From the NCBI GenBank assembly GCA_030731855.1, contig JANQTG010000052.1:13751-57201 (forward strand): a stretch of DNA of 43,451 nt. The letters are read 5' to 3'. The notes beneath the pieces are model-generated. The model saw nothing but the letters and a program-made list of their open reading frames with translations, did no database searches and was not told the DNA's origin. The first letter of the stretch is position 1. Each line of letters opens with the position of its first letter. Positions 1 through 43,451 of the stretch are shown one piece after another. The stretch comes from Cellulophaga sp. (GTDB taxonomy: Bacteria; Bacteroidota; Bacteroidia; Flavobacteriales; Flavobacteriaceae). The translations under genes were made by a program, and so were the position numbers.

Positions 1-205
1 AACCAAAATAAAGAGCAATACGTCCGATGGATAAATAATCAAAAGATTAATAGATAAGCTCTTTGGCTTATATATCTTTCATTTTATCTAATTTTTAACC
101 TTTTTGGCATTTTCACAACATTTTCTACTAAAAAACAGCCTTATATTTGCGGCGTTAATTTAAGCAGACCTAATTTTAGGTTTTCAGTCTTAAGAAATCA
201 AATGT
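1..205. other. Non-coding leader stretch upstream of the first gene
   Basis: No convincing reading frame is visible here. It holds a weak hairpin at 54-71 (ATAAGC, loop TCTTTG, GCTTAT) without a T-run, and the -7 promoter box at 142-149. The hairpin might belong to the end of a gene lying before the window, but nothing shows this. Confidence 0.4.
142..149 (+). promoter_or_regulatory. Bacteroidota -7 box for the lysozyme-like gene
   Basis: TATATTTG matches the Bacteroidota primary-sigma -7 consensus TAnnTTTG exactly and is followed by GCGGC, a common flavobacterial context. It would give a 5' leader of about 50 nt before the ATG at 206. No clear -33 TTTG lies at the usual 17-20 nt spacing; the nearest is at 103-106, which is too far. 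Confidence 0.5.
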
Positions 206-844
206 ATGAGAAAGTGGATAAACGTAAGTTGTCCTCTTATCATGATATTTCTTTTAGCAAGTTTTGGCTTTAAAAATTCGGTTAAAAACCAAGAAGTTCC
301 AAAATCGCTAAGAGTAAATGAACCTACGTTTTTTTCGTTTCCCAAAGACGAAAATTTTGCTGAACTCCCGGTTGTATTGCCGCCATTTATTGGTAATACA
401 TACATTGGTTTTAAAGAAGCTGTTGCTTTTAAAGAATCACAGGGTAAATACGGTGTAGTTAATTCCTTAGGATATTTAGGTAAATATCAGTTTGGAGTTG
501 GTACTTTAGAATTAGTTGGTATTTACAACCCTAACTATTTTTTATTAAATCCAGAGTTACAAGAAAAAGCTTTCAAAATGAATATTGCTCGTAACAAATG
601 GATTTTAAGAAAGGATATTAAAAAATATTCGGGTTTAAAAATCGGTAATTCTCACATTACAGAATCAGGAATTATAGCTGCGGCACATTTAGCAGGTCCT
701 GGAAATGTAAAAAAGTATTTGCGATCTTTAGGGGCGCACGATGTTGGTGACGAATACGGATCAAGTGTTAGTTACTACATTAAAAGATTTTCGGGGTATG
801 ATATCTCTATGATTCTACCCAAGCGTAATGCTAGAATTCAGTAA
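206..844 (+). CDS. Secreted lysozyme-like / peptidoglycan-hydrolase-type protein
   Basis: A 212-residue protein that starts with a basic N-terminus and a hydrophobic segment (about residues 8-22), so it is probably exported or anchored in the inner membrane facing the periplasm. The central part reads FKEAVAFKESQGKY (E71, E77) followed by VNSLGYLGKYQFG. The spacing of Glu, Ser-x-Gly-x-Tyr and the G-x-YQFG motif is that of lysozyme-like or lytic-transglycosylase folds; E77 is the likeliest catalytic acid. Flavobacterial homologues are often named only as peptidoglycan-binding proteins, but no LysM repeat is visible. The ATG at 206 is preferred because it directly precedes the signal segment. 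The gene stands alone, with its own promoter box and terminator. Substrate and activity are inferred from the motif only. Confidence 0.7.
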   Translation: MRKWINVSCPLIMIFLLASFGFKNSVKNQEVPKSLRVNEPTFFSFPKDENFAELPVVLPPFIGNTYIGFKEAVAFKESQGKYGVVNSLGYLGKYQFGVGTLELVGIYNPNYFLLNPELQEKAFKMNIARNKWILRKDIKKYSGLKIGNSHITESGIIAAAHLAGPGNVKKYLRSLGAHDVGDEYGSSVSYYIKRFSGYDISMILPKRNARIQ

Positions 845-860
845 GAATTATTATAAAGTT

Positions 861-894
861 AAAGCCTTTTCTATTTCAAGAAAAGGCTTTTTTT
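861..894 (+). terminator. Terminator between convergent genes
   Basis: An 11-bp perfect stem (861-871 AAAGCCTTTTC with 880-890) closes an 8-nt loop and runs into a T-tract (888-894). It ends the lysozyme-like gene. The T-tract contains the first base of the minus-strand stop codon (895-893) of the facing methyltransferase gene, so the stop lies inside the terminator tail. Confidence 0.85.
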
Positions 895-1609
895 ATGCCT
901 GAATAATAAAAATGGTGGGTCTTTTATGAAGATCTAAAGTTTGTTTTGCCCATTCTTTAACTGTTTTAGTGACAATTAATTCTGTGGCTAAGGTAATATC
1001 GCAGGCCACACAAATTTTTGTCGCAGGGTTTAATGTTTTACAAAGTTCAGCAAATAGTTTATCGTTTCTGTAAGGTGTTTCAATAAAAAGTTGCGATTGT
1101 TCAGCATCTTTAGATAATTTTTCAAGACGTTTTATAGCACCTCTTCTTTCGCCTGTTTCAATGGGTAAATAGCCATTAAAAGCAAAATTCTGACCATTTA
1201 AGCCACTCGCCATAAGCGCCAATAAAATAGAAGAAGGCCCTACTAGAGGAACTACTTTTATATTTTTTTCATGAGCTATACGAACTACATCAGCACCAGG
1301 ATCTGCAATTCCTGGGCAACCAGCTTCGGATATAATACCCACATCTTTGCCTTCTAAACAAGGTTGTAAAAAAGTGGGAATCATTTCAGGTTCGGTGAAT
1401 TTATTTAGGGCTTCAAGATGTAAGTCTGATTGTGATTTTTTAGAACTGATTTTTTTAATAAACCTACGTGCAGTTTTTTCGTTCTCAACAATAAAAAAAT
1501 CAATATTCTCGATAGCTCTTTTTATAGAAATAGGTAATACTTCTAGTGGTTCATTATCGCCTAAAGTGGTAGGTATTAAGTAAAGTTTTCCTAGCGTATT
1601 ATTTTCCAT
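893..1609 (-). CDS. RsmI-like tetrapyrrole-methylase-fold SAM methyltransferase (divergent form)
   Basis: 238 residues from the ATG at 1609. An in-frame TTG at 1615 overlaps the phosphatase stop but is less likely. The order of motifs follows the RsmI/tetrapyrrole methylase family: LYLIPTTLGDNEP near the N-terminus, GIISEAGCPGIADPG in the middle, then VVPLVGPSSILLALMASGL, and FNGYLP. Two diagnostic RsmI motifs are altered: the usual PTPIGNL is PTTLGDN, and the EDTR-type segment is ENEKTARRF. So this is a second, shorter member of the fold seen in Bacteroidota rather than clearly the 16S rRNA C1402 2'-O-methyltransferase. It is the last gene of the dnaA-phosphatase-methyltransferase run, starting 2 nt after the phosphatase stop. 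Methyltransferase activity is well supported by the fold; the substrate is unknown. Confidence 0.8.
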   Translation of the reverse strand: MENNTLGKLYLIPTTLGDNEPLEVLPISIKRAIENIDFFIVENEKTARRFIKKISSKKSQSDLHLEALNKFTEPEMIPTFLQPCLEGKDVGIISEAGCPGIADPGADVVRIAHEKNIKVVPLVGPSSILLALMASGLNGQNFAFNGYLPIETGERRGAIKRLEKLSKDAEQSQLFIETPYRNDKLFAELCKTLNPATKICVACDITLATELIVTKTVKEWAKQTLDLHKRPTIFIIQA

Positions 1610-1611
1610 CT

Positions 1612-2070
1612 TCAAGTAGTGGTTAATTTAGCAGCAATTACCTTGCAAGCAGTGTCGATTAATTCAAAAACATGCTCAAAACCATTATCATCATAATAAG
1701 GATCAGGTACTTGCATTTTGTCTGATGATGTTTCTGATAGTAATAATTTAACCTTGTCTTTTTGCGATTGGTTTCTTGCTTGTTTGATAATGTCTGAATA
1801 ATTATTAGTATCCATCACATAAATAATATCGAAATTATCGAAATCTTCTTCAATAAACTTTCTACAGGTTTGCTGAGAGATATCGATACCATGCTTTTTT
1901 GCTACAGCGATGGATCTATAATCGGGTTGTGCACCTACGTGATAGCCGCCTGTACCTGCGGAATCAACATAAAAATCTTTATCGCTAAGTTTACTTTGTA
2001 AAATACCTTCTGCTAACGGAGACCTACAGATATTTCCGAGGCAGACCATTAAAATTCTTTTTTTCATCAT
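1612..2070 (-). CDS. Low-molecular-weight protein-tyrosine phosphatase
   Basis: A 152-residue cytoplasmic phosphatase of normal family length. The P-loop CLGNICRS (C10-x5-R16, then S17) carries the nucleophilic cysteine and phosphate-binding arginine, and D123 in VPDPYYDD is the expected general acid. DSAGTGGYHVG and the KHGIDIS segment also match the family. Two ATGs in tandem could start it; the first (2070) is used. It lies 99 nt downstream of dnaA and is followed 2 nt later by the methyltransferase, so the two are translationally linked. In other bacteria such enzymes often act on tyrosine kinases of polysaccharide export or on arginine phosphate; no kinase or exopolysaccharide gene is nearby, so the partner is unknown. 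Confidence 0.93.
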   Translation of the reverse strand: MMKKRILMVCLGNICRSPLAEGILQSKLSDKDFYVDSAGTGGYHVGAQPDYRSIAVAKKHGIDISQQTCRKFIEEDFDNFDIIYVMDTNNYSDIIKQARNQSQKDKVKLLLSETSSDKMQVPDPYYDDNGFEHVFELIDTACKVIAAKLTTT

Positions 2071-2169
2071 TATAAAATTAGATAAAAATGCCGATGTAGA
2101 AATATGTATATCGGGTGGTATTTATATTATTTAACGTACAGCCCGCTTTAGGCTATTAGTAAGGAATAC

Positions 2170-3594
2170 TTAAGAGAATTTTTTGGTAAGATCGTCTATA
2201 TATTTACGAAACTGCTTGTCGGTTTCAGCTAAATTATCAACAGTTTTACAAGCGTGTAAAACGGTTGCATGATCTCTTTTCCCTATTTGCGAACCAATAC
2301 TCGCTAAAGAGGCTTTGGTGAATTTCTTAGCAAAAAACATCGCTAACTGTCTCGCTTGTACAATATGGCGTTTTCTTGTTTTAGACTGCAAAGTAGAGAC
2401 ATCCATTTCAAAATAATCAGAAACTACTTTTTGAATATAATCTATAGAAACTTCACGTTTGGTATTTTTTACAAATTTTTCTACGACTTGTTGCGCTAGA
2501 TCTAAGGTAACTTCTTTTTTATTGAAAGATGATTGAGCAATTAATGATATAATTGCACCTTCTAATTCTCTAATATTTGTTTTTATATGTTTAGCGACAT
2601 ACTCAACAATATCATCAGGCATTTCAACACCATCACGATATAATTTATTTTTTACAATCGATATTCTTGTTTCGTAATCCGGATTTTGTAGTTCAGCCGA
2701 TAATCCCCATTTAAATCGAGATAATAAACGTTGTTCGATATCTTGCATATCAACAGGCGCTTTATCCGAAGTTAAAATAACCTGTTTACCATTTTGGTGC
2801 AAATGGTTGAAAATATGAAAGAAAACATCTTGTGTTCCAGATTTTCCTGAAAGAAACTGAACATCATCAATAATTAAAACATCAATTAGTTGATAAAAAT
2901 GGATAAAATCGTTTCTAGTATTTTTCTTAACAGACTCAATATACTGTTGCGTAAATTTTTCAGCAGAAATATAAAGCACCGTACGTTCTGGGTATTTGTC
3001 TTTTATTTCAACACCTATAGCGTGAGCTAAATGTGTTTTTCCTAAACCAACACCACCAAAAATTAATAATGGATTAAAGGATGTTCCACCAGGTTTGTTG
3101 GCGACAGCCATTCCTGCGGATCTTGCTAATCTATTAGAATCTCCTTCTAAAAAATTCTCAAAATTATAATTCGGATTTAACTGTGATTCTATTTTGATGT
3201 TTCTAATTCCTGGAATTACGAAAGGATTTTTTAACTCTGGATTTTTAGATTTTATAGCAACATCTAATTCTTGTGGCGGTACAGTACTTCTGTTAGAACT
3301 TGGTATTTTTTCGGTAAAAGGTTCTCTGTTGCCGTACGTGTTTTCCATCTTTATAATATACACCAATTTTGCACTTTCTCCAAGTTCTTTCGTTAAAGAT
3401 ACTTTTAAAAGTTTTACGTAATGTTCTTCAAGCCATTCGTAGAAAAATTTACTAGGTACTTGAATACTTAAAGCATTGTCGGTTAATTTAACGGGCTTGA
3501 TAGGTTCAAACCAAGTTTTGAATGCCTGCGGTTGGATATTATCTTTAATAAAAGCCAAACAATTATTCCATACGGATGTTGCAGTAACACTCAT
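2170..3594 (-). CDS. dnaA: Chromosomal replication initiator DnaA
   Basis: 474 residues from the ATG at 3594 (N-terminus SVTATSVWNNCLAF), which fits DnaA domain I; the open frame upstream to 3696 has only a non-ATG start and non-family sequence. Domain I covers about residues 1-90 and a variable linker follows. The AAA+ module carries Walker A GGVGLGKT (about 180-187) and Walker B LIIDDVQFL (D243, D244), with the sensor/arginine-finger region QRLLSRFKWGL. Domain IV ends with the DNA-binding signature RDHATVLHACKTV. It unwinds the replication origin, but no cluster of DnaA boxes is visible on either side, so oriC is probably elsewhere, as is common in this phylum. A degenerate -7 box (CATATTTG, 3689-3682) would give a leader of about 80 nt; this is weak. 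Confidence 0.97.
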   Translation of the reverse strand: MSVTATSVWNNCLAFIKDNIQPQAFKTWFEPIKPVKLTDNALSIQVPSKFFYEWLEEHYVKLLKVSLTKELGESAKLVYIIKMENTYGNREPFTEKIPSSNRSTVPPQELDVAIKSKNPELKNPFVIPGIRNIKIESQLNPNYNFENFLEGDSNRLARSAGMAVANKPGGTSFNPLLIFGGVGLGKTHLAHAIGVEIKDKYPERTVLYISAEKFTQQYIESVKKNTRNDFIHFYQLIDVLIIDDVQFLSGKSGTQDVFFHIFNHLHQNGKQVILTSDKAPVDMQDIEQRLLSRFKWGLSAELQNPDYETRISIVKNKLYRDGVEMPDDIVEYVAKHIKTNIRELEGAIISLIAQSSFNKKEVTLDLAQQVVEKFVKNTKREVSIDYIQKVVSDYFEMDVSTLQSKTRKRHIVQARQLAMFFAKKFTKASLASIGSQIGKRDHATVLHACKTVDNLAETDKQFRKYIDDLTKKFS

Positions 3595-3804
3595 TTTTAA
3601 ATTAAACTTTTTATATTGGTTATTAAAACGGTTCTCTTTTCTTATGTTTGATAAAGTAACCAGGGGAATTACTTTAGGTGGCAAATATGTGAACAAAAAA
3701 ACTAAAAAAAAAATGAATTACTATTGAATTTTTGGTTTTTTTTTACCATGTCAAGGGAGTAAAATTTCTTAGCCTTTAAATATATAATTTTTACTTTTAA
3801 TAAT

Positions 3805-4224
3805 ATGGATATTAACAAAGTTTCTTTTAGAATTCGTTACGGTGAAACAGATCAAATGGGCGTTGTGTATCATGGCAACTATGCGCAATACCTTGAGATT
3901 GGAAGAATTGAGTGGCTTAGGGGTCTTGGTATTTCTTACAAAATACTAGAGGAAAGCGGTATTATACTGCCAGTAATTTCTTTGGCCATTAATTTTAGGA
4001 AATCTGCGCTCTATGATGATTTAATTACGGTAGAAACTAACTTAAAAAAAATACCTTTAGTAAAGATTGAATTTGACTACAACATATATAATGAAAGTAA
4101 GGAGCTTTTAGCGACTGCAAATACCGTTCTAGCATTCATGGATTCCAAAAAAAATAAACCAATAAAATGTCCAGATGATATTTTAAAAAAAATCACTTCT
4201 CGTAAAATTGATTTAGGTTTATAA
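3805..4224 (+). CDS. Hotdog-fold acyl-CoA thioesterase (YbgC/4HBT type)
   Basis: 139 residues, the full length of a single hotdog domain. The active-site stretch RYGETDQMGVVYHGNY holds the catalytic aspartate (D16) and H23, followed by EIGRIEWLRGLGISY on the central helix, typical of the 4-hydroxybenzoyl-CoA thioesterase/YbgC family. Such enzymes hydrolyse acyl-CoA or acyl-ACP thioesters; the chain-length preference cannot be read from sequence. It stands opposite dnaA (divergent, about 210 bp apart) and converges on yigZ so tightly that the stop codons overlap. A near -7 box TACTTTTA (3792-3799) just before the ATG suggests a very short leader, but its last base deviates from the consensus. 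Confidence 0.88.
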   Translation: MDINKVSFRIRYGETDQMGVVYHGNYAQYLEIGRIEWLRGLGISYKILEESGIILPVISLAINFRKSALYDDLITVETNLKKIPLVKIEFDYNIYNESKELLATANTVLAFMDSKKNKPIKCPDDILKKITSRKIDLGL

Positions 4225-4836
4225 ATCAGTTTCAGATATCTCAACGCCATAAAAAGCTTCAAAAATAGTTTGAATCTTTTCGGCATCATTTTCTCTAACT
4301 GCAATAGTAATTTTACAATTCAATGCCATTTCTTGGGTTATAATATCAAGATTCTCTTGTTTTATGATGCGCATTACTTTATCCATATCAGCATATTCGA
4401 AGGCTAATAGAAAATGAATCTGAATTGTTTTTTCTATTATTTCAGCATTTTCTAAAGCTAGTTGAGCGCCTGTTTTGTAAGCACTTATTAAGCCGCCAAC
4501 ACCTAATTTAGTACCTCCAAAAATTCTAACAACAGCAACTAATACATTGGTAACTTCAAAAGATTGTATTTGTCCGTAAATGGGCATTCCAGCAGAATTG
4601 TTAGGTTCTCCGTCGTCGTTTGCTCTGTAAGCAATGGTTTTAGTGCCTAATTGCCAAGCGTAACATACATGATTTGCGGTGTTGTGTTTCTTTTTAAGAT
4701 TTTCGATAATTGGCTTAACTTCATCTTCGGTATGAATGGGAAAAGCATAGCCAAAAAACTTACTCTTTTTCTCTTTAAAAAGAATTTCTTCTGATGGTTT
4801 TTTTAAGGTTTTGTAGGTATCCGATGTTTCATCCAT
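4219..4836 (-). CDS. yigZ: YigZ / IMPACT family protein
   Basis: 205 residues matching the YigZ/IMPACT family throughout. ILFKEKKSKFFGYAFPI opens the N-terminal domain, the family signature DDGEPNNSAGMPI lies at 74-86, and VVRIFGGTKLGVGGLISAYK follows; a ferredoxin-like C-terminal domain completes the usual length. Eukaryotic IMPACT modulates translation control, while the bacterial role is not settled. It is the last gene of the ribD-HAD-EamA-yigZ run, and its start shares one base with the stop of the EamA gene (TAATG), which implies coupled translation. Its own stop codon interlocks with that of the facing thioesterase gene, leaving no room for an intergenic terminator. Confidence 0.93.
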   Translation of the reverse strand: MDETSDTYKTLKKPSEEILFKEKKSKFFGYAFPIHTEDEVKPIIENLKKKHNTANHVCYAWQLGTKTIAYRANDDGEPNNSAGMPIYGQIQSFEVTNVLVAVVRIFGGTKLGVGGLISAYKTGAQLALENAEIIEKTIQIHFLLAFEYADMDKVMRIIKQENLDIITQEMALNCKITIAVRENDAEKIQTIFEAFYGVEISETDL

Positions 4837-5699
4837 TAAAACAAAGCTATTAAAACAATACTGATTACAGCTAAACCAATACCCATCCAGTTTTTAAAAC
4901 TTAGTTTTTCTTTGAATAAAGCAATACCTAAAAGGGTTGAAAACATTACTATGGCAACATTGTTGATCGTAAAAACGGAGGCACTATTTAAGGTTTCGCT
5001 TTGTAAGGCTTTTAGCAGATAGTAAATAGAGAAATAATTGGGAATGCCTAAAACAAGTCCGCCTAAAATATCTTTCCAACTAATATTTATACTCTTTTTT
5101 TTACTTTTAAAAACAATAGAAAGTACCCCTATACTTGCGGCAGAAGCGAAAACAACAGCAGAAAACAAGGAATATTCGGTTTCTTCTACATGAATTTCCT
5201 GAAGGTATTTAATACTCGTATCAATAACACCTGATCCTAAAAAAACTAATATCGGTAATAAAAGTGAAGTTTTGGGAAGGTTGATGTTTTTTGTTTTTAT
5301 CGATGCGAAATAAACGGCAACGAGCGCTAAAACAATTCCTAAAATCTGAAAATAAGACAATGCTTCTTGGTACCAAAACACACCAAAAAGTACAGGAATA
5401 GCTAAAGACATTTTTGTGGCTACCGAGGCTACCGAAACACCTACTTTTTGTGCTGTAGTAGCCATTAAATTAAACACCAGAATAAACAAAACACCTAAAA
5501 AAAATGTACCTATAAACCAAGGTTTATCAGGAATAGCCGAAATTATAATATCACCCTTGTAAAATAGTAAACCCACGGAACAAGCCACAAAATAATTAGT
5601 GACTATTGCATAAAATGTATTGATTTTATAGATCGAAAAAAGTTTAAAAATCACAAATATTAAACTAGAAAATAGTACACTTAGGCCTAGGTTAATCAT
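4836..5699 (-). CDS. EamA/DMT-superfamily membrane transporter
   Basis: 287 residues with about ten hydrophobic segments arranged as two five-helix repeats, the layout of EamA drug/metabolite transporters. The N-terminal helix starts immediately (INLGLSVLFSSLIFVIF), and paired short loops with FGVFWYQEALSYFQILGIVLALVAVY (end of repeat one) and FKEKLSFKNWMGIGLAVISIVLI (end of repeat two) match the family's repeated pattern. It is an inner-membrane protein whose substrate is not predictable. It starts 1 nt after the stop of the HAD gene and its stop overlaps the yigZ start, so it sits firmly inside the ribD transcription unit; no riboflavin link can be claimed from that alone. Confidence 0.88.
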   Translation of the reverse strand: MINLGLSVLFSSLIFVIFKLFSIYKINTFYAIVTNYFVACSVGLLFYKGDIIISAIPDKPWFIGTFFLGVLFILVFNLMATTAQKVGVSVASVATKMSLAIPVLFGVFWYQEALSYFQILGIVLALVAVYFASIKTKNINLPKTSLLLPILVFLGSGVIDTSIKYLQEIHVEETEYSLFSAVVFASAASIGVLSIVFKSKKKSINISWKDILGGLVLGIPNYFSIYYLLKALQSETLNSASVFTINNVAIVMFSTLLGIALFKEKLSFKNWMGIGLAVISIVLIALF

Positions 5700-5700
5700 G

Positions 5701-6303
5701 CTATAATTTTGAAGCTAATTGAACAACATCTTCTTTCCCAACTTGTAAATTCCAGGTTTTAATTCCTAAACTTTCAGCAGCTTGTGTGTTTTCGGGCATA
5801 TCGTCAATAAATAAGGTTTCTTCTGCTAGTAATTCATTTTTTGAAAGTACATACTGGTAAATATCCGTATTCGGTTTTCTTAAATTAATTTCATAGGATA
5901 GGTAAAATTGTTCAAAACAGGCCCTAAATCTATTAAAATTTGCTGTACCCATAGTGTCATTGACGTATTCAATATGCAATTCGTTGGTGTTGCTCAATAA
6001 AAATAAACGGTACTTTTTCTCTTCGGCTAGTTGCTCAATAAATTTAAGTCGTGATATGGGGAAATCTAATAAAATGGAATTCCAAGCCTTAATAATTTCA
6101 TCTTTTTCCGCAGACGGAAACATTTTTTGAAGTGCTAAAACAAAATCGGCGGAGCTTATAAGTCCCATTTCATAGTTTTTGGCCAAAATATCCAATTCAG
6201 GGCTAACACTGGTAAAACCAAATTTCTCAAGATGTTGGTAAACTGCTGGTTTATCTAAGTTGATAAAGATATCACCGAAGTCAAAAATTATATTTTTAAT
6301 CAT
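5701..6303 (-). CDS. HAD-superfamily hydrolase (YihX-like)
   Basis: A 200-residue cytoplasmic HAD enzyme with a small helical cap. Motif I is IIFDFGDIFINLD (nucleophile D8). The second acidic position is shifted as in YihX-like glucose-1-phosphatase relatives, which have D-x-G rather than D-x-D. Motif II is LFLLSNTNE, the motif III lysine is in NLRKPNTDIY, and motif IV is LFIDDMPENTQAAESLG. A phosphatase acting on a small sugar phosphate is the natural guess. A role as the missing phosphatase of riboflavin synthesis is also tempting because the gene overlaps ribD by 8 nt, but nothing in the sequence proves that. Confidence 0.88.
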   Translation of the reverse strand: MIKNIIFDFGDIFINLDKPAVYQHLEKFGFTSVSPELDILAKNYEMGLISSADFVLALQKMFPSAEKDEIIKAWNSILLDFPISRLKFIEQLAEEKKYRLFLLSNTNELHIEYVNDTMGTANFNRFRACFEQFYLSYEINLRKPNTDIYQYVLSKNELLAEETLFIDDMPENTQAAESLGIKTWNLQVGKEDVVQLASKL

Positions 6304-7345
6304 TATATATTATTTTTAATAGGTCTTTTTCTAGTATTGATTCTGACGCTAATCGTCCTTTAAGTTGTGGAGCTTTTGTACCAGTATTAAATTTAGTTGC
6401 ACCCGTAAAAATGCGCGCTTCATCCCATAAATTAGCATCAATAAAGCTTTGTATGGTTTTTGTGCCACCTTCTATAAAAACGCTTAATAGTTGCGCTTCA
6501 TATAATTTTTCGCAAATTTGAGATGCTATATTTTTTGAAAAGTCTATTAGAATATATTTAATGCCAGTGATGTATTTTGATGCATCAGGTTCTTCCGTAA
6601 ACAGAATTGTTTTAATACTGCCGTCTAAAACATGAAAAGTAGCATCAATTTTTAAGGATTTATCAAGTACTATTCGGATGGGGTTTTTTCCTTTCCAATG
6701 GCGCGTATCTAGTTTTGGGTTATCTTCTAAAACGGTGGTTGTGCCTACTAAAATAGATTGTTCTTCGCCTCGCCATTTGTGCACCAAAAGCTTAGAATAT
6801 TCATTCGTAATCCAAAAAGGCTGCTTCGTATTTCTTAGTTTTTTATCAGGTGCAATAAACCCATCTTCTGTTTCTGCCCATTTTAAAATAATATAGGGGC
6901 GCTTTTTCTCTTGAAAAGTTAAAAACCTTTTGTGGTGTTCTATGCATTCTTTTTCTAATACGCCAGTAATCACCTCGCAACCCGCATCTTTTAATTTCTG
7001 AATTCCCTTACCCGCAACTTTATCATGAGGATCTAAAAGTCCGATAACTACGGTGTGAATTTTATGTTTAATAATCAAATCGGCGCAAGGTGGTGTTTTT
7101 CCAAAATGGGAGCAAGGTTCTAGCGTTACATATAGTGTTGCTTTGGGTAGTAAAGATTTGTCTGTTACGGAATTAATCGCATTTACTTCGGCATGCGGAC
7201 CGCCATATTCGCTCGTAAAGCCTTCGCCAATTATTTGACTATTATGCACAACAACGGCACCTACCATTGGGTTAGGAGCGGTAGTCCCCAATCCGTTTTT
7301 AGCGATTTGAATACAGCGTAACATATAAAATTCATGTATCTTCAC
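6296..7345 (-). CDS. ribD: Bifunctional riboflavin deaminase/reductase RibD
   Basis: 349 residues from a GTG at 7345. The N-terminal deaminase has the zinc site HAE (H51, E53) and PCSHFGKTPPC (C78, C87); the C-terminal half is the NADPH-dependent reductase (KWAETEDGFI, SILVGTTTVLEDNP, FIEGG). Together they catalyse the second and third steps of riboflavin synthesis. The start is chosen because family members begin only a few residues before EFYMLRC; the first ATG (7324) would remove part of that helix, and a further GTG at 7372 lies upstream of the promoter box. A -7 box TATTTTTG ends 5 nt before the GTG, so the mRNA may be leaderless. It heads the ribD-HAD-EamA-yigZ unit. No FMN riboswitch is present. 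Confidence 0.95.
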   Translation of the reverse strand: MKIHEFYMLRCIQIAKNGLGTTAPNPMVGAVVVHNSQIIGEGFTSEYGGPHAEVNAINSVTDKSLLPKATLYVTLEPCSHFGKTPPCADLIIKHKIHTVVIGLLDPHDKVAGKGIQKLKDAGCEVITGVLEKECIEHHKRFLTFQEKKRPYIILKWAETEDGFIAPDKKLRNTKQPFWITNEYSKLLVHKWRGEEQSILVGTTTVLEDNPKLDTRHWKGKNPIRIVLDKSLKIDATFHVLDGSIKTILFTEEPDASKYITGIKYILIDFSKNIASQICEKLYEAQLLSVFIEGGTKTIQSFIDANLWDEARIFTGATKFNTGTKAPQLKGRLASESILEKDLLKIIYND

Positions 7346-7349
7346 GCCG

Positions 7350-7357
7350 CAAAAATA
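7350..7357 (-). promoter_or_regulatory. -7 promoter box of ribD
   Basis: On the minus strand TATTTTTG (7357 to 7350) matches TAnnTTTG exactly and is followed by CGGC and the GTG start. A convincing -33 TTTG is not seen. The expected transcription start, about 4 nt beyond the G, falls on or next to the GTG at 7345. Confidence 0.55.
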
Positions 7358-7388
7358 AGATATAAAAAACACATAGTTTTAAGAAAAT

Positions 7389-7877
7389 ATGACAAGCAGT
7401 TTTATACGAGAAATAGCACTTGAAGACAATGAACAAGTTGCCAAAGTTATTCGTAAAGTTTTAGTGGATTTAGGCGTTCCAAAAGTAGGTACAGCCTACG
7501 CTGATAAAGCCTTAGATGCTATGTTTGAAAATTATACAGCCCCAAGATCTACTTATTTTGTGGTGGTTGATAATGATGAAATAATAGGTTGTGCCGGTAT
7601 TGCGCCTTTAGATAATTATGATGGAGACGATGTCTGCGAATTGCAGAAAATGTACTTTTTAGAAGCCGCTAGAGGAAAAGGAATTGGCGCTAAAATGATG
7701 GAAACTTGTTTAAAAAAAGCGCAGGAGTATAAATTTAAAAAAGTGTATCTTGAAACCATGCCATATATGGAAGCGGCACAAAAATTATATGTAAAATCTG
7801 GTTTTAAGTATATTGATGCACCCATGGGGAATACAGGTCATTATTCGTGTCCTGTTTGGATGCTAAAATTATTGTAA
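7389..7877 (+). CDS. GNAT-family N-acetyltransferase
   Basis: A 162-residue single-domain GNAT protein. DNDEIIGCAGIAPL forms the central strands, RGKGIGAKMME (95-105) is the acetyl-CoA pyrophosphate loop, and YLETMPYMEAAQKLYVKSGFKYI gives the C-terminal strand and helix. The acceptor substrate is not predictable. It is divergent from ribD, with 43 bp between the start codons, and is followed 5 nt later by prmC, so it opens the prmC-LOG-ligA-kinase run. A near -7 box TAGTTTTA (7375-7382) just before the ATG hints at a short leader but is imperfect. Confidence 0.92.
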   Translation: MTSSFIREIALEDNEQVAKVIRKVLVDLGVPKVGTAYADKALDAMFENYTAPRSTYFVVVDNDEIIGCAGIAPLDNYDGDDVCELQKMYFLEAARGKGIGAKMMETCLKKAQEYKFKKVYLETMPYMEAAQKLYVKSGFKYIDAPMGNTGHYSCPVWMLKLL

Positions 7878-7882
7878 ATAGT

Positions 7883-8779
7883 ATGTTACTAAAAGAAATA
7901 AAAAATATTTTTCATGCTGAGTTAGATGCTAATTATGGCAAGGACGAAGTGAATAGTTTCTTTTATATGTTGATAGAACATTATTTGGGTTTAGAGCGCT
8001 TTATTTTAGCCATTCAGCCAGAATTTATCATCAGTAAAGAAGAAGAATCGCCTTTATTTGAAGCGTTAAGTAAATTAAAGTTAGAAATTCCTATTCAATA
8101 CATTATCGGGAAAGCCTATTTTATGGACTTAGATTTTAAGGTAAATACAAGTGTATTAATTCCACGACCAGAAACCGAAGAATTAGTGCGCTGGATTTTG
8201 GATGATTTTTCAGGGAATACGGCCGATCTAAAAATTTTAGACATAGGCACTGGAAGTGGCTGCATTGCCGTTTCTTTAGCGAAAAACTTACCGAATGCAA
8301 AAGTGTTCGGTTTAGATGTTTCTGAGGATGCCTTGGTTGTTGCCAAAGAAAATGCAAAACTAAATAATGTAGATATTGAGTTTATACATGCAGATATTTT
8401 AACATTAGCAACCTTTGACTTTGGACTTGAACTTGCACTTAAATTTGATATTATCGTATCTAATCCGCCGTATGTTAGAGTGTTAGAGAAACAAGAAATG
8501 AAAAAGAATGTGTTAGATAACGAGCCAGCATTAGCCTTGTTTGTTGCAGATGATAATCCATTAATTTTTTATCAAAAAATAACGGAATTAGCTGTTAAAA
8601 AACTTACGAATAAAGGGGTGTTATATTTTGAAATAAATCAATATTTAGGAAAAGAAACCCACTCTCTTTTAAAAAACCAAAATTTTTCTGAAATTGAATT
8701 ACGAAAAGATTTCTTTGGAAATGATAGAATGTTGAAGGGAAAATTAATAAATAATCAACGCATAAAGTATTTTAAATGA
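7883..8779 (+). CDS. prmC: Peptide chain release factor glutamine methyltransferase PrmC
   Basis: 298 residues from the ATG at 7883. An in-frame GTG at 7847 would overlap the GNAT gene and add unconserved residues. An N-terminal helical domain recognises release factors; LIPRPETEELV precedes the SAM-binding motif LDIGTGSGCIAVSLA, and the catalytic NPPY lies at 194-197 (SNPPYV). The enzyme methylates the GGQ glutamine of release factors RF1 and RF2. Its end overlaps the next start (ATGA). In many bacteria prmC follows prfA; here it sits in a GNAT-prmC-LOG-ligA run instead. Confidence 0.96.
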   Translation: MLLKEIKNIFHAELDANYGKDEVNSFFYMLIEHYLGLERFILAIQPEFIISKEEESPLFEALSKLKLEIPIQYIIGKAYFMDLDFKVNTSVLIPRPETEELVRWILDDFSGNTADLKILDIGTGSGCIAVSLAKNLPNAKVFGLDVSEDALVVAKENAKLNNVDIEFIHADILTLATFDFGLELALKFDIIVSNPPYVRVLEKQEMKKNVLDNEPALALFVADDNPLIFYQKITELAVKKLTNKGVLYFEINQYLGKETHSLLKNQNFSEIELRKDFFGNDRMLKGKLINNQRIKYFK

Positions 8780-9357
8780 AAAGTATTGTAGTTTTTTGTG
8801 GTAGTAGTGAAGGTAACGAGCCAGAATTTAGTAGTGATGCTTATGCATTAGGCAAAGTCCTAGCGGAACGTAAAATTACCATGGTTTATGGCGGTGCCAA
8901 AATCGGGATTATGGGTCAGGTTGCACAAGGTGCTTTAGAAGCTAACGGAAAAGTAATTGGCGTAATTCCTGAATTTTTAAAAACGCGTGAAGTCTACCAT
9001 AGGTCGCTTACCGAGCTTATTATTACCCAAAATATGCACGAACGAAAGTTGAAAATGCATGAACTTTCAGACGGAATCATTATGCTCCCAGGCGGATTTG
9101 GAACGCTCGAAGAGTTTTTTGAGATGTTGACTTGGGGGCAATTAGGCTTGCATCAATACCCAATAGGGATCTTAAATACAAACGGCTTTTACGATGATTT
9201 ATTAAAAATGATGAAAAGTATGGTGGATAAAGGCTTTGTGAAAAAACTAAATTTTGATATGATTTTAGTCGATACCTCAATTGCTGGACTTTTGCAAAAA
9301 ATGGAATCCTACGCGCCGCCAGAAATTACAAGATGGGTTCAAAAAGAACAACTTTAA
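8776..9357 (+). CDS. LOG-family nucleotide phosphoribohydrolase (TIGR00730)
   Basis: A 193-residue Rossmann-fold protein of the LOG (Lonely guy) family. It has VFCGSSEGNEPEF at the N-terminus, VYGGAKIGIMG, and the signature PGGFGTLEE (105-113), which binds the nucleotide phosphate and holds the catalytic Glu; R90 and K91 precede it as in active members. Such proteins cleave the N-glycosidic bond of AMP or of cytokinin riboside monophosphates. In a bacterium without a plant host, AMP or another purine monophosphate is the likelier substrate, and the common label lysine decarboxylase is wrong. The start overlaps the prmC stop by 4 nt. Confidence 0.92.
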   Translation: MKSIVVFCGSSEGNEPEFSSDAYALGKVLAERKITMVYGGAKIGIMGQVAQGALEANGKVIGVIPEFLKTREVYHRSLTELIITQNMHERKLKMHELSDGIIMLPGGFGTLEEFFEMLTWGQLGLHQYPIGILNTNGFYDDLLKMMKSMVDKGFVKKLNFDMILVDTSIAGLLQKMESYAPPEITRWVQKEQL

Positions 9358-9382
9358 GTATCTTTACAAGAATACGGTTTAA

Positions 9383-11392
<2,010 letters not shown>

Positions 11393-11455
11393 AATAAGTT
11401 TGAAAAGCTAAACATATTCTATTTTTCTTAACTTTAAAACATTATACCACGAACT

Positions 11456-12460
11456 ATGAGCCAAGTTGTCACTTTCGGAGAAGTATTGATGCGTTTATCG
11501 CCCGAGGGAAATAAAAAATTTATCCAATCGAATACCTTAGAGTTTTATTTTGGAGGAACGGAAATTAATGTTGGTATTTCGGTAGCAAATTTTGGAGGCA
11601 ATGTGAAGCATATTAGTTCTATCTCTGCTGATTTTATTGGTGATACTGCCATATCTTATTTAAATAAATTCGGAGTTGATACCACATCCATTGCTCGTTC
11701 AAATAGACCTTTAGGGGTTTATTTTTTAGAAGTTGGTGCTGTAATGCGACCAAGTTCAATATCTTACAATCGATCACATTCTTCCTTTTCAGAAATTAAA
11801 CCCGCCATGGTAGATTGGGAAGCTGCTCTAAACGAAGCTACATTATTGCATTGGACAGGTATTACACCGGCACTTTCTCAAGGTGCTTATGAAACTTTAA
11901 AAGAAGGATTAATTTTAGCTAAAAAAAAGGGGATTACCGTTACAGCTGACCCAACCTACCGCAGTGGCTTGTGGAAATATGGTAAAGATGCAAAACCAGT
12001 TTTAACAGAATTGTTAGAATACGCTACTATTTTTATTGGTGGCATTAACGAGATTAATGAGGTGTTGGATACTAATTTTAGCTATTCTAATGACGATTTT
12101 ATAGAAGCCAGTAAACAATTAATGAAACGTTTTCCATCCATTCAAAAAGTATTTGATAAAATAAGAACCTCGCTCAATTCTTCTTGGCATAAAATACGCG
12201 CTAGAATGTGGAATGGCCAAGAATTTAGAGAAACGCAAGATTTAGACATAACCCATATTGTTGACAGAATAGGAACGGGAGATGCATTCGCTGCGGGCGT
12301 AATTTATGGGATGCAACAATTCGATGATTTTAAAGCTATGGAATTTGCAAGTGCAGCCTGCGCATTGAAGCATACCTATGAAGGCGATGTTAACTTTGCG
12401 ACAGTTAATGAGGTTATGGCTATTTTAGAAGGGAATGTTACCGGACGTTTTAATCGGTAA
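11456..12460 (+). CDS. kdgK: PfkB-family sugar kinase, probably 2-dehydro-3-deoxygluconokinase
   Basis: A 334-residue ribokinase-fold enzyme. TFGEVLMRLSPEG opens the protein, FGGTEINVGISVANFGG is the sugar-binding glycine-rich region, and IGTGDAFAAGVIYG (catalytic D276) is the PfkB C-terminal signature. The resemblance is closest to KDG kinases, which phosphorylate 2-keto-3-deoxygluconate from pectin, alginate or glucuronate breakdown. No other gene of such a pathway is in the window, so the exact sugar remains uncertain. It follows ligA by 63 nt. A TAAGTTTG box (11395-11402) just after the ligA stop could give it its own promoter, but the -33 element is not convincing. Confidence 0.8.
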   Translation: MSQVVTFGEVLMRLSPEGNKKFIQSNTLEFYFGGTEINVGISVANFGGNVKHISSISADFIGDTAISYLNKFGVDTTSIARSNRPLGVYFLEVGAVMRPSSISYNRSHSSFSEIKPAMVDWEAALNEATLLHWTGITPALSQGAYETLKEGLILAKKKGITVTADPTYRSGLWKYGKDAKPVLTELLEYATIFIGGINEINEVLDTNFSYSNDDFIEASKQLMKRFPSIQKVFDKIRTSLNSSWHKIRARMWNGQEFRETQDLDITHIVDRIGTGDAFAAGVIYGMQQFDDFKAMEFASAACALKHTYEGDVNFATVNEVMAILEGNVTGRFNR

Positions 12461-12484
12461 TATTTAGAAATAAACGCTACATCT

Positions 12485-12510
12485 TATCTATAACTTAAGT
12501 TATGTAGATA
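12485..12510. terminator. Hairpin between convergent genes
   Basis: TATCTA-TAACTT is followed directly by AAGTTA-TG-TAGATA, giving a 12-bp interrupted palindrome in the 58-bp gap between two converging genes. There is no run of T, so it is a weak bidirectional terminator candidate only. Confidence 0.35.
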
Positions 12511-12518
12511 GCCGTAGT

Positions 12519-13115
12519 TTAGCCTTTTCTTCTTTCTAATAAAATCATCATCATTAATCCTAATAAAATCCGTTGTTCATCGTCTTGATCAATATCTGTT
12601 AATTTTGAGACTTCGAATTTTCGACCAAAAAAAGAAGCTTCTTTTTTTAAGCGAACTACTATTTTGTTATCAAGATTGGTAACTATATAAGACGGATTAA
12701 ATAAATAGCCTGTAAAAATACTTAATATAGGAATTTGACCTAAAACTCCATCCATTACTTTTACCCAAGCATTTTCTTCACGAATATGATATTGTAATTT
12801 TTGGTGCTGATCTATCAACTCGTACTTAGCTTTCCAAATAGATGCCCATCCTTTACGTGCTACTTTACCCAGAGATTTGCCACCAGGATCTGAAAAATTA
12901 TAGGCTGTTGAAAAATCAATCCATTTATCCGCATTAATTTTAAAAAGTATATTGGTTTTTGTTTCATTTTCAAAAACTGAGACATCTTCTTTAAATTTAA
13001 ACAATTTTTGTTTTACAAAAGCTACTGTTTTGCCAGAGGCATCGGTGGCAGTAAAATCGTTAGAGAATGTCGTTATATTGAAAACAAATTTAATAGGAAA
13101 ACTCAGGTTAATCAT
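12519..13115 (-). CDS. Tubby C-terminal-like / LURP-one-related domain protein
   Basis: I do not recognise a named family with certainty. The 198-residue protein is a series of short beta strands with alternating hydrophobic residues (IKFVFNITTFSNDFTATDASG, KLQYHIREENAWVKVMDG) ending in the hydrophobic helix ILLGLMMMILLERR. Twelve or so strands closed by a C-terminal greasy helix is the layout of the tubby C-terminal/LURP-one/scramblase fold, in which that helix threads the barrel; the phrase ATDASGKTVAFVKQKLFKFKEDVSVF also resembles the start of that domain. There is no signal peptide, so it is probably cytoplasmic. It lies 60 nt downstream of rsmD on the same strand. Biochemical role unknown. 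Confidence 0.6.
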   Translation of the reverse strand: MINLSFPIKFVFNITTFSNDFTATDASGKTVAFVKQKLFKFKEDVSVFENETKTNILFKINADKWIDFSTAYNFSDPGGKSLGKVARKGWASIWKAKYELIDQHQKLQYHIREENAWVKVMDGVLGQIPILSIFTGYLFNPSYIVTNLDNKIVVRLKKEASFFGRKFEVSKLTDIDQDDEQRILLGLMMMILLERRKG

Positions 13116-13175
13116 GGTTGCTTATGTTTAGGTGAATAAGGTTTTAGTTAAGCTATTCGTATGTGATAAATACTA

Positions 13176-13712
13176 TTAAGCTTCAAAAAAGCTAAAAATA
13201 CTGCCACCGTATTTTCTTTGTCTTGTGAAATTAGGTAATGAAGATAAATCGGTATGTTTTGAGTGTTCTATAATTAGAAGGCCATCTTCAAGTAGTAAAT
13301 CGTTTTTAAAAACGATCATAGGAATTTGGCTAAACTCTTCTATGGGCAAATCGTAAGGAGGGTCTGCAAATATAATTGTAGACTTGAGTTTTGTTTTTTG
13401 AAGAAAATTAAAGACATCACTTTTAACCGCTGTAATGTTTAACTCTAAAATTTCAGTAGTTTTAGTAATAAATTCAATACAACCTTGGTTTTCATCCACG
13501 CAAGTAATTGTACTGCTACCTCTTGAGCCGAATTCGTAAGCAACATTACCAGTTCCCGAAAATAAATCTAAGACTGTTACATCTGCAAAATAATAGGTAT
13601 TGTTCAAAATATTAAACAATCCTTCTTTTGCCATATCAGTTGTAGGCCTTACCGGTAATTTTTTAGGTGCTGTAATTCTTCTTCCTTTATGTTTCCCTGA
13701 AATTATTCTCAT
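13176..13712 (-). CDS. rsmD: 16S rRNA (guanine966-N2)-methyltransferase RsmD
   Basis: 178 residues. MRIISGKHKGRRI and PVRPTTDMAKEGLFNIL are typical of RsmD; SAM-binding motif I is VLDLFSGTGN (47-56), and catalytic ADPPY lies at 116-120. It methylates G966 of 16S rRNA in the small subunit. Its start codon shares one base with the stop of the DUF3822 gene (TAATG). The rsmD-DUF3822 pairing is typical of Bacteroidota. Confidence 0.95.
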   Translation of the reverse strand: MRIISGKHKGRRITAPKKLPVRPTTDMAKEGLFNILNNTYYFADVTVLDLFSGTGNVAYEFGSRGSSTITCVDENQGCIEFITKTTEILELNITAVKSDVFNFLQKTKLKSTIIFADPPYDLPIEEFSQIPMIVFKNDLLLEDGLLIIEHSKHTDLSSLPNFTRQRKYGGSIFSFFEA

Positions 13713-14545
13713 TATAAGGCGTTTAAAATTGTAAAGTCTATACTTTTATGATCGTTTAAGCCGCCTATATAGGATAAGTTTGAAGGTATAAATACAGTTA
13801 CGTTTCTAATATACTTATAACATAAATTGTAGAGACTGTCGCCTTCTTCAACGTCTCCAAAAAGTTTTAGTTTTAGGGTTTCAGCATCTAAATTTAATTG
13901 TTCTAACACAAATAAAATGTAATAAATAAAATCTTCTTTGGTAGTGTAATTAAAACTATTGTAGAGTACTAGTTTTTTATTTTCTATGACGGTAATATCT
14001 AATTGTTTTTCAAGTATATGAACATAACAAATAGGTTCTTTAGTACCATCAAAGTTATTTAGTAGGCTTTGGATAAGTACCGTACCGTGATGTTGATATT
14101 CGAAGTCACCAAATAACTCATAGATATAGTTGTTTATATTAATGAATGGTACATACACATTCATAATATCAAAATTTAGAATTTCGTCGAAAGCAATATG
14201 GTCATTGGCTAAAATTTTAGTATTGAATTTTAGATAATTGGCAATTTCTTTTTCGTTAAATAAAGCTTTTGGGACAAGGCTAAATAAAGTGTTTCTGTGT
14301 ATTACCGTAACCTCTGAAAATGATAGTTTGCTTAGTTCATTTTTTTCTATAAGTGCGGTTAGATTTTTTAAAACTTCATACGGGTTTAGCTCTTCCGCGA
14401 ATAAGGTGCTCTCTTGTTTTATGATGGTATTACTAATAGAGTCTAAGACACAAAAAGAAAGTCCATTCAAACTAATTTGAATGGACAATTTTGTATAACT
14501 CAAGTCTGAGTTAGTAATAGGTTTAATTTCGTTGTTTTTTGTCAT
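13712..14545 (-). CDS. DUF3822 family protein
   Basis: A 277-residue cytoplasmic protein without signal or membrane segments. Its LSIQISLNGLSFCVLDSISNTI start and the overall alternation of strands and helices match DUF3822, a Bacteroidota family with an actin/hexokinase-like ATPase fold; clear nucleotide-binding motifs are not visible by eye. It overlaps the upstream membrane-protein gene by 23 nt and the downstream rsmD by one base, so the three are translated together. The constant neighbourhood with rsmD suggests a link to ribosome modification or cell envelope, but no function is established. Confidence 0.85.
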   Translation of the reverse strand: MTKNNEIKPITNSDLSYTKLSIQISLNGLSFCVLDSISNTIIKQESTLFAEELNPYEVLKNLTALIEKNELSKLSFSEVTVIHRNTLFSLVPKALFNEKEIANYLKFNTKILANDHIAFDEILNFDIMNVYVPFININNYIYELFGDFEYQHHGTVLIQSLLNNFDGTKEPICYVHILEKQLDITVIENKKLVLYNSFNYTTKEDFIYYILFVLEQLNLDAETLKLKLFGDVEEGDSLYNLCYKYIRNVTVFIPSNLSYIGGLNDHKSIDFTILNAL

Positions 14546-15173
14546 AAATCATAGGCCAATTTCCGTTGGTGCTCACTTCTTCCATAGAACCAACTTTAAT
14601 ATCTGCACCATTAACTTCCTCTACGTTTACATACGTTTTTTCACGAGCAACTAGGTCTTTTGGTTGGTCGTAAAGCACTACCTCTTTAGGTACTTTAGCT
14701 TCAAAAACTGCGGCTTTAAAATTACTTTTTTCAATAAAACCAGCATCCATAGTAAATTTCTCACCATTAGGTGCACCAGGAACATCCATCATATTTTTAT
14801 AACGATCGTCTGATTTGAATAAAGAATCTTTAACAGATACGAAATCTAGCGTATCGATTATCTTTTTTTCAATTTGCATGTCTATTCCAAAGTTTTTATC
14901 AAACTCCATGTATGACGTATCTCTTTGTTGCGTTATCACATACTTACCAGTTTCTACAAAATTAATAAGTGAATTAAAATCTTTAGCATACCTACCGTTT
15001 GATAATTTGTAGGCTTCTTGAGAGTTTCTAATGTCTTTTAAATTATTAATAACTTTTTGGAAACGCTCTTGTTTCACATTGGCAAATTCAAGTGGTGCAT
15101 TTACGGATTGGTATATTAGGTATGCGAAACCAAAACATGCAATCCAAAGTACAATTTGTAAAACGGTCTTCAT
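14523..15173 (-). CDS. Membrane-anchored pseudopilin-like protein of unknown function
   Basis: 216 residues. A single N-terminal transmembrane helix (about residues 4-23) is followed by an amphipathic helix ERFQKVINNLKDIRNSQEAY and then LSNGRYAKDFNSLINFVETGKY. A hydrophobic stem, a long helix and a small beta region with N-G-x-Y-A is reminiscent of type II pseudopilins, but the prepilin-peptidase G-F-x3-E cleavage motif is absent, so it is probably a plain bitopic membrane protein with a periplasmic domain. The rest (GNWPMIYDKKQRN at the end) matches nothing I know. It heads the operon with DUF3822 and rsmD and has a near-perfect promoter. Confidence 0.75.
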   Translation of the reverse strand: MKTVLQIVLWIACFGFAYLIYQSVNAPLEFANVKQERFQKVINNLKDIRNSQEAYKLSNGRYAKDFNSLINFVETGKYVITQQRDTSYMEFDKNFGIDMQIEKKIIDTLDFVSVKDSLFKSDDRYKNMMDVPGAPNGEKFTMDAGFIEKSNFKAAVFEAKVPKEVVLYDQPKDLVAREKTYVNVEEVNGADIKVGSMEEVSTNGNWPMIYDKKQRN

Positions 15174-15208
15174 TTTTTTATCGTGTTATTTAATTAATGT
15201 GGTTAACA

Positions 15209-15237
15209 CAAATCTACAATTTTTTTTTAATCACAAA
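15209..15237 (-). promoter_or_regulatory. Promoter of the membrane protein-DUF3822-rsmD operon
   Basis: On the minus strand TTTG (15237-15234), a 17-nt spacer and TAGATTTG (15216-15209) match the Bacteroidota -33/-7 consensus exactly. The leader to the ATG at 15173 would be about 30 nt. It faces away from the helicase promoter, with only 4 nt between the two -33 boxes. Confidence 0.8.
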
Positions 15238-15241
15238 AGTA

Positions 15242-15270
15242 TTTGAGCTTAAAAATCATCATTATCTTTG
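15242..15270 (+). promoter_or_regulatory. Promoter of the SF1 helicase gene
   Basis: TTTG (15242-15245), a 17-nt spacer and TATCTTTG (15263-15270) match the Bacteroidota consensus exactly. Only 7 nt separate the -7 box from the ATG at 15278, so the transcript would carry an almost empty 5' leader. Confidence 0.82.
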
Positions 15271-15277
15271 AAGGTAT

Positions 15278-16711
15278 ATGAAAGCGTTAACCTCAGAAAC
15301 CTTCCACAAGGTACTTATTGAAAAATTTCCACATGAACCAACCCTTAAGCAAAACAAGGCTTTAGCCGAGTTGGCAGGCTTTATTTTATCAAAAGAAAAG
15401 GATATTGTTTTTTTATTAAAAGGATTTGCAGGAACTGGAAAAACAACCATAATTGGTACTATTGTCAACAATTTATGGCAAACAACTATGAAAACGGTGC
15501 TCATGGCGCCGACTGGTAGAGCTGCAAAAGTAATGTCGAACTACTCGAATACCATTTCTTACACCATTCACCGAAAAATTTATTTTCCTAAAAAACAGAG
15601 TGGTGGTGGAGTGCAATTTGTTTTAGCACCTAACAAACATCGTAGTACTATTTTTATTGTTGATGAAGCCTCTATGATACCAGATACGCCGGCAGATTCA
15701 AAATTATTTGAAAACGGTTCTTTATTAGATGATTTAATTCAATTTGTATACAGCGGTCATAATTGTAAATTAATATTAATAGGCGATACAGCTCAGTTAC
15801 CACCCGTGCGGTTAGAGCTTAGTCCGGCTTTAGATGAAGGCAAGTTAAGTTTAAACTATAACAAAGAGGTAACCTTATTAGAATTAGATGAAGTAGTAAG
15901 GCAAGCTAAAGACTCAGGCATTTTATACAACGCTACCAATTTAAGAGAGCAGCTACAAAGTGAGTTTTATGACGATTTTAAGTTCGATGTTCATCCTTTT
16001 AAAGATATTGTCCGCTTAATAGAAGGTAATGAAATTTTAGAAGCTATAGAAGATTCGTATTCCGTTAACGGTAAAGAAGAAACTGCTTTTATAGTACGTT
16101 CTAATAAAAGAGCGAATTTGTATAATGAAAATATTAGACAACGGATTCTTAATTTAGAGAACGATATTTCGGTGGGCGATTATATGATGGTGGTAAAGAA
16201 TAATTATTTTTGGTTAAAGCCTAATTCAGAAGCTGGGTTTATTGCCAATGGCGATATTATTGAAGTGCTAGAAATTTTTAGTATCAAAGAAATTTACACC
16301 TTTAAATTCGCAGAAGTAAAAGTAAAAATGGTCGATTATCCCAATCAAGAACCTTTTGAAACTGTTTTGTTGTTAGATACCATCACCGCAGAGGCACCTT
16401 CACTACCTTACGAAGACGGCAATAGATTATACCAAGAAGTGATGAAAGATTACGAAAGCGAAACATCTAAATATAAAAAATTCATGAAGGTTAAAAACAA
16501 TCCGTTTTTTAATGCATTACAAGTAAAGTTTTCGTACGCCATTACCTGCCATAAATCGCAAGGCGGCCAATGGAATACCGTTTTTGTAGAACAGCCTTAC
16601 ATGCCTAACGGTATGGATAAAGAAAATATGCGTTGGTTGTATACCGCTGTAACAAGAGCTAAAAATAAGTTATATTTGATTGGTTTTAAGAACGATTTTT
16701 TTCTTGAGTAA
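15278..16711 (+). CDS. RecD/Dda-like SF1 DNA helicase
   Basis: A 477-residue superfamily 1 helicase. Walker A is GFAGTGKTT (49-57), motif Ia MAPTGRAAKVM, Walker B IVDEASMIPD, motif III LIGDTAQLPPV, and the C-terminal UvrD-like part has ITCHKSQGGQW and RWLYTAVTRAKNKLYLIGF (motifs V and VI). This is the RecD2/Dda-type architecture without the long N-terminal region of RecD2; many genomes label it ATP-dependent exodeoxyribonuclease, but no nuclease motif is visible. It most likely acts 5'-3' on DNA in repair or fork restart. The start is supported by PTLKQNKALAELAGFI, which follows a short N-terminal tail as in relatives, and by the promoter immediately upstream. Confidence 0.9.
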   Translation: MKALTSETFHKVLIEKFPHEPTLKQNKALAELAGFILSKEKDIVFLLKGFAGTGKTTIIGTIVNNLWQTTMKTVLMAPTGRAAKVMSNYSNTISYTIHRKIYFPKKQSGGGVQFVLAPNKHRSTIFIVDEASMIPDTPADSKLFENGSLLDDLIQFVYSGHNCKLILIGDTAQLPPVRLELSPALDEGKLSLNYNKEVTLLELDEVVRQAKDSGILYNATNLREQLQSEFYDDFKFDVHPFKDIVRLIEGNEILEAIEDSYSVNGKEETAFIVRSNKRANLYNENIRQRILNLENDISVGDYMMVVKNNYFWLKPNSEAGFIANGDIIEVLEIFSIKEIYTFKFAEVKVKMVDYPNQEPFETVLLLDTITAEAPSLPYEDGNRLYQEVMKDYESETSKYKKFMKVKNNPFFNALQVKFSYAITCHKSQGGQWNTVFVEQPYMPNGMDKENMRWLYTAVTRAKNKLYLIGFKNDFFLE

Positions 16712-16756
16712 TTATAAATAAAAAAACCTAAAAATTAATTCTACATACTTTTATCA

Positions 16757-16774
16757 TTTCCCCTTTTGGGGAAA
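16757..16774. repeat. Short G/C-clamped palindrome
   Basis: TTTCCCCTTTTGGGGAAA forms a 7-bp stem in the 124-bp gap between the helicase and DUF4126 genes. No T-run follows. Similar TTT-centred C/G palindromes occur at 25987-25998, 28836-28848 and 31404-31416. Confidence 0.6.
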
Positions 16775-16835
16775 CGTGAAAAGAGGATATCAAAAATAAA
16801 TGTGAAATTAATTTTTGTACATAATTTAATGTTTT

Positions 16836-17408
16836 ATGACGACCGCAACTATATTAAGTATTTTTTTAGGTATTGGGCTAGCCGCATCTGTTGGCTTTCG
16901 TGTGTTTTTGCCCCTATTTGCCCTTAGTTTGGCATCCTATTTTAATTTATGGGATTTAAATGACAGTTGGCAATGGATCGGTAGTTTAGCCGCCGTAATT
17001 ACCTTAGGCGTGGCGACCTTAGTAGAAATATTCGCTTATTTTATTCCTTGGGTCGATAATGTTTTAGATGGTTTTGCAGTGCCTTTAGCGGCCATTGCAG
17101 GTACTGCTGTTATGGTTTCCACCGTTGCAAATTTAGACCCTGTAGTTACCTGGTCTTTAGCGATTATTGCAGGTGGTGGCACAGCAACCGCCATTAAAGG
17201 CGCATCTGCTACGAGCAGATTAGCATCAACAGCAACCACAGGCGGATTGGGGAATCCAATAGTCTCTACTATAGAAACAGGTACGGCAGTGGTAGTCACT
17301 ACGGCTTCATTATTTGCGCCAGTTTTAGCTATTATTTTAGTTATTATTATTTTATCTATTGTTTTCTGGTTGTATAGAAAATTACGTCCAAGAAAAACCA
17401 ACGTATAA
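16836..17408 (+). CDS. DUF4126 integral membrane protein
   Basis: 190 residues with four to five transmembrane segments and an Ala/Gly/Thr-rich loop ([29 protein letters not shown]), matching DUF4126 over its whole length, including [20 protein letters not shown] at the start. It has a basic C-terminal tail (YRKLRPRK) after the last helix. Function unknown. It lies 16 nt upstream of kdsB on the same strand and may be cotranscribed with the Kdo genes, which makes a cell-envelope role possible but unproven. Confidence 0.85.
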
Positions 17409-17424
17409 AACATTATTAAATATC

Positions 17425-18153
17425 ATGAAAAGAATTGCAATGATTCCCGCGCGCTACGCGGCTTCTCGTTTTCCCGCTAAGCTTATGCAAGATTTAGTAG
17501 GGAAACCCGTAATTTTAAGAACTTATGAAGCCACGGTAGCCACAAATTTGTTTGATGATGTGTTTGTGGTCACGGATAGTCAAATCATTTTTGATTTGAT
17601 ATTGCAGGCTGGCGGTAAAGCTATTATGAGTAAAAAAGAGCACGAATGTGGTAGTGACCGAATTGCAGAAGCTGTAGAAGATATGGAGGTTGATATTATT
17701 GTAAATGTTCAGGGAGATGAACCTTTTACGGAGAAAGAAAGTCTGGCAAGTGTTTTACAGGTCTTTGATGAAGACCCGAAAAAAGAAATAGATTTAGCAT
17801 CTTTAATGGTAAAAATCACCGATTGGGATGAAATTAATAATTCAAATACGGTAAAAGTAATTGTCGATACCAACGATTTTGCCTTGTATTTTTCAAGATC
17901 TCCGATTCCATTCCCTAGAGCAAAAGATGTGAATAGTGTGTATTATAAGCACAAAGGTATTTATGCTTTTAGAAAAAGAGCTTTGATGGACTTTCAGCGC
18001 TTACCGATGTTGCAATTAGAGGCGACCGAAAAAATTGAAGCCATCAGATATTTGGAATATGGTAAAAAATTAAAAATGGTAGAGACTACGGTTTCCGGCA
18101 TCGAAATAGATACTCCGGAGGACTTAGAAAGAGCGAAAAAAGCATGGAAATAG
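17425..18153 (+). CDS. kdsB: CMP-Kdo (or CMP-8-amino-Kdo) synthetase KdsB
   Basis: 242 residues from the ATG at 17425; the open frame extends upstream to 17359 but that part overlaps DUF4126 and is unlike the family. The nucleotide-binding motif [16 protein letters not shown] has R10, R15 and K19. The segment [14 protein letters not shown] and the metal-binding NVQGDEPF (94-101) are hallmarks of 3-deoxy-manno-octulosonate cytidylyltransferase, which activates Kdo as CMP-Kdo for the inner core of LPS. Because kdnB lies two genes downstream, the true substrate could be 8-amino-Kdo, as shown for the Shewanella oneidensis KdsB next to kdnAB. The stop overlaps the HAD start by 10 nt. Confidence 0.93.
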
Positions 18154-18845
18154 ACTATCAACATATAAAAGTGATTGGTTTTGATGCGGATGATACACTC
18201 TGGGTCAACGAAACTTATTTTAGGGAAGCCGAAGAAAAATTTGCTAGTTTGTTAGAAGGCTATGAAACCAAAAACAAAATAGACCAAGAGCTGTTTAAAA
18301 TGGAGATTGATAATTTGGAGCTTTACGGCTACGGAATCAAAGGTTTTATGCTTTCAATGATTGAGTCAGCTTTAGATTTGTCCAACCAACAAGTACCCCA
18401 AAAAACCATTGCTGATATTTTAGATATTGGTAAAGAAATGATTTCGCATCCTGTGGAGTTGTTAAATGATGTAGAAATGGTATTAGAGAAGCTATCTAAA
18501 AAATACCGCTTAATTGTATTAACAAAGGGCGATTTATTAGATCAAGAACGAAAATTAGAACGATCAAATCTTTTGCATTATTTTCATCATGTAGAGGTGT
18601 TGAGCGATAAAAAAGAACAGAATTATCTTAATTTATTAGCACATTTAGAAGTACCTGTAAATGAATTTTTAATGATTGGGAATTCGCTTAAATCAGATAT
18701 TCTGCCTTTAGTGAACATTGGTGCAAAAGCCATTCACGTGCCTTTTCATACCACATGGCAACACGAAGAAGTAACCGAAAATGATACCAATGGAAAAACG
18801 TATCACACAATAAATGGATTAAAAGAACTTTTAAAATTGTTATAA
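18144..18845 (+). CDS. HAD-superfamily hydrolase in the Kdo cluster
   Basis: A 233-residue HAD enzyme. Motif I FDADDTLW has D14 and D16, a helical cap of about 80 residues follows, motif II is LIVLTKGD, the lysine is in LSDKKEQNY, and motif IV is [10 protein letters not shown]. The cap is C1-type, as in YjjG/phosphoglycolate-phosphatase-like enzymes, so it is not the capless KdsC that makes Kdo from Kdo-8-phosphate. It overlaps kdsB by 10 nt and precedes kdnB by 2 nt. The tight packing suggests a related task, perhaps removing a misformed phosphosugar; this is inference only. Confidence 0.88.
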
Positions 18846-18847
18846 GC

Positions 18848-19924
18848 ATGCAGTATAGGAATTTTCCGATGGTACCCAGAGTTGTTTTTGGCAATGGTAG
18901 TTTTCAGCAATTAGGTGAAATACTTATGCCAAAACGTAAGAACTCCGACGCACCGTTTATTTTTTTTGTGGATGATATTTTTGAAGGACAAGCTTTAGCG
19001 AAAGAAATTCCTTTGTTATTCAACGATCAGATTATATTTATTTCCGCTGACGAAGAACCAAAAACAGAACAGATTGATGTTTTGGTTCAAAAAATAAAAG
19101 AAAGTTTCACTGAGTTACCTTCCGGAATTGTCGGTATTGGCGGAGGAACACTCTTAGATTTGGCTAAGGCAGTGTCTATAATGCTCACCAACGAAGGCAG
19201 TGCAGCGGATTATCAAGGATGGGATTTAGTAAAACAACCCGCTGTGTATCACGTAGGCATTCCTACCATTAGTGGAACAGGAGCAGAAGTATCTAGAACT
19301 ACGGTTCTTATGGGCCCAGAAAAAAAGCTAGGCATCAATTCCGATTATACCCCTTTCGATCAAGTAGTTTTAGACCCTAATTTAACCCAAGGCGTACCAA
19401 AAGAGCAATGGTTTTATACGGGAATGGATTGTTATATTCACTGTATAGAATCATTAAACGGTACATTTTTAAACGCTTTCAGCCAGAGTTATGGGGAGAA
19501 AGCTTTAGACCTATGTAAAGAGGTATATTTAGGAGATATTCCGTTAGCGGACTCTAGAGACAAATTAATGATGGCTTCATGGCACGGTGGTATGAGTATT
19601 GCTTATTCACAAGTAGGTGTTGCCCATGCAATGAGTTATGGCCTGTCTTACGTATTAGGTGTAAAACATGGCATTGGGAATTGTTTGGTTTTTCAATATT
19701 TAGAAGAGTTTTACCCAGAAGGTGTAGCGTTATTTAAAAAGATGCAAGAAAAACATAAAATAAGTCTACCAAAAGGAGTCTGCGCAAAGCTTACAGATCA
19801 GGAATTTGATATTATGATTAACGTTTCTTTGGGACTTGTGCCTTTATGGGAAAATGCTTTGGGGAAAGATTGGAAAGGGATTATGACGCGAGAGCGGTTG
19901 TTGGCGTTGTTTAAAAGTATTTGA
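18848..19924 (+). CDS. kdnB: 3-deoxy-manno-octulosonate 8-oxidase KdnB (iron-containing alcohol dehydrogenase family)
   Basis: 358 residues, the length of Shewanella KdnB, and similar along its whole length as far as I can recall that sequence (N-terminus with VVFGNGSFQQLGE, GWDLVKQPAV, IPTISGTGAEVSRT, TGMDCYIHCIESLNGTFLN, MSIAYSQVG). GIGGGTLLDLAKA binds the cofactor, and the metal ligands of group III alcohol dehydrogenases are at D194, H198, H260 and H274. KdnB oxidises C8 of Kdo to an aldehyde, which the aminotransferase KdnA then converts to 8-amino-Kdo. Adjacent kdsB supports this assignment. No kdnA is in the window, so it is elsewhere or the pathway differs. Confidence 0.85.
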   Translation: MQYRNFPMVPRVVFGNGSFQQLGEILMPKRKNSDAPFIFFVDDIFEGQALAKEIPLLFNDQIIFISADEEPKTEQIDVLVQKIKESFTELPSGIVGIGGGTLLDLAKAVSIMLTNEGSAADYQGWDLVKQPAVYHVGIPTISGTGAEVSRTTVLMGPEKKLGINSDYTPFDQVVLDPNLTQGVPKEQWFYTGMDCYIHCIESLNGTFLNAFSQSYGEKALDLCKEVYLGDIPLADSRDKLMMASWHGGMSIAYSQVGVAHAMSYGLSYVLGVKHGIGNCLVFQYLEEFYPEGVALFKKMQEKHKISLPKGVCAKLTDQEFDIMINVSLGLVPLWENALGKDWKGIMTRERLLALFKSI

Positions 19925-19945
19925 GCCATATGCAATGAGAAGCAT

Positions 19946-20011
19946 GAAAATATTTTAAGTATAATTACTTAATTTCCCATAGTATTTATGAAAATGGTAG
20001 AAAATATTTTA
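19946..20011. repeat. 12-bp direct repeat upstream of the S8 protease gene
   Basis: GAAAATATTTTA occurs at 19946-19957 and 20000-20011 (54 nt apart) in the 113-bp gap before the protease. The core AAAATATTTT is itself palindromic. It may be an operator pair or simply AT-rich chance. Confidence 0.35.
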
Positions 20012-20037
20012 GTTTATTTTATAAAACATTAATACAA

Positions 20038-21693
20038 ATGAATAAGTTTTTAGTTTTAGTTGTAATTTTTACTTTATCATGTAAGAGTTCTAATATTAAT
20101 GTTCTAAATAGTGATTCTAATAGTTCTAGTGCTAAATCTGAAAGCAATAAGATTTCTAAATTAAAAGACTGGTATCTAAAGAGTTATTCAAAAGATAGTT
20201 TACCTGGTATAAATTTAGAATTAGTCTATCAAGATTTATTAAACAATAAGAAAAGCAAAGAAATAATTATTGCATTTATAGATACTTCTGTAGATTTAAA
20301 TCATGAAGATTTTAAGGATATTTTTTGGACTAATATTAATGAAATCCCAAACAATAATATTGATGATGATGTGAATGGTTATGTTGATGACATTCATGGC
20401 TGGAATTTCATGGGAAATAGTAAAGGAGAAAATAGTATTTATGAAAATTATGAATTTGTTCGAGTGGTGCGCTATTATCAAAATATTTTTGGAGAAAAGA
20501 CTATCGAAGAAATAACATCTGATTCTTTAAAATTAAAGTTGAAAGAATATACAGAAGCAAAAATCACGTTAGATGAAAAAGTTACTCAAAGAAACGAGTA
20601 TTTCATAAGTGATAGTACATACATGGTAGATCTTAGTAAAGCGATAAAGAAATTAGCGACAATTATACCACGTTCTGAAATGACTGTTAAAAACCTGGAT
20701 AGTATAGGCAAACTAAAACCAGATCTGTTAAAAGAAATTGAAATTCTAAATTGGGCAGTTAGATATAATTATAGTGAAGAAGAATCTATTAGCGACGTCG
20801 ATTTACACCGAAGATATAGAGATATTTATTATAACATAGCTTACAATGAGCGTGAAATAATGAATGATGATCCTGATAATGTTAATGATAAAAAATATGG
20901 TAATTCGCAAATAGATAATAATATTGATAAGATTGCTCATGCAACTTCAATGATTGGAGTTGCGGCTGCTAATAGAAATAACAATAAAGGAATACAAGGT
21001 ATTGTTGAAAATATTAAAGTTATGCCCATTGTAGCAGCTGGTTATGGACAAGCACACGATAAAGACTTAGCTCTAGCAATTAGGTATGCAGTAGATAATG
21101 GTGCGAGTATTATTAATTTGAGTATTATTAAAAAATTTTCTGTGCATAAGGAATGGGTCTTTGATGCCATAAAATATGCGGAACAAAATGATGTGCTTAT
21201 TGTTGGTGCAGCTGGGAATGATAATGAAAATTTAGATGTTGCTAGAAATTTTTACCCAAATGACAATGATTATAATGGTAAAGAAATTTCAAATAATTTC
21301 ATAATGATAGGAGGAAGTAGTTACAAAGTAGATAAAAATTTAAAGGCTTCATTTTCTAATTATGGAGCTGAAAATGTTGATATTTTTGCCCCTTCTGATA
21401 GTATTTATACTACAACAATTTCAAATAATTACAAATTTGTTGAAGGTACCTCGATAGCCGCACCAATTGTTACTGGTATTGCAGGTTTAATAAGATCGTA
21501 TTTCCCTAGTTTAAAAGCACATGAAGTAAAACAGATTCTTATGGATTCAGGTACCAAATATGATGTAAAAGTTAATATTTCTAATACTAAAGAAGAGAAA
21601 TTTGTTCCTTTTTCTTCACTATCAAAATCTGGAAAAATTGTTAATGCTTATAAAGCTTTCTTGATGGCTGATGAATTGAATAAAAATAAATAG
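20038..21693 (+). CDS. Subtilisin-like S8 family serine protease (probable lipoprotein)
   Basis: 551 residues. A short hydrophobic leader ends in FTLSCKSS, a loose lipobox (C15), so the protein is probably lipid-anchored in the periplasm or outer membrane. The catalytic triad is D82 (IAFIDTSVD), H301 (IAHATSMIGVAA) and S472 (EGTSIAAP), with oxyanion N394 (AAGNDNE). The Asp and His blocks are separated by about 150 extra residues, mostly helical, a feature of the Bacteroidota S8 group with the NNNIDDDVNGYVDDIHGWNF motif. The His motif HATSMIG departs from the usual HGTHVAG, but all catalytic residues remain. There is no C-terminal secretion domain. The gene is visibly more A+T-rich than kdnB and the acyltransferase on either side, which suggests a later insertion. 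Confidence 0.9.
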   Translation: MNKFLVLVVIFTLSCKSSNINVLNSDSNSSSAKSESNKISKLKDWYLKSYSKDSLPGINLELVYQDLLNNKKSKEIIIAFIDTSVDLNHEDFKDIFWTNINEIPNNNIDDDVNGYVDDIHGWNFMGNSKGENSIYENYEFVRVVRYYQNIFGEKTIEEITSDSLKLKLKEYTEAKITLDEKVTQRNEYFISDSTYMVDLSKAIKKLATIIPRSEMTVKNLDSIGKLKPDLLKEIEILNWAVRYNYSEEESISDVDLHRRYRDIYYNIAYNEREIMNDDPDNVNDKKYGNSQIDNNIDKIAHATSMIGVAAANRNNNKGIQGIVENIKVMPIVAAGYGQAHDKDLALAIRYAVDNGASIINLSIIKKFSVHKEWVFDAIKYAEQNDVLIVGAAGNDNENLDVARNFYPNDNDYNGKEISNNFIMIGGSSYKVDKNLKASFSNYGAENVDIFAPSDSIYTTTISNNYKFVEGTSIAAPIVTGIAGLIRSYFPSLKAHEVKQILMDSGTKYDVKVNISNTKEEKFVPFSSLSKSGKIVNAYKAFLMADELNKNK

Positions 21694-21851
21694 GCACATC
21701 TAAAAGACCAGTCGCAGAATTAAACTTTGTGATTTTGCATATAATAGAAGTGTTTTGAATTTTCAATTTTTAAAAAATCATAACAATCATTATCGAACAA
21801 TAATTTTAAACTTTAAACTAGAAACAATTCAAACCTGAAACCCTTTACCCC

Positions 21852-22400
21852 ATGATGCAGAAGATCGCTAAATTTATTTACTTTAAAATCATGAAATGGA
21901 AACTTGTAGGCGATTTTCCTGAGGTGGATAAATGTGTTATGATTGTAGTATCGCACACCAGTTATGCTGATTTTTTCTTAGGCTTATTAATACGTAAAGT
22001 CTGGAATAAAGAGATCAATTTTATAGGTAAAGAAAGTTTGTTCAAACCACCTTTGGGTTGGTATTTAAAATGGGTAGGTGGCGCACCTATTGTGCGCAAT
22101 AAAAAAAGTGATACCGTAGCTGCCATAGCAGACATTTTTAAAACAAAAAAAGTATTCAGATTATCCCTATCCCCAGAAGGTACTCGTAAAAAAGTAACGG
22201 AATGGAAAACAGGATTCTATTACATTGCAAAAACAGCAGATGTTCCTGTGGTTATGGTAGCTTTTGATTTTGGACATAAGCAAGTAAAAATATCAAAACC
22301 ATATTTCACTACCGATGATAAAGAGGCTGATTTTAAAATCTACAAATCATTTTTTAAAGGGGTCGTGGGTAGAATTCCCAAAAAGAGTTTTGTGGTGTAA
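21852..22400 (+). CDS. PlsC-like lysophospholipid acyltransferase
   Basis: 182 residues, shorter than typical PlsC. The acyltransferase catalytic motif HTSYAD (H35-x4-D40) is followed by FIGKESLFKPPLGWYLKWVGGAPIVR and SPEGTRKKVTEWKTGFYYIA, matching blocks I-IV of the 1-acyl-glycerol-3-phosphate acyltransferase family. It has no obvious transmembrane helix and is probably peripheral on the inner membrane. The acceptor (lysophosphatidate or another lysolipid) is not determined. Two ATGs (21852, 21855) could start it. It lies on the same strand as the kdsB-kdnB cluster, separated from it by the S8 protease. Confidence 0.88.
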   Translation: MMQKIAKFIYFKIMKWKLVGDFPEVDKCVMIVVSHTSYADFFLGLLIRKVWNKEINFIGKESLFKPPLGWYLKWVGGAPIVRNKKSDTVAAIADIFKTKKVFRLSLSPEGTRKKVTEWKTGFYYIAKTADVPVVMVAFDFGHKQVKISKPYFTTDDKEADFKIYKSFFKGVVGRIPKKSFVV

Positions 22401-22476
22401 TAGGTCTTAATTTAAAAAGCCATAATGAATATATTCTCAATAAATTGTAATAAACAATGAATATTGTCATTTATGT

Positions 22477-22529
22477 CTGAGCCTGTCGAAGACTAAATGG
22501 AATATTTAAAAGTGCTTCGACAAGCTCAG
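22477..22529. repeat. Inverted repeat, CTGAGC(C/T)TGTCGAAG type
   Basis: CTGAGCCTGTCGAAG (22477-22491) and CTTCGACAAGCTCAG (22515-22529) are reverse complements with one mismatch, separated by 23 nt, between the converging acyltransferase and yebC genes. The arms are more GC-rich than the surroundings. This motif is, to my knowledge, a dispersed palindromic element in several bacterial groups, so it may be a mobile REP-like remnant or act as a transcription barrier. A second hairpin (CCTAATT/AATTAGG) is at 22545-22564. Confidence 0.75.
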
Positions 22530-22609
22530 CAAGACAATGATGTTCCTAATTGGCAATAATTAGGCATTAATAGATTTTCAATTTTTCATTTTCAATTTTC
22601 CATTAAATT

Positions 22610-23323
22610 TTACTCTTGCATAGAATGATACACATTTTGTACATCATCATCCTCCTCCAATTTTTCTAAAAGTTTTTCTACGTCTGCTATTTCTTCTTCG
22701 GAGGTAAGCTCTTTAGTTACTTGCGGAATACGTTCAAAACCAGAAGATAAAATTTCTAAGCCTCTTGCTTCTAATTCTTTCTGAATAGCGCCAAAACTTT
22801 CAAAAGCGCCGTAAATTAAAATACCATCTTCATCGGCAAAAACCTCTTCAGCACCAAAATCGATCATTTCTAACTCCAACTCCTCAGGATCTAAACCTTC
22901 GGCTGGAATTCTAAAGTTACAGGTGTGGTCGAACATAAACTCTACAGAACCTGATGTGCCTAAACTTCCATTGCATTTATTAAAATAACTCCGAACATTG
23001 GCTACCGTTCTGGTGTTATTATCGGTGGCAGTTTCTACTAAAATAGCGATACCGTGTGGTGCATACCCTTCAAAAAGTACTTCTTTAAAATCGCCTAAAC
23101 TTTTGTCACTAGCACGTTTTATAGCGCGTTCCACATTGTCTTTAGGCATGTTTACTGCCTTAGCATTTTGGATAACCGCTCTTAACCTGGAGTTTGCATC
23201 TGGGTCTGGACCACCATCTTTTACAGCCATTACAATATCTTTTCCGATACGTGTAAACGCCTTAGACATGGCTGACCATCTTTTCATTTTACGTGCCTTT
23301 CTAAATTCAAAAGCTCTTCCCAT
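22610..23323 (-). CDS. yebC: YebC/PmpR family protein
   Basis: 237 residues, full length for the family. MGRAFEFRKARKMKRWSAMSKAFTRIGKDI is the typical flavobacterial N-terminus, then GGPDPDANSRLRAVIQNAKA and GYAPHGIAILVETATDNNTRTVANVR. Members act as transcriptional regulators or, as described more recently for YebC-like proteins, help ribosomes through proline-rich stretches; which applies here is not evident. It has its own promoter and a monocistronic arrangement, with a 232-bp gap to the pterin dehydratase gene upstream. Confidence 0.95.
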   Translation of the reverse strand: MGRAFEFRKARKMKRWSAMSKAFTRIGKDIVMAVKDGGPDPDANSRLRAVIQNAKAVNMPKDNVERAIKRASDKSLGDFKEVLFEGYAPHGIAILVETATDNNTRTVANVRSYFNKCNGSLGTSGSVEFMFDHTCNFRIPAEGLDPEELELEMIDFGAEEVFADEDGILIYGAFESFGAIQKELEARGLEILSSGFERIPQVTKELTSEEEIADVEKLLEKLEEDDDVQNVYHSMQE

Positions 23324-23351
23324 TTCTAGATTCTATTATATATTAGTGAAA

Positions 23352-23384
23352 CAAATTTACTGTTTTTTAGTTAGTGAAACCCAA
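23352..23384 (-). promoter_or_regulatory. Promoter of yebC
   Basis: TAAATTTG on the minus strand (23359-23352) matches the -7 box exactly; TTG (23384-23382) lies 22 nt upstream, at the long end of the allowed spacing. The leader would be about 25 nt. Confidence 0.6.
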
Positions 23385-23432
23385 TTTTGAAAAAATACCG
23401 AAGCTATGAATTCAATATTGTGAGTTGAACTA

Positions 23433-23453
23433 ATCCCGCTTTTTCAGCGGGAT
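23433..23453. repeat. 8-bp hairpin in the gap downstream of the pterin dehydratase gene
   Basis: ATCCCGCT, loop TTTTC, AGCGGGAT: a stable perfect stem but without a T-run on either strand. It could stabilise the 3' end of the dehydratase mRNA or be a small dispersed palindrome. Confidence 0.5.
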
Positions 23454-23555
23454 CTGTGGTTTAATAACTTGATAAATTTCGTTGAAATAATAATGATATT
23501 TTTTATTTGATACCTTGATTACTTATTGTTGATTTTTAGATTGATAAGTATTCAA

Positions 23556-23843
23556 CTACTCACTATCAATAATACCTTCAATAGTTTTCGCTAGTTTAAA
23601 ATCTTTTTCAGTAACGCCTTCTGCATCATGTGTGTTTAGGCGAATATGTAAAGAGTTGTAAACATTAGACCAATCTGGGTGATGGCCTTGCGCTTCGCAT
23701 TCAAAAGCAATTCGTGTCATTACAGAAAAAGCTTCTTTAAAATTCTCAAATTCAAAAGAGGTTTCTATGGCACCATCAATATATTCCCAACCTTCTAATT
23801 GTTCTAATTTTTTTTCTATTTCTACTAAGTTTAATTTTTCCAT
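23556..23843 (-). CDS. 4a-hydroxytetrahydrobiopterin dehydratase (PCD/DCoH)
   Basis: 95 residues, the normal length. The active-site block is EAQGHHPDWSNVYNSLHIRL followed by NTHDAEGVTEKD, giving the conserved histidines H54, H55 and H72. The enzyme dehydrates 4a-hydroxy-tetrahydropterin after aromatic amino-acid hydroxylation, allowing the cofactor to be recycled; in bacteria it also occurs with pterin-dependent enzymes other than phenylalanine hydroxylase. No hydroxylase is in the window. It follows the SDR gene by 51 nt on the same strand. Confidence 0.93.
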   Translation of the reverse strand: MEKLNLVEIEKKLEQLEGWEYIDGAIETSFEFENFKEAFSVMTRIAFECEAQGHHPDWSNVYNSLHIRLNTHDAEGVTEKDFKLAKTIEGIIDSE

Positions 23844-23894
23844 TTTTTATATCAATTTAAATTTATTTCTTTAAGATAAGCAATACAGTATAAG

Positions 23895-24716
23895 CTACCC
23901 AATTACATGGTCATTAATAATTTCTTCGTACGTAGTTTGGTAGTTTTTCGGTAATTTATTTTCTTTGGGCAAAACGGCTAAATAGCGTTCGTCATTAGTA
24001 GTGTACACTCTTTTAAAAAGTGGATTAAAAGTACCCACTCTTTTTAAAATTTCTTGTATAAATTCTTCGTGATGCACTAAATCATTACTGCCTAAGTGAT
24101 AAATACCAGTTTTACTTTTACTCACTAAATAGTGAATTTGCTGGGTAAGTTTGCTGTCGTGTGTTACGTTCATCACTAAATTTGGAAACACCTCAATGGG
24201 TTCATTATTCGCGATATTCACTTTCATTTCTTTTACGCGTGGCGAACCGTTTCCGAAAACCATAGGGACCCTCAAAATAGCCATTTTATCTTTTGGCATT
24301 CGCAACAGCATGTTTTCGATCTTAATTTTTAAACGACCATAAATACTTTCTGATAACGTTTTATCGGTTTCGTAAGAAGGATATTTACTATAGGCATCAA
24401 AAACATTAGCTGAAGAAATAAAATAGAGTTTACACGTATGCTGTAACACGTATGCCACAATATGTTCATGTGCAATTATTTGTGATGGAAAATTGCCACG
24501 CAAAGCCGAGATTATAAAATCGGGTTTTACCTGGTTTAATAGCTCAAAAATATCGTCTTCTTCTATATTATACTGAAAAAATTGTTGATTACTTTCAAAA
24601 GAACGACGCGCATGACAATACGTGCCGAATGTATTAAAATAATTACACAGCTCTTTGTAAATAGCGTTTCCAATAAAACCACTAGCCCCTAAAATAAGTA
24701 TCTTTTTTTTCTCCAC
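23895..24716 (-). CDS. Extended SDR: NAD-dependent epimerase/dTDP-4-dehydrorhamnose reductase-like
   Basis: 273 residues. The Rossmann motif is ILGASGFIGNA (GASGFIG at 10-16), the catalytic Tyr-x3-Lys is Y126/K130 in SIYGRLKIK, and the serine is in FISSANVFDAY. AILRVPMVFGNGSPR and TGIYHLGSNDLVHHEEF are characteristic of RmlD-like reductases and sugar epimerases. The exact nucleotide sugar is unknown; no other rhamnose or polysaccharide gene is near. It begins 64 nt after gcvT and may be read from the gcvT promoter. Confidence 0.85.
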   Translation of the reverse strand: MEKKKILILGASGFIGNAIYKELCNYFNTFGTYCHARRSFESNQQFFQYNIEEDDIFELLNQVKPDFIISALRGNFPSQIIAHEHIVAYVLQHTCKLYFISSANVFDAYSKYPSYETDKTLSESIYGRLKIKIENMLLRMPKDKMAILRVPMVFGNGSPRVKEMKVNIANNEPIEVFPNLVMNVTHDSKLTQQIHYLVSKSKTGIYHLGSNDLVHHEEFIQEILKRVGTFNPLFKRVYTTNDERYLAVLPKENKLPKNYQTTYEEIINDHVIG

Positions 24717-24780
24717 GAAATAATGTGTACGCTATTAAAATTACTTTTTTATTGGTCTTTGGTTAGTCTGTTGTTTTTAA

Positions 24781-25866
24781 TTATTTTTTGTAGAAAGGAG
24801 CTTTTACTACGGTAGCAGCAATAGCATTTTTTCTAATTTGGATGTAAATTTTAGACCCAACAGCAGATTTTTCGGACAGGACATATCCCATACCAATACC
24901 TTTACCCATTGATGGTGACATAGTGCCAGAGGTTACAATACCTATTGGAGCTCCGTTTTCGTCGACAATCTCATAGTCATGTCTTGGAATTCCTCTTTCA
25001 TCTAGTTCAAAAGCGATTAATTTTCTTTTAGAACCCGCTTCTTTTTCTTTAGCAAGGTTTTCACTATTCACAAAATCTTTAGTAAATTTTGTCACCCAGC
25101 CTAAACCAGCTTCTAGCGGGGAAGTAGTATCGTTGATATCGTTGCCATATAAGCAATAACCCATTTCTAAACGCAAGGTATCTCTAGCAGCCAAGCCAAT
25201 AGGTTTTATACCAAAAGCTGCACCAGCTTCAAAAACTTTTGTCCAGATTTGTGCAACTTCATCGTTTTTACAATAAATTTCGAATCCGCCAGAACCTGTG
25301 TAGCCTGTTGCAGATATGATTACGTTTTCGATGCCTGCAAAATCAGCCACTTCAAAGGTGTAAAATTTAATAGCAGATAAATCTACAGAAGTCAATGATT
25401 GCATAGCTTCAATAGCTTTAGGTCCTTGAATTGCTAATAAAGAATAGTCTTCTGAAAGATCGCGCATGTCAGCATTGATACTTTCATTGTATTTTGAAAT
25501 ATGCTTCCAATCTTTTTCAATATTAGATGCGTTAACAACTAATAAATACTGTTCTTCTTTAATTTTATAGATAATTAAATCGTCTACAATACCACCAGTT
25601 TCATTAGGCAAACAGCTGTATTGCGCTTTTCCAATGTCTAATTTTGAAGCATCATTAGAACTTACTTTTTGAATTAAATCTAATGCTTTAGGACCACTAA
25701 TTAAAAATTCGCCCATGTGCGATACATCAAAAACACCTACACCATTACGAACAGTTTCGTGCTCCGCATTAACTCCTTCGTACGATACGGGCATATTAAA
25801 CCCAGCAAATGGTACTAGTTTAGCGCCTAATTTTTCGTGTATGTTTGTTAATGCAGTATTTTTCAT
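24781..25866 (-). CDS. gcvT: Aminomethyltransferase, T protein of the glycine cleavage system
   Basis: 361 residues from the ATG at 25866 ([15 protein letters not shown]), the start used by relatives; an ATG four codons upstream at 25878 would leave a leader of under ten nucleotides. [39 protein letters not shown] and [20 protein letters not shown] are the folate-binding hallmarks of GcvT. It transfers the aminomethyl carbon from the H protein to tetrahydrofolate, releasing ammonia. The H and P proteins are not in the window, and no glycine riboswitch precedes it, so regulation differs from the classic gcv operon. Confidence 0.96.
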
Positions 25867-25890
25867 TTGTTGCTTCATTTATTTAGAATG

Positions 25891-25919
25891 CAAATTTATT
25901 GAAAATATACATAGTACAA
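25891..25919 (-). promoter_or_regulatory. Promoter of gcvT
   Basis: Minus strand TTG (25919-25917), an 18-nt spacer and TAAATTTG (25898-25891). The leader to the ATG at 25866 would be about 20 nt, which supports that start over 25878. Confidence 0.65.
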
Positions 25920-25931
25920 CACATCAATTTT

Positions 25932-25971
25932 AAAAGAAAAACGCCTAAAGTTTTAAATAACTTTAAGCGTT
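25932..25971 (-). terminator. Terminator of the threonine operon
   Basis: On the minus strand a 13-bp stem (AACGCTTAAAGTT with AACTTTAGGCGTT, one G-U pair) closes a 6-nt loop and is followed by TTTCTTTT. It lies 63 nt beyond the thrC stop and just upstream of the gcvT promoter, isolating the two units. Confidence 0.9.
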
Positions 25972-25986
25972 AAATTAATTTCACAT

Positions 25987-25998
25987 TCCCTTTGGGGA
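25987..25998. repeat. Short TCCC-TTTG-GGGA palindrome
   Basis: TCCCTTTGGGGA lies between the thrC stop and the operon terminator. It resembles the C/G palindromes at 16757 and 31404. It is too short to be a terminator on its own. Confidence 0.4.
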
Positions 25999-26033
25999 GA
26001 TCAGAAATCTTTTTTTATAATTCGGGATAGGAT

Positions 26034-27326
26034 TTAAGCCAATAAAAATGCTTTCATTTCGTCATAAGTCGATATTTTAATCGACTTTTTCTTCTTATTC
26101 ATTTGTTTTAAGATCTTTTCAGGAATGTCTATATTTTCTTTGATGGTATCTTCCACCGTATCTAAAAACTTTACAGGATGTGCCGTTTCTAAGAAAATTC
26201 CGTAAGTGTCAGGGTTTTGTTCTTGATATTTTTTTAGACCTAAATATCCAACGGCTCCATGCGGGTCAGCTACATAATTATAATCGTTGTACAATTCTAG
26301 CATCGCTTCTTTGGTTTCTTCATCAGTAAAGGAATAGGAAGATAAATTTTGAGCAAGTTCTTTTATATCGTTGTTATACATATGTCGAATTCTGATAAAA
26401 TTACTCGGGTCACCGACATCCATCGCATTAGAAATAGTGGCGATAGACGGTTTCGGATCGTAAAAGTCTGTCTGCATAAATCTAGGTACTACATCATTTA
26501 CGTTGGTGGATGCAATAAAATGCTTTACAGGCATTCCTAATTGTTGCGCAATCATTCCAGCGCAAATATTTCCAAAGTTCCCACTAGGGATAGAAAAAAC
26601 GATATCTTTCCCTTCTGATTTTGTTGCCTTATAGGCGAATAAAAAGTAAAAAAGTTGCGGCAACCAACGGGCTACATTGATGGAATTTGCTGAGGTTAAT
26701 TGTTTGTTTTTAGTGATTTCTTCGTCTAAAAAAGCTGTTTTTACCATAGTTTGGCAATCGTCAAAAGTACCATCGACTTCTAGAGCGGTAATATTTTTAC
26801 CTAAAGTGGTGAGTTGTTTTTCTTGAATATCACTTACTTTTCCACTCGGGTATAAGATAACGACTTTTACGCCTTCTACCCCTAAAAAACCATTGGCCAC
26901 CGCACCACCAGTATCGCCAGAAGTAGCAACAAGAACGGTTATTTCTTCTGTTTTTTCGAATGAAAAATGGCCTAAGCAACGTGCCATAAAACGGGCGCCA
27001 ACATCTTTAAACGCTAGTGTAGGACCATGAAAAAGTTCTAAAGTTGAAATATTTTTTTGAATCGGAACAATCGGAAAATCAAAATCTAATACTTCGGCAA
27101 TTATTTCTTTTAGCTTTTCGTCGTCTATGTCTTCAGTAACAAATTGACGAATTGCGGTAAAAGCGATATCAAATTTGGATAGACTTTCAATATTCTCAAA
27201 GAAATGTGTTCCTAATGGTGTAATCTTTTCTGGGAAATATAAACCACGATCGGGCGCAATTCCTTTAATAACCGCTTCTTTAAAAGATACTTTAGGTGCT
27301 TGTTTATTTAGACTGTAAAAATTCAT
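26034..27326 (-). CDS. thrC: Threonine synthase
   Basis: 430 residues. The PLP lysine is in LFHGPTLAFKDVGARFMARCL; VATSGDTGGAVANGFLG is the phosphate-binding/substrate loop, and SIPSGNFGNICAGMIAQQLG is the PLP-phosphate motif. The length and N-terminal MNFYSLNKQAPKVSFKEAV are those of the longer, E. coli-type threonine synthase, which converts O-phosphohomoserine to threonine. It is the last gene of the thr operon, 78 nt after the unknown secreted protein and before a strong terminator. Confidence 0.97.
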   Translation of the reverse strand: MNFYSLNKQAPKVSFKEAVIKGIAPDRGLYFPEKITPLGTHFFENIESLSKFDIAFTAIRQFVTEDIDDEKLKEIIAEVLDFDFPIVPIQKNISTLELFHGPTLAFKDVGARFMARCLGHFSFEKTEEITVLVATSGDTGGAVANGFLGVEGVKVVILYPSGKVSDIQEKQLTTLGKNITALEVDGTFDDCQTMVKTAFLDEEITKNKQLTSANSINVARWLPQLFYFLFAYKATKSEGKDIVFSIPSGNFGNICAGMIAQQLGMPVKHFIASTNVNDVVPRFMQTDFYDPKPSIATISNAMDVGDPSNFIRIRHMYNNDIKELAQNLSSYSFTDEETKEAMLELYNDYNYVADPHGAVGYLGLKKYQEQNPDTYGIFLETAHPVKFLDTVEDTIKENIDIPEKILKQMNKKKKSIKISTYDEMKAFLLA

Positions 27327-27404
27327 ACTAAAAGTTTTAAAATCAATATTTTAGAGTGTTGAGAATACTTCTATTCTTGGGTATAAAGGGTGAAACAAGT
27401 TTGG

Positions 27405-27854
27405 TTAGCAATCATTTATATCATCAAATTCTTCCATTTGTTGTCGATATTCAAAGAAATCTTCTAAAGTGCTTACTCTTTTTAGTTCAATTGATTTTTC
27501 TTCTAAAGTTTCATTTTTTATAAAACCATTTAAACTATTACCTTTTTGTTCCATAAAAATATAATTTTTATATCTGCCACTTTGCCAAGCATCATCAATC
27601 AAAATATAGCCATTATTGTTATTGGCAAAAATTTGAAATTTTCGCCATAAACTTTGATCGTATTCATGGTCTTTATATCGTATGATGCTTTTATAATAAA
27701 TAGCTCCTGTACATTCTTGTTGAAAACTTTGAATGTAAATTTGAATGATTTCGTCGTTTAGAGTGCCTTCAAAAACACTTTCTTTCTTGATTTCTTGAGC
27801 GGTAGCTGCTATAGAAAATAAAAAAGTGATATTAATAATGATGTTCCTTAGCAT
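27405..27854 (-). CDS. Unknown secreted protein inside the threonine operon
   Basis: 149 residues that I do not recognise as a named family. A clear signal peptide (basic start, hydrophobic NIIINITFLFSIA, cleavage near ATAQ) sends it to the periplasm. The mature part alternates short strands with turns: VFEGTLNDEIIQIYI, ECTGAIYYKS, GYILIDDAW, YIFMEQKGNSLNGFI, ending in an acidic tail with a terminal cysteine (DINDC). Repeated strand-G-x-L/I-x-G patterns suggest an all-beta sandwich or barrel. It starts only 2 nt after the thrB stop and precedes thrC by 78 nt, so it is cotranscribed with threonine biosynthesis although nothing in it looks metabolic. It is noticeably A+T-rich, which suggests insertion into an older thrABC operon. 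Confidence 0.8.
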   Translation of the reverse strand: MLRNIIINITFLFSIAATAQEIKKESVFEGTLNDEIIQIYIQSFQQECTGAIYYKSIIRYKDHEYDQSLWRKFQIFANNNNGYILIDDAWQSGRYKNYIFMEQKGNSLNGFIKNETLEEKSIELKRVSTLEDFFEYRQQMEEFDDINDC

Positions 27855-27856
27855 AA

Positions 27857-28780
27857 TTACAATTTTTTTATTCCTTCGGTGTTAATTTTAGAAACATGAA
27901 CATCATAATCGATGCCTATTTTTTCATACACGTCTGTCATAGCTTGTGCTACTTTTCTAGCCATGGCTTCTCCTTTGCTTAGCGCAAAAATGGAGGGTCC
28001 CGAACCTGAAATGCCGCAACCCAAAGCACCTGTTTCTATGGCTTTTTGTTTCACGGCATCAAAACCAGGGATTAAAATAGAACGAATGGGTTCTACAATA
28101 TGATCTTCTAATGAGCGACCAATTAAATCGTAATCTTCGGTAAACAATCCTGCGATTAAGCCGCCAACATTACCCCATTGTTTAATACCGTCTTCTAGGG
28201 AAATAGTAGTTTTTAAAATGCGTCTAGAATCTGATGTTTTTACTTCAATTTGTGGATGAATAACGGTGGCAAACAATTCACTAGGCGTATTAATTTTTAC
28301 AATATCTAAAGGACTATAACTACGTACCAAAGTAAAACCACCAAATAGGGCAGGAGCTACATTATCGGCATGCGCCACACCACTCGCTAAACGTTCACCT
28401 TCCATAGCAAACTTTACGAGTTGTAAGGCTGAAAAAGGTCTTCCAGTTAATTCGTTCATAGCCCAAACAGCGCCAGTAGAACTTGCTGCACTACTGCCAA
28501 TACCACTGCCAGCCTTTATTTTTTTATAGATTTCTATTTCAAATCCGCCTTGGTAATCACTTGCAGCTAAAAATGCCAGTCCGGCAACACCAGCTACATT
28601 CTCTAAGGTTTCAGTGGGTAAATCTTGTCCTGTTAGTTTGGTTATTTTTATACCTTTTTCCTTAGTTTTTCGAACCAACATTTCGTCACCAACGGCATCT
28701 AATGCCAAACCAAGCACATCAAAACCACAGGATACATTGGCTATGGTTGCGGGACAAAAAACTCTAATTTCATTATTCAT
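27857..28780 (-). CDS. thrB: Homoserine kinase
   Basis: 307 residues of the GHMP kinase superfamily. CPATIANVSCGFDVLGLAL at the N-terminus, the ATP loop KAGSGIGSSAASSTGAVWA, and the C-terminal GALGCGISGSGPSIFAL match homoserine kinase, which phosphorylates homoserine for threonine synthase. It lies 103 nt downstream of thrA; the gap contains a small GC-rich structured element. It is followed 2 nt later by the secreted-protein gene. Confidence 0.97.
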   Translation of the reverse strand: MNNEIRVFCPATIANVSCGFDVLGLALDAVGDEMLVRKTKEKGIKITKLTGQDLPTETLENVAGVAGLAFLAASDYQGGFEIEIYKKIKAGSGIGSSAASSTGAVWAMNELTGRPFSALQLVKFAMEGERLASGVAHADNVAPALFGGFTLVRSYSPLDIVKINTPSELFATVIHPQIEVKTSDSRRILKTTISLEDGIKQWGNVGGLIAGLFTEDYDLIGRSLEDHIVEPIRSILIPGFDAVKQKAIETGALGCGISGSGPSIFALSKGEAMARKVAQAMTDVYEKIGIDYDVHVSKINTEGIKKL

Positions 28781-28833
28781 TTATAGTTGCGTTTGAAATG
28801 TGACTTAAAACTTTACTACATCAACTCGTTATT

Positions 28834-28880
28834 CCCCTCCTTTGGAGGTTTAGCCTGCCTGCCGGAAAGGCATGGGGGAG
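28834..28880. repeat. GC-rich structured element between thrA and thrB
   Basis: A hairpin CCTCC-TTT-GGAGG (28836-28848) is followed by a TGCCT...AGGCA type stem around 28857-28872 and a G-rich close (ATGGGGGAG), all in an otherwise AT-rich 103-bp spacer. It resembles the small intergenic palindromes found dispersed in flavobacterial genomes. Being transcribed inside an operon, it could affect mRNA processing or thrA:thrB stoichiometry. Confidence 0.5.
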
Positions 28881-28883
28881 GCC

Positions 28884-31328
28884 TTAAAAATTCCCGATTC
28901 TAATGATATCCGCGAAAATACCAGACGCCGTAACCTCAGCACCCGCACCAGCCCCTTTAATAATCATGGGTTGATTTGGATATCTTTCGGTAAAAAATAA
29001 AACGATGTTATCACTACCTTCTAAATTATAAAAATCATGTCCCTTTGGTATTTCTTGTAAACCAACGCTAGCTTTGCCATCTTCGAATTGCGCTACATAT
29101 TTTAGTTTACAATCTTTTTCAGTGGCGTTTTTGTACATTTTTTGAAAGCTATCTTCATGTTTAATAAGCGACTTGAAAAAATCTTCGTTGTTAGTTGTTT
29201 CTAAGCTTTCTTTAGGTAAAAAAGATTCATTTTCAATCTCGTTTATATCAATTTTATTACCGCTTTCCCGAGCTAAAATTAATATTTTTCGCATCACATC
29301 AATCCCGCTTAAATCTATTTTTGGGTCTGGCTCTGTGTAGCCTTGTACTTGTGCTTCTTTAACAATGTCATGAAAGGTAGTGGTATCCTTAAAATTATTA
29401 AAGACAAAGTTTAAACTACCTGATAATACGGCCTGAATTTTAAGAATTTTATCGCCCGAAGCTATTAAGTTTTTTAAGGTATCAATAATAGGTAAGCCTG
29501 CGCCAACATTGGTTTCAAATAAAAATGGCGCATTGTATTTACGAGCCAAATCTTTTAAATTTTTATAATTATCATAGTCCGACGAGCAGGCTATTTTATT
29601 ACAGGTAACCACCGAAATACTATTTTTTAAATAAAATGCGTAGGTTTCAGAAACATCTGCACTAGCTGTATTATCAACAAAAATGCTATTTCTATAATTT
29701 AGCTTTTTAACCGTATCAAAAAAAGTTTCTTTATTCGCTTGTCCACCTTCGTTTAAAACAGTTTCCCATTTTTTAAGTGAAATTCCGTCTTCATCAAAAG
29801 CCATCGTTCTAGAATTGGAAATTCCAATAACCCGAATATTGAGTTTAAGATTTTCTCTTAGATATTTTTTTTGTTGCTTTATCTGGTTCAAAAACTTGTT
29901 ACCCACATTCCCAACACCCATAACAAACAAGTTAAGTTGTTTTGTATTCTCTTCAAAAAATTCTTCGTGAAGGGTATTTAATGCTTTTTTTACATCGTCT
30001 TTTACAATTACTGCCGATATATTTCGCTCTGAAGCTCCTTGAGCGATAGCCCTGATATTTACATTGTTTTTCCCTAAAGTACTAAACATTTTACCACTTA
30101 GTCCCTGATGATTTTTCATATTGTCGCCAACAAGGGCAATAATCGCTAGGTTTTTTTCGGCAAGGGTAGGTTTAATTTTACCTAAACTAATTTCATATTC
30201 AAAAGCTTCGTTGATAATTTCTACCGCTTTATCGGCATCCGCATCCGCAATTCCAATACAAATAGAATGTTCAGAAGAGGCCTGCGTAATAAGTACAACA
30301 CTTATGGCTGATTGCGATAATACTTCAAAAAAGCGTTTTGAAATACCAGGAATTCCTACCATTCCTGCTCCCTCTAAAGAAAGTAAAGCCATATTTTCTA
30401 CATGACTGATACCTCTTACGGTTCTCCCTTTTTCATTTTTGCTTTTGGTAATTAAAGTACCTACGTTTTCAGCGTCAAATGTATTTTTAATTACAATTGA
30501 AATTCCTTTTGATAGGACTGGTTGTATCGTTGGAGGGTATAGCACTTTAGCGCCAAAATGTGAAAGTTCCATAGCTTCTTCATAAGAAATATGTGGAATT
30601 GCCATGGCTTGTTTTACTAATTTTGGATTTGCAGTGTACATACCACTTACGTCTGTCCATATTTCAAGAACTTCCGCATCTACAGCACTGGCAACAATAG
30701 CAGCGGTATAATCAGATCCGCCACGACCCAGCGTTGTAGAATTTTGGTTTACAGACGAGGCTATAAAACCAGCCATTACTACTATGTTTTCAGAATTATG
30801 ATGAAAATATGTCGCACAGTTTTCGTTCGTAATCGTGAAATTTACAATCGCTTTTCCGAAAGTATCATTTGTTTTTATTAGCTCTCTACTATCTTTATAA
30901 CAAGCATTTAAGTTTTCTACAATAAAGTATTCACTGATGATATAAGAAGATAATAATTCGCCATAACTAACAATTTTATCAGATAGTTTTGGTGTTATTT
31001 CACCTATTAAATAAGCCCCTTCAAGCAAGGTTTCTAAGGTATTTAATTCACTTTTTACCTTACTTAACACTTTACTTTGAGATGCTATCGGTATTAATTC
31101 TTTAATGGCAGAAAGGTGTCTTTCTTCTATTTCTTTAAGTATGGTTTTATAGGCAGCATCTTGGTTTGAAGCCAGATTGGCAGTTTTTAATAGTAAATCG
31201 GTAACACCGCCCAAAGCAGAAACGACTACTATTGTTTTATCAGTTTCAGATTTTGAAACGATATTTTTAACTAAACGTATATTTTGAGCGTTGGCTACAG
31301 ATGTACCACCAAATTTTAGAACTTTCAT
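28884..31328 (-). CDS. thrA: Bifunctional aspartokinase I / homoserine dehydrogenase I
   Basis: 814 residues. The aspartokinase domain opens with KVLKFGGTSVAN and has TLGRGGSDYTAAIVA; regulatory ACT repeats follow (MALLSLEGAGMVGIPGIS, LAIIALVGDNMKNHQGLSG). The homoserine dehydrogenase half starts near residue 465 with LFVMGVGNVGNKF and includes GAGLPIIDTLKNL and YTEPDPKIDLSG. It catalyses the first and third steps of threonine/methionine synthesis from aspartate, and ACT domains usually mediate threonine feedback. It is the first structural gene behind the putative thr attenuator, so it is predicted to be controlled by charged tRNA-Thr as well. Confidence 0.97.
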   Translation of the reverse strand: MKVLKFGGTSVANAQNIRLVKNIVSKSETDKTIVVVSALGGVTDLLLKTANLASNQDAAYKTILKEIEERHLSAIKELIPIASQSKVLSKVKSELNTLETLLEGAYLIGEITPKLSDKIVSYGELLSSYIISEYFIVENLNACYKDSRELIKTNDTFGKAIVNFTITNENCATYFHHNSENIVVMAGFIASSVNQNSTTLGRGGSDYTAAIVASAVDAEVLEIWTDVSGMYTANPKLVKQAMAIPHISYEEAMELSHFGAKVLYPPTIQPVLSKGISIVIKNTFDAENVGTLITKSKNEKGRTVRGISHVENMALLSLEGAGMVGIPGISKRFFEVLSQSAISVVLITQASSEHSICIGIADADADKAVEIINEAFEYEISLGKIKPTLAEKNLAIIALVGDNMKNHQGLSGKMFSTLGKNNVNIRAIAQGASERNISAVIVKDDVKKALNTLHEEFFEENTKQLNLFVMGVGNVGNKFLNQIKQQKKYLRENLKLNIRVIGISNSRTMAFDEDGISLKKWETVLNEGGQANKETFFDTVKKLNYRNSIFVDNTASADVSETYAFYLKNSISVVTCNKIACSSDYDNYKNLKDLARKYNAPFLFETNVGAGLPIIDTLKNLIASGDKILKIQAVLSGSLNFVFNNFKDTTTFHDIVKEAQVQGYTEPDPKIDLSGIDVMRKILILARESGNKIDINEIENESFLPKESLETTNNEDFFKSLIKHEDSFQKMYKNATEKDCKLKYVAQFEDGKASVGLQEIPKGHDFYNLEGSDNIVLFFTERYPNQPMIIKGAGAGAEVTASGIFADIIRIGNF

Positions 31329-31372
31329 TATGGAAAAAATTAAATTGACTATGAGTATTGCATGTAGGATGC

Positions 31373-31463
31373 AAAAAAAGAAGGACGAGTTTATTTATGA
31401 ATTACCCCAAAGGGGTTGTAGTGAAGCTCGTGATTTTTATATCACAAGTTGTAAATAAAACTG
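31373..31463 (-). promoter_or_regulatory. Putative threonine-operon transcription attenuator
   Basis: Within the thrA leader three alternative pairings are visible on the minus strand. Hairpin A: CTTGTGAT (31448-31441) with ATCACGAG (31434-31427), 8 bp including one G-U. Terminator-like: ACGAG (31431-31427) with CTCGT (31389-31385), followed by CCTTC and seven T (31379-31373). Long-range: AGTTTTATTTA (31462-31452) with TAAATAAACT (31397-31388), one bulge. The first and second share an arm, and the second and third share C31389/T31388, so they exclude each other. A ribosome stalled at Thr codons 22-24 of the leader peptide (31422-31414) would cover ACGAG and prevent the terminator. Energies were not computed. 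Confidence 0.65.
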
Positions 31464-31485
31464 TAAAATTTTGTGTATTGCCCAT
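31402..31485 (-). CDS. thrL: Threonine-rich leader peptide (thrL-like)
   Basis: A 27-codon frame starting ATG at 31485 and ending TAA at 31404-31402, located 74 nt before thrA. Eight codons are Thr (ACA, ACA, ACA, ACT, ACG, ACT, ACA, ACC) and two are Ile (ATA, ATC). The clustered parts read FTTCDIKITS (codons 11-20) and FTTTPLG (21-27). Thr is 30 percent of the peptide, far above chance. It starts about 25 nt after the predicted transcription start and overlaps the attenuator hairpins. Thr plus Ile is the composition of the E. coli thr leader peptide, as expected where threonine is the precursor of isoleucine. The peptide itself probably has no function beyond being translated. Confidence 0.78.
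   Translation of the reverse strand: MGNTQNFTVLFTTCDIKITSFTTTPLG
31404..31416. repeat. ACCCC-AAA-GGGGT palindrome in the thr leader
   Basis: A 5-bp stem with a 3-nt loop that overlaps the last codons of the leader peptide and the T of its stop codon. It belongs to the same small C/G palindrome type as 16757 and 25987, but here it sits inside the loop of the putative terminator. Confidence 0.5.
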
Positions 31486-31516
31486 TTTGATTCTTTATAT
31501 CTTTATAAGATATAGC

Positions 31517-31547
31517 CAAATGTAGTATTTTTGATTTCCTAATCAAA
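31517..31547 (-). promoter_or_regulatory. Promoter of the threonine operon
   Basis: Minus strand TTTG (31547-31544), a 19-nt spacer and TACATTTG (31524-31517), both exact matches to the Bacteroidota consensus. It gives a leader of about 180 nt before thrA, long enough for the leader peptide and attenuator. Confidence 0.75.
31526..31533 (+). promoter_or_regulatory. -7 box of the NAD(P)HX repair gene
   Basis: TATTTTTG matches TAnnTTTG and lies 1 bp from the oppositely oriented thr operon -7 box. No -33 TTTG is seen at normal spacing. The leader would be about 65 nt. Confidence 0.4.
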
Positions 31548-31600
31548 TGATTTCAGAAATTTTTACGATATCATCAAATAATCTTAAATATTTTTATTGA

Positions 31601-33145
31601 ATGAAGATTTTTACTACCCAACAAATTTATGATGCTGATAAATTAACCATCGAAAATCAGCAAATAGCCAGTCATGAATTAATGGAGCGAGCCGCTATTC
31701 AAATATTTAATTGGCTGCATCTGCGTTTGCAAGGTACCCCTGTTAAAATTCACCTTTTTTGTGGTATTGGTAATAATGGTGGTGATGGTATTTCTCTTGC
31801 GCGACATTTAAAAGATCATGGCTATAGCATAGAAGTACATGTAGTGAATTACAGCGACAAAAGATCTGAAGATTTTCTATTGAATTTAAGTCGCTTAAAA
31901 GAACGAAAAATTTGGCCTAATTATATTAATTCGGCAACAGTTTTACCTGATATAAATAGTCAAGATATTGTGATTGATGCCATTTTTGGAATTGGCTTAA
32001 ATCGAGATCCTGATAACTGGGTTATAGCGCTTATAAAACATCTAAATGCCTCAAAAGCATTTGTTTTGTCTGTTGATATTCCTTCTGGTTTGTTTACAGA
32101 TAAGGGAATCAACAACCAAGAAGCTGTAATTAATGCTAGTTATGTTTTAAGTTTTCAAACTCCGAAGTTGGTATTTTTTCTTCCAGAAACTGGAGTATTT
32201 GTGAAGCAATGGGAAGTTTTAGATATTGGGATTGATCCTGAATATTTAATAAAAACAGAATCGGAGTTTGAACTAATCGGTAAAAATGAAGTTTTACCCA
32301 TTTACATACCTCGTGAAAAATTTTCACATAAAGGAACGTATGGCCATTCTTTGATAATAGGCGGTAGTTATGGTAAAATAGGTGCCGTTCAATTAACTTC
32401 AAGAGCCTGTTTGGCTGCTGGAAGTGGCTTGGTAACGGCATTAGTGCCTAAGTGCGGTTACATTCCTTTGCAAACCGCCTTGCCTGAAATTATGGTATTG
32501 ACAAGCAATAGTGAAGAACTAATTTCTGATATAGATTTCAATTTTACACCTACTGTTATTGGAATAGGTATTGGTTTAGGCACTTCAAAAGAAGTTAAAA
32601 AGGCTTTTTCGAGTTTTTTAGGTACTAATAGCGTACAATTAGTAATTGATGCAGACGGCCTAAATTTACTTTCAGAAACTAAAAGTTTATTAAAACAAAT
32701 GCCTCCAAAATCGGTTTTAACGCCACACCCAAAAGAGTTAGAGCGCTTGATTGGTACTTGGAAAGATGATTTTGAAAAACTTAAAAAAGCAAAAGAGTTT
32801 TCCGCCAAATACGATTGTATTTTGGTGCTAAAGGGCGCTAATACCATCACAATTTATCAAAATAAAGGATTTATAAATACCACAGGAAACCCAGGAATGG
32901 CTACTGCTGGTAGTGGCGATGTTTTAACAGGTATTATAACCGGACTTATAGCTCAGGGTTATGACACCTTAAAGGCGGCAGTTTTCGGAGTTTATTTACA
33001 TGGTAGTGCAGGTGATATAGCACTAGAAAGCTACGGATATCAAGCACTAAATGCTTCGGCAATAATTGATGCTTTGGGCTATGCTTATATAGATTTGTTT
33101 AAAAGGCCTGAAGCCACTGAAGCAGAAGAAAATAAGGGAACTTAA
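31601..33145 (+). CDS. nnrD: Bifunctional NAD(P)H-hydrate epimerase / ADP-dependent NAD(P)H-hydrate dehydratase
   Basis: 514 residues fusing both halves of the NAD(P)HX repair system. The N-terminal YjeF_N epimerase (about 1-215) has FCGIGNNGGDGISLARHL and VDIPSGLF. The C-terminal ribokinase-like dehydratase (about 225-505) has HKGTYGHSLIIGGSYGKIGA, LTPHPKELERL, and NPGMATAGSGDVLTGIITGLI. The protein repairs hydrated NADH and NADPH. It is divergent from the thr operon, with overlapping promoter regions, and converges on the STAS-like gene (33 bp between stops). No link to threonine is implied. Confidence 0.96.
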   Translation: MKIFTTQQIYDADKLTIENQQIASHELMERAAIQIFNWLHLRLQGTPVKIHLFCGIGNNGGDGISLARHLKDHGYSIEVHVVNYSDKRSEDFLLNLSRLKERKIWPNYINSATVLPDINSQDIVIDAIFGIGLNRDPDNWVIALIKHLNASKAFVLSVDIPSGLFTDKGINNQEAVINASYVLSFQTPKLVFFLPETGVFVKQWEVLDIGIDPEYLIKTESEFELIGKNEVLPIYIPREKFSHKGTYGHSLIIGGSYGKIGAVQLTSRACLAAGSGLVTALVPKCGYIPLQTALPEIMVLTSNSEELISDIDFNFTPTVIGIGIGLGTSKEVKKAFSSFLGTNSVQLVIDADGLNLLSETKSLLKQMPPKSVLTPHPKELERLIGTWKDDFEKLKKAKEFSAKYDCILVLKGANTITIYQNKGFINTTGNPGMATAGSGDVLTGIITGLIAQGYDTLKAAVFGVYLHGSAGDIALESYGYQALNASAIIDALGYAYIDLFKRPEATEAEENKGT

Positions 33146-33178
33146 TAGCTTCATTTTTTATATGGAGTTAAATTAATG

Positions 33179-33580
33179 CTATTTAGCTTTTACTCGTTTT
33201 TTTACCCAAGCTAAAGCATTATCATATTCAATAAAAAACTTCATTTGGTTTTTGTAAAACAGCTTTTCTATTTTAAAGTTGTGCATATCTATTTCTTTTA
33301 CTGAAACAACAGCAAAGGCTTTTAAATTTTCAATCTCACGTATATAAGTGTATACGGTTGGATCAATTGCGTATGAATTTTTTCTAAGGCTTATATAACC
33401 AAATTTTTTATTTCTAAAATGTATTTCGGCTATGCCTATAATTTGGTATGCTCTCTCTAAAGTTAGGGTTGCTCCTTCCTCAAAAATAGCTACCATATAG
33501 TCTTCGAATACTTGAATTATTCCAGTTTCAAGATGGTATTCACGAACCACGATTTTATTTTTCGATTGTTCAATTTTCAT
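33179..33580 (-). CDS. Small STAS/SpoIIAA-like protein, unknown function
   Basis: 133 residues, cytoplasmic, no signal peptide. The pattern of strand-helix units (VFEDYMVAIFEEGATLTLERAYQIIGIAE, KFGYISLRKNSYAID, LKAFAVVSVKEID, and a final FIEYDNALAWVKKRVK) is that of the STAS/SpoIIAA-like fold often seen in flavobacterial proteins of this size (similar to DUF7793). In that group the C-terminal F-x-D-x-x-x-A-x-x-W-L motif is typical. It is not adjacent to a kinase or sigma factor, so an anti-anti-sigma role is not supported. It is A+T-rich and lies alone between nnrD and clpC; a TACCTTCG box about 35 nt upstream is a weak promoter candidate. Confidence 0.65.
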   Translation of the reverse strand: MKIEQSKNKIVVREYHLETGIIQVFEDYMVAIFEEGATLTLERAYQIIGIAEIHFRNKKFGYISLRKNSYAIDPTVYTYIREIENLKAFAVVSVKEIDMHNFKIEKLFYKNQMKFFIEYDNALAWVKKRVKAK

Positions 33581-33861
33581 TCCCCTTATTTTGTATAATA
33601 TGTCTCGCTACGAAGGTAATATTAAGGATGGTGCTCTTATAAAATACTAGATAAAAGGCTTAAATATCGTTCAAGTAACTTTAAAATATAAATGTATTAT
33701 GATACTTGAAAGTAAAGTAATACACAATATATTGCATTATCTTATTTTAAATTGAGAGTTTGTAATAATTAGAAAGTAATTTTTATGGAATTCATAAACC
33801 TTTAAACAAAAAAATACCGCCAATATGTGGCGGTATTTAAATTTTAAGAAATTAATAAAAA
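33581..33861. other. Intergenic region downstream of clpC
   Basis: 281 bp without a plausible gene. It contains the clpC terminator (33804-33838) and, nearer the STAS-like gene, AT-rich sequence in which I see no further strong signal. Confidence 0.5.
33804..33838 (-). terminator. Terminator of clpC
   Basis: On the minus strand AAATACCGCCA (33838-33828), loop CATAT, TGGCGGTATTT (33822-33812) forms a perfect 11-bp stem followed by further T (TTTTGTTT). It lies 24 nt after the clpC stop. Confidence 0.92.
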
Positions 33862-36414
33862 TTATTCAGCTTTCGATTTCTTTTCAGCTTTTTCAATTTT
33901 GATAGTCAACTCTTGTTTTTCTTCATCTAAGTCCATAAAAATAGTATCGCCTTCTTCAAGTTTAGAGCTTACTATTTCTTCGGCAAGGGCATCTTCAATA
34001 TATTTTTGAATCGCTCTTTTTAGAGGTCTAGCCCCATATTGTTTGTCAAAACCTTTATCAGCAATATAGTCTTTTGCTTTATCAGAAAGTTCTAATTGGT
34101 ATCCAATATCTTTGATACGAAGTAATAGCTTGCGTAATTCAATATCGATAATCTTATTAATATCTTCTTTTTCTAAAGGATTAAACACTACAACATCATC
34201 AATTCTATTTAAAAATTCTGGTGCAAATGCCTTTTTTAGCGCATTTTCGATAACACTTTTCTGGTGAGAATCTGTTTGAGATTTCATCGCAGAAGTTCCA
34301 AAACCAACCCCTTGACCAAAATCTTTTAACTGGCGTGCACCAATGTTAGAAGTCATGATAATAATGGTGTTTCTAAAGTCTATCTTACGTCCTAAACTAT
34401 CGGTTAAAAATCCGTCATCGAGCACTTGAAGCATCATATTAAACACATCAGGATGCGCCTTTTCTACTTCATCAAGTAAAACAACCGCGTAAGGCTTACG
34501 ACGAACTTTTTCAGTTAACTGTCCGCCTTCTTCATAACCAACATAGCCCGGAGGTGCACCTACTAAACGAGAGATAGCAAATTTCTCCATATACTCACTC
34601 ATGTCAATACGAATAAGCGCATCTTCAGAATCGAATAATTCTTTAGCTAATACTTTAGCCAATTGCGTTTTACCAACACCTGTTTGCCCTAAAAATATAA
34701 ATGAGCCTATAGGTTTATTCGGGTCTTTTAGTCCAGCTCTATTACGTTGAATAGCCTTAGCAACTTTGCCTACCGCTTCATCTTGTCCGATTACGCTTCC
34801 CTTAATAAGGTTAGGTAGTTCAGATAACTTGGTAATTTCAGTCTGCGCAATTCTATTTACAGGTATACCACTCATCATCGAAACTACATCGGCGACATTG
34901 TCCTCGGTAACGGTTTCGCGATGTAATTTACTTTCATCTTCCCATTTTTCTTGCGCAATAGCAAGATCTTTTTCTATTTTTTTCTCGTCATCACGCAGTT
35001 TAGCAGCTTCTTCGTAACGTTGCTTTTTAACCACGGTGTTTTTAAGTTCACGAACATCTTCAAGTTGTTTTTCTAACTCTAAGATTTGTTTCGGAACATC
35101 CATGTTAATAATATGTACTCTAGATCCTGCCTCATCTAAAGCGTCAATAGCTTTGTCTGGCAAAAATCGATCTGTCATATACCTATTTGTTAACTTTACA
35201 CAAGCAATAATAGATTCATCAGTATAAGTAACATTATGGTGATCTTCATATTTACCTTTAATATTCTGTAGAATTTCGATCGTTTCGTCTACGGTAGTAG
35301 GCTCTACAATTACCTTTTGAAATCTGCGCTCTAAAGCACCATCTTTTTCTATATATTGTCTGTATTCGTCTAAGGTTGTAGCACCAATACATTGAATTTC
35401 ACCTCTTGCTAAAGCAGGTTTAAACATATTTGATGCATCTAAACTTCCGGTGGCACCACCAGCGCCAACAATGGTATGAATTTCATCAATAAAAAGAATA
35501 ATATCATCATTCTTTTCCAATTCATTCATTACTGCTTTCATACGCTCCTCAAACTGACCGCGATACTTTGTGCCGGCAACTAAGGAAGCCAAATCAAGCG
35601 TAACCACTCTTTTTCCGTAAAGTATGCGTGATACTTTTTTGTTGATAATACGAAGTGCTAAACCTTCTGCAATGGCAGATTTACCAACACCAGGCTCACC
35701 AATTAACAGAGGGTTGTTCTTTTTTCTTCTACTTAAAATCTGAGAAACCCGTTCAATTTCTTTTTCTCTACCAACAACAGGATCTAATTTGTTTTCTTCT
35801 GCCATTTGCGTTAAATCACGGCCAAAATTATCTAAAACAGGCGTCTTAGATTTTTTGTTACCTTTTTGATTAGCAGCACCACCAAAAGAAGCATCTTTAC
35901 TTTCTCCTGGTTCATCGGCATCATTTGAAAAAGATTCAGACGTAGGTGGGTCTATATAATCGTCGTCACTTGTAATCATTGATTTAAATTGTTCTTTAAC
36001 CCCATCATAATCTACCTTAAGTTTGTGTAATAACTTAGTAGTTGGGTCGTTTTCGTTTCTTAGAATGCACAATAATAAATGAGCAGTGTTTATTGACGAA
36101 CTCTGAAACAACTTAGCTTCTAAAAAGGTTGTTTTCAAAGCACGTTCTGCTTGTCTTGTTAAGTGCAAGTTTTTTTTATCTTTTTGCATAGGCGTTGCAT
36201 TCGGATTTGCAGGACTCAAAATCTCTACCTTTCTTCTAAGGTGATTTAAGTCTACATCCAATGCATCTAAAATACTTATTGCTTTTCCGTTTCCATCTCT
36301 CAAAAGACCCAGCATTAAGTGCTCCGTACCTATAAAATCGTGACCAAGTCTAAGTGCTTCTTCCTTACTGTAAGCAATTACATCTTTTACTCTTGGTGAA
36401 AAATTATCATCCAT
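33862..36414 (-). CDS. clpC: ATP-dependent Clp protease ATP-binding subunit ClpC
   Basis: 850 residues from the ATG at 36414 (MDDNFSPRVKDVIAYSKEEA), the usual family start; an ATG six codons upstream at 36432 is possible. The N-terminal Clp repeats (about 1-150) are followed by a flexible acidic/Ser-Asp linker, AAA-1 with Walker A GEPGVGKS (about 239-246), a middle domain with a UVR-like stretch (RYEEAAKLRDDEKKIEKDL), and AAA-2 with GQTGVGKT (about 565). EYMEKFAISRLVGAPPGYVGYEEGGQ is the pore-loop region. The protein unfolds substrates for ClpP. It is divergent from gyrA and has a strong terminator. Confidence 0.96.
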   Translation of the reverse strand: MDDNFSPRVKDVIAYSKEEALRLGHDFIGTEHLMLGLLRDGNGKAISILDALDVDLNHLRRKVEILSPANPNATPMQKDKKNLHLTRQAERALKTTFLEAKLFQSSSINTAHLLLCILRNENDPTTKLLHKLKVDYDGVKEQFKSMITSDDDYIDPPTSESFSNDADEPGESKDASFGGAANQKGNKKSKTPVLDNFGRDLTQMAEENKLDPVVGREKEIERVSQILSRRKKNNPLLIGEPGVGKSAIAEGLALRIINKKVSRILYGKRVVTLDLASLVAGTKYRGQFEERMKAVMNELEKNDDIILFIDEIHTIVGAGGATGSLDASNMFKPALARGEIQCIGATTLDEYRQYIEKDGALERRFQKVIVEPTTVDETIEILQNIKGKYEDHHNVTYTDESIIACVKLTNRYMTDRFLPDKAIDALDEAGSRVHIINMDVPKQILELEKQLEDVRELKNTVVKKQRYEEAAKLRDDEKKIEKDLAIAQEKWEDESKLHRETVTEDNVADVVSMMSGIPVNRIAQTEITKLSELPNLIKGSVIGQDEAVGKVAKAIQRNRAGLKDPNKPIGSFIFLGQTGVGKTQLAKVLAKELFDSEDALIRIDMSEYMEKFAISRLVGAPPGYVGYEEGGQLTEKVRRKPYAVVLLDEVEKAHPDVFNMMLQVLDDGFLTDSLGRKIDFRNTIIIMTSNIGARQLKDFGQGVGFGTSAMKSQTDSHQKSVIENALKKAFAPEFLNRIDDVVVFNPLEKEDINKIIDIELRKLLLRIKDIGYQLELSDKAKDYIADKGFDKQYGARPLKRAIQKYIEDALAEEIVSSKLEEGDTIFMDLDEEKQELTIKIEKAEKKSKAE

Positions 36415-36670
36415 ATATCTTACTTTCGACATTAAAAATAGTAAATCTATCTCAAACTATAACAAATACTGTACCTATATTCGATAAAGATGCCATAAAT
36501 AACGTAAAAACCTCCTATAAGGAACAAGTGTTGATTCTTTTTATTACTAACATCATCTCTTTTTAATGTTGATAAATTTTTAAATAAACTATGTGATAGT
36601 TGCATTGAAGGCTTCGATTTTCTGTATATTGGCATGTTTTTTAACCTAGTAAATAATATAAGATTTTAAA
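36415..36670. other. Divergent clpC-gyrA intergenic region
   Basis: About 256 bp. It contains a probable gyrA promoter (36605-36632) and no clear clpC promoter; TAGATTTA on the minus strand (36449-36442) is a near match. No CtsR-like or HrcA-like operator repeat is apparent. Confidence 0.4.
36605..36632 (+). promoter_or_regulatory. Probable gyrA promoter
   Basis: TTG (36605-36607), a 17-nt spacer and TATATTGG (36625-36632), one base off TAnnTTTG. The leader would be about 35 nt. Confidence 0.4.
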
Positions 36671-39199
36671 ATGGCAGAAGGAGAAAAATTAATTCCTATC
36701 AACATAGATGATGAAATGAAATCCGCTTACATTGATTATTCAATGTCGGTCATTGTGTCACGTGCATTACCAGATGTTAGGGATGGTTTAAAACCAGTAC
36801 ATAGAAGAGTTTTATTTGGAATGTATGAGTTGGGCGTAAGGTCAACAAGTGCCCATAAAAAATCTGCTCGTATTGTAGGTGAAGTTTTAGGTAAGTATCA
36901 CCCTCATGGCGATACTTCGGTTTACGATTCTATGGTGCGTATGGCACAAGAGTGGAGTTTGCGTTATATGCTCGTTGATGGGCAAGGTAACTTTGGTTCA
37001 ATTGATGGTGATAGTCCGGCAGCAATGCGTTATACAGAGGCCCGTATGCGCAGAATAGCCGATGATATGTTGGCAGATATTGATAAAGATACAGTAGATC
37101 ATCAGTTGAATTTTGATGATACTTTAAAAGAACCAAAAGTATTACCTACGAGAATACCAAATCTTTTGGTAAACGGTGCTTCAGGTATTGCGGTAGGTAT
37201 GGCAACAAATATGCCTCCACACAACTTATCAGAAGTTGTTGATGGCACTATTGCTTACATCGACAATAATGAAATCACCATAGATGAGCTTATTACTCAT
37301 ATAAAAGCTCCAGATTTTCCAACTGGTGGTATTATATATGGTTATGATGGTGTAAAAGAGGCTTTTCATACGGGTCGTGGTCGTGTTGTTATGCGAGCAA
37401 AAGCTAGTTTTGAAGAAGTTCAAGGTAGAGAATGTATCATTATAACTGAAATTCCGTATCAGGTGAATAAAGCTGATATGATTAAAAAAACAGCTGACCT
37501 TGTCAACGATAAAAAAATAGAAGGAATTTCTACGATTAGAGATGAATCTGACAGAAACGGTATGCGTGTCGTTTATATCTTGAAAAGAGATGCTATTCCT
37601 AACATTGTTTTAAACACTTTATATAAATATACAGCCTTACAGTCTTCTTTTAGTGTTAATAATATTGCATTGGTAAACGGAAGACCTCAAATGTTGAATG
37701 TGAAAGAAATGATTCATTATTTCGTTGAGCATAGGCATGAAGTAGTGGTGCGTAGAACGGAATTTGAGTTAAAGAAAGCAGAAGACAGAGCACATATTTT
37801 AGAAGGATTAATTATCGCTTCTGATAATATTGATGAGGTAATAAAAATCATTAGAGCCTCTTCTAATGCTGATGAAGCAAGAGAGAATTTAATGGAACGC
37901 TTTAAGCTGTCAGAAATACAAGCTAAAGCCATTGTTGAAATGCGTCTACGCCAGTTAACAGGCCTAGAACAAGATAAATTACGTTTAGAATACGAAGAAA
38001 TTTTAAAAACTATTGAAGATTTAAAAGACATTTTAGCCCGTAAAGAGCGAAGAATGCAAATAATTAAAGATGAGCTTTTTGAGGTAAAAGAAAAATACGG
38101 AGATGCACGTCGTTCAGAAATAAATTTTGCAGGAGGCGATTTAAGCATGGAAGATATGATTCCTGATGAGCAAGTAGTCATTACTATATCACATGCAGGA
38201 TATATTAAACGCACGCCATTATCAGAATATAAAACTCAAAATAGAGGTGGTGTAGGCCAAAAAGCGTCTTCGACAAGAAATGAAGATTTCCTAGAACATT
38301 TATTTGTTGGTACTAACCACCAATATATGTTGTTCTTTACGCAAAAAGGAAAATGTTTTTGGATGCGTGTGTATGAAATTCCCGAGGGCAGTAAATCATC
38401 TAAAGGAAGAGCTATTCAAAATTTAATTAGTATTGAAAGCGATGATAGTGTTAAGGCATTTATTTGTACCCAAGACCTAAAAGACGAAGAATATGTAAAT
38501 AGTCATTATGTAATTATGGCTACTAAGAAAGGTATTGTTAAGAAAACTTTATTAGAGCAATACTCAAGACCACGCCAAAATGGCATAAATGCGATTAGTG
38601 TTAGAGAAGATGACGAATTATTAGAAGCAAAACTAACAACAGGTACTAGCGAAATATTTTTGGGTTTAAAATCTGGTAAAGCTATTCGTTTTGAAGAAAG
38701 TAAAACCAGACCAATGGGGCGTAATGCTTCTGGTGTTCGAGGAATTACTTTACAAGATGAGACTGATGAAGTAATTGGGATGGTTTCAGTGCATAATTTT
38801 GAAGAAGAAATATTAGTAGTTTCTGAAAAAGGGTATGGAAAAAGATCTAGTATAGACGATTATCGCGTAACTAATAGAGGAGGAAAAGGAGTAAAGACGA
38901 TTTCTATCACAGAAAAAACAGGAGGATTAGTAGCCATCAAAAATGTATCTGACGCAGATGATTTAATGATTATTAATAAATCAGGAATTGCCATACGTAT
39001 GAGTGTTGAAGATTTACGTGTAATGGGCAGAGCAACACAAGGGGTTCGTTTAATTAATATAAAAGGAAACGATTCTATCGCAGCAGTAGCTAAAGTTATG
39101 AAAGACGAAGATGCTGTTGATGAAGCTGAAATTGGTGATTTAGACGTAAATCCAGAAAATGGCACGGCTCTTGATAATACAGAAAACGAAACAGAATAA
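36671..39199 (+). CDS. gyrA: DNA gyrase subunit A
   Basis: 842 residues. The N-terminal cleavage domain has catalytic Tyr121 in AAMRYTEARM, and the quinolone-determining stretch HPHGDTSVYDSMV with Thr82 and Asp86 (E. coli Ser83 and Asp87 positions). The C-terminal DNA-wrapping pinwheel carries a degenerate GyrA box QNRGGVG in its first blade and further R-G-G-x-G blades (NRGGKGVKT). It ends in an acidic tail rich in Asp/Glu/Asn. With GyrB (not in the window) it introduces negative supercoils. The TPR gene starts 35 nt after its stop and may share its transcript. Confidence 0.98.
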   Translation: MAEGEKLIPINIDDEMKSAYIDYSMSVIVSRALPDVRDGLKPVHRRVLFGMYELGVRSTSAHKKSARIVGEVLGKYHPHGDTSVYDSMVRMAQEWSLRYMLVDGQGNFGSIDGDSPAAMRYTEARMRRIADDMLADIDKDTVDHQLNFDDTLKEPKVLPTRIPNLLVNGASGIAVGMATNMPPHNLSEVVDGTIAYIDNNEITIDELITHIKAPDFPTGGIIYGYDGVKEAFHTGRGRVVMRAKASFEEVQGRECIIITEIPYQVNKADMIKKTADLVNDKKIEGISTIRDESDRNGMRVVYILKRDAIPNIVLNTLYKYTALQSSFSVNNIALVNGRPQMLNVKEMIHYFVEHRHEVVVRRTEFELKKAEDRAHILEGLIIASDNIDEVIKIIRASSNADEARENLMERFKLSEIQAKAIVEMRLRQLTGLEQDKLRLEYEEILKTIEDLKDILARKERRMQIIKDELFEVKEKYGDARRSEINFAGGDLSMEDMIPDEQVVITISHAGYIKRTPLSEYKTQNRGGVGQKASSTRNEDFLEHLFVGTNHQYMLFFTQKGKCFWMRVYEIPEGSKSSKGRAIQNLISIESDDSVKAFICTQDLKDEEYVNSHYVIMATKKGIVKKTLLEQYSRPRQNGINAISVREDDELLEAKLTTGTSEIFLGLKSGKAIRFEESKTRPMGRNASGVRGITLQDETDEVIGMVSVHNFEEEILVVSEKGYGKRSSIDDYRVTNRGGKGVKTISITEKTGGLVAIKNVSDADDLMIINKSGIAIRMSVEDLRVMGRATQGVRLINIKGNDSIAAVAKVMKDEDAVDEAEIGDLDVNPENGTALDNTENETE

Positions 39200-39234
39200 T
39201 AAACACTAAATTTTAAATAAATACATTAAAAAAG

Positions 39235-40497
39235 ATGAAAACTAAAATTTTAATATTGGCAGCAATGTCATACACCATGGTCGGTTTTTCACAAAAGAGT
39301 GAGATCAAAGCGTTAGATAAGGCCTTAAAATCAGGCAATATGGCAGAGGCAAAGTCAGCGATACAAAGTGCAGAAGCCTTATTGGGTAGTGCCGATGAAA
39401 AAATGAAAGCACAATTCTACTTTTTAAAAGGTGAAACCTATGGGCAATTAGCAAAAAAAGGTGATGCAAGTGCTTTTGATACAGCAATTAACGCTTACAG
39501 AGAAGCCATATCAATAGAAAAAGAGTCGGGCAAAGTTAGTTACACTGGAGAAGCAAGACAAAAACTTACAGCATTAACAGGTGATCTTGTAAATGCCGCA
39601 GTTAAAGACAACGAAGATGAAAAATTTATCGAAGGTGCTGAGAAGTTGTACAAGGCTTATAATTTAAGTCGTAAAGACACCGTATACTTGTATTACGCAG
39701 CAAGTGGTGCTGTTAATGGTAAAGATTATGAAAAAGCACTAAAATATTATAACGAACTTAAAAAAATAGGTTATGACGGTTCTGAAATTAAATATACAGC
39801 TGTAAATATTGAGACTGGTGAAACAGAGGAAATGAGTGAACAACAGAGAGATTTGATGGTGAAATCAAAAACATATAAAGATCCAAAGGAAGAGAAATCA
39901 CCTTCAAAAAGCTCTGAAATTGTTAAGAATATTGCATTAATATACACACAATTAGGGCAAGATGACAAAGCTTTAGAGGCTTATAAAGATGCGAGAGCTG
40001 ATGATCCGAATGATGTAAACTTAATTTTAAATGAAGCTAATTTATATTTTAAATTAGGTGATAAAGATAAGTTTAAGTCTTTAATGGCAGAGGCAACAGC
40101 ATTGCAACCTGATAATGCAGATTTATTTTATAATATAGGGGTCGTGAATATGGAGCAAGGCAATATAGAAGAAGCTAGAAAAGCCTACTACAGAGCATTA
40201 GAAATTAATCCTGGTTACGTAAATGCGCAATTGAATCTTTCTACAACGTATGTAAATGAAGGAAATGGATTAATTGATTCAATGAATTCACTAACAAACT
40301 CTAGAGCCGATATTGCCAAATACGACGTATTAAAAGAGCAAAAAGACGATTTGTTTAGAAGAGGTGCTTCGGTTTTAGAAGATGCTTTAAAATTAAACCC
40401 TGGTAATCAAGGAATTTTAGAGCAACTTAAAAATATTTATGGTGCTTTAGGTGATAATGATAACTTTATGAGATTAAAGAAATTAATTGGTGAGTAA
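39235..40497 (+). CDS. Secreted tetratricopeptide-repeat protein
   Basis: 420 residues. A signal peptide (KTKILILAAMSYTMVGFSQ) targets it to the periplasm. The rest is mostly helical with at least five TPR units; the clearest are IALIYTQLGQDDKALEAYKDARADDPND, split over two helices, and LFYNIGVVNMEQGNIEEARKAYYRALEINPGY. It probably acts as a scaffold; no enzymatic domain is visible. It follows gyrA closely, an association I know from other flavobacteria but whose meaning is unclear, and it has a strong terminator. Confidence 0.88.
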   Translation: MKTKILILAAMSYTMVGFSQKSEIKALDKALKSGNMAEAKSAIQSAEALLGSADEKMKAQFYFLKGETYGQLAKKGDASAFDTAINAYREAISIEKESGKVSYTGEARQKLTALTGDLVNAAVKDNEDEKFIEGAEKLYKAYNLSRKDTVYLYYAASGAVNGKDYEKALKYYNELKKIGYDGSEIKYTAVNIETGETEEMSEQQRDLMVKSKTYKDPKEEKSPSKSSEIVKNIALIYTQLGQDDKALEAYKDARADDPNDVNLILNEANLYFKLGDKDKFKSLMAEATALQPDNADLFYNIGVVNMEQGNIEEARKAYYRALEINPGYVNAQLNLSTTYVNEGNGLIDSMNSLTNSRADIAKYDVLKEQKDDLFRRGASVLEDALKLNPGNQGILEQLKNIYGALGDNDNFMRLKKLIGE

Positions 40498-40524
40498 TTT
40501 TACCATTTAATTTAATTCTATAAA

Positions 40525-40562
40525 AATAAAGCCTTTACATATATGTAAAGGCTTTATTTTTT
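40525..40562. terminator. Bidirectional terminator
   Basis: The sequence around GCCTTTACATA-TATGTAAAGGC (40531-40552) is a perfect palindrome that extends outward through A- and T-rich flanks (AATAAA, TTTATT) with a T-run to 40562 on the plus strand and A-run (T on the minus strand) before 40527. It can end both the TPR gene and the converging thiolase gene (stop at 40590). Confidence 0.93.
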
Positions 40563-40589
40563 TATAACACATTTGGACAGTTTTAAATG

Positions 40590-41765
40590 TTATCTTCTCT
40601 CAATTATTATTGCAGATGCACCACCGCCACCATTGCATATAGCCGCAGCACCAATTTTAGCTTTTTGTTGCGTTAGAATATGTATTAAAGTAACTAATAT
40701 TCTAGCGCCAGAGCAACCCAATGGATGTCCTAAAGAAACTGCTCCTCCATTTACATTTACATTTTTATCTGTTAAACCTAATAGTTTCATATTCGCTAAA
40801 CCTACTACAGAAAAAGCTTCGTTAAACTCAAAAAAATCAACTTCTTCGATCGAGATATTTGCCTTGCTAAGGGCTTTGGGTAATGCTTTTGCAGGTGCCG
40901 TTGTAAACCATTCTGGTTCATGAGCTGCATCTGCATAACTAACGATAGTAGCTAAAGGTTTTAAACCCAATTCTTTTGCTTTGTCTTCGCTCATTAAAAT
41001 CAGAGCAGCCGCACCGTCATTAATAGTAGAAGCGTTTGCTGCAGTTACCGTACCGTCTTTAGTGAAAGCGGGCCTTAAGGATGGTATTTTGTCAGTTTTG
41101 ACATTGGTATACTCCTCGTCAACAGAAACTATGATGGGCTCTCCTCGTCTTTGAGGAACCTCAACAGGCACCACTTCATCGTTGAAAAATCCTTTTTTCC
41201 AAGCTTCTTCTGATCGATTGTAAGATTGAATCGCAAAGTTATCTTGATCTTCTCTACTAAAATTATATTTACTTGCGCATGCATCTGCTGAAACACCCAT
41301 GGCATTCTTGTCGTAAGCATCTACTAGCCCGTCTTTTTGCATACCATCTTCCAATGATGTAGGTCCAAATTTTTGACCATTTCTAATATGAACATAATGA
41401 GGTATTAAACTCATATTTTCCATACCACCAGCAACAATAATATTGGCATCACCGAGTGCAATAGCTTGTGCTGCTTGCATAACGGCTTTCATACCCGATG
41501 CACAAACTTTATTAATTGTTGTGCAAGGTACGGTATTTGGAATACCTGCATATAAAGCAGCTTGCCTTGCTGGCGCTTGCCCTGTTCCGGCTTGTACTAC
41601 ATTACCCATAAGTACTTCATCCACTAATTTTGGGTCTAGTTTAATTTTATCTAATGCTCCTTTAATCGCAATAGCTCCAAGTTTTGGCGCGGTAATAGTT
41701 GATAAACTTCCCATAAAACTTCCAATAGGTGTTCTAACTGCGGAAACAATGACTACTTTTTTCAT
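40590..41765 (-). CDS. Acetyl-CoA C-acetyltransferase (thiolase)
   Basis: 391 residues, typical thiolase length. The acyl-accepting cysteine is C88 in [10 protein letters not shown]; the C-terminal part has [18 protein letters not shown] with the catalytic histidine and [10 protein letters not shown] with the second catalytic cysteine. [11 protein letters not shown] is also conserved. The enzyme condenses or cleaves acetoacetyl-CoA; biosynthetic versus degradative use cannot be decided. It is alone on its strand, facing the TPR gene and divergent from the 7TM-HD gene. A TAATTTCG box (41794-41787) about 22 nt before the ATG is a plausible but non-consensus -7 element. Confidence 0.95.
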
Positions 41766-41807
41766 TTTTTTAATTATTTAGTATTGCGAAATTAATAAAT
41801 TAAAGTA

Positions 41808-41827
41808 CAACCTGCTTGTTGAGGTTG
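41808..41827. repeat. Small inverted repeat upstream of the thiolase
   Basis: CAACCT (41808-41813), 8-nt spacer, AGGTTG (41822-41827). It lies about 45 bp upstream of the thiolase start, near its promoter region, and could be an operator; no regulator is nearby to test this. Confidence 0.3.
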
Positions 41828-41940
41828 CAGTATTCTAAAAAGTTTAGCATTTACGTTCGTAATTTCCTTTTTTTTATTTAAAATAACTGTTTTGCTTTAG
41901 GGTAAAATTTTACTTTACACGATGGTATGTTATTATTTTT

Positions 41941-41948
41941 TACTTTTG
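41941..41948 (+). promoter_or_regulatory. -7 box of the 7TM-HD gene
   Basis: TACTTTTG matches TAnnTTTG and lies 19 nt before the ATG at 41968. No -33 TTTG is found at 17-20 nt. Confidence 0.45.
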
Positions 41949-41967
41949 AATTAACTTACACAAATAC

Positions 41968-43451
41968 ATGAATAGTTTTTTAGAAAATCTTTACAAGAAA
42001 CAATCGATAATCTATAAGTATATTATTTATTTAGTATCTATAATACTTATTGTTTTCTTTTTTCCCAAAGGTGGTAAATTTAAATATGAATTTCAGAAAG
42101 ATAAACCTTGGCAATACGAAAATTTTTATGCGCCTTTTGATTTCTCTATAAAAAAAACTAAACAAGAAATTGACGAAGAGAAGCAATTGATAAAAGACAA
42201 TCAAAAGCTTTATTTTAATTATGATAATACTATAGTAAAACAAGTATATGACGCTTATAATCAAGAAATAAATATTTTATTTGAAGGAGATAAAAGTATT
42301 AATGATACTCGAAAAAAGTTTTTAATAAGTGTAGGTCTTCAAATTTTAGAGGAGCTTTATACTAATGGTATTATAGAAGATTTATCAGAAATAACCTCAG
42401 CTAAAACCATAAACTTGGTTCAAAATAACGAAGCAAGAAAACTAAATTCAGATAATTTACTTAGTCAAAAAGATATACCACGAACCACTAAACAGCTGCT
42501 AGATAAGAATAATTTACTTATTTTATCAGACCAATATGAACAACTATTTTTTAATGTAGTAAAGCAAAATGTTTTTTTTGATGTTGAGTTATCAAAAAAA
42601 ATTGTTGATGATGAACTTTCAAAAATTTCTTACACACGTGGTGCTATAGACCAAGGTAAATTAATCATTGCTAAGGGTGAAATTGTATCTTCTAATGAAT
42701 ACAAAATATTAAATTCAATAAAAAGTGAGTACGAATCAGAATTGTGGGATACTAAGAATAACAATTACTATTTTATTCTATTTGGATATGCAATACTGGT
42801 AGCCTTAGTTTTAATGATGTTGCTTTTGTTTTTAAAGAAATACCGAAGAAACATTTACGAAAACAATACTAAGGTCACTTTTATTTTTTTCAATATATTG
42901 TTTATGGTGTTGATTACAACGCTGCTCGTAAAGTATAATGAAGCGCTTGTATTTGTGATACCGCTATGTATTTTGCCACTAATTTTAAAAACTTTTTTTG
43001 ATGCTAGATTAGGCTTATTTGTGCACGTGTTGGTAGTGCTTATTTTGGGATTTGTAGTTCCGAATAGCTTTGAGTACGTGTTTCTTCAAATTATTACAGG
43101 AATTGTTACCATTTTAACTGTTTCAGAGCTTTACAAAAGAGCAAACCTTTTTATATCGGTAGGCCAAATTACTTTAATATACATCATTGGATATTTTTCT
43201 TTTCATATGATTCACGAAGGTAATTTTGAAAACGTAGAGTGGTTGGTATTTGGTTTGTTTTTGCTCAACGGAATGATAACGCTATTTGTACAACCCTTAA
43301 TTTATATTTACGAGAAAGCTTTTGGTTTAGTTTCAGACGTTTCTTTGTTAGAGCTTTCAGACACAAATTCTAAACTTTTGAAGGAATTGTCAAATAAGGC
43401 ACCAGGAACTTTCCACCATTCATTACAAGTAGCAAACTTGGCAGAAGCCGC
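41968..43451 (+). CDS. 7TM receptor-type HD phosphohydrolase (PgpH-like), 3' end outside the window
   Basis: At least 494 residues, cut by the window end. One N-terminal transmembrane helix (about 15-34), then a large extracytoplasmic domain (about 35-265) with the helical, charged sequence typical of the 7TMR-HDED region, then a block of about seven transmembrane helices (270-465), then the start of an HD domain in [18 protein letters not shown], where the first metal-binding histidines lie. In other bacteria such proteins (PgpH/YqfF) hydrolyse cyclic di-AMP. The remaining HD motif lies beyond the window, so activity cannot be judged here. The ATG at 41968 follows the promoter box and precedes the anchor helix. 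Confidence 0.88.

Follow-up and report, generated by a model that had tools for sequence, protein, structure and literature searches.

The thrA-thrB-thrC operon of this Cellulophaga sp. is probably controlled by a threonine-sensing leader-peptide attenuator that is conserved in the Flavobacteriaceae and appears to lack a canonical intrinsic terminator, a reading to which we give a probability of about 72%. Family conservation and genomic context strongly support the existence of a leader peptide with Thr codons ahead of the operon, and sensing through those codons, judged from the frame and its conservation, is very probable. The textbook model of amino-acid attenuation rests on intrinsic terminators. 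If the reading is correct, a deeply conserved thr attenuator would have kept its sensing codons and structured RNA without a terminator, in a phylum without strong Shine-Dalgarno use. Below, the window means the whole stretch of 43,451 nt that was analysed, and positions refer to it unless another locus is named.

The thr locus and its promoter

The operon and its promoter lie on the minus strand, with the following features.

28884..31328, minus strand: thrA, bifunctional aspartate kinase/homoserine dehydrogenase I (NF006959, 1052.6 bits; cut-off 726)
27857..28780, minus strand: thrB, homoserine kinase (TIGR00191 and NF002288, both above cut-off)
26034..27326, minus strand: thrC, threonine synthase (TIGR00260, 283.3 bits; cut-off 167.1)
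31517..31547, minus strand: promoter, read from the sequence, with a -33 box TTTG (31547-31544), a 19-nt spacer and a -7 box TACATTTG (31524-31517)
31496..31514, minus strand: AU-rich 8-bp hairpin of the 5′ UTR, UAUAUCUU/AAGAUAUA, from the sequence and the minimum-energy fold

Read 5′ to 3′ on the minus strand, the order is promoter, short 5′ UTR, leader frame, a 73-nt gap and the thrA start at 31328, while the divergent neighbour on the opposite strand is, by NCBIfam naming, an NAD(P)H-hydrate repair enzyme. The TTTG of the -33 box we take to be of the Bacteroidota type. From the -7 box to the leader start there are 31 nt in the window, against a median of 17 nt among 146 distinct leaders, and because of this difference in spacing the extra hairpin at 31514-31496, together with the longer 5′ UTR, may be particular to the window’s genome. 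Among named ThrA proteins, the closest come from Arenibacter and Maribacter, both members of the Flavobacteriaceae, and reach 83% identity.

Two further observations concern the surrounding genes. Between thrB and thrC lies a 149-aa frame without an NCBIfam match (27405-27854, minus strand). The same genome also carries a second aspartate kinase/homoserine dehydrogenase-like gene (G000:C235:35046-37442), which is 37% identical and has a longer frame of 1139 aa, and copies similar to this second gene occur in other Flavobacteriaceae genomes as well.

A threonine-rich leader frame

Between the promoter and thrA, the leader comprises the following elements.

31402..31485, minus strand: thrL-like leader peptide frame of 27 codons, MGNTQNFTVLFTTCDIKITSFTTTPLG followed by a stop, from the sequence and family conservation
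31422-31414, minus strand: Thr codons 22-24 (ACT ACA ACC), the likely sensing codons, from the sequence and the Thr enrichment before H2
31427..31448, minus strand: H1, an 8-bp hairpin inside the frame, CUUGUGAU-AUAAAA-AUCACGAG (arms 31448-31441 and 31434-31427), from the minimum-energy fold
31404..31416, minus strand: H2, a hairpin A CCCC UUU GGGG U overlapping the final codons and the stop codon's first base, from conservation and folding
31375..31401, minus strand: single-stranded linker, carrying YAYAT...UCCGU in relatives and a degenerate form in the window (CATAAATAAACTCGTCC)
31373..31379, minus strand: T7 tract (TTTTTTT) before H3, from the sequence, proposed earlier as a terminator tail and with no above-chance stem directly before it
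31358..31374, minus strand: H3, a hairpin UUGCAU-CCUAC-AUGCAA, from the sequence, its inner four pairs being in the minimum-energy fold

The initial annotation had described a 27-codon frame at 31485-31402 with 8 Thr and 2 Ile codons, three of the Thr codons being consecutive (22-24), and all of this is present in the sequence. Eight Thr among the 26 residues after the Met correspond to a binomial p of 5.3e-5 if a Thr frequency of 5.5% is assumed, and the exact word ACCCCTTTGGGGTAA was found once in the genome, namely at the thr leader. A short frame rich in codons for the product of the operon, placed between the promoter and the first gene, is what an attenuator is expected to have.

Conservation of the frame was assessed in 190 Flavobacteriaceae thrA upstream regions, made up of 80 named loci and 110 regions drawn from the 196 genomes with a ThrA match (199 searched; the other 86 matching genomes were left out); the 190 represent 178 distinct upstream strings, as some named loci duplicate the same genomes. 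A promoter and H2 were found together in 168 of the 190, where we required a CCC..GGGT-type hairpin between -180 and -45 and a -7-like box ahead of it. The 22 regions in which the H2 pattern or the promoter was not in range were dropped, and as some of them hold altered or displaced forms when read by eye (L024, L025, L037, L151), the figure of 168 is a lower count. The retained regions, whose sequences are related, were split by order of ThrA similarity, not by a tree, into sets A (96), B (56) and C (16).

A short frame ending in or just after H2 was present in 165 of the 168 regions. The 146 distinct peptides that these frames encode consist of Thr for 21.7% of their residues, with a mean of 6.6 Thr each and at least four in 141 of them, compared with 5.5% and 2.5% when the two alternative frames are read and 7.5% when the nucleotides are shuffled. 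Across the six positions that precede H2 (-1 to -6), Thr accounts for 23-67% of residues, and each of them uses all four Thr codons, which argues for selection on decoding by tRNA-Thr and not on the DNA letters alone. An ACC at the base of H2, seen in 144 of the 146 leaders, is imposed by the hairpin. Ile is weakly enriched among the same peptides, at 10.8% against 9.1% after nucleotide shuffling, so that of the threonine/isoleucine sensing originally suggested the Thr part is very probable and the Ile part is weakly supported. The stop codons of the 146 frames are TAA in 107 and TAG in 39, with TGA in none, and the absence of TGA may be explained in part by the sequence of H2.

Conserved RNA structure around the stop codon

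The leader RNA of the window folds better than its dinucleotide shuffles (z -2.73), with 3 of 200 shuffles equally good. In the relatives, sliding 28-nt folds were compared with shuffles (8 each) over 84, 56 and 16 distinct sequences of sets A, B and C, respectively. The most conserved element of the leader proved to be H2, which is absent from the initial annotation. Of 176 distinct upstream regions, 157 contain its pattern, whereas dinucleotide shuffles would give 5.1, and 2 of 189 windows taken further upstream as controls have it. Its folding exceeds that of shuffles in all three sets (t -15.7, -12.1 and -7.5 in A, B and C). The C-terminal residues encoded over H2 vary with the reading frame (TPLG in 64 of the 146 peptides, LWGC in 17, PFGV in 5, TTTP in 4, and others including ITTR) while the pairing stays, which indicates that it is the RNA hairpin that is conserved and not one peptide end.

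The 8-bp hairpin H1, already recognised in the initial annotation, is present in the sequence and also in the minimum-energy fold, and hairpins in its vicinity fold better than shuffles in sets A (t -6.5, 84 sequences) and B (t -8.1, 56) and weakly so in set C (t -2.8, 16). In each of the three sets, the RNA directly after H2 folds less than its shuffles do, and the linker found there carries conserved words: YAYAT in 128 of 156 sequences (44.9 in shuffles), usually starting 7 nt after H2 (79), YAYAT..TCC in 78 of 156 (6.1 when shuffled), and CCGT in 69 of 156 (7.8 when shuffled). Scanning the window's genome with a pattern made of H2 and the linker gave 0 hits, which is uninformative because the linker at the thr leader itself does not match that pattern.

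H3 sits 18-30 nt beyond H2 and beats shuffles in sets A, B and C (t -9.6, -13.7 and -3.1), and from H3 to the thrA start folding is at or below the shuffle level. The support for H3 comes from this shuffle test and from a list of arms selected for being paired, and hence is no independent test of covariation; moreover, 15 of the 68 distinct H3 picks in set A fall outside the expected place. RNAalifold yielded H2 alone from the whole set-A alignment, and MAFFT left H3 out of register when H2, linker and H3 were aligned. At H1, H2 and H3, comparison with shuffles points to conserved RNA structure coupled to the leader frame, as an attenuator would have.

The question of a terminator

In the initial annotation, the attenuator was completed by a terminator consisting of ACGAG (31431-31427) paired with CTCGT (31389-31385) and followed by TTTTTTT (31379-31373), all on the minus strand. 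These sequences are in the window, where ACGAG doubles as part of one arm of H1, but their pairing exists as complementarity only and is not the best frame-linker helix even within the window. A terminator-scanning tool gave 0 sites in 31250-31650. A second scan, of our own, looked for a stem of at least 5 bp with a T-rich tail; as positive controls, it found strong terminators in the trp and his leaders of the genome and in four thr upstream regions from other families (L207, L212, L217, L213).

Among 156 distinct relatives, our scan detected terminator-like sites in 18, against 4.2 from shuffles, with 14 at H2, 1 at H3 and 3 elsewhere. In those 14, H2 is the stem and the stop codon with the AU-rich RNA behind it makes up the tail, and H2 may conceivably serve as a weak terminator in some species. 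Since 31 of the 119 in-place H3 stems have four pairs and the scan needs five, the U tails of H3 were counted directly; they follow 15 of the 119 in-place hairpins (12.6%), which is below the 18.3% for all 8-mers of the region. A GC-rich stem with a U tract, the classical arrangement, was not found between the leader frame and the first gene, and a canonical intrinsic terminator is probably lacking from the thr leader. Of the attenuator as originally described, the Thr-codon leader is thus sustained by conservation and context, whereas the terminator half finds no support in the scans or in the H3 tails, which fall below background.

A proposed mechanism and its rivals

When charged tRNA-Thr is short, the ribosome would stall at the Thr codons that lie within the 5′ arm of H2 or immediately before it and would hold that hairpin open, and transcription would proceed into thrA. 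When threonine is plentiful, the ribosome would reach the stop codon and depart, H2 would close, and the linker together with 70-80 nt of C-rich, G-poor untranslated RNA would be exposed. Most transcripts would then end before or early in thrA. As to the terminating step, the most likely option is that it depends on Rho, at rather less than even odds, the alternatives being that H3 acts as a tailless terminator or that control falls on mRNA decay or on translation.

A loading stretch for Rho would look C-rich and G-poor. After H2, the ratio of C to G is 2.58, whereas 115 control stretches taken from upstream of other genes give 1.14, and the RNA after H2 is untranslated and, apart from H3, little folded. 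The excess of C over G is no more than moderately rare: when each region is ranked among the windows on the same strand of its own locus, the median region falls in the top 5.6%, and 35 of 75 regions lie below 5%. This excess covers the whole leader, not its end alone. The tract fits Rho loading, as a moderate and not a specific signal, and it is for this reason that a Rho-dependent stop is favoured no more strongly. Leader-frame control of Rho termination is known in enterobacteria for mgtA, corA and tna, where, as in the mechanism favoured here, a short frame decides the access of Rho to bare RNA, without homology to the thr leader. A further enterobacterial example, topAI, is given in PMC12121999. 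If our reading is correct, the way in which ribosome position is read out in Bacteroidota, by Rho or by a tailless hairpin, becomes testable, and about 150 distinct natural variants provide a resource for this, for which the genome's own his and trp attenuators, both of the textbook kind, can serve as internal controls.

Other readings of the leader have been weighed against this one. In a classical attenuator, ACGAG/CTCGT would form a long-loop stem that acts with TTTTTTT as an intrinsic terminator, its 5′ arm being masked by the stalled ribosome. Apart from the presence of both the complementarity and the T7 tract in the window, such a device could draw on P2, in which the early frame (often ACGGAC) pairs with GUCCGU of the linker and which in set A scores slightly above permuted partners (12.15 against 11.65; 10 of 500 as good, n=78), and on 7-8 pairs followed by Ts in some relatives (L002, L015). 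However, leader-linker helices stay near the shuffle level over 160 relatives, the best helix scoring 14.25 against 13.56 for dinucleotide shuffles in set A (95) and 14.12 against 14.05 in the rest (65), and an early CGGAC/T is not significantly associated with a late TCCG (both in 19 regions, one or the other in 7 and 31, neither in 21; p 0.32). With the terminator scan of the window empty as well, a classical attenuator is distinctly improbable. Somewhat less so, though still unlikely, is a tailless terminator at H3 that would need NusA or NusG and would be opened or closed according to the position of the ribosome, with the last codons in set B pairing with the H3 5′ arm in an antiterminator-like swap. 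The place and pairing of H3 are kept despite changes in sequence (GCGU/ACGC, GCCU/AGGC, GUGUU/AACAC, UGUAAUUU/AAAUUACA), and in one leader of family f8 (L215) the position of H3 is taken by AGGC UUUU GCCU UUUUUU. The final codons (AUU ACA AC; x) pair in set B with the H3 5′ arm (UUGUAAU) at a score of 11.12, compared with 8.50 when arms are shuffled and 10.60 when partners are permuted (5 of 300 permutations as good, n=52), but when x is paired with the H3 3′ arm as a control, 2 of 300 permutations are as good in the same set, which implies that relatedness inflates the permutation test. The pairing of x with the 5′ arm is, moreover, not seen in set A (190/300) or set C (224/300), and Us after H3 are no commoner than background. 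A third candidate pairing, P3, between GGGG of H2 and UUCC of the linker, was suggested by RNAalifold in three sets (with the CCCC arm omitted) and was rejected, being no better than permutation or shuffling; among the alternative pairings tested, none holds across all sets.

It is also conceivable, and about as unlikely as a tailless terminator, that control is post-transcriptional, with the stalled ribosome altering either the decay of the leader, for which the AU-rich linker between hairpins would be an RNase site, or the translation of thrA. The linker is AU-rich and unstructured and has hairpins on both sides, and translational control is known for the Bacteroides tetracycline element CTnDOT, going by a title cited in PMC12121999, but up to the thrA start (offsets +36 to +54) there is no excess of folding over shuffles, so the start codon is seemingly not hidden. 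Least likely is that a conserved peptide end arrests the ribosome through the nascent chain, the Thr codons being incidental: TPLG is indeed the commonest ending, yet the endings change with the frame over H2 and the Thr before them stays. The threonine-sensing attenuator without a canonical terminator remains our preferred reading.

Relation to known leaders and to other families

The thr attenuator of enterobacteria (RF00506, Thr_leader) shares with the window a Thr-codon leader frame directly before thrA and the same operon logic, but the leader of the window is probably without the intrinsic terminator, and in its place are one hairpin that extends over the stop codon and another of 8 bp inside the frame. 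RF00506 gave no match to the window at its gathering score or at E up to 5, and none at E up to 0.5 in five other leaders (L015, L050, L029, L197, L215); three leaders of family f3, another family of the same class, were matched below the gathering score of 55 (L217 at 36.5, L207 at 36.0 and L212 at 31.7 bits). Bacteroid-trp (RF01692) is likewise an amino-acid leader-peptide attenuator and belongs to the same phylum, but its codons are for Trp, and its terminator, of a kind absent from the thr leader, has an 11-bp stem and a T-rich tail. RF01692 had no match at the thr leader, its sole match in the genome being the trp leader.

The leaders of the genome’s own trp and his operons are of the textbook kind. 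That of the trp operon (L193, 449-590, MKNLTVNTWWWNTLRQKP) reaches 44.7 bits with RF01692, for which the gathering score is 49, and has a strong terminator beyond the end of the Rfam model. That of the his operon (L235, near RF00514, His_leader) resembles the thr leader in encoding a leader peptide, MKNNTTHHHHFCTGFQAR, before hisG, and differs from it in having a 12-bp terminator stem with a TATTTTTGGC tail; located upstream of hisG on the minus strand of its locus (2323-2207), it is a textbook his attenuator that RF00514 matches weakly (29.1 bits, E 0.3). Upstream of ilvD, at one locus, no branched-chain leader was seen.

Full-text searches of one library of papers found no description of a thr leader in Bacteroidota, and a comparative study of attenuation from 2010, by Lopatovskaya and colleagues and cited in PMC4833913, may cover the phylum. 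In the same family, leader-peptide attenuation has been proposed upstream of amino-acid operons of Flavobacterium psychrophilum (PMC9723704), where the section concerned names elements of pheA and hisG, not of thr, and the supplement of that paper may list a thr leader. Novelty is claimed here for the build of the thr leader and not for attenuation in Bacteroidota as such. Just short of an even chance, in our estimate from the sequences compared, is that the Flavobacteriaceae and some related families possess a distinct build of thr attenuator, in which a Thr frame with its stop in or beside a hairpin is joined to a bare conserved linker and a tailless hairpin and the stop is brought about by Rho or another factor. 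The thr terminator would then have been lost or replaced within the phylum, while the his and trp leaders of the same genome keep a textbook intrinsic terminator.

From other families, 40 thrA upstream regions were read by ORF list and by eye; they were chosen among the 132 genomes that gave a match out of 138. Eight of them (L194-L198, L200-L202) have a Thr-rich frame and a CCC/GGG hairpin, and three from family f8 (L206, L210, L215) have at the H2 place an inverted hairpin, ACGGG/CCCGU, whose loop holds the stop codon. No Thr leader of such kinds was seen in 26 of the 40, one of which, L213, combines a terminator with a frame containing 3 Thr. The remaining three (L207, L212, L217) combine a Thr-rich frame with an ordinary terminator, and since leaders of both types are found in these families, classical and window-type thr leaders coexist within the phylum.
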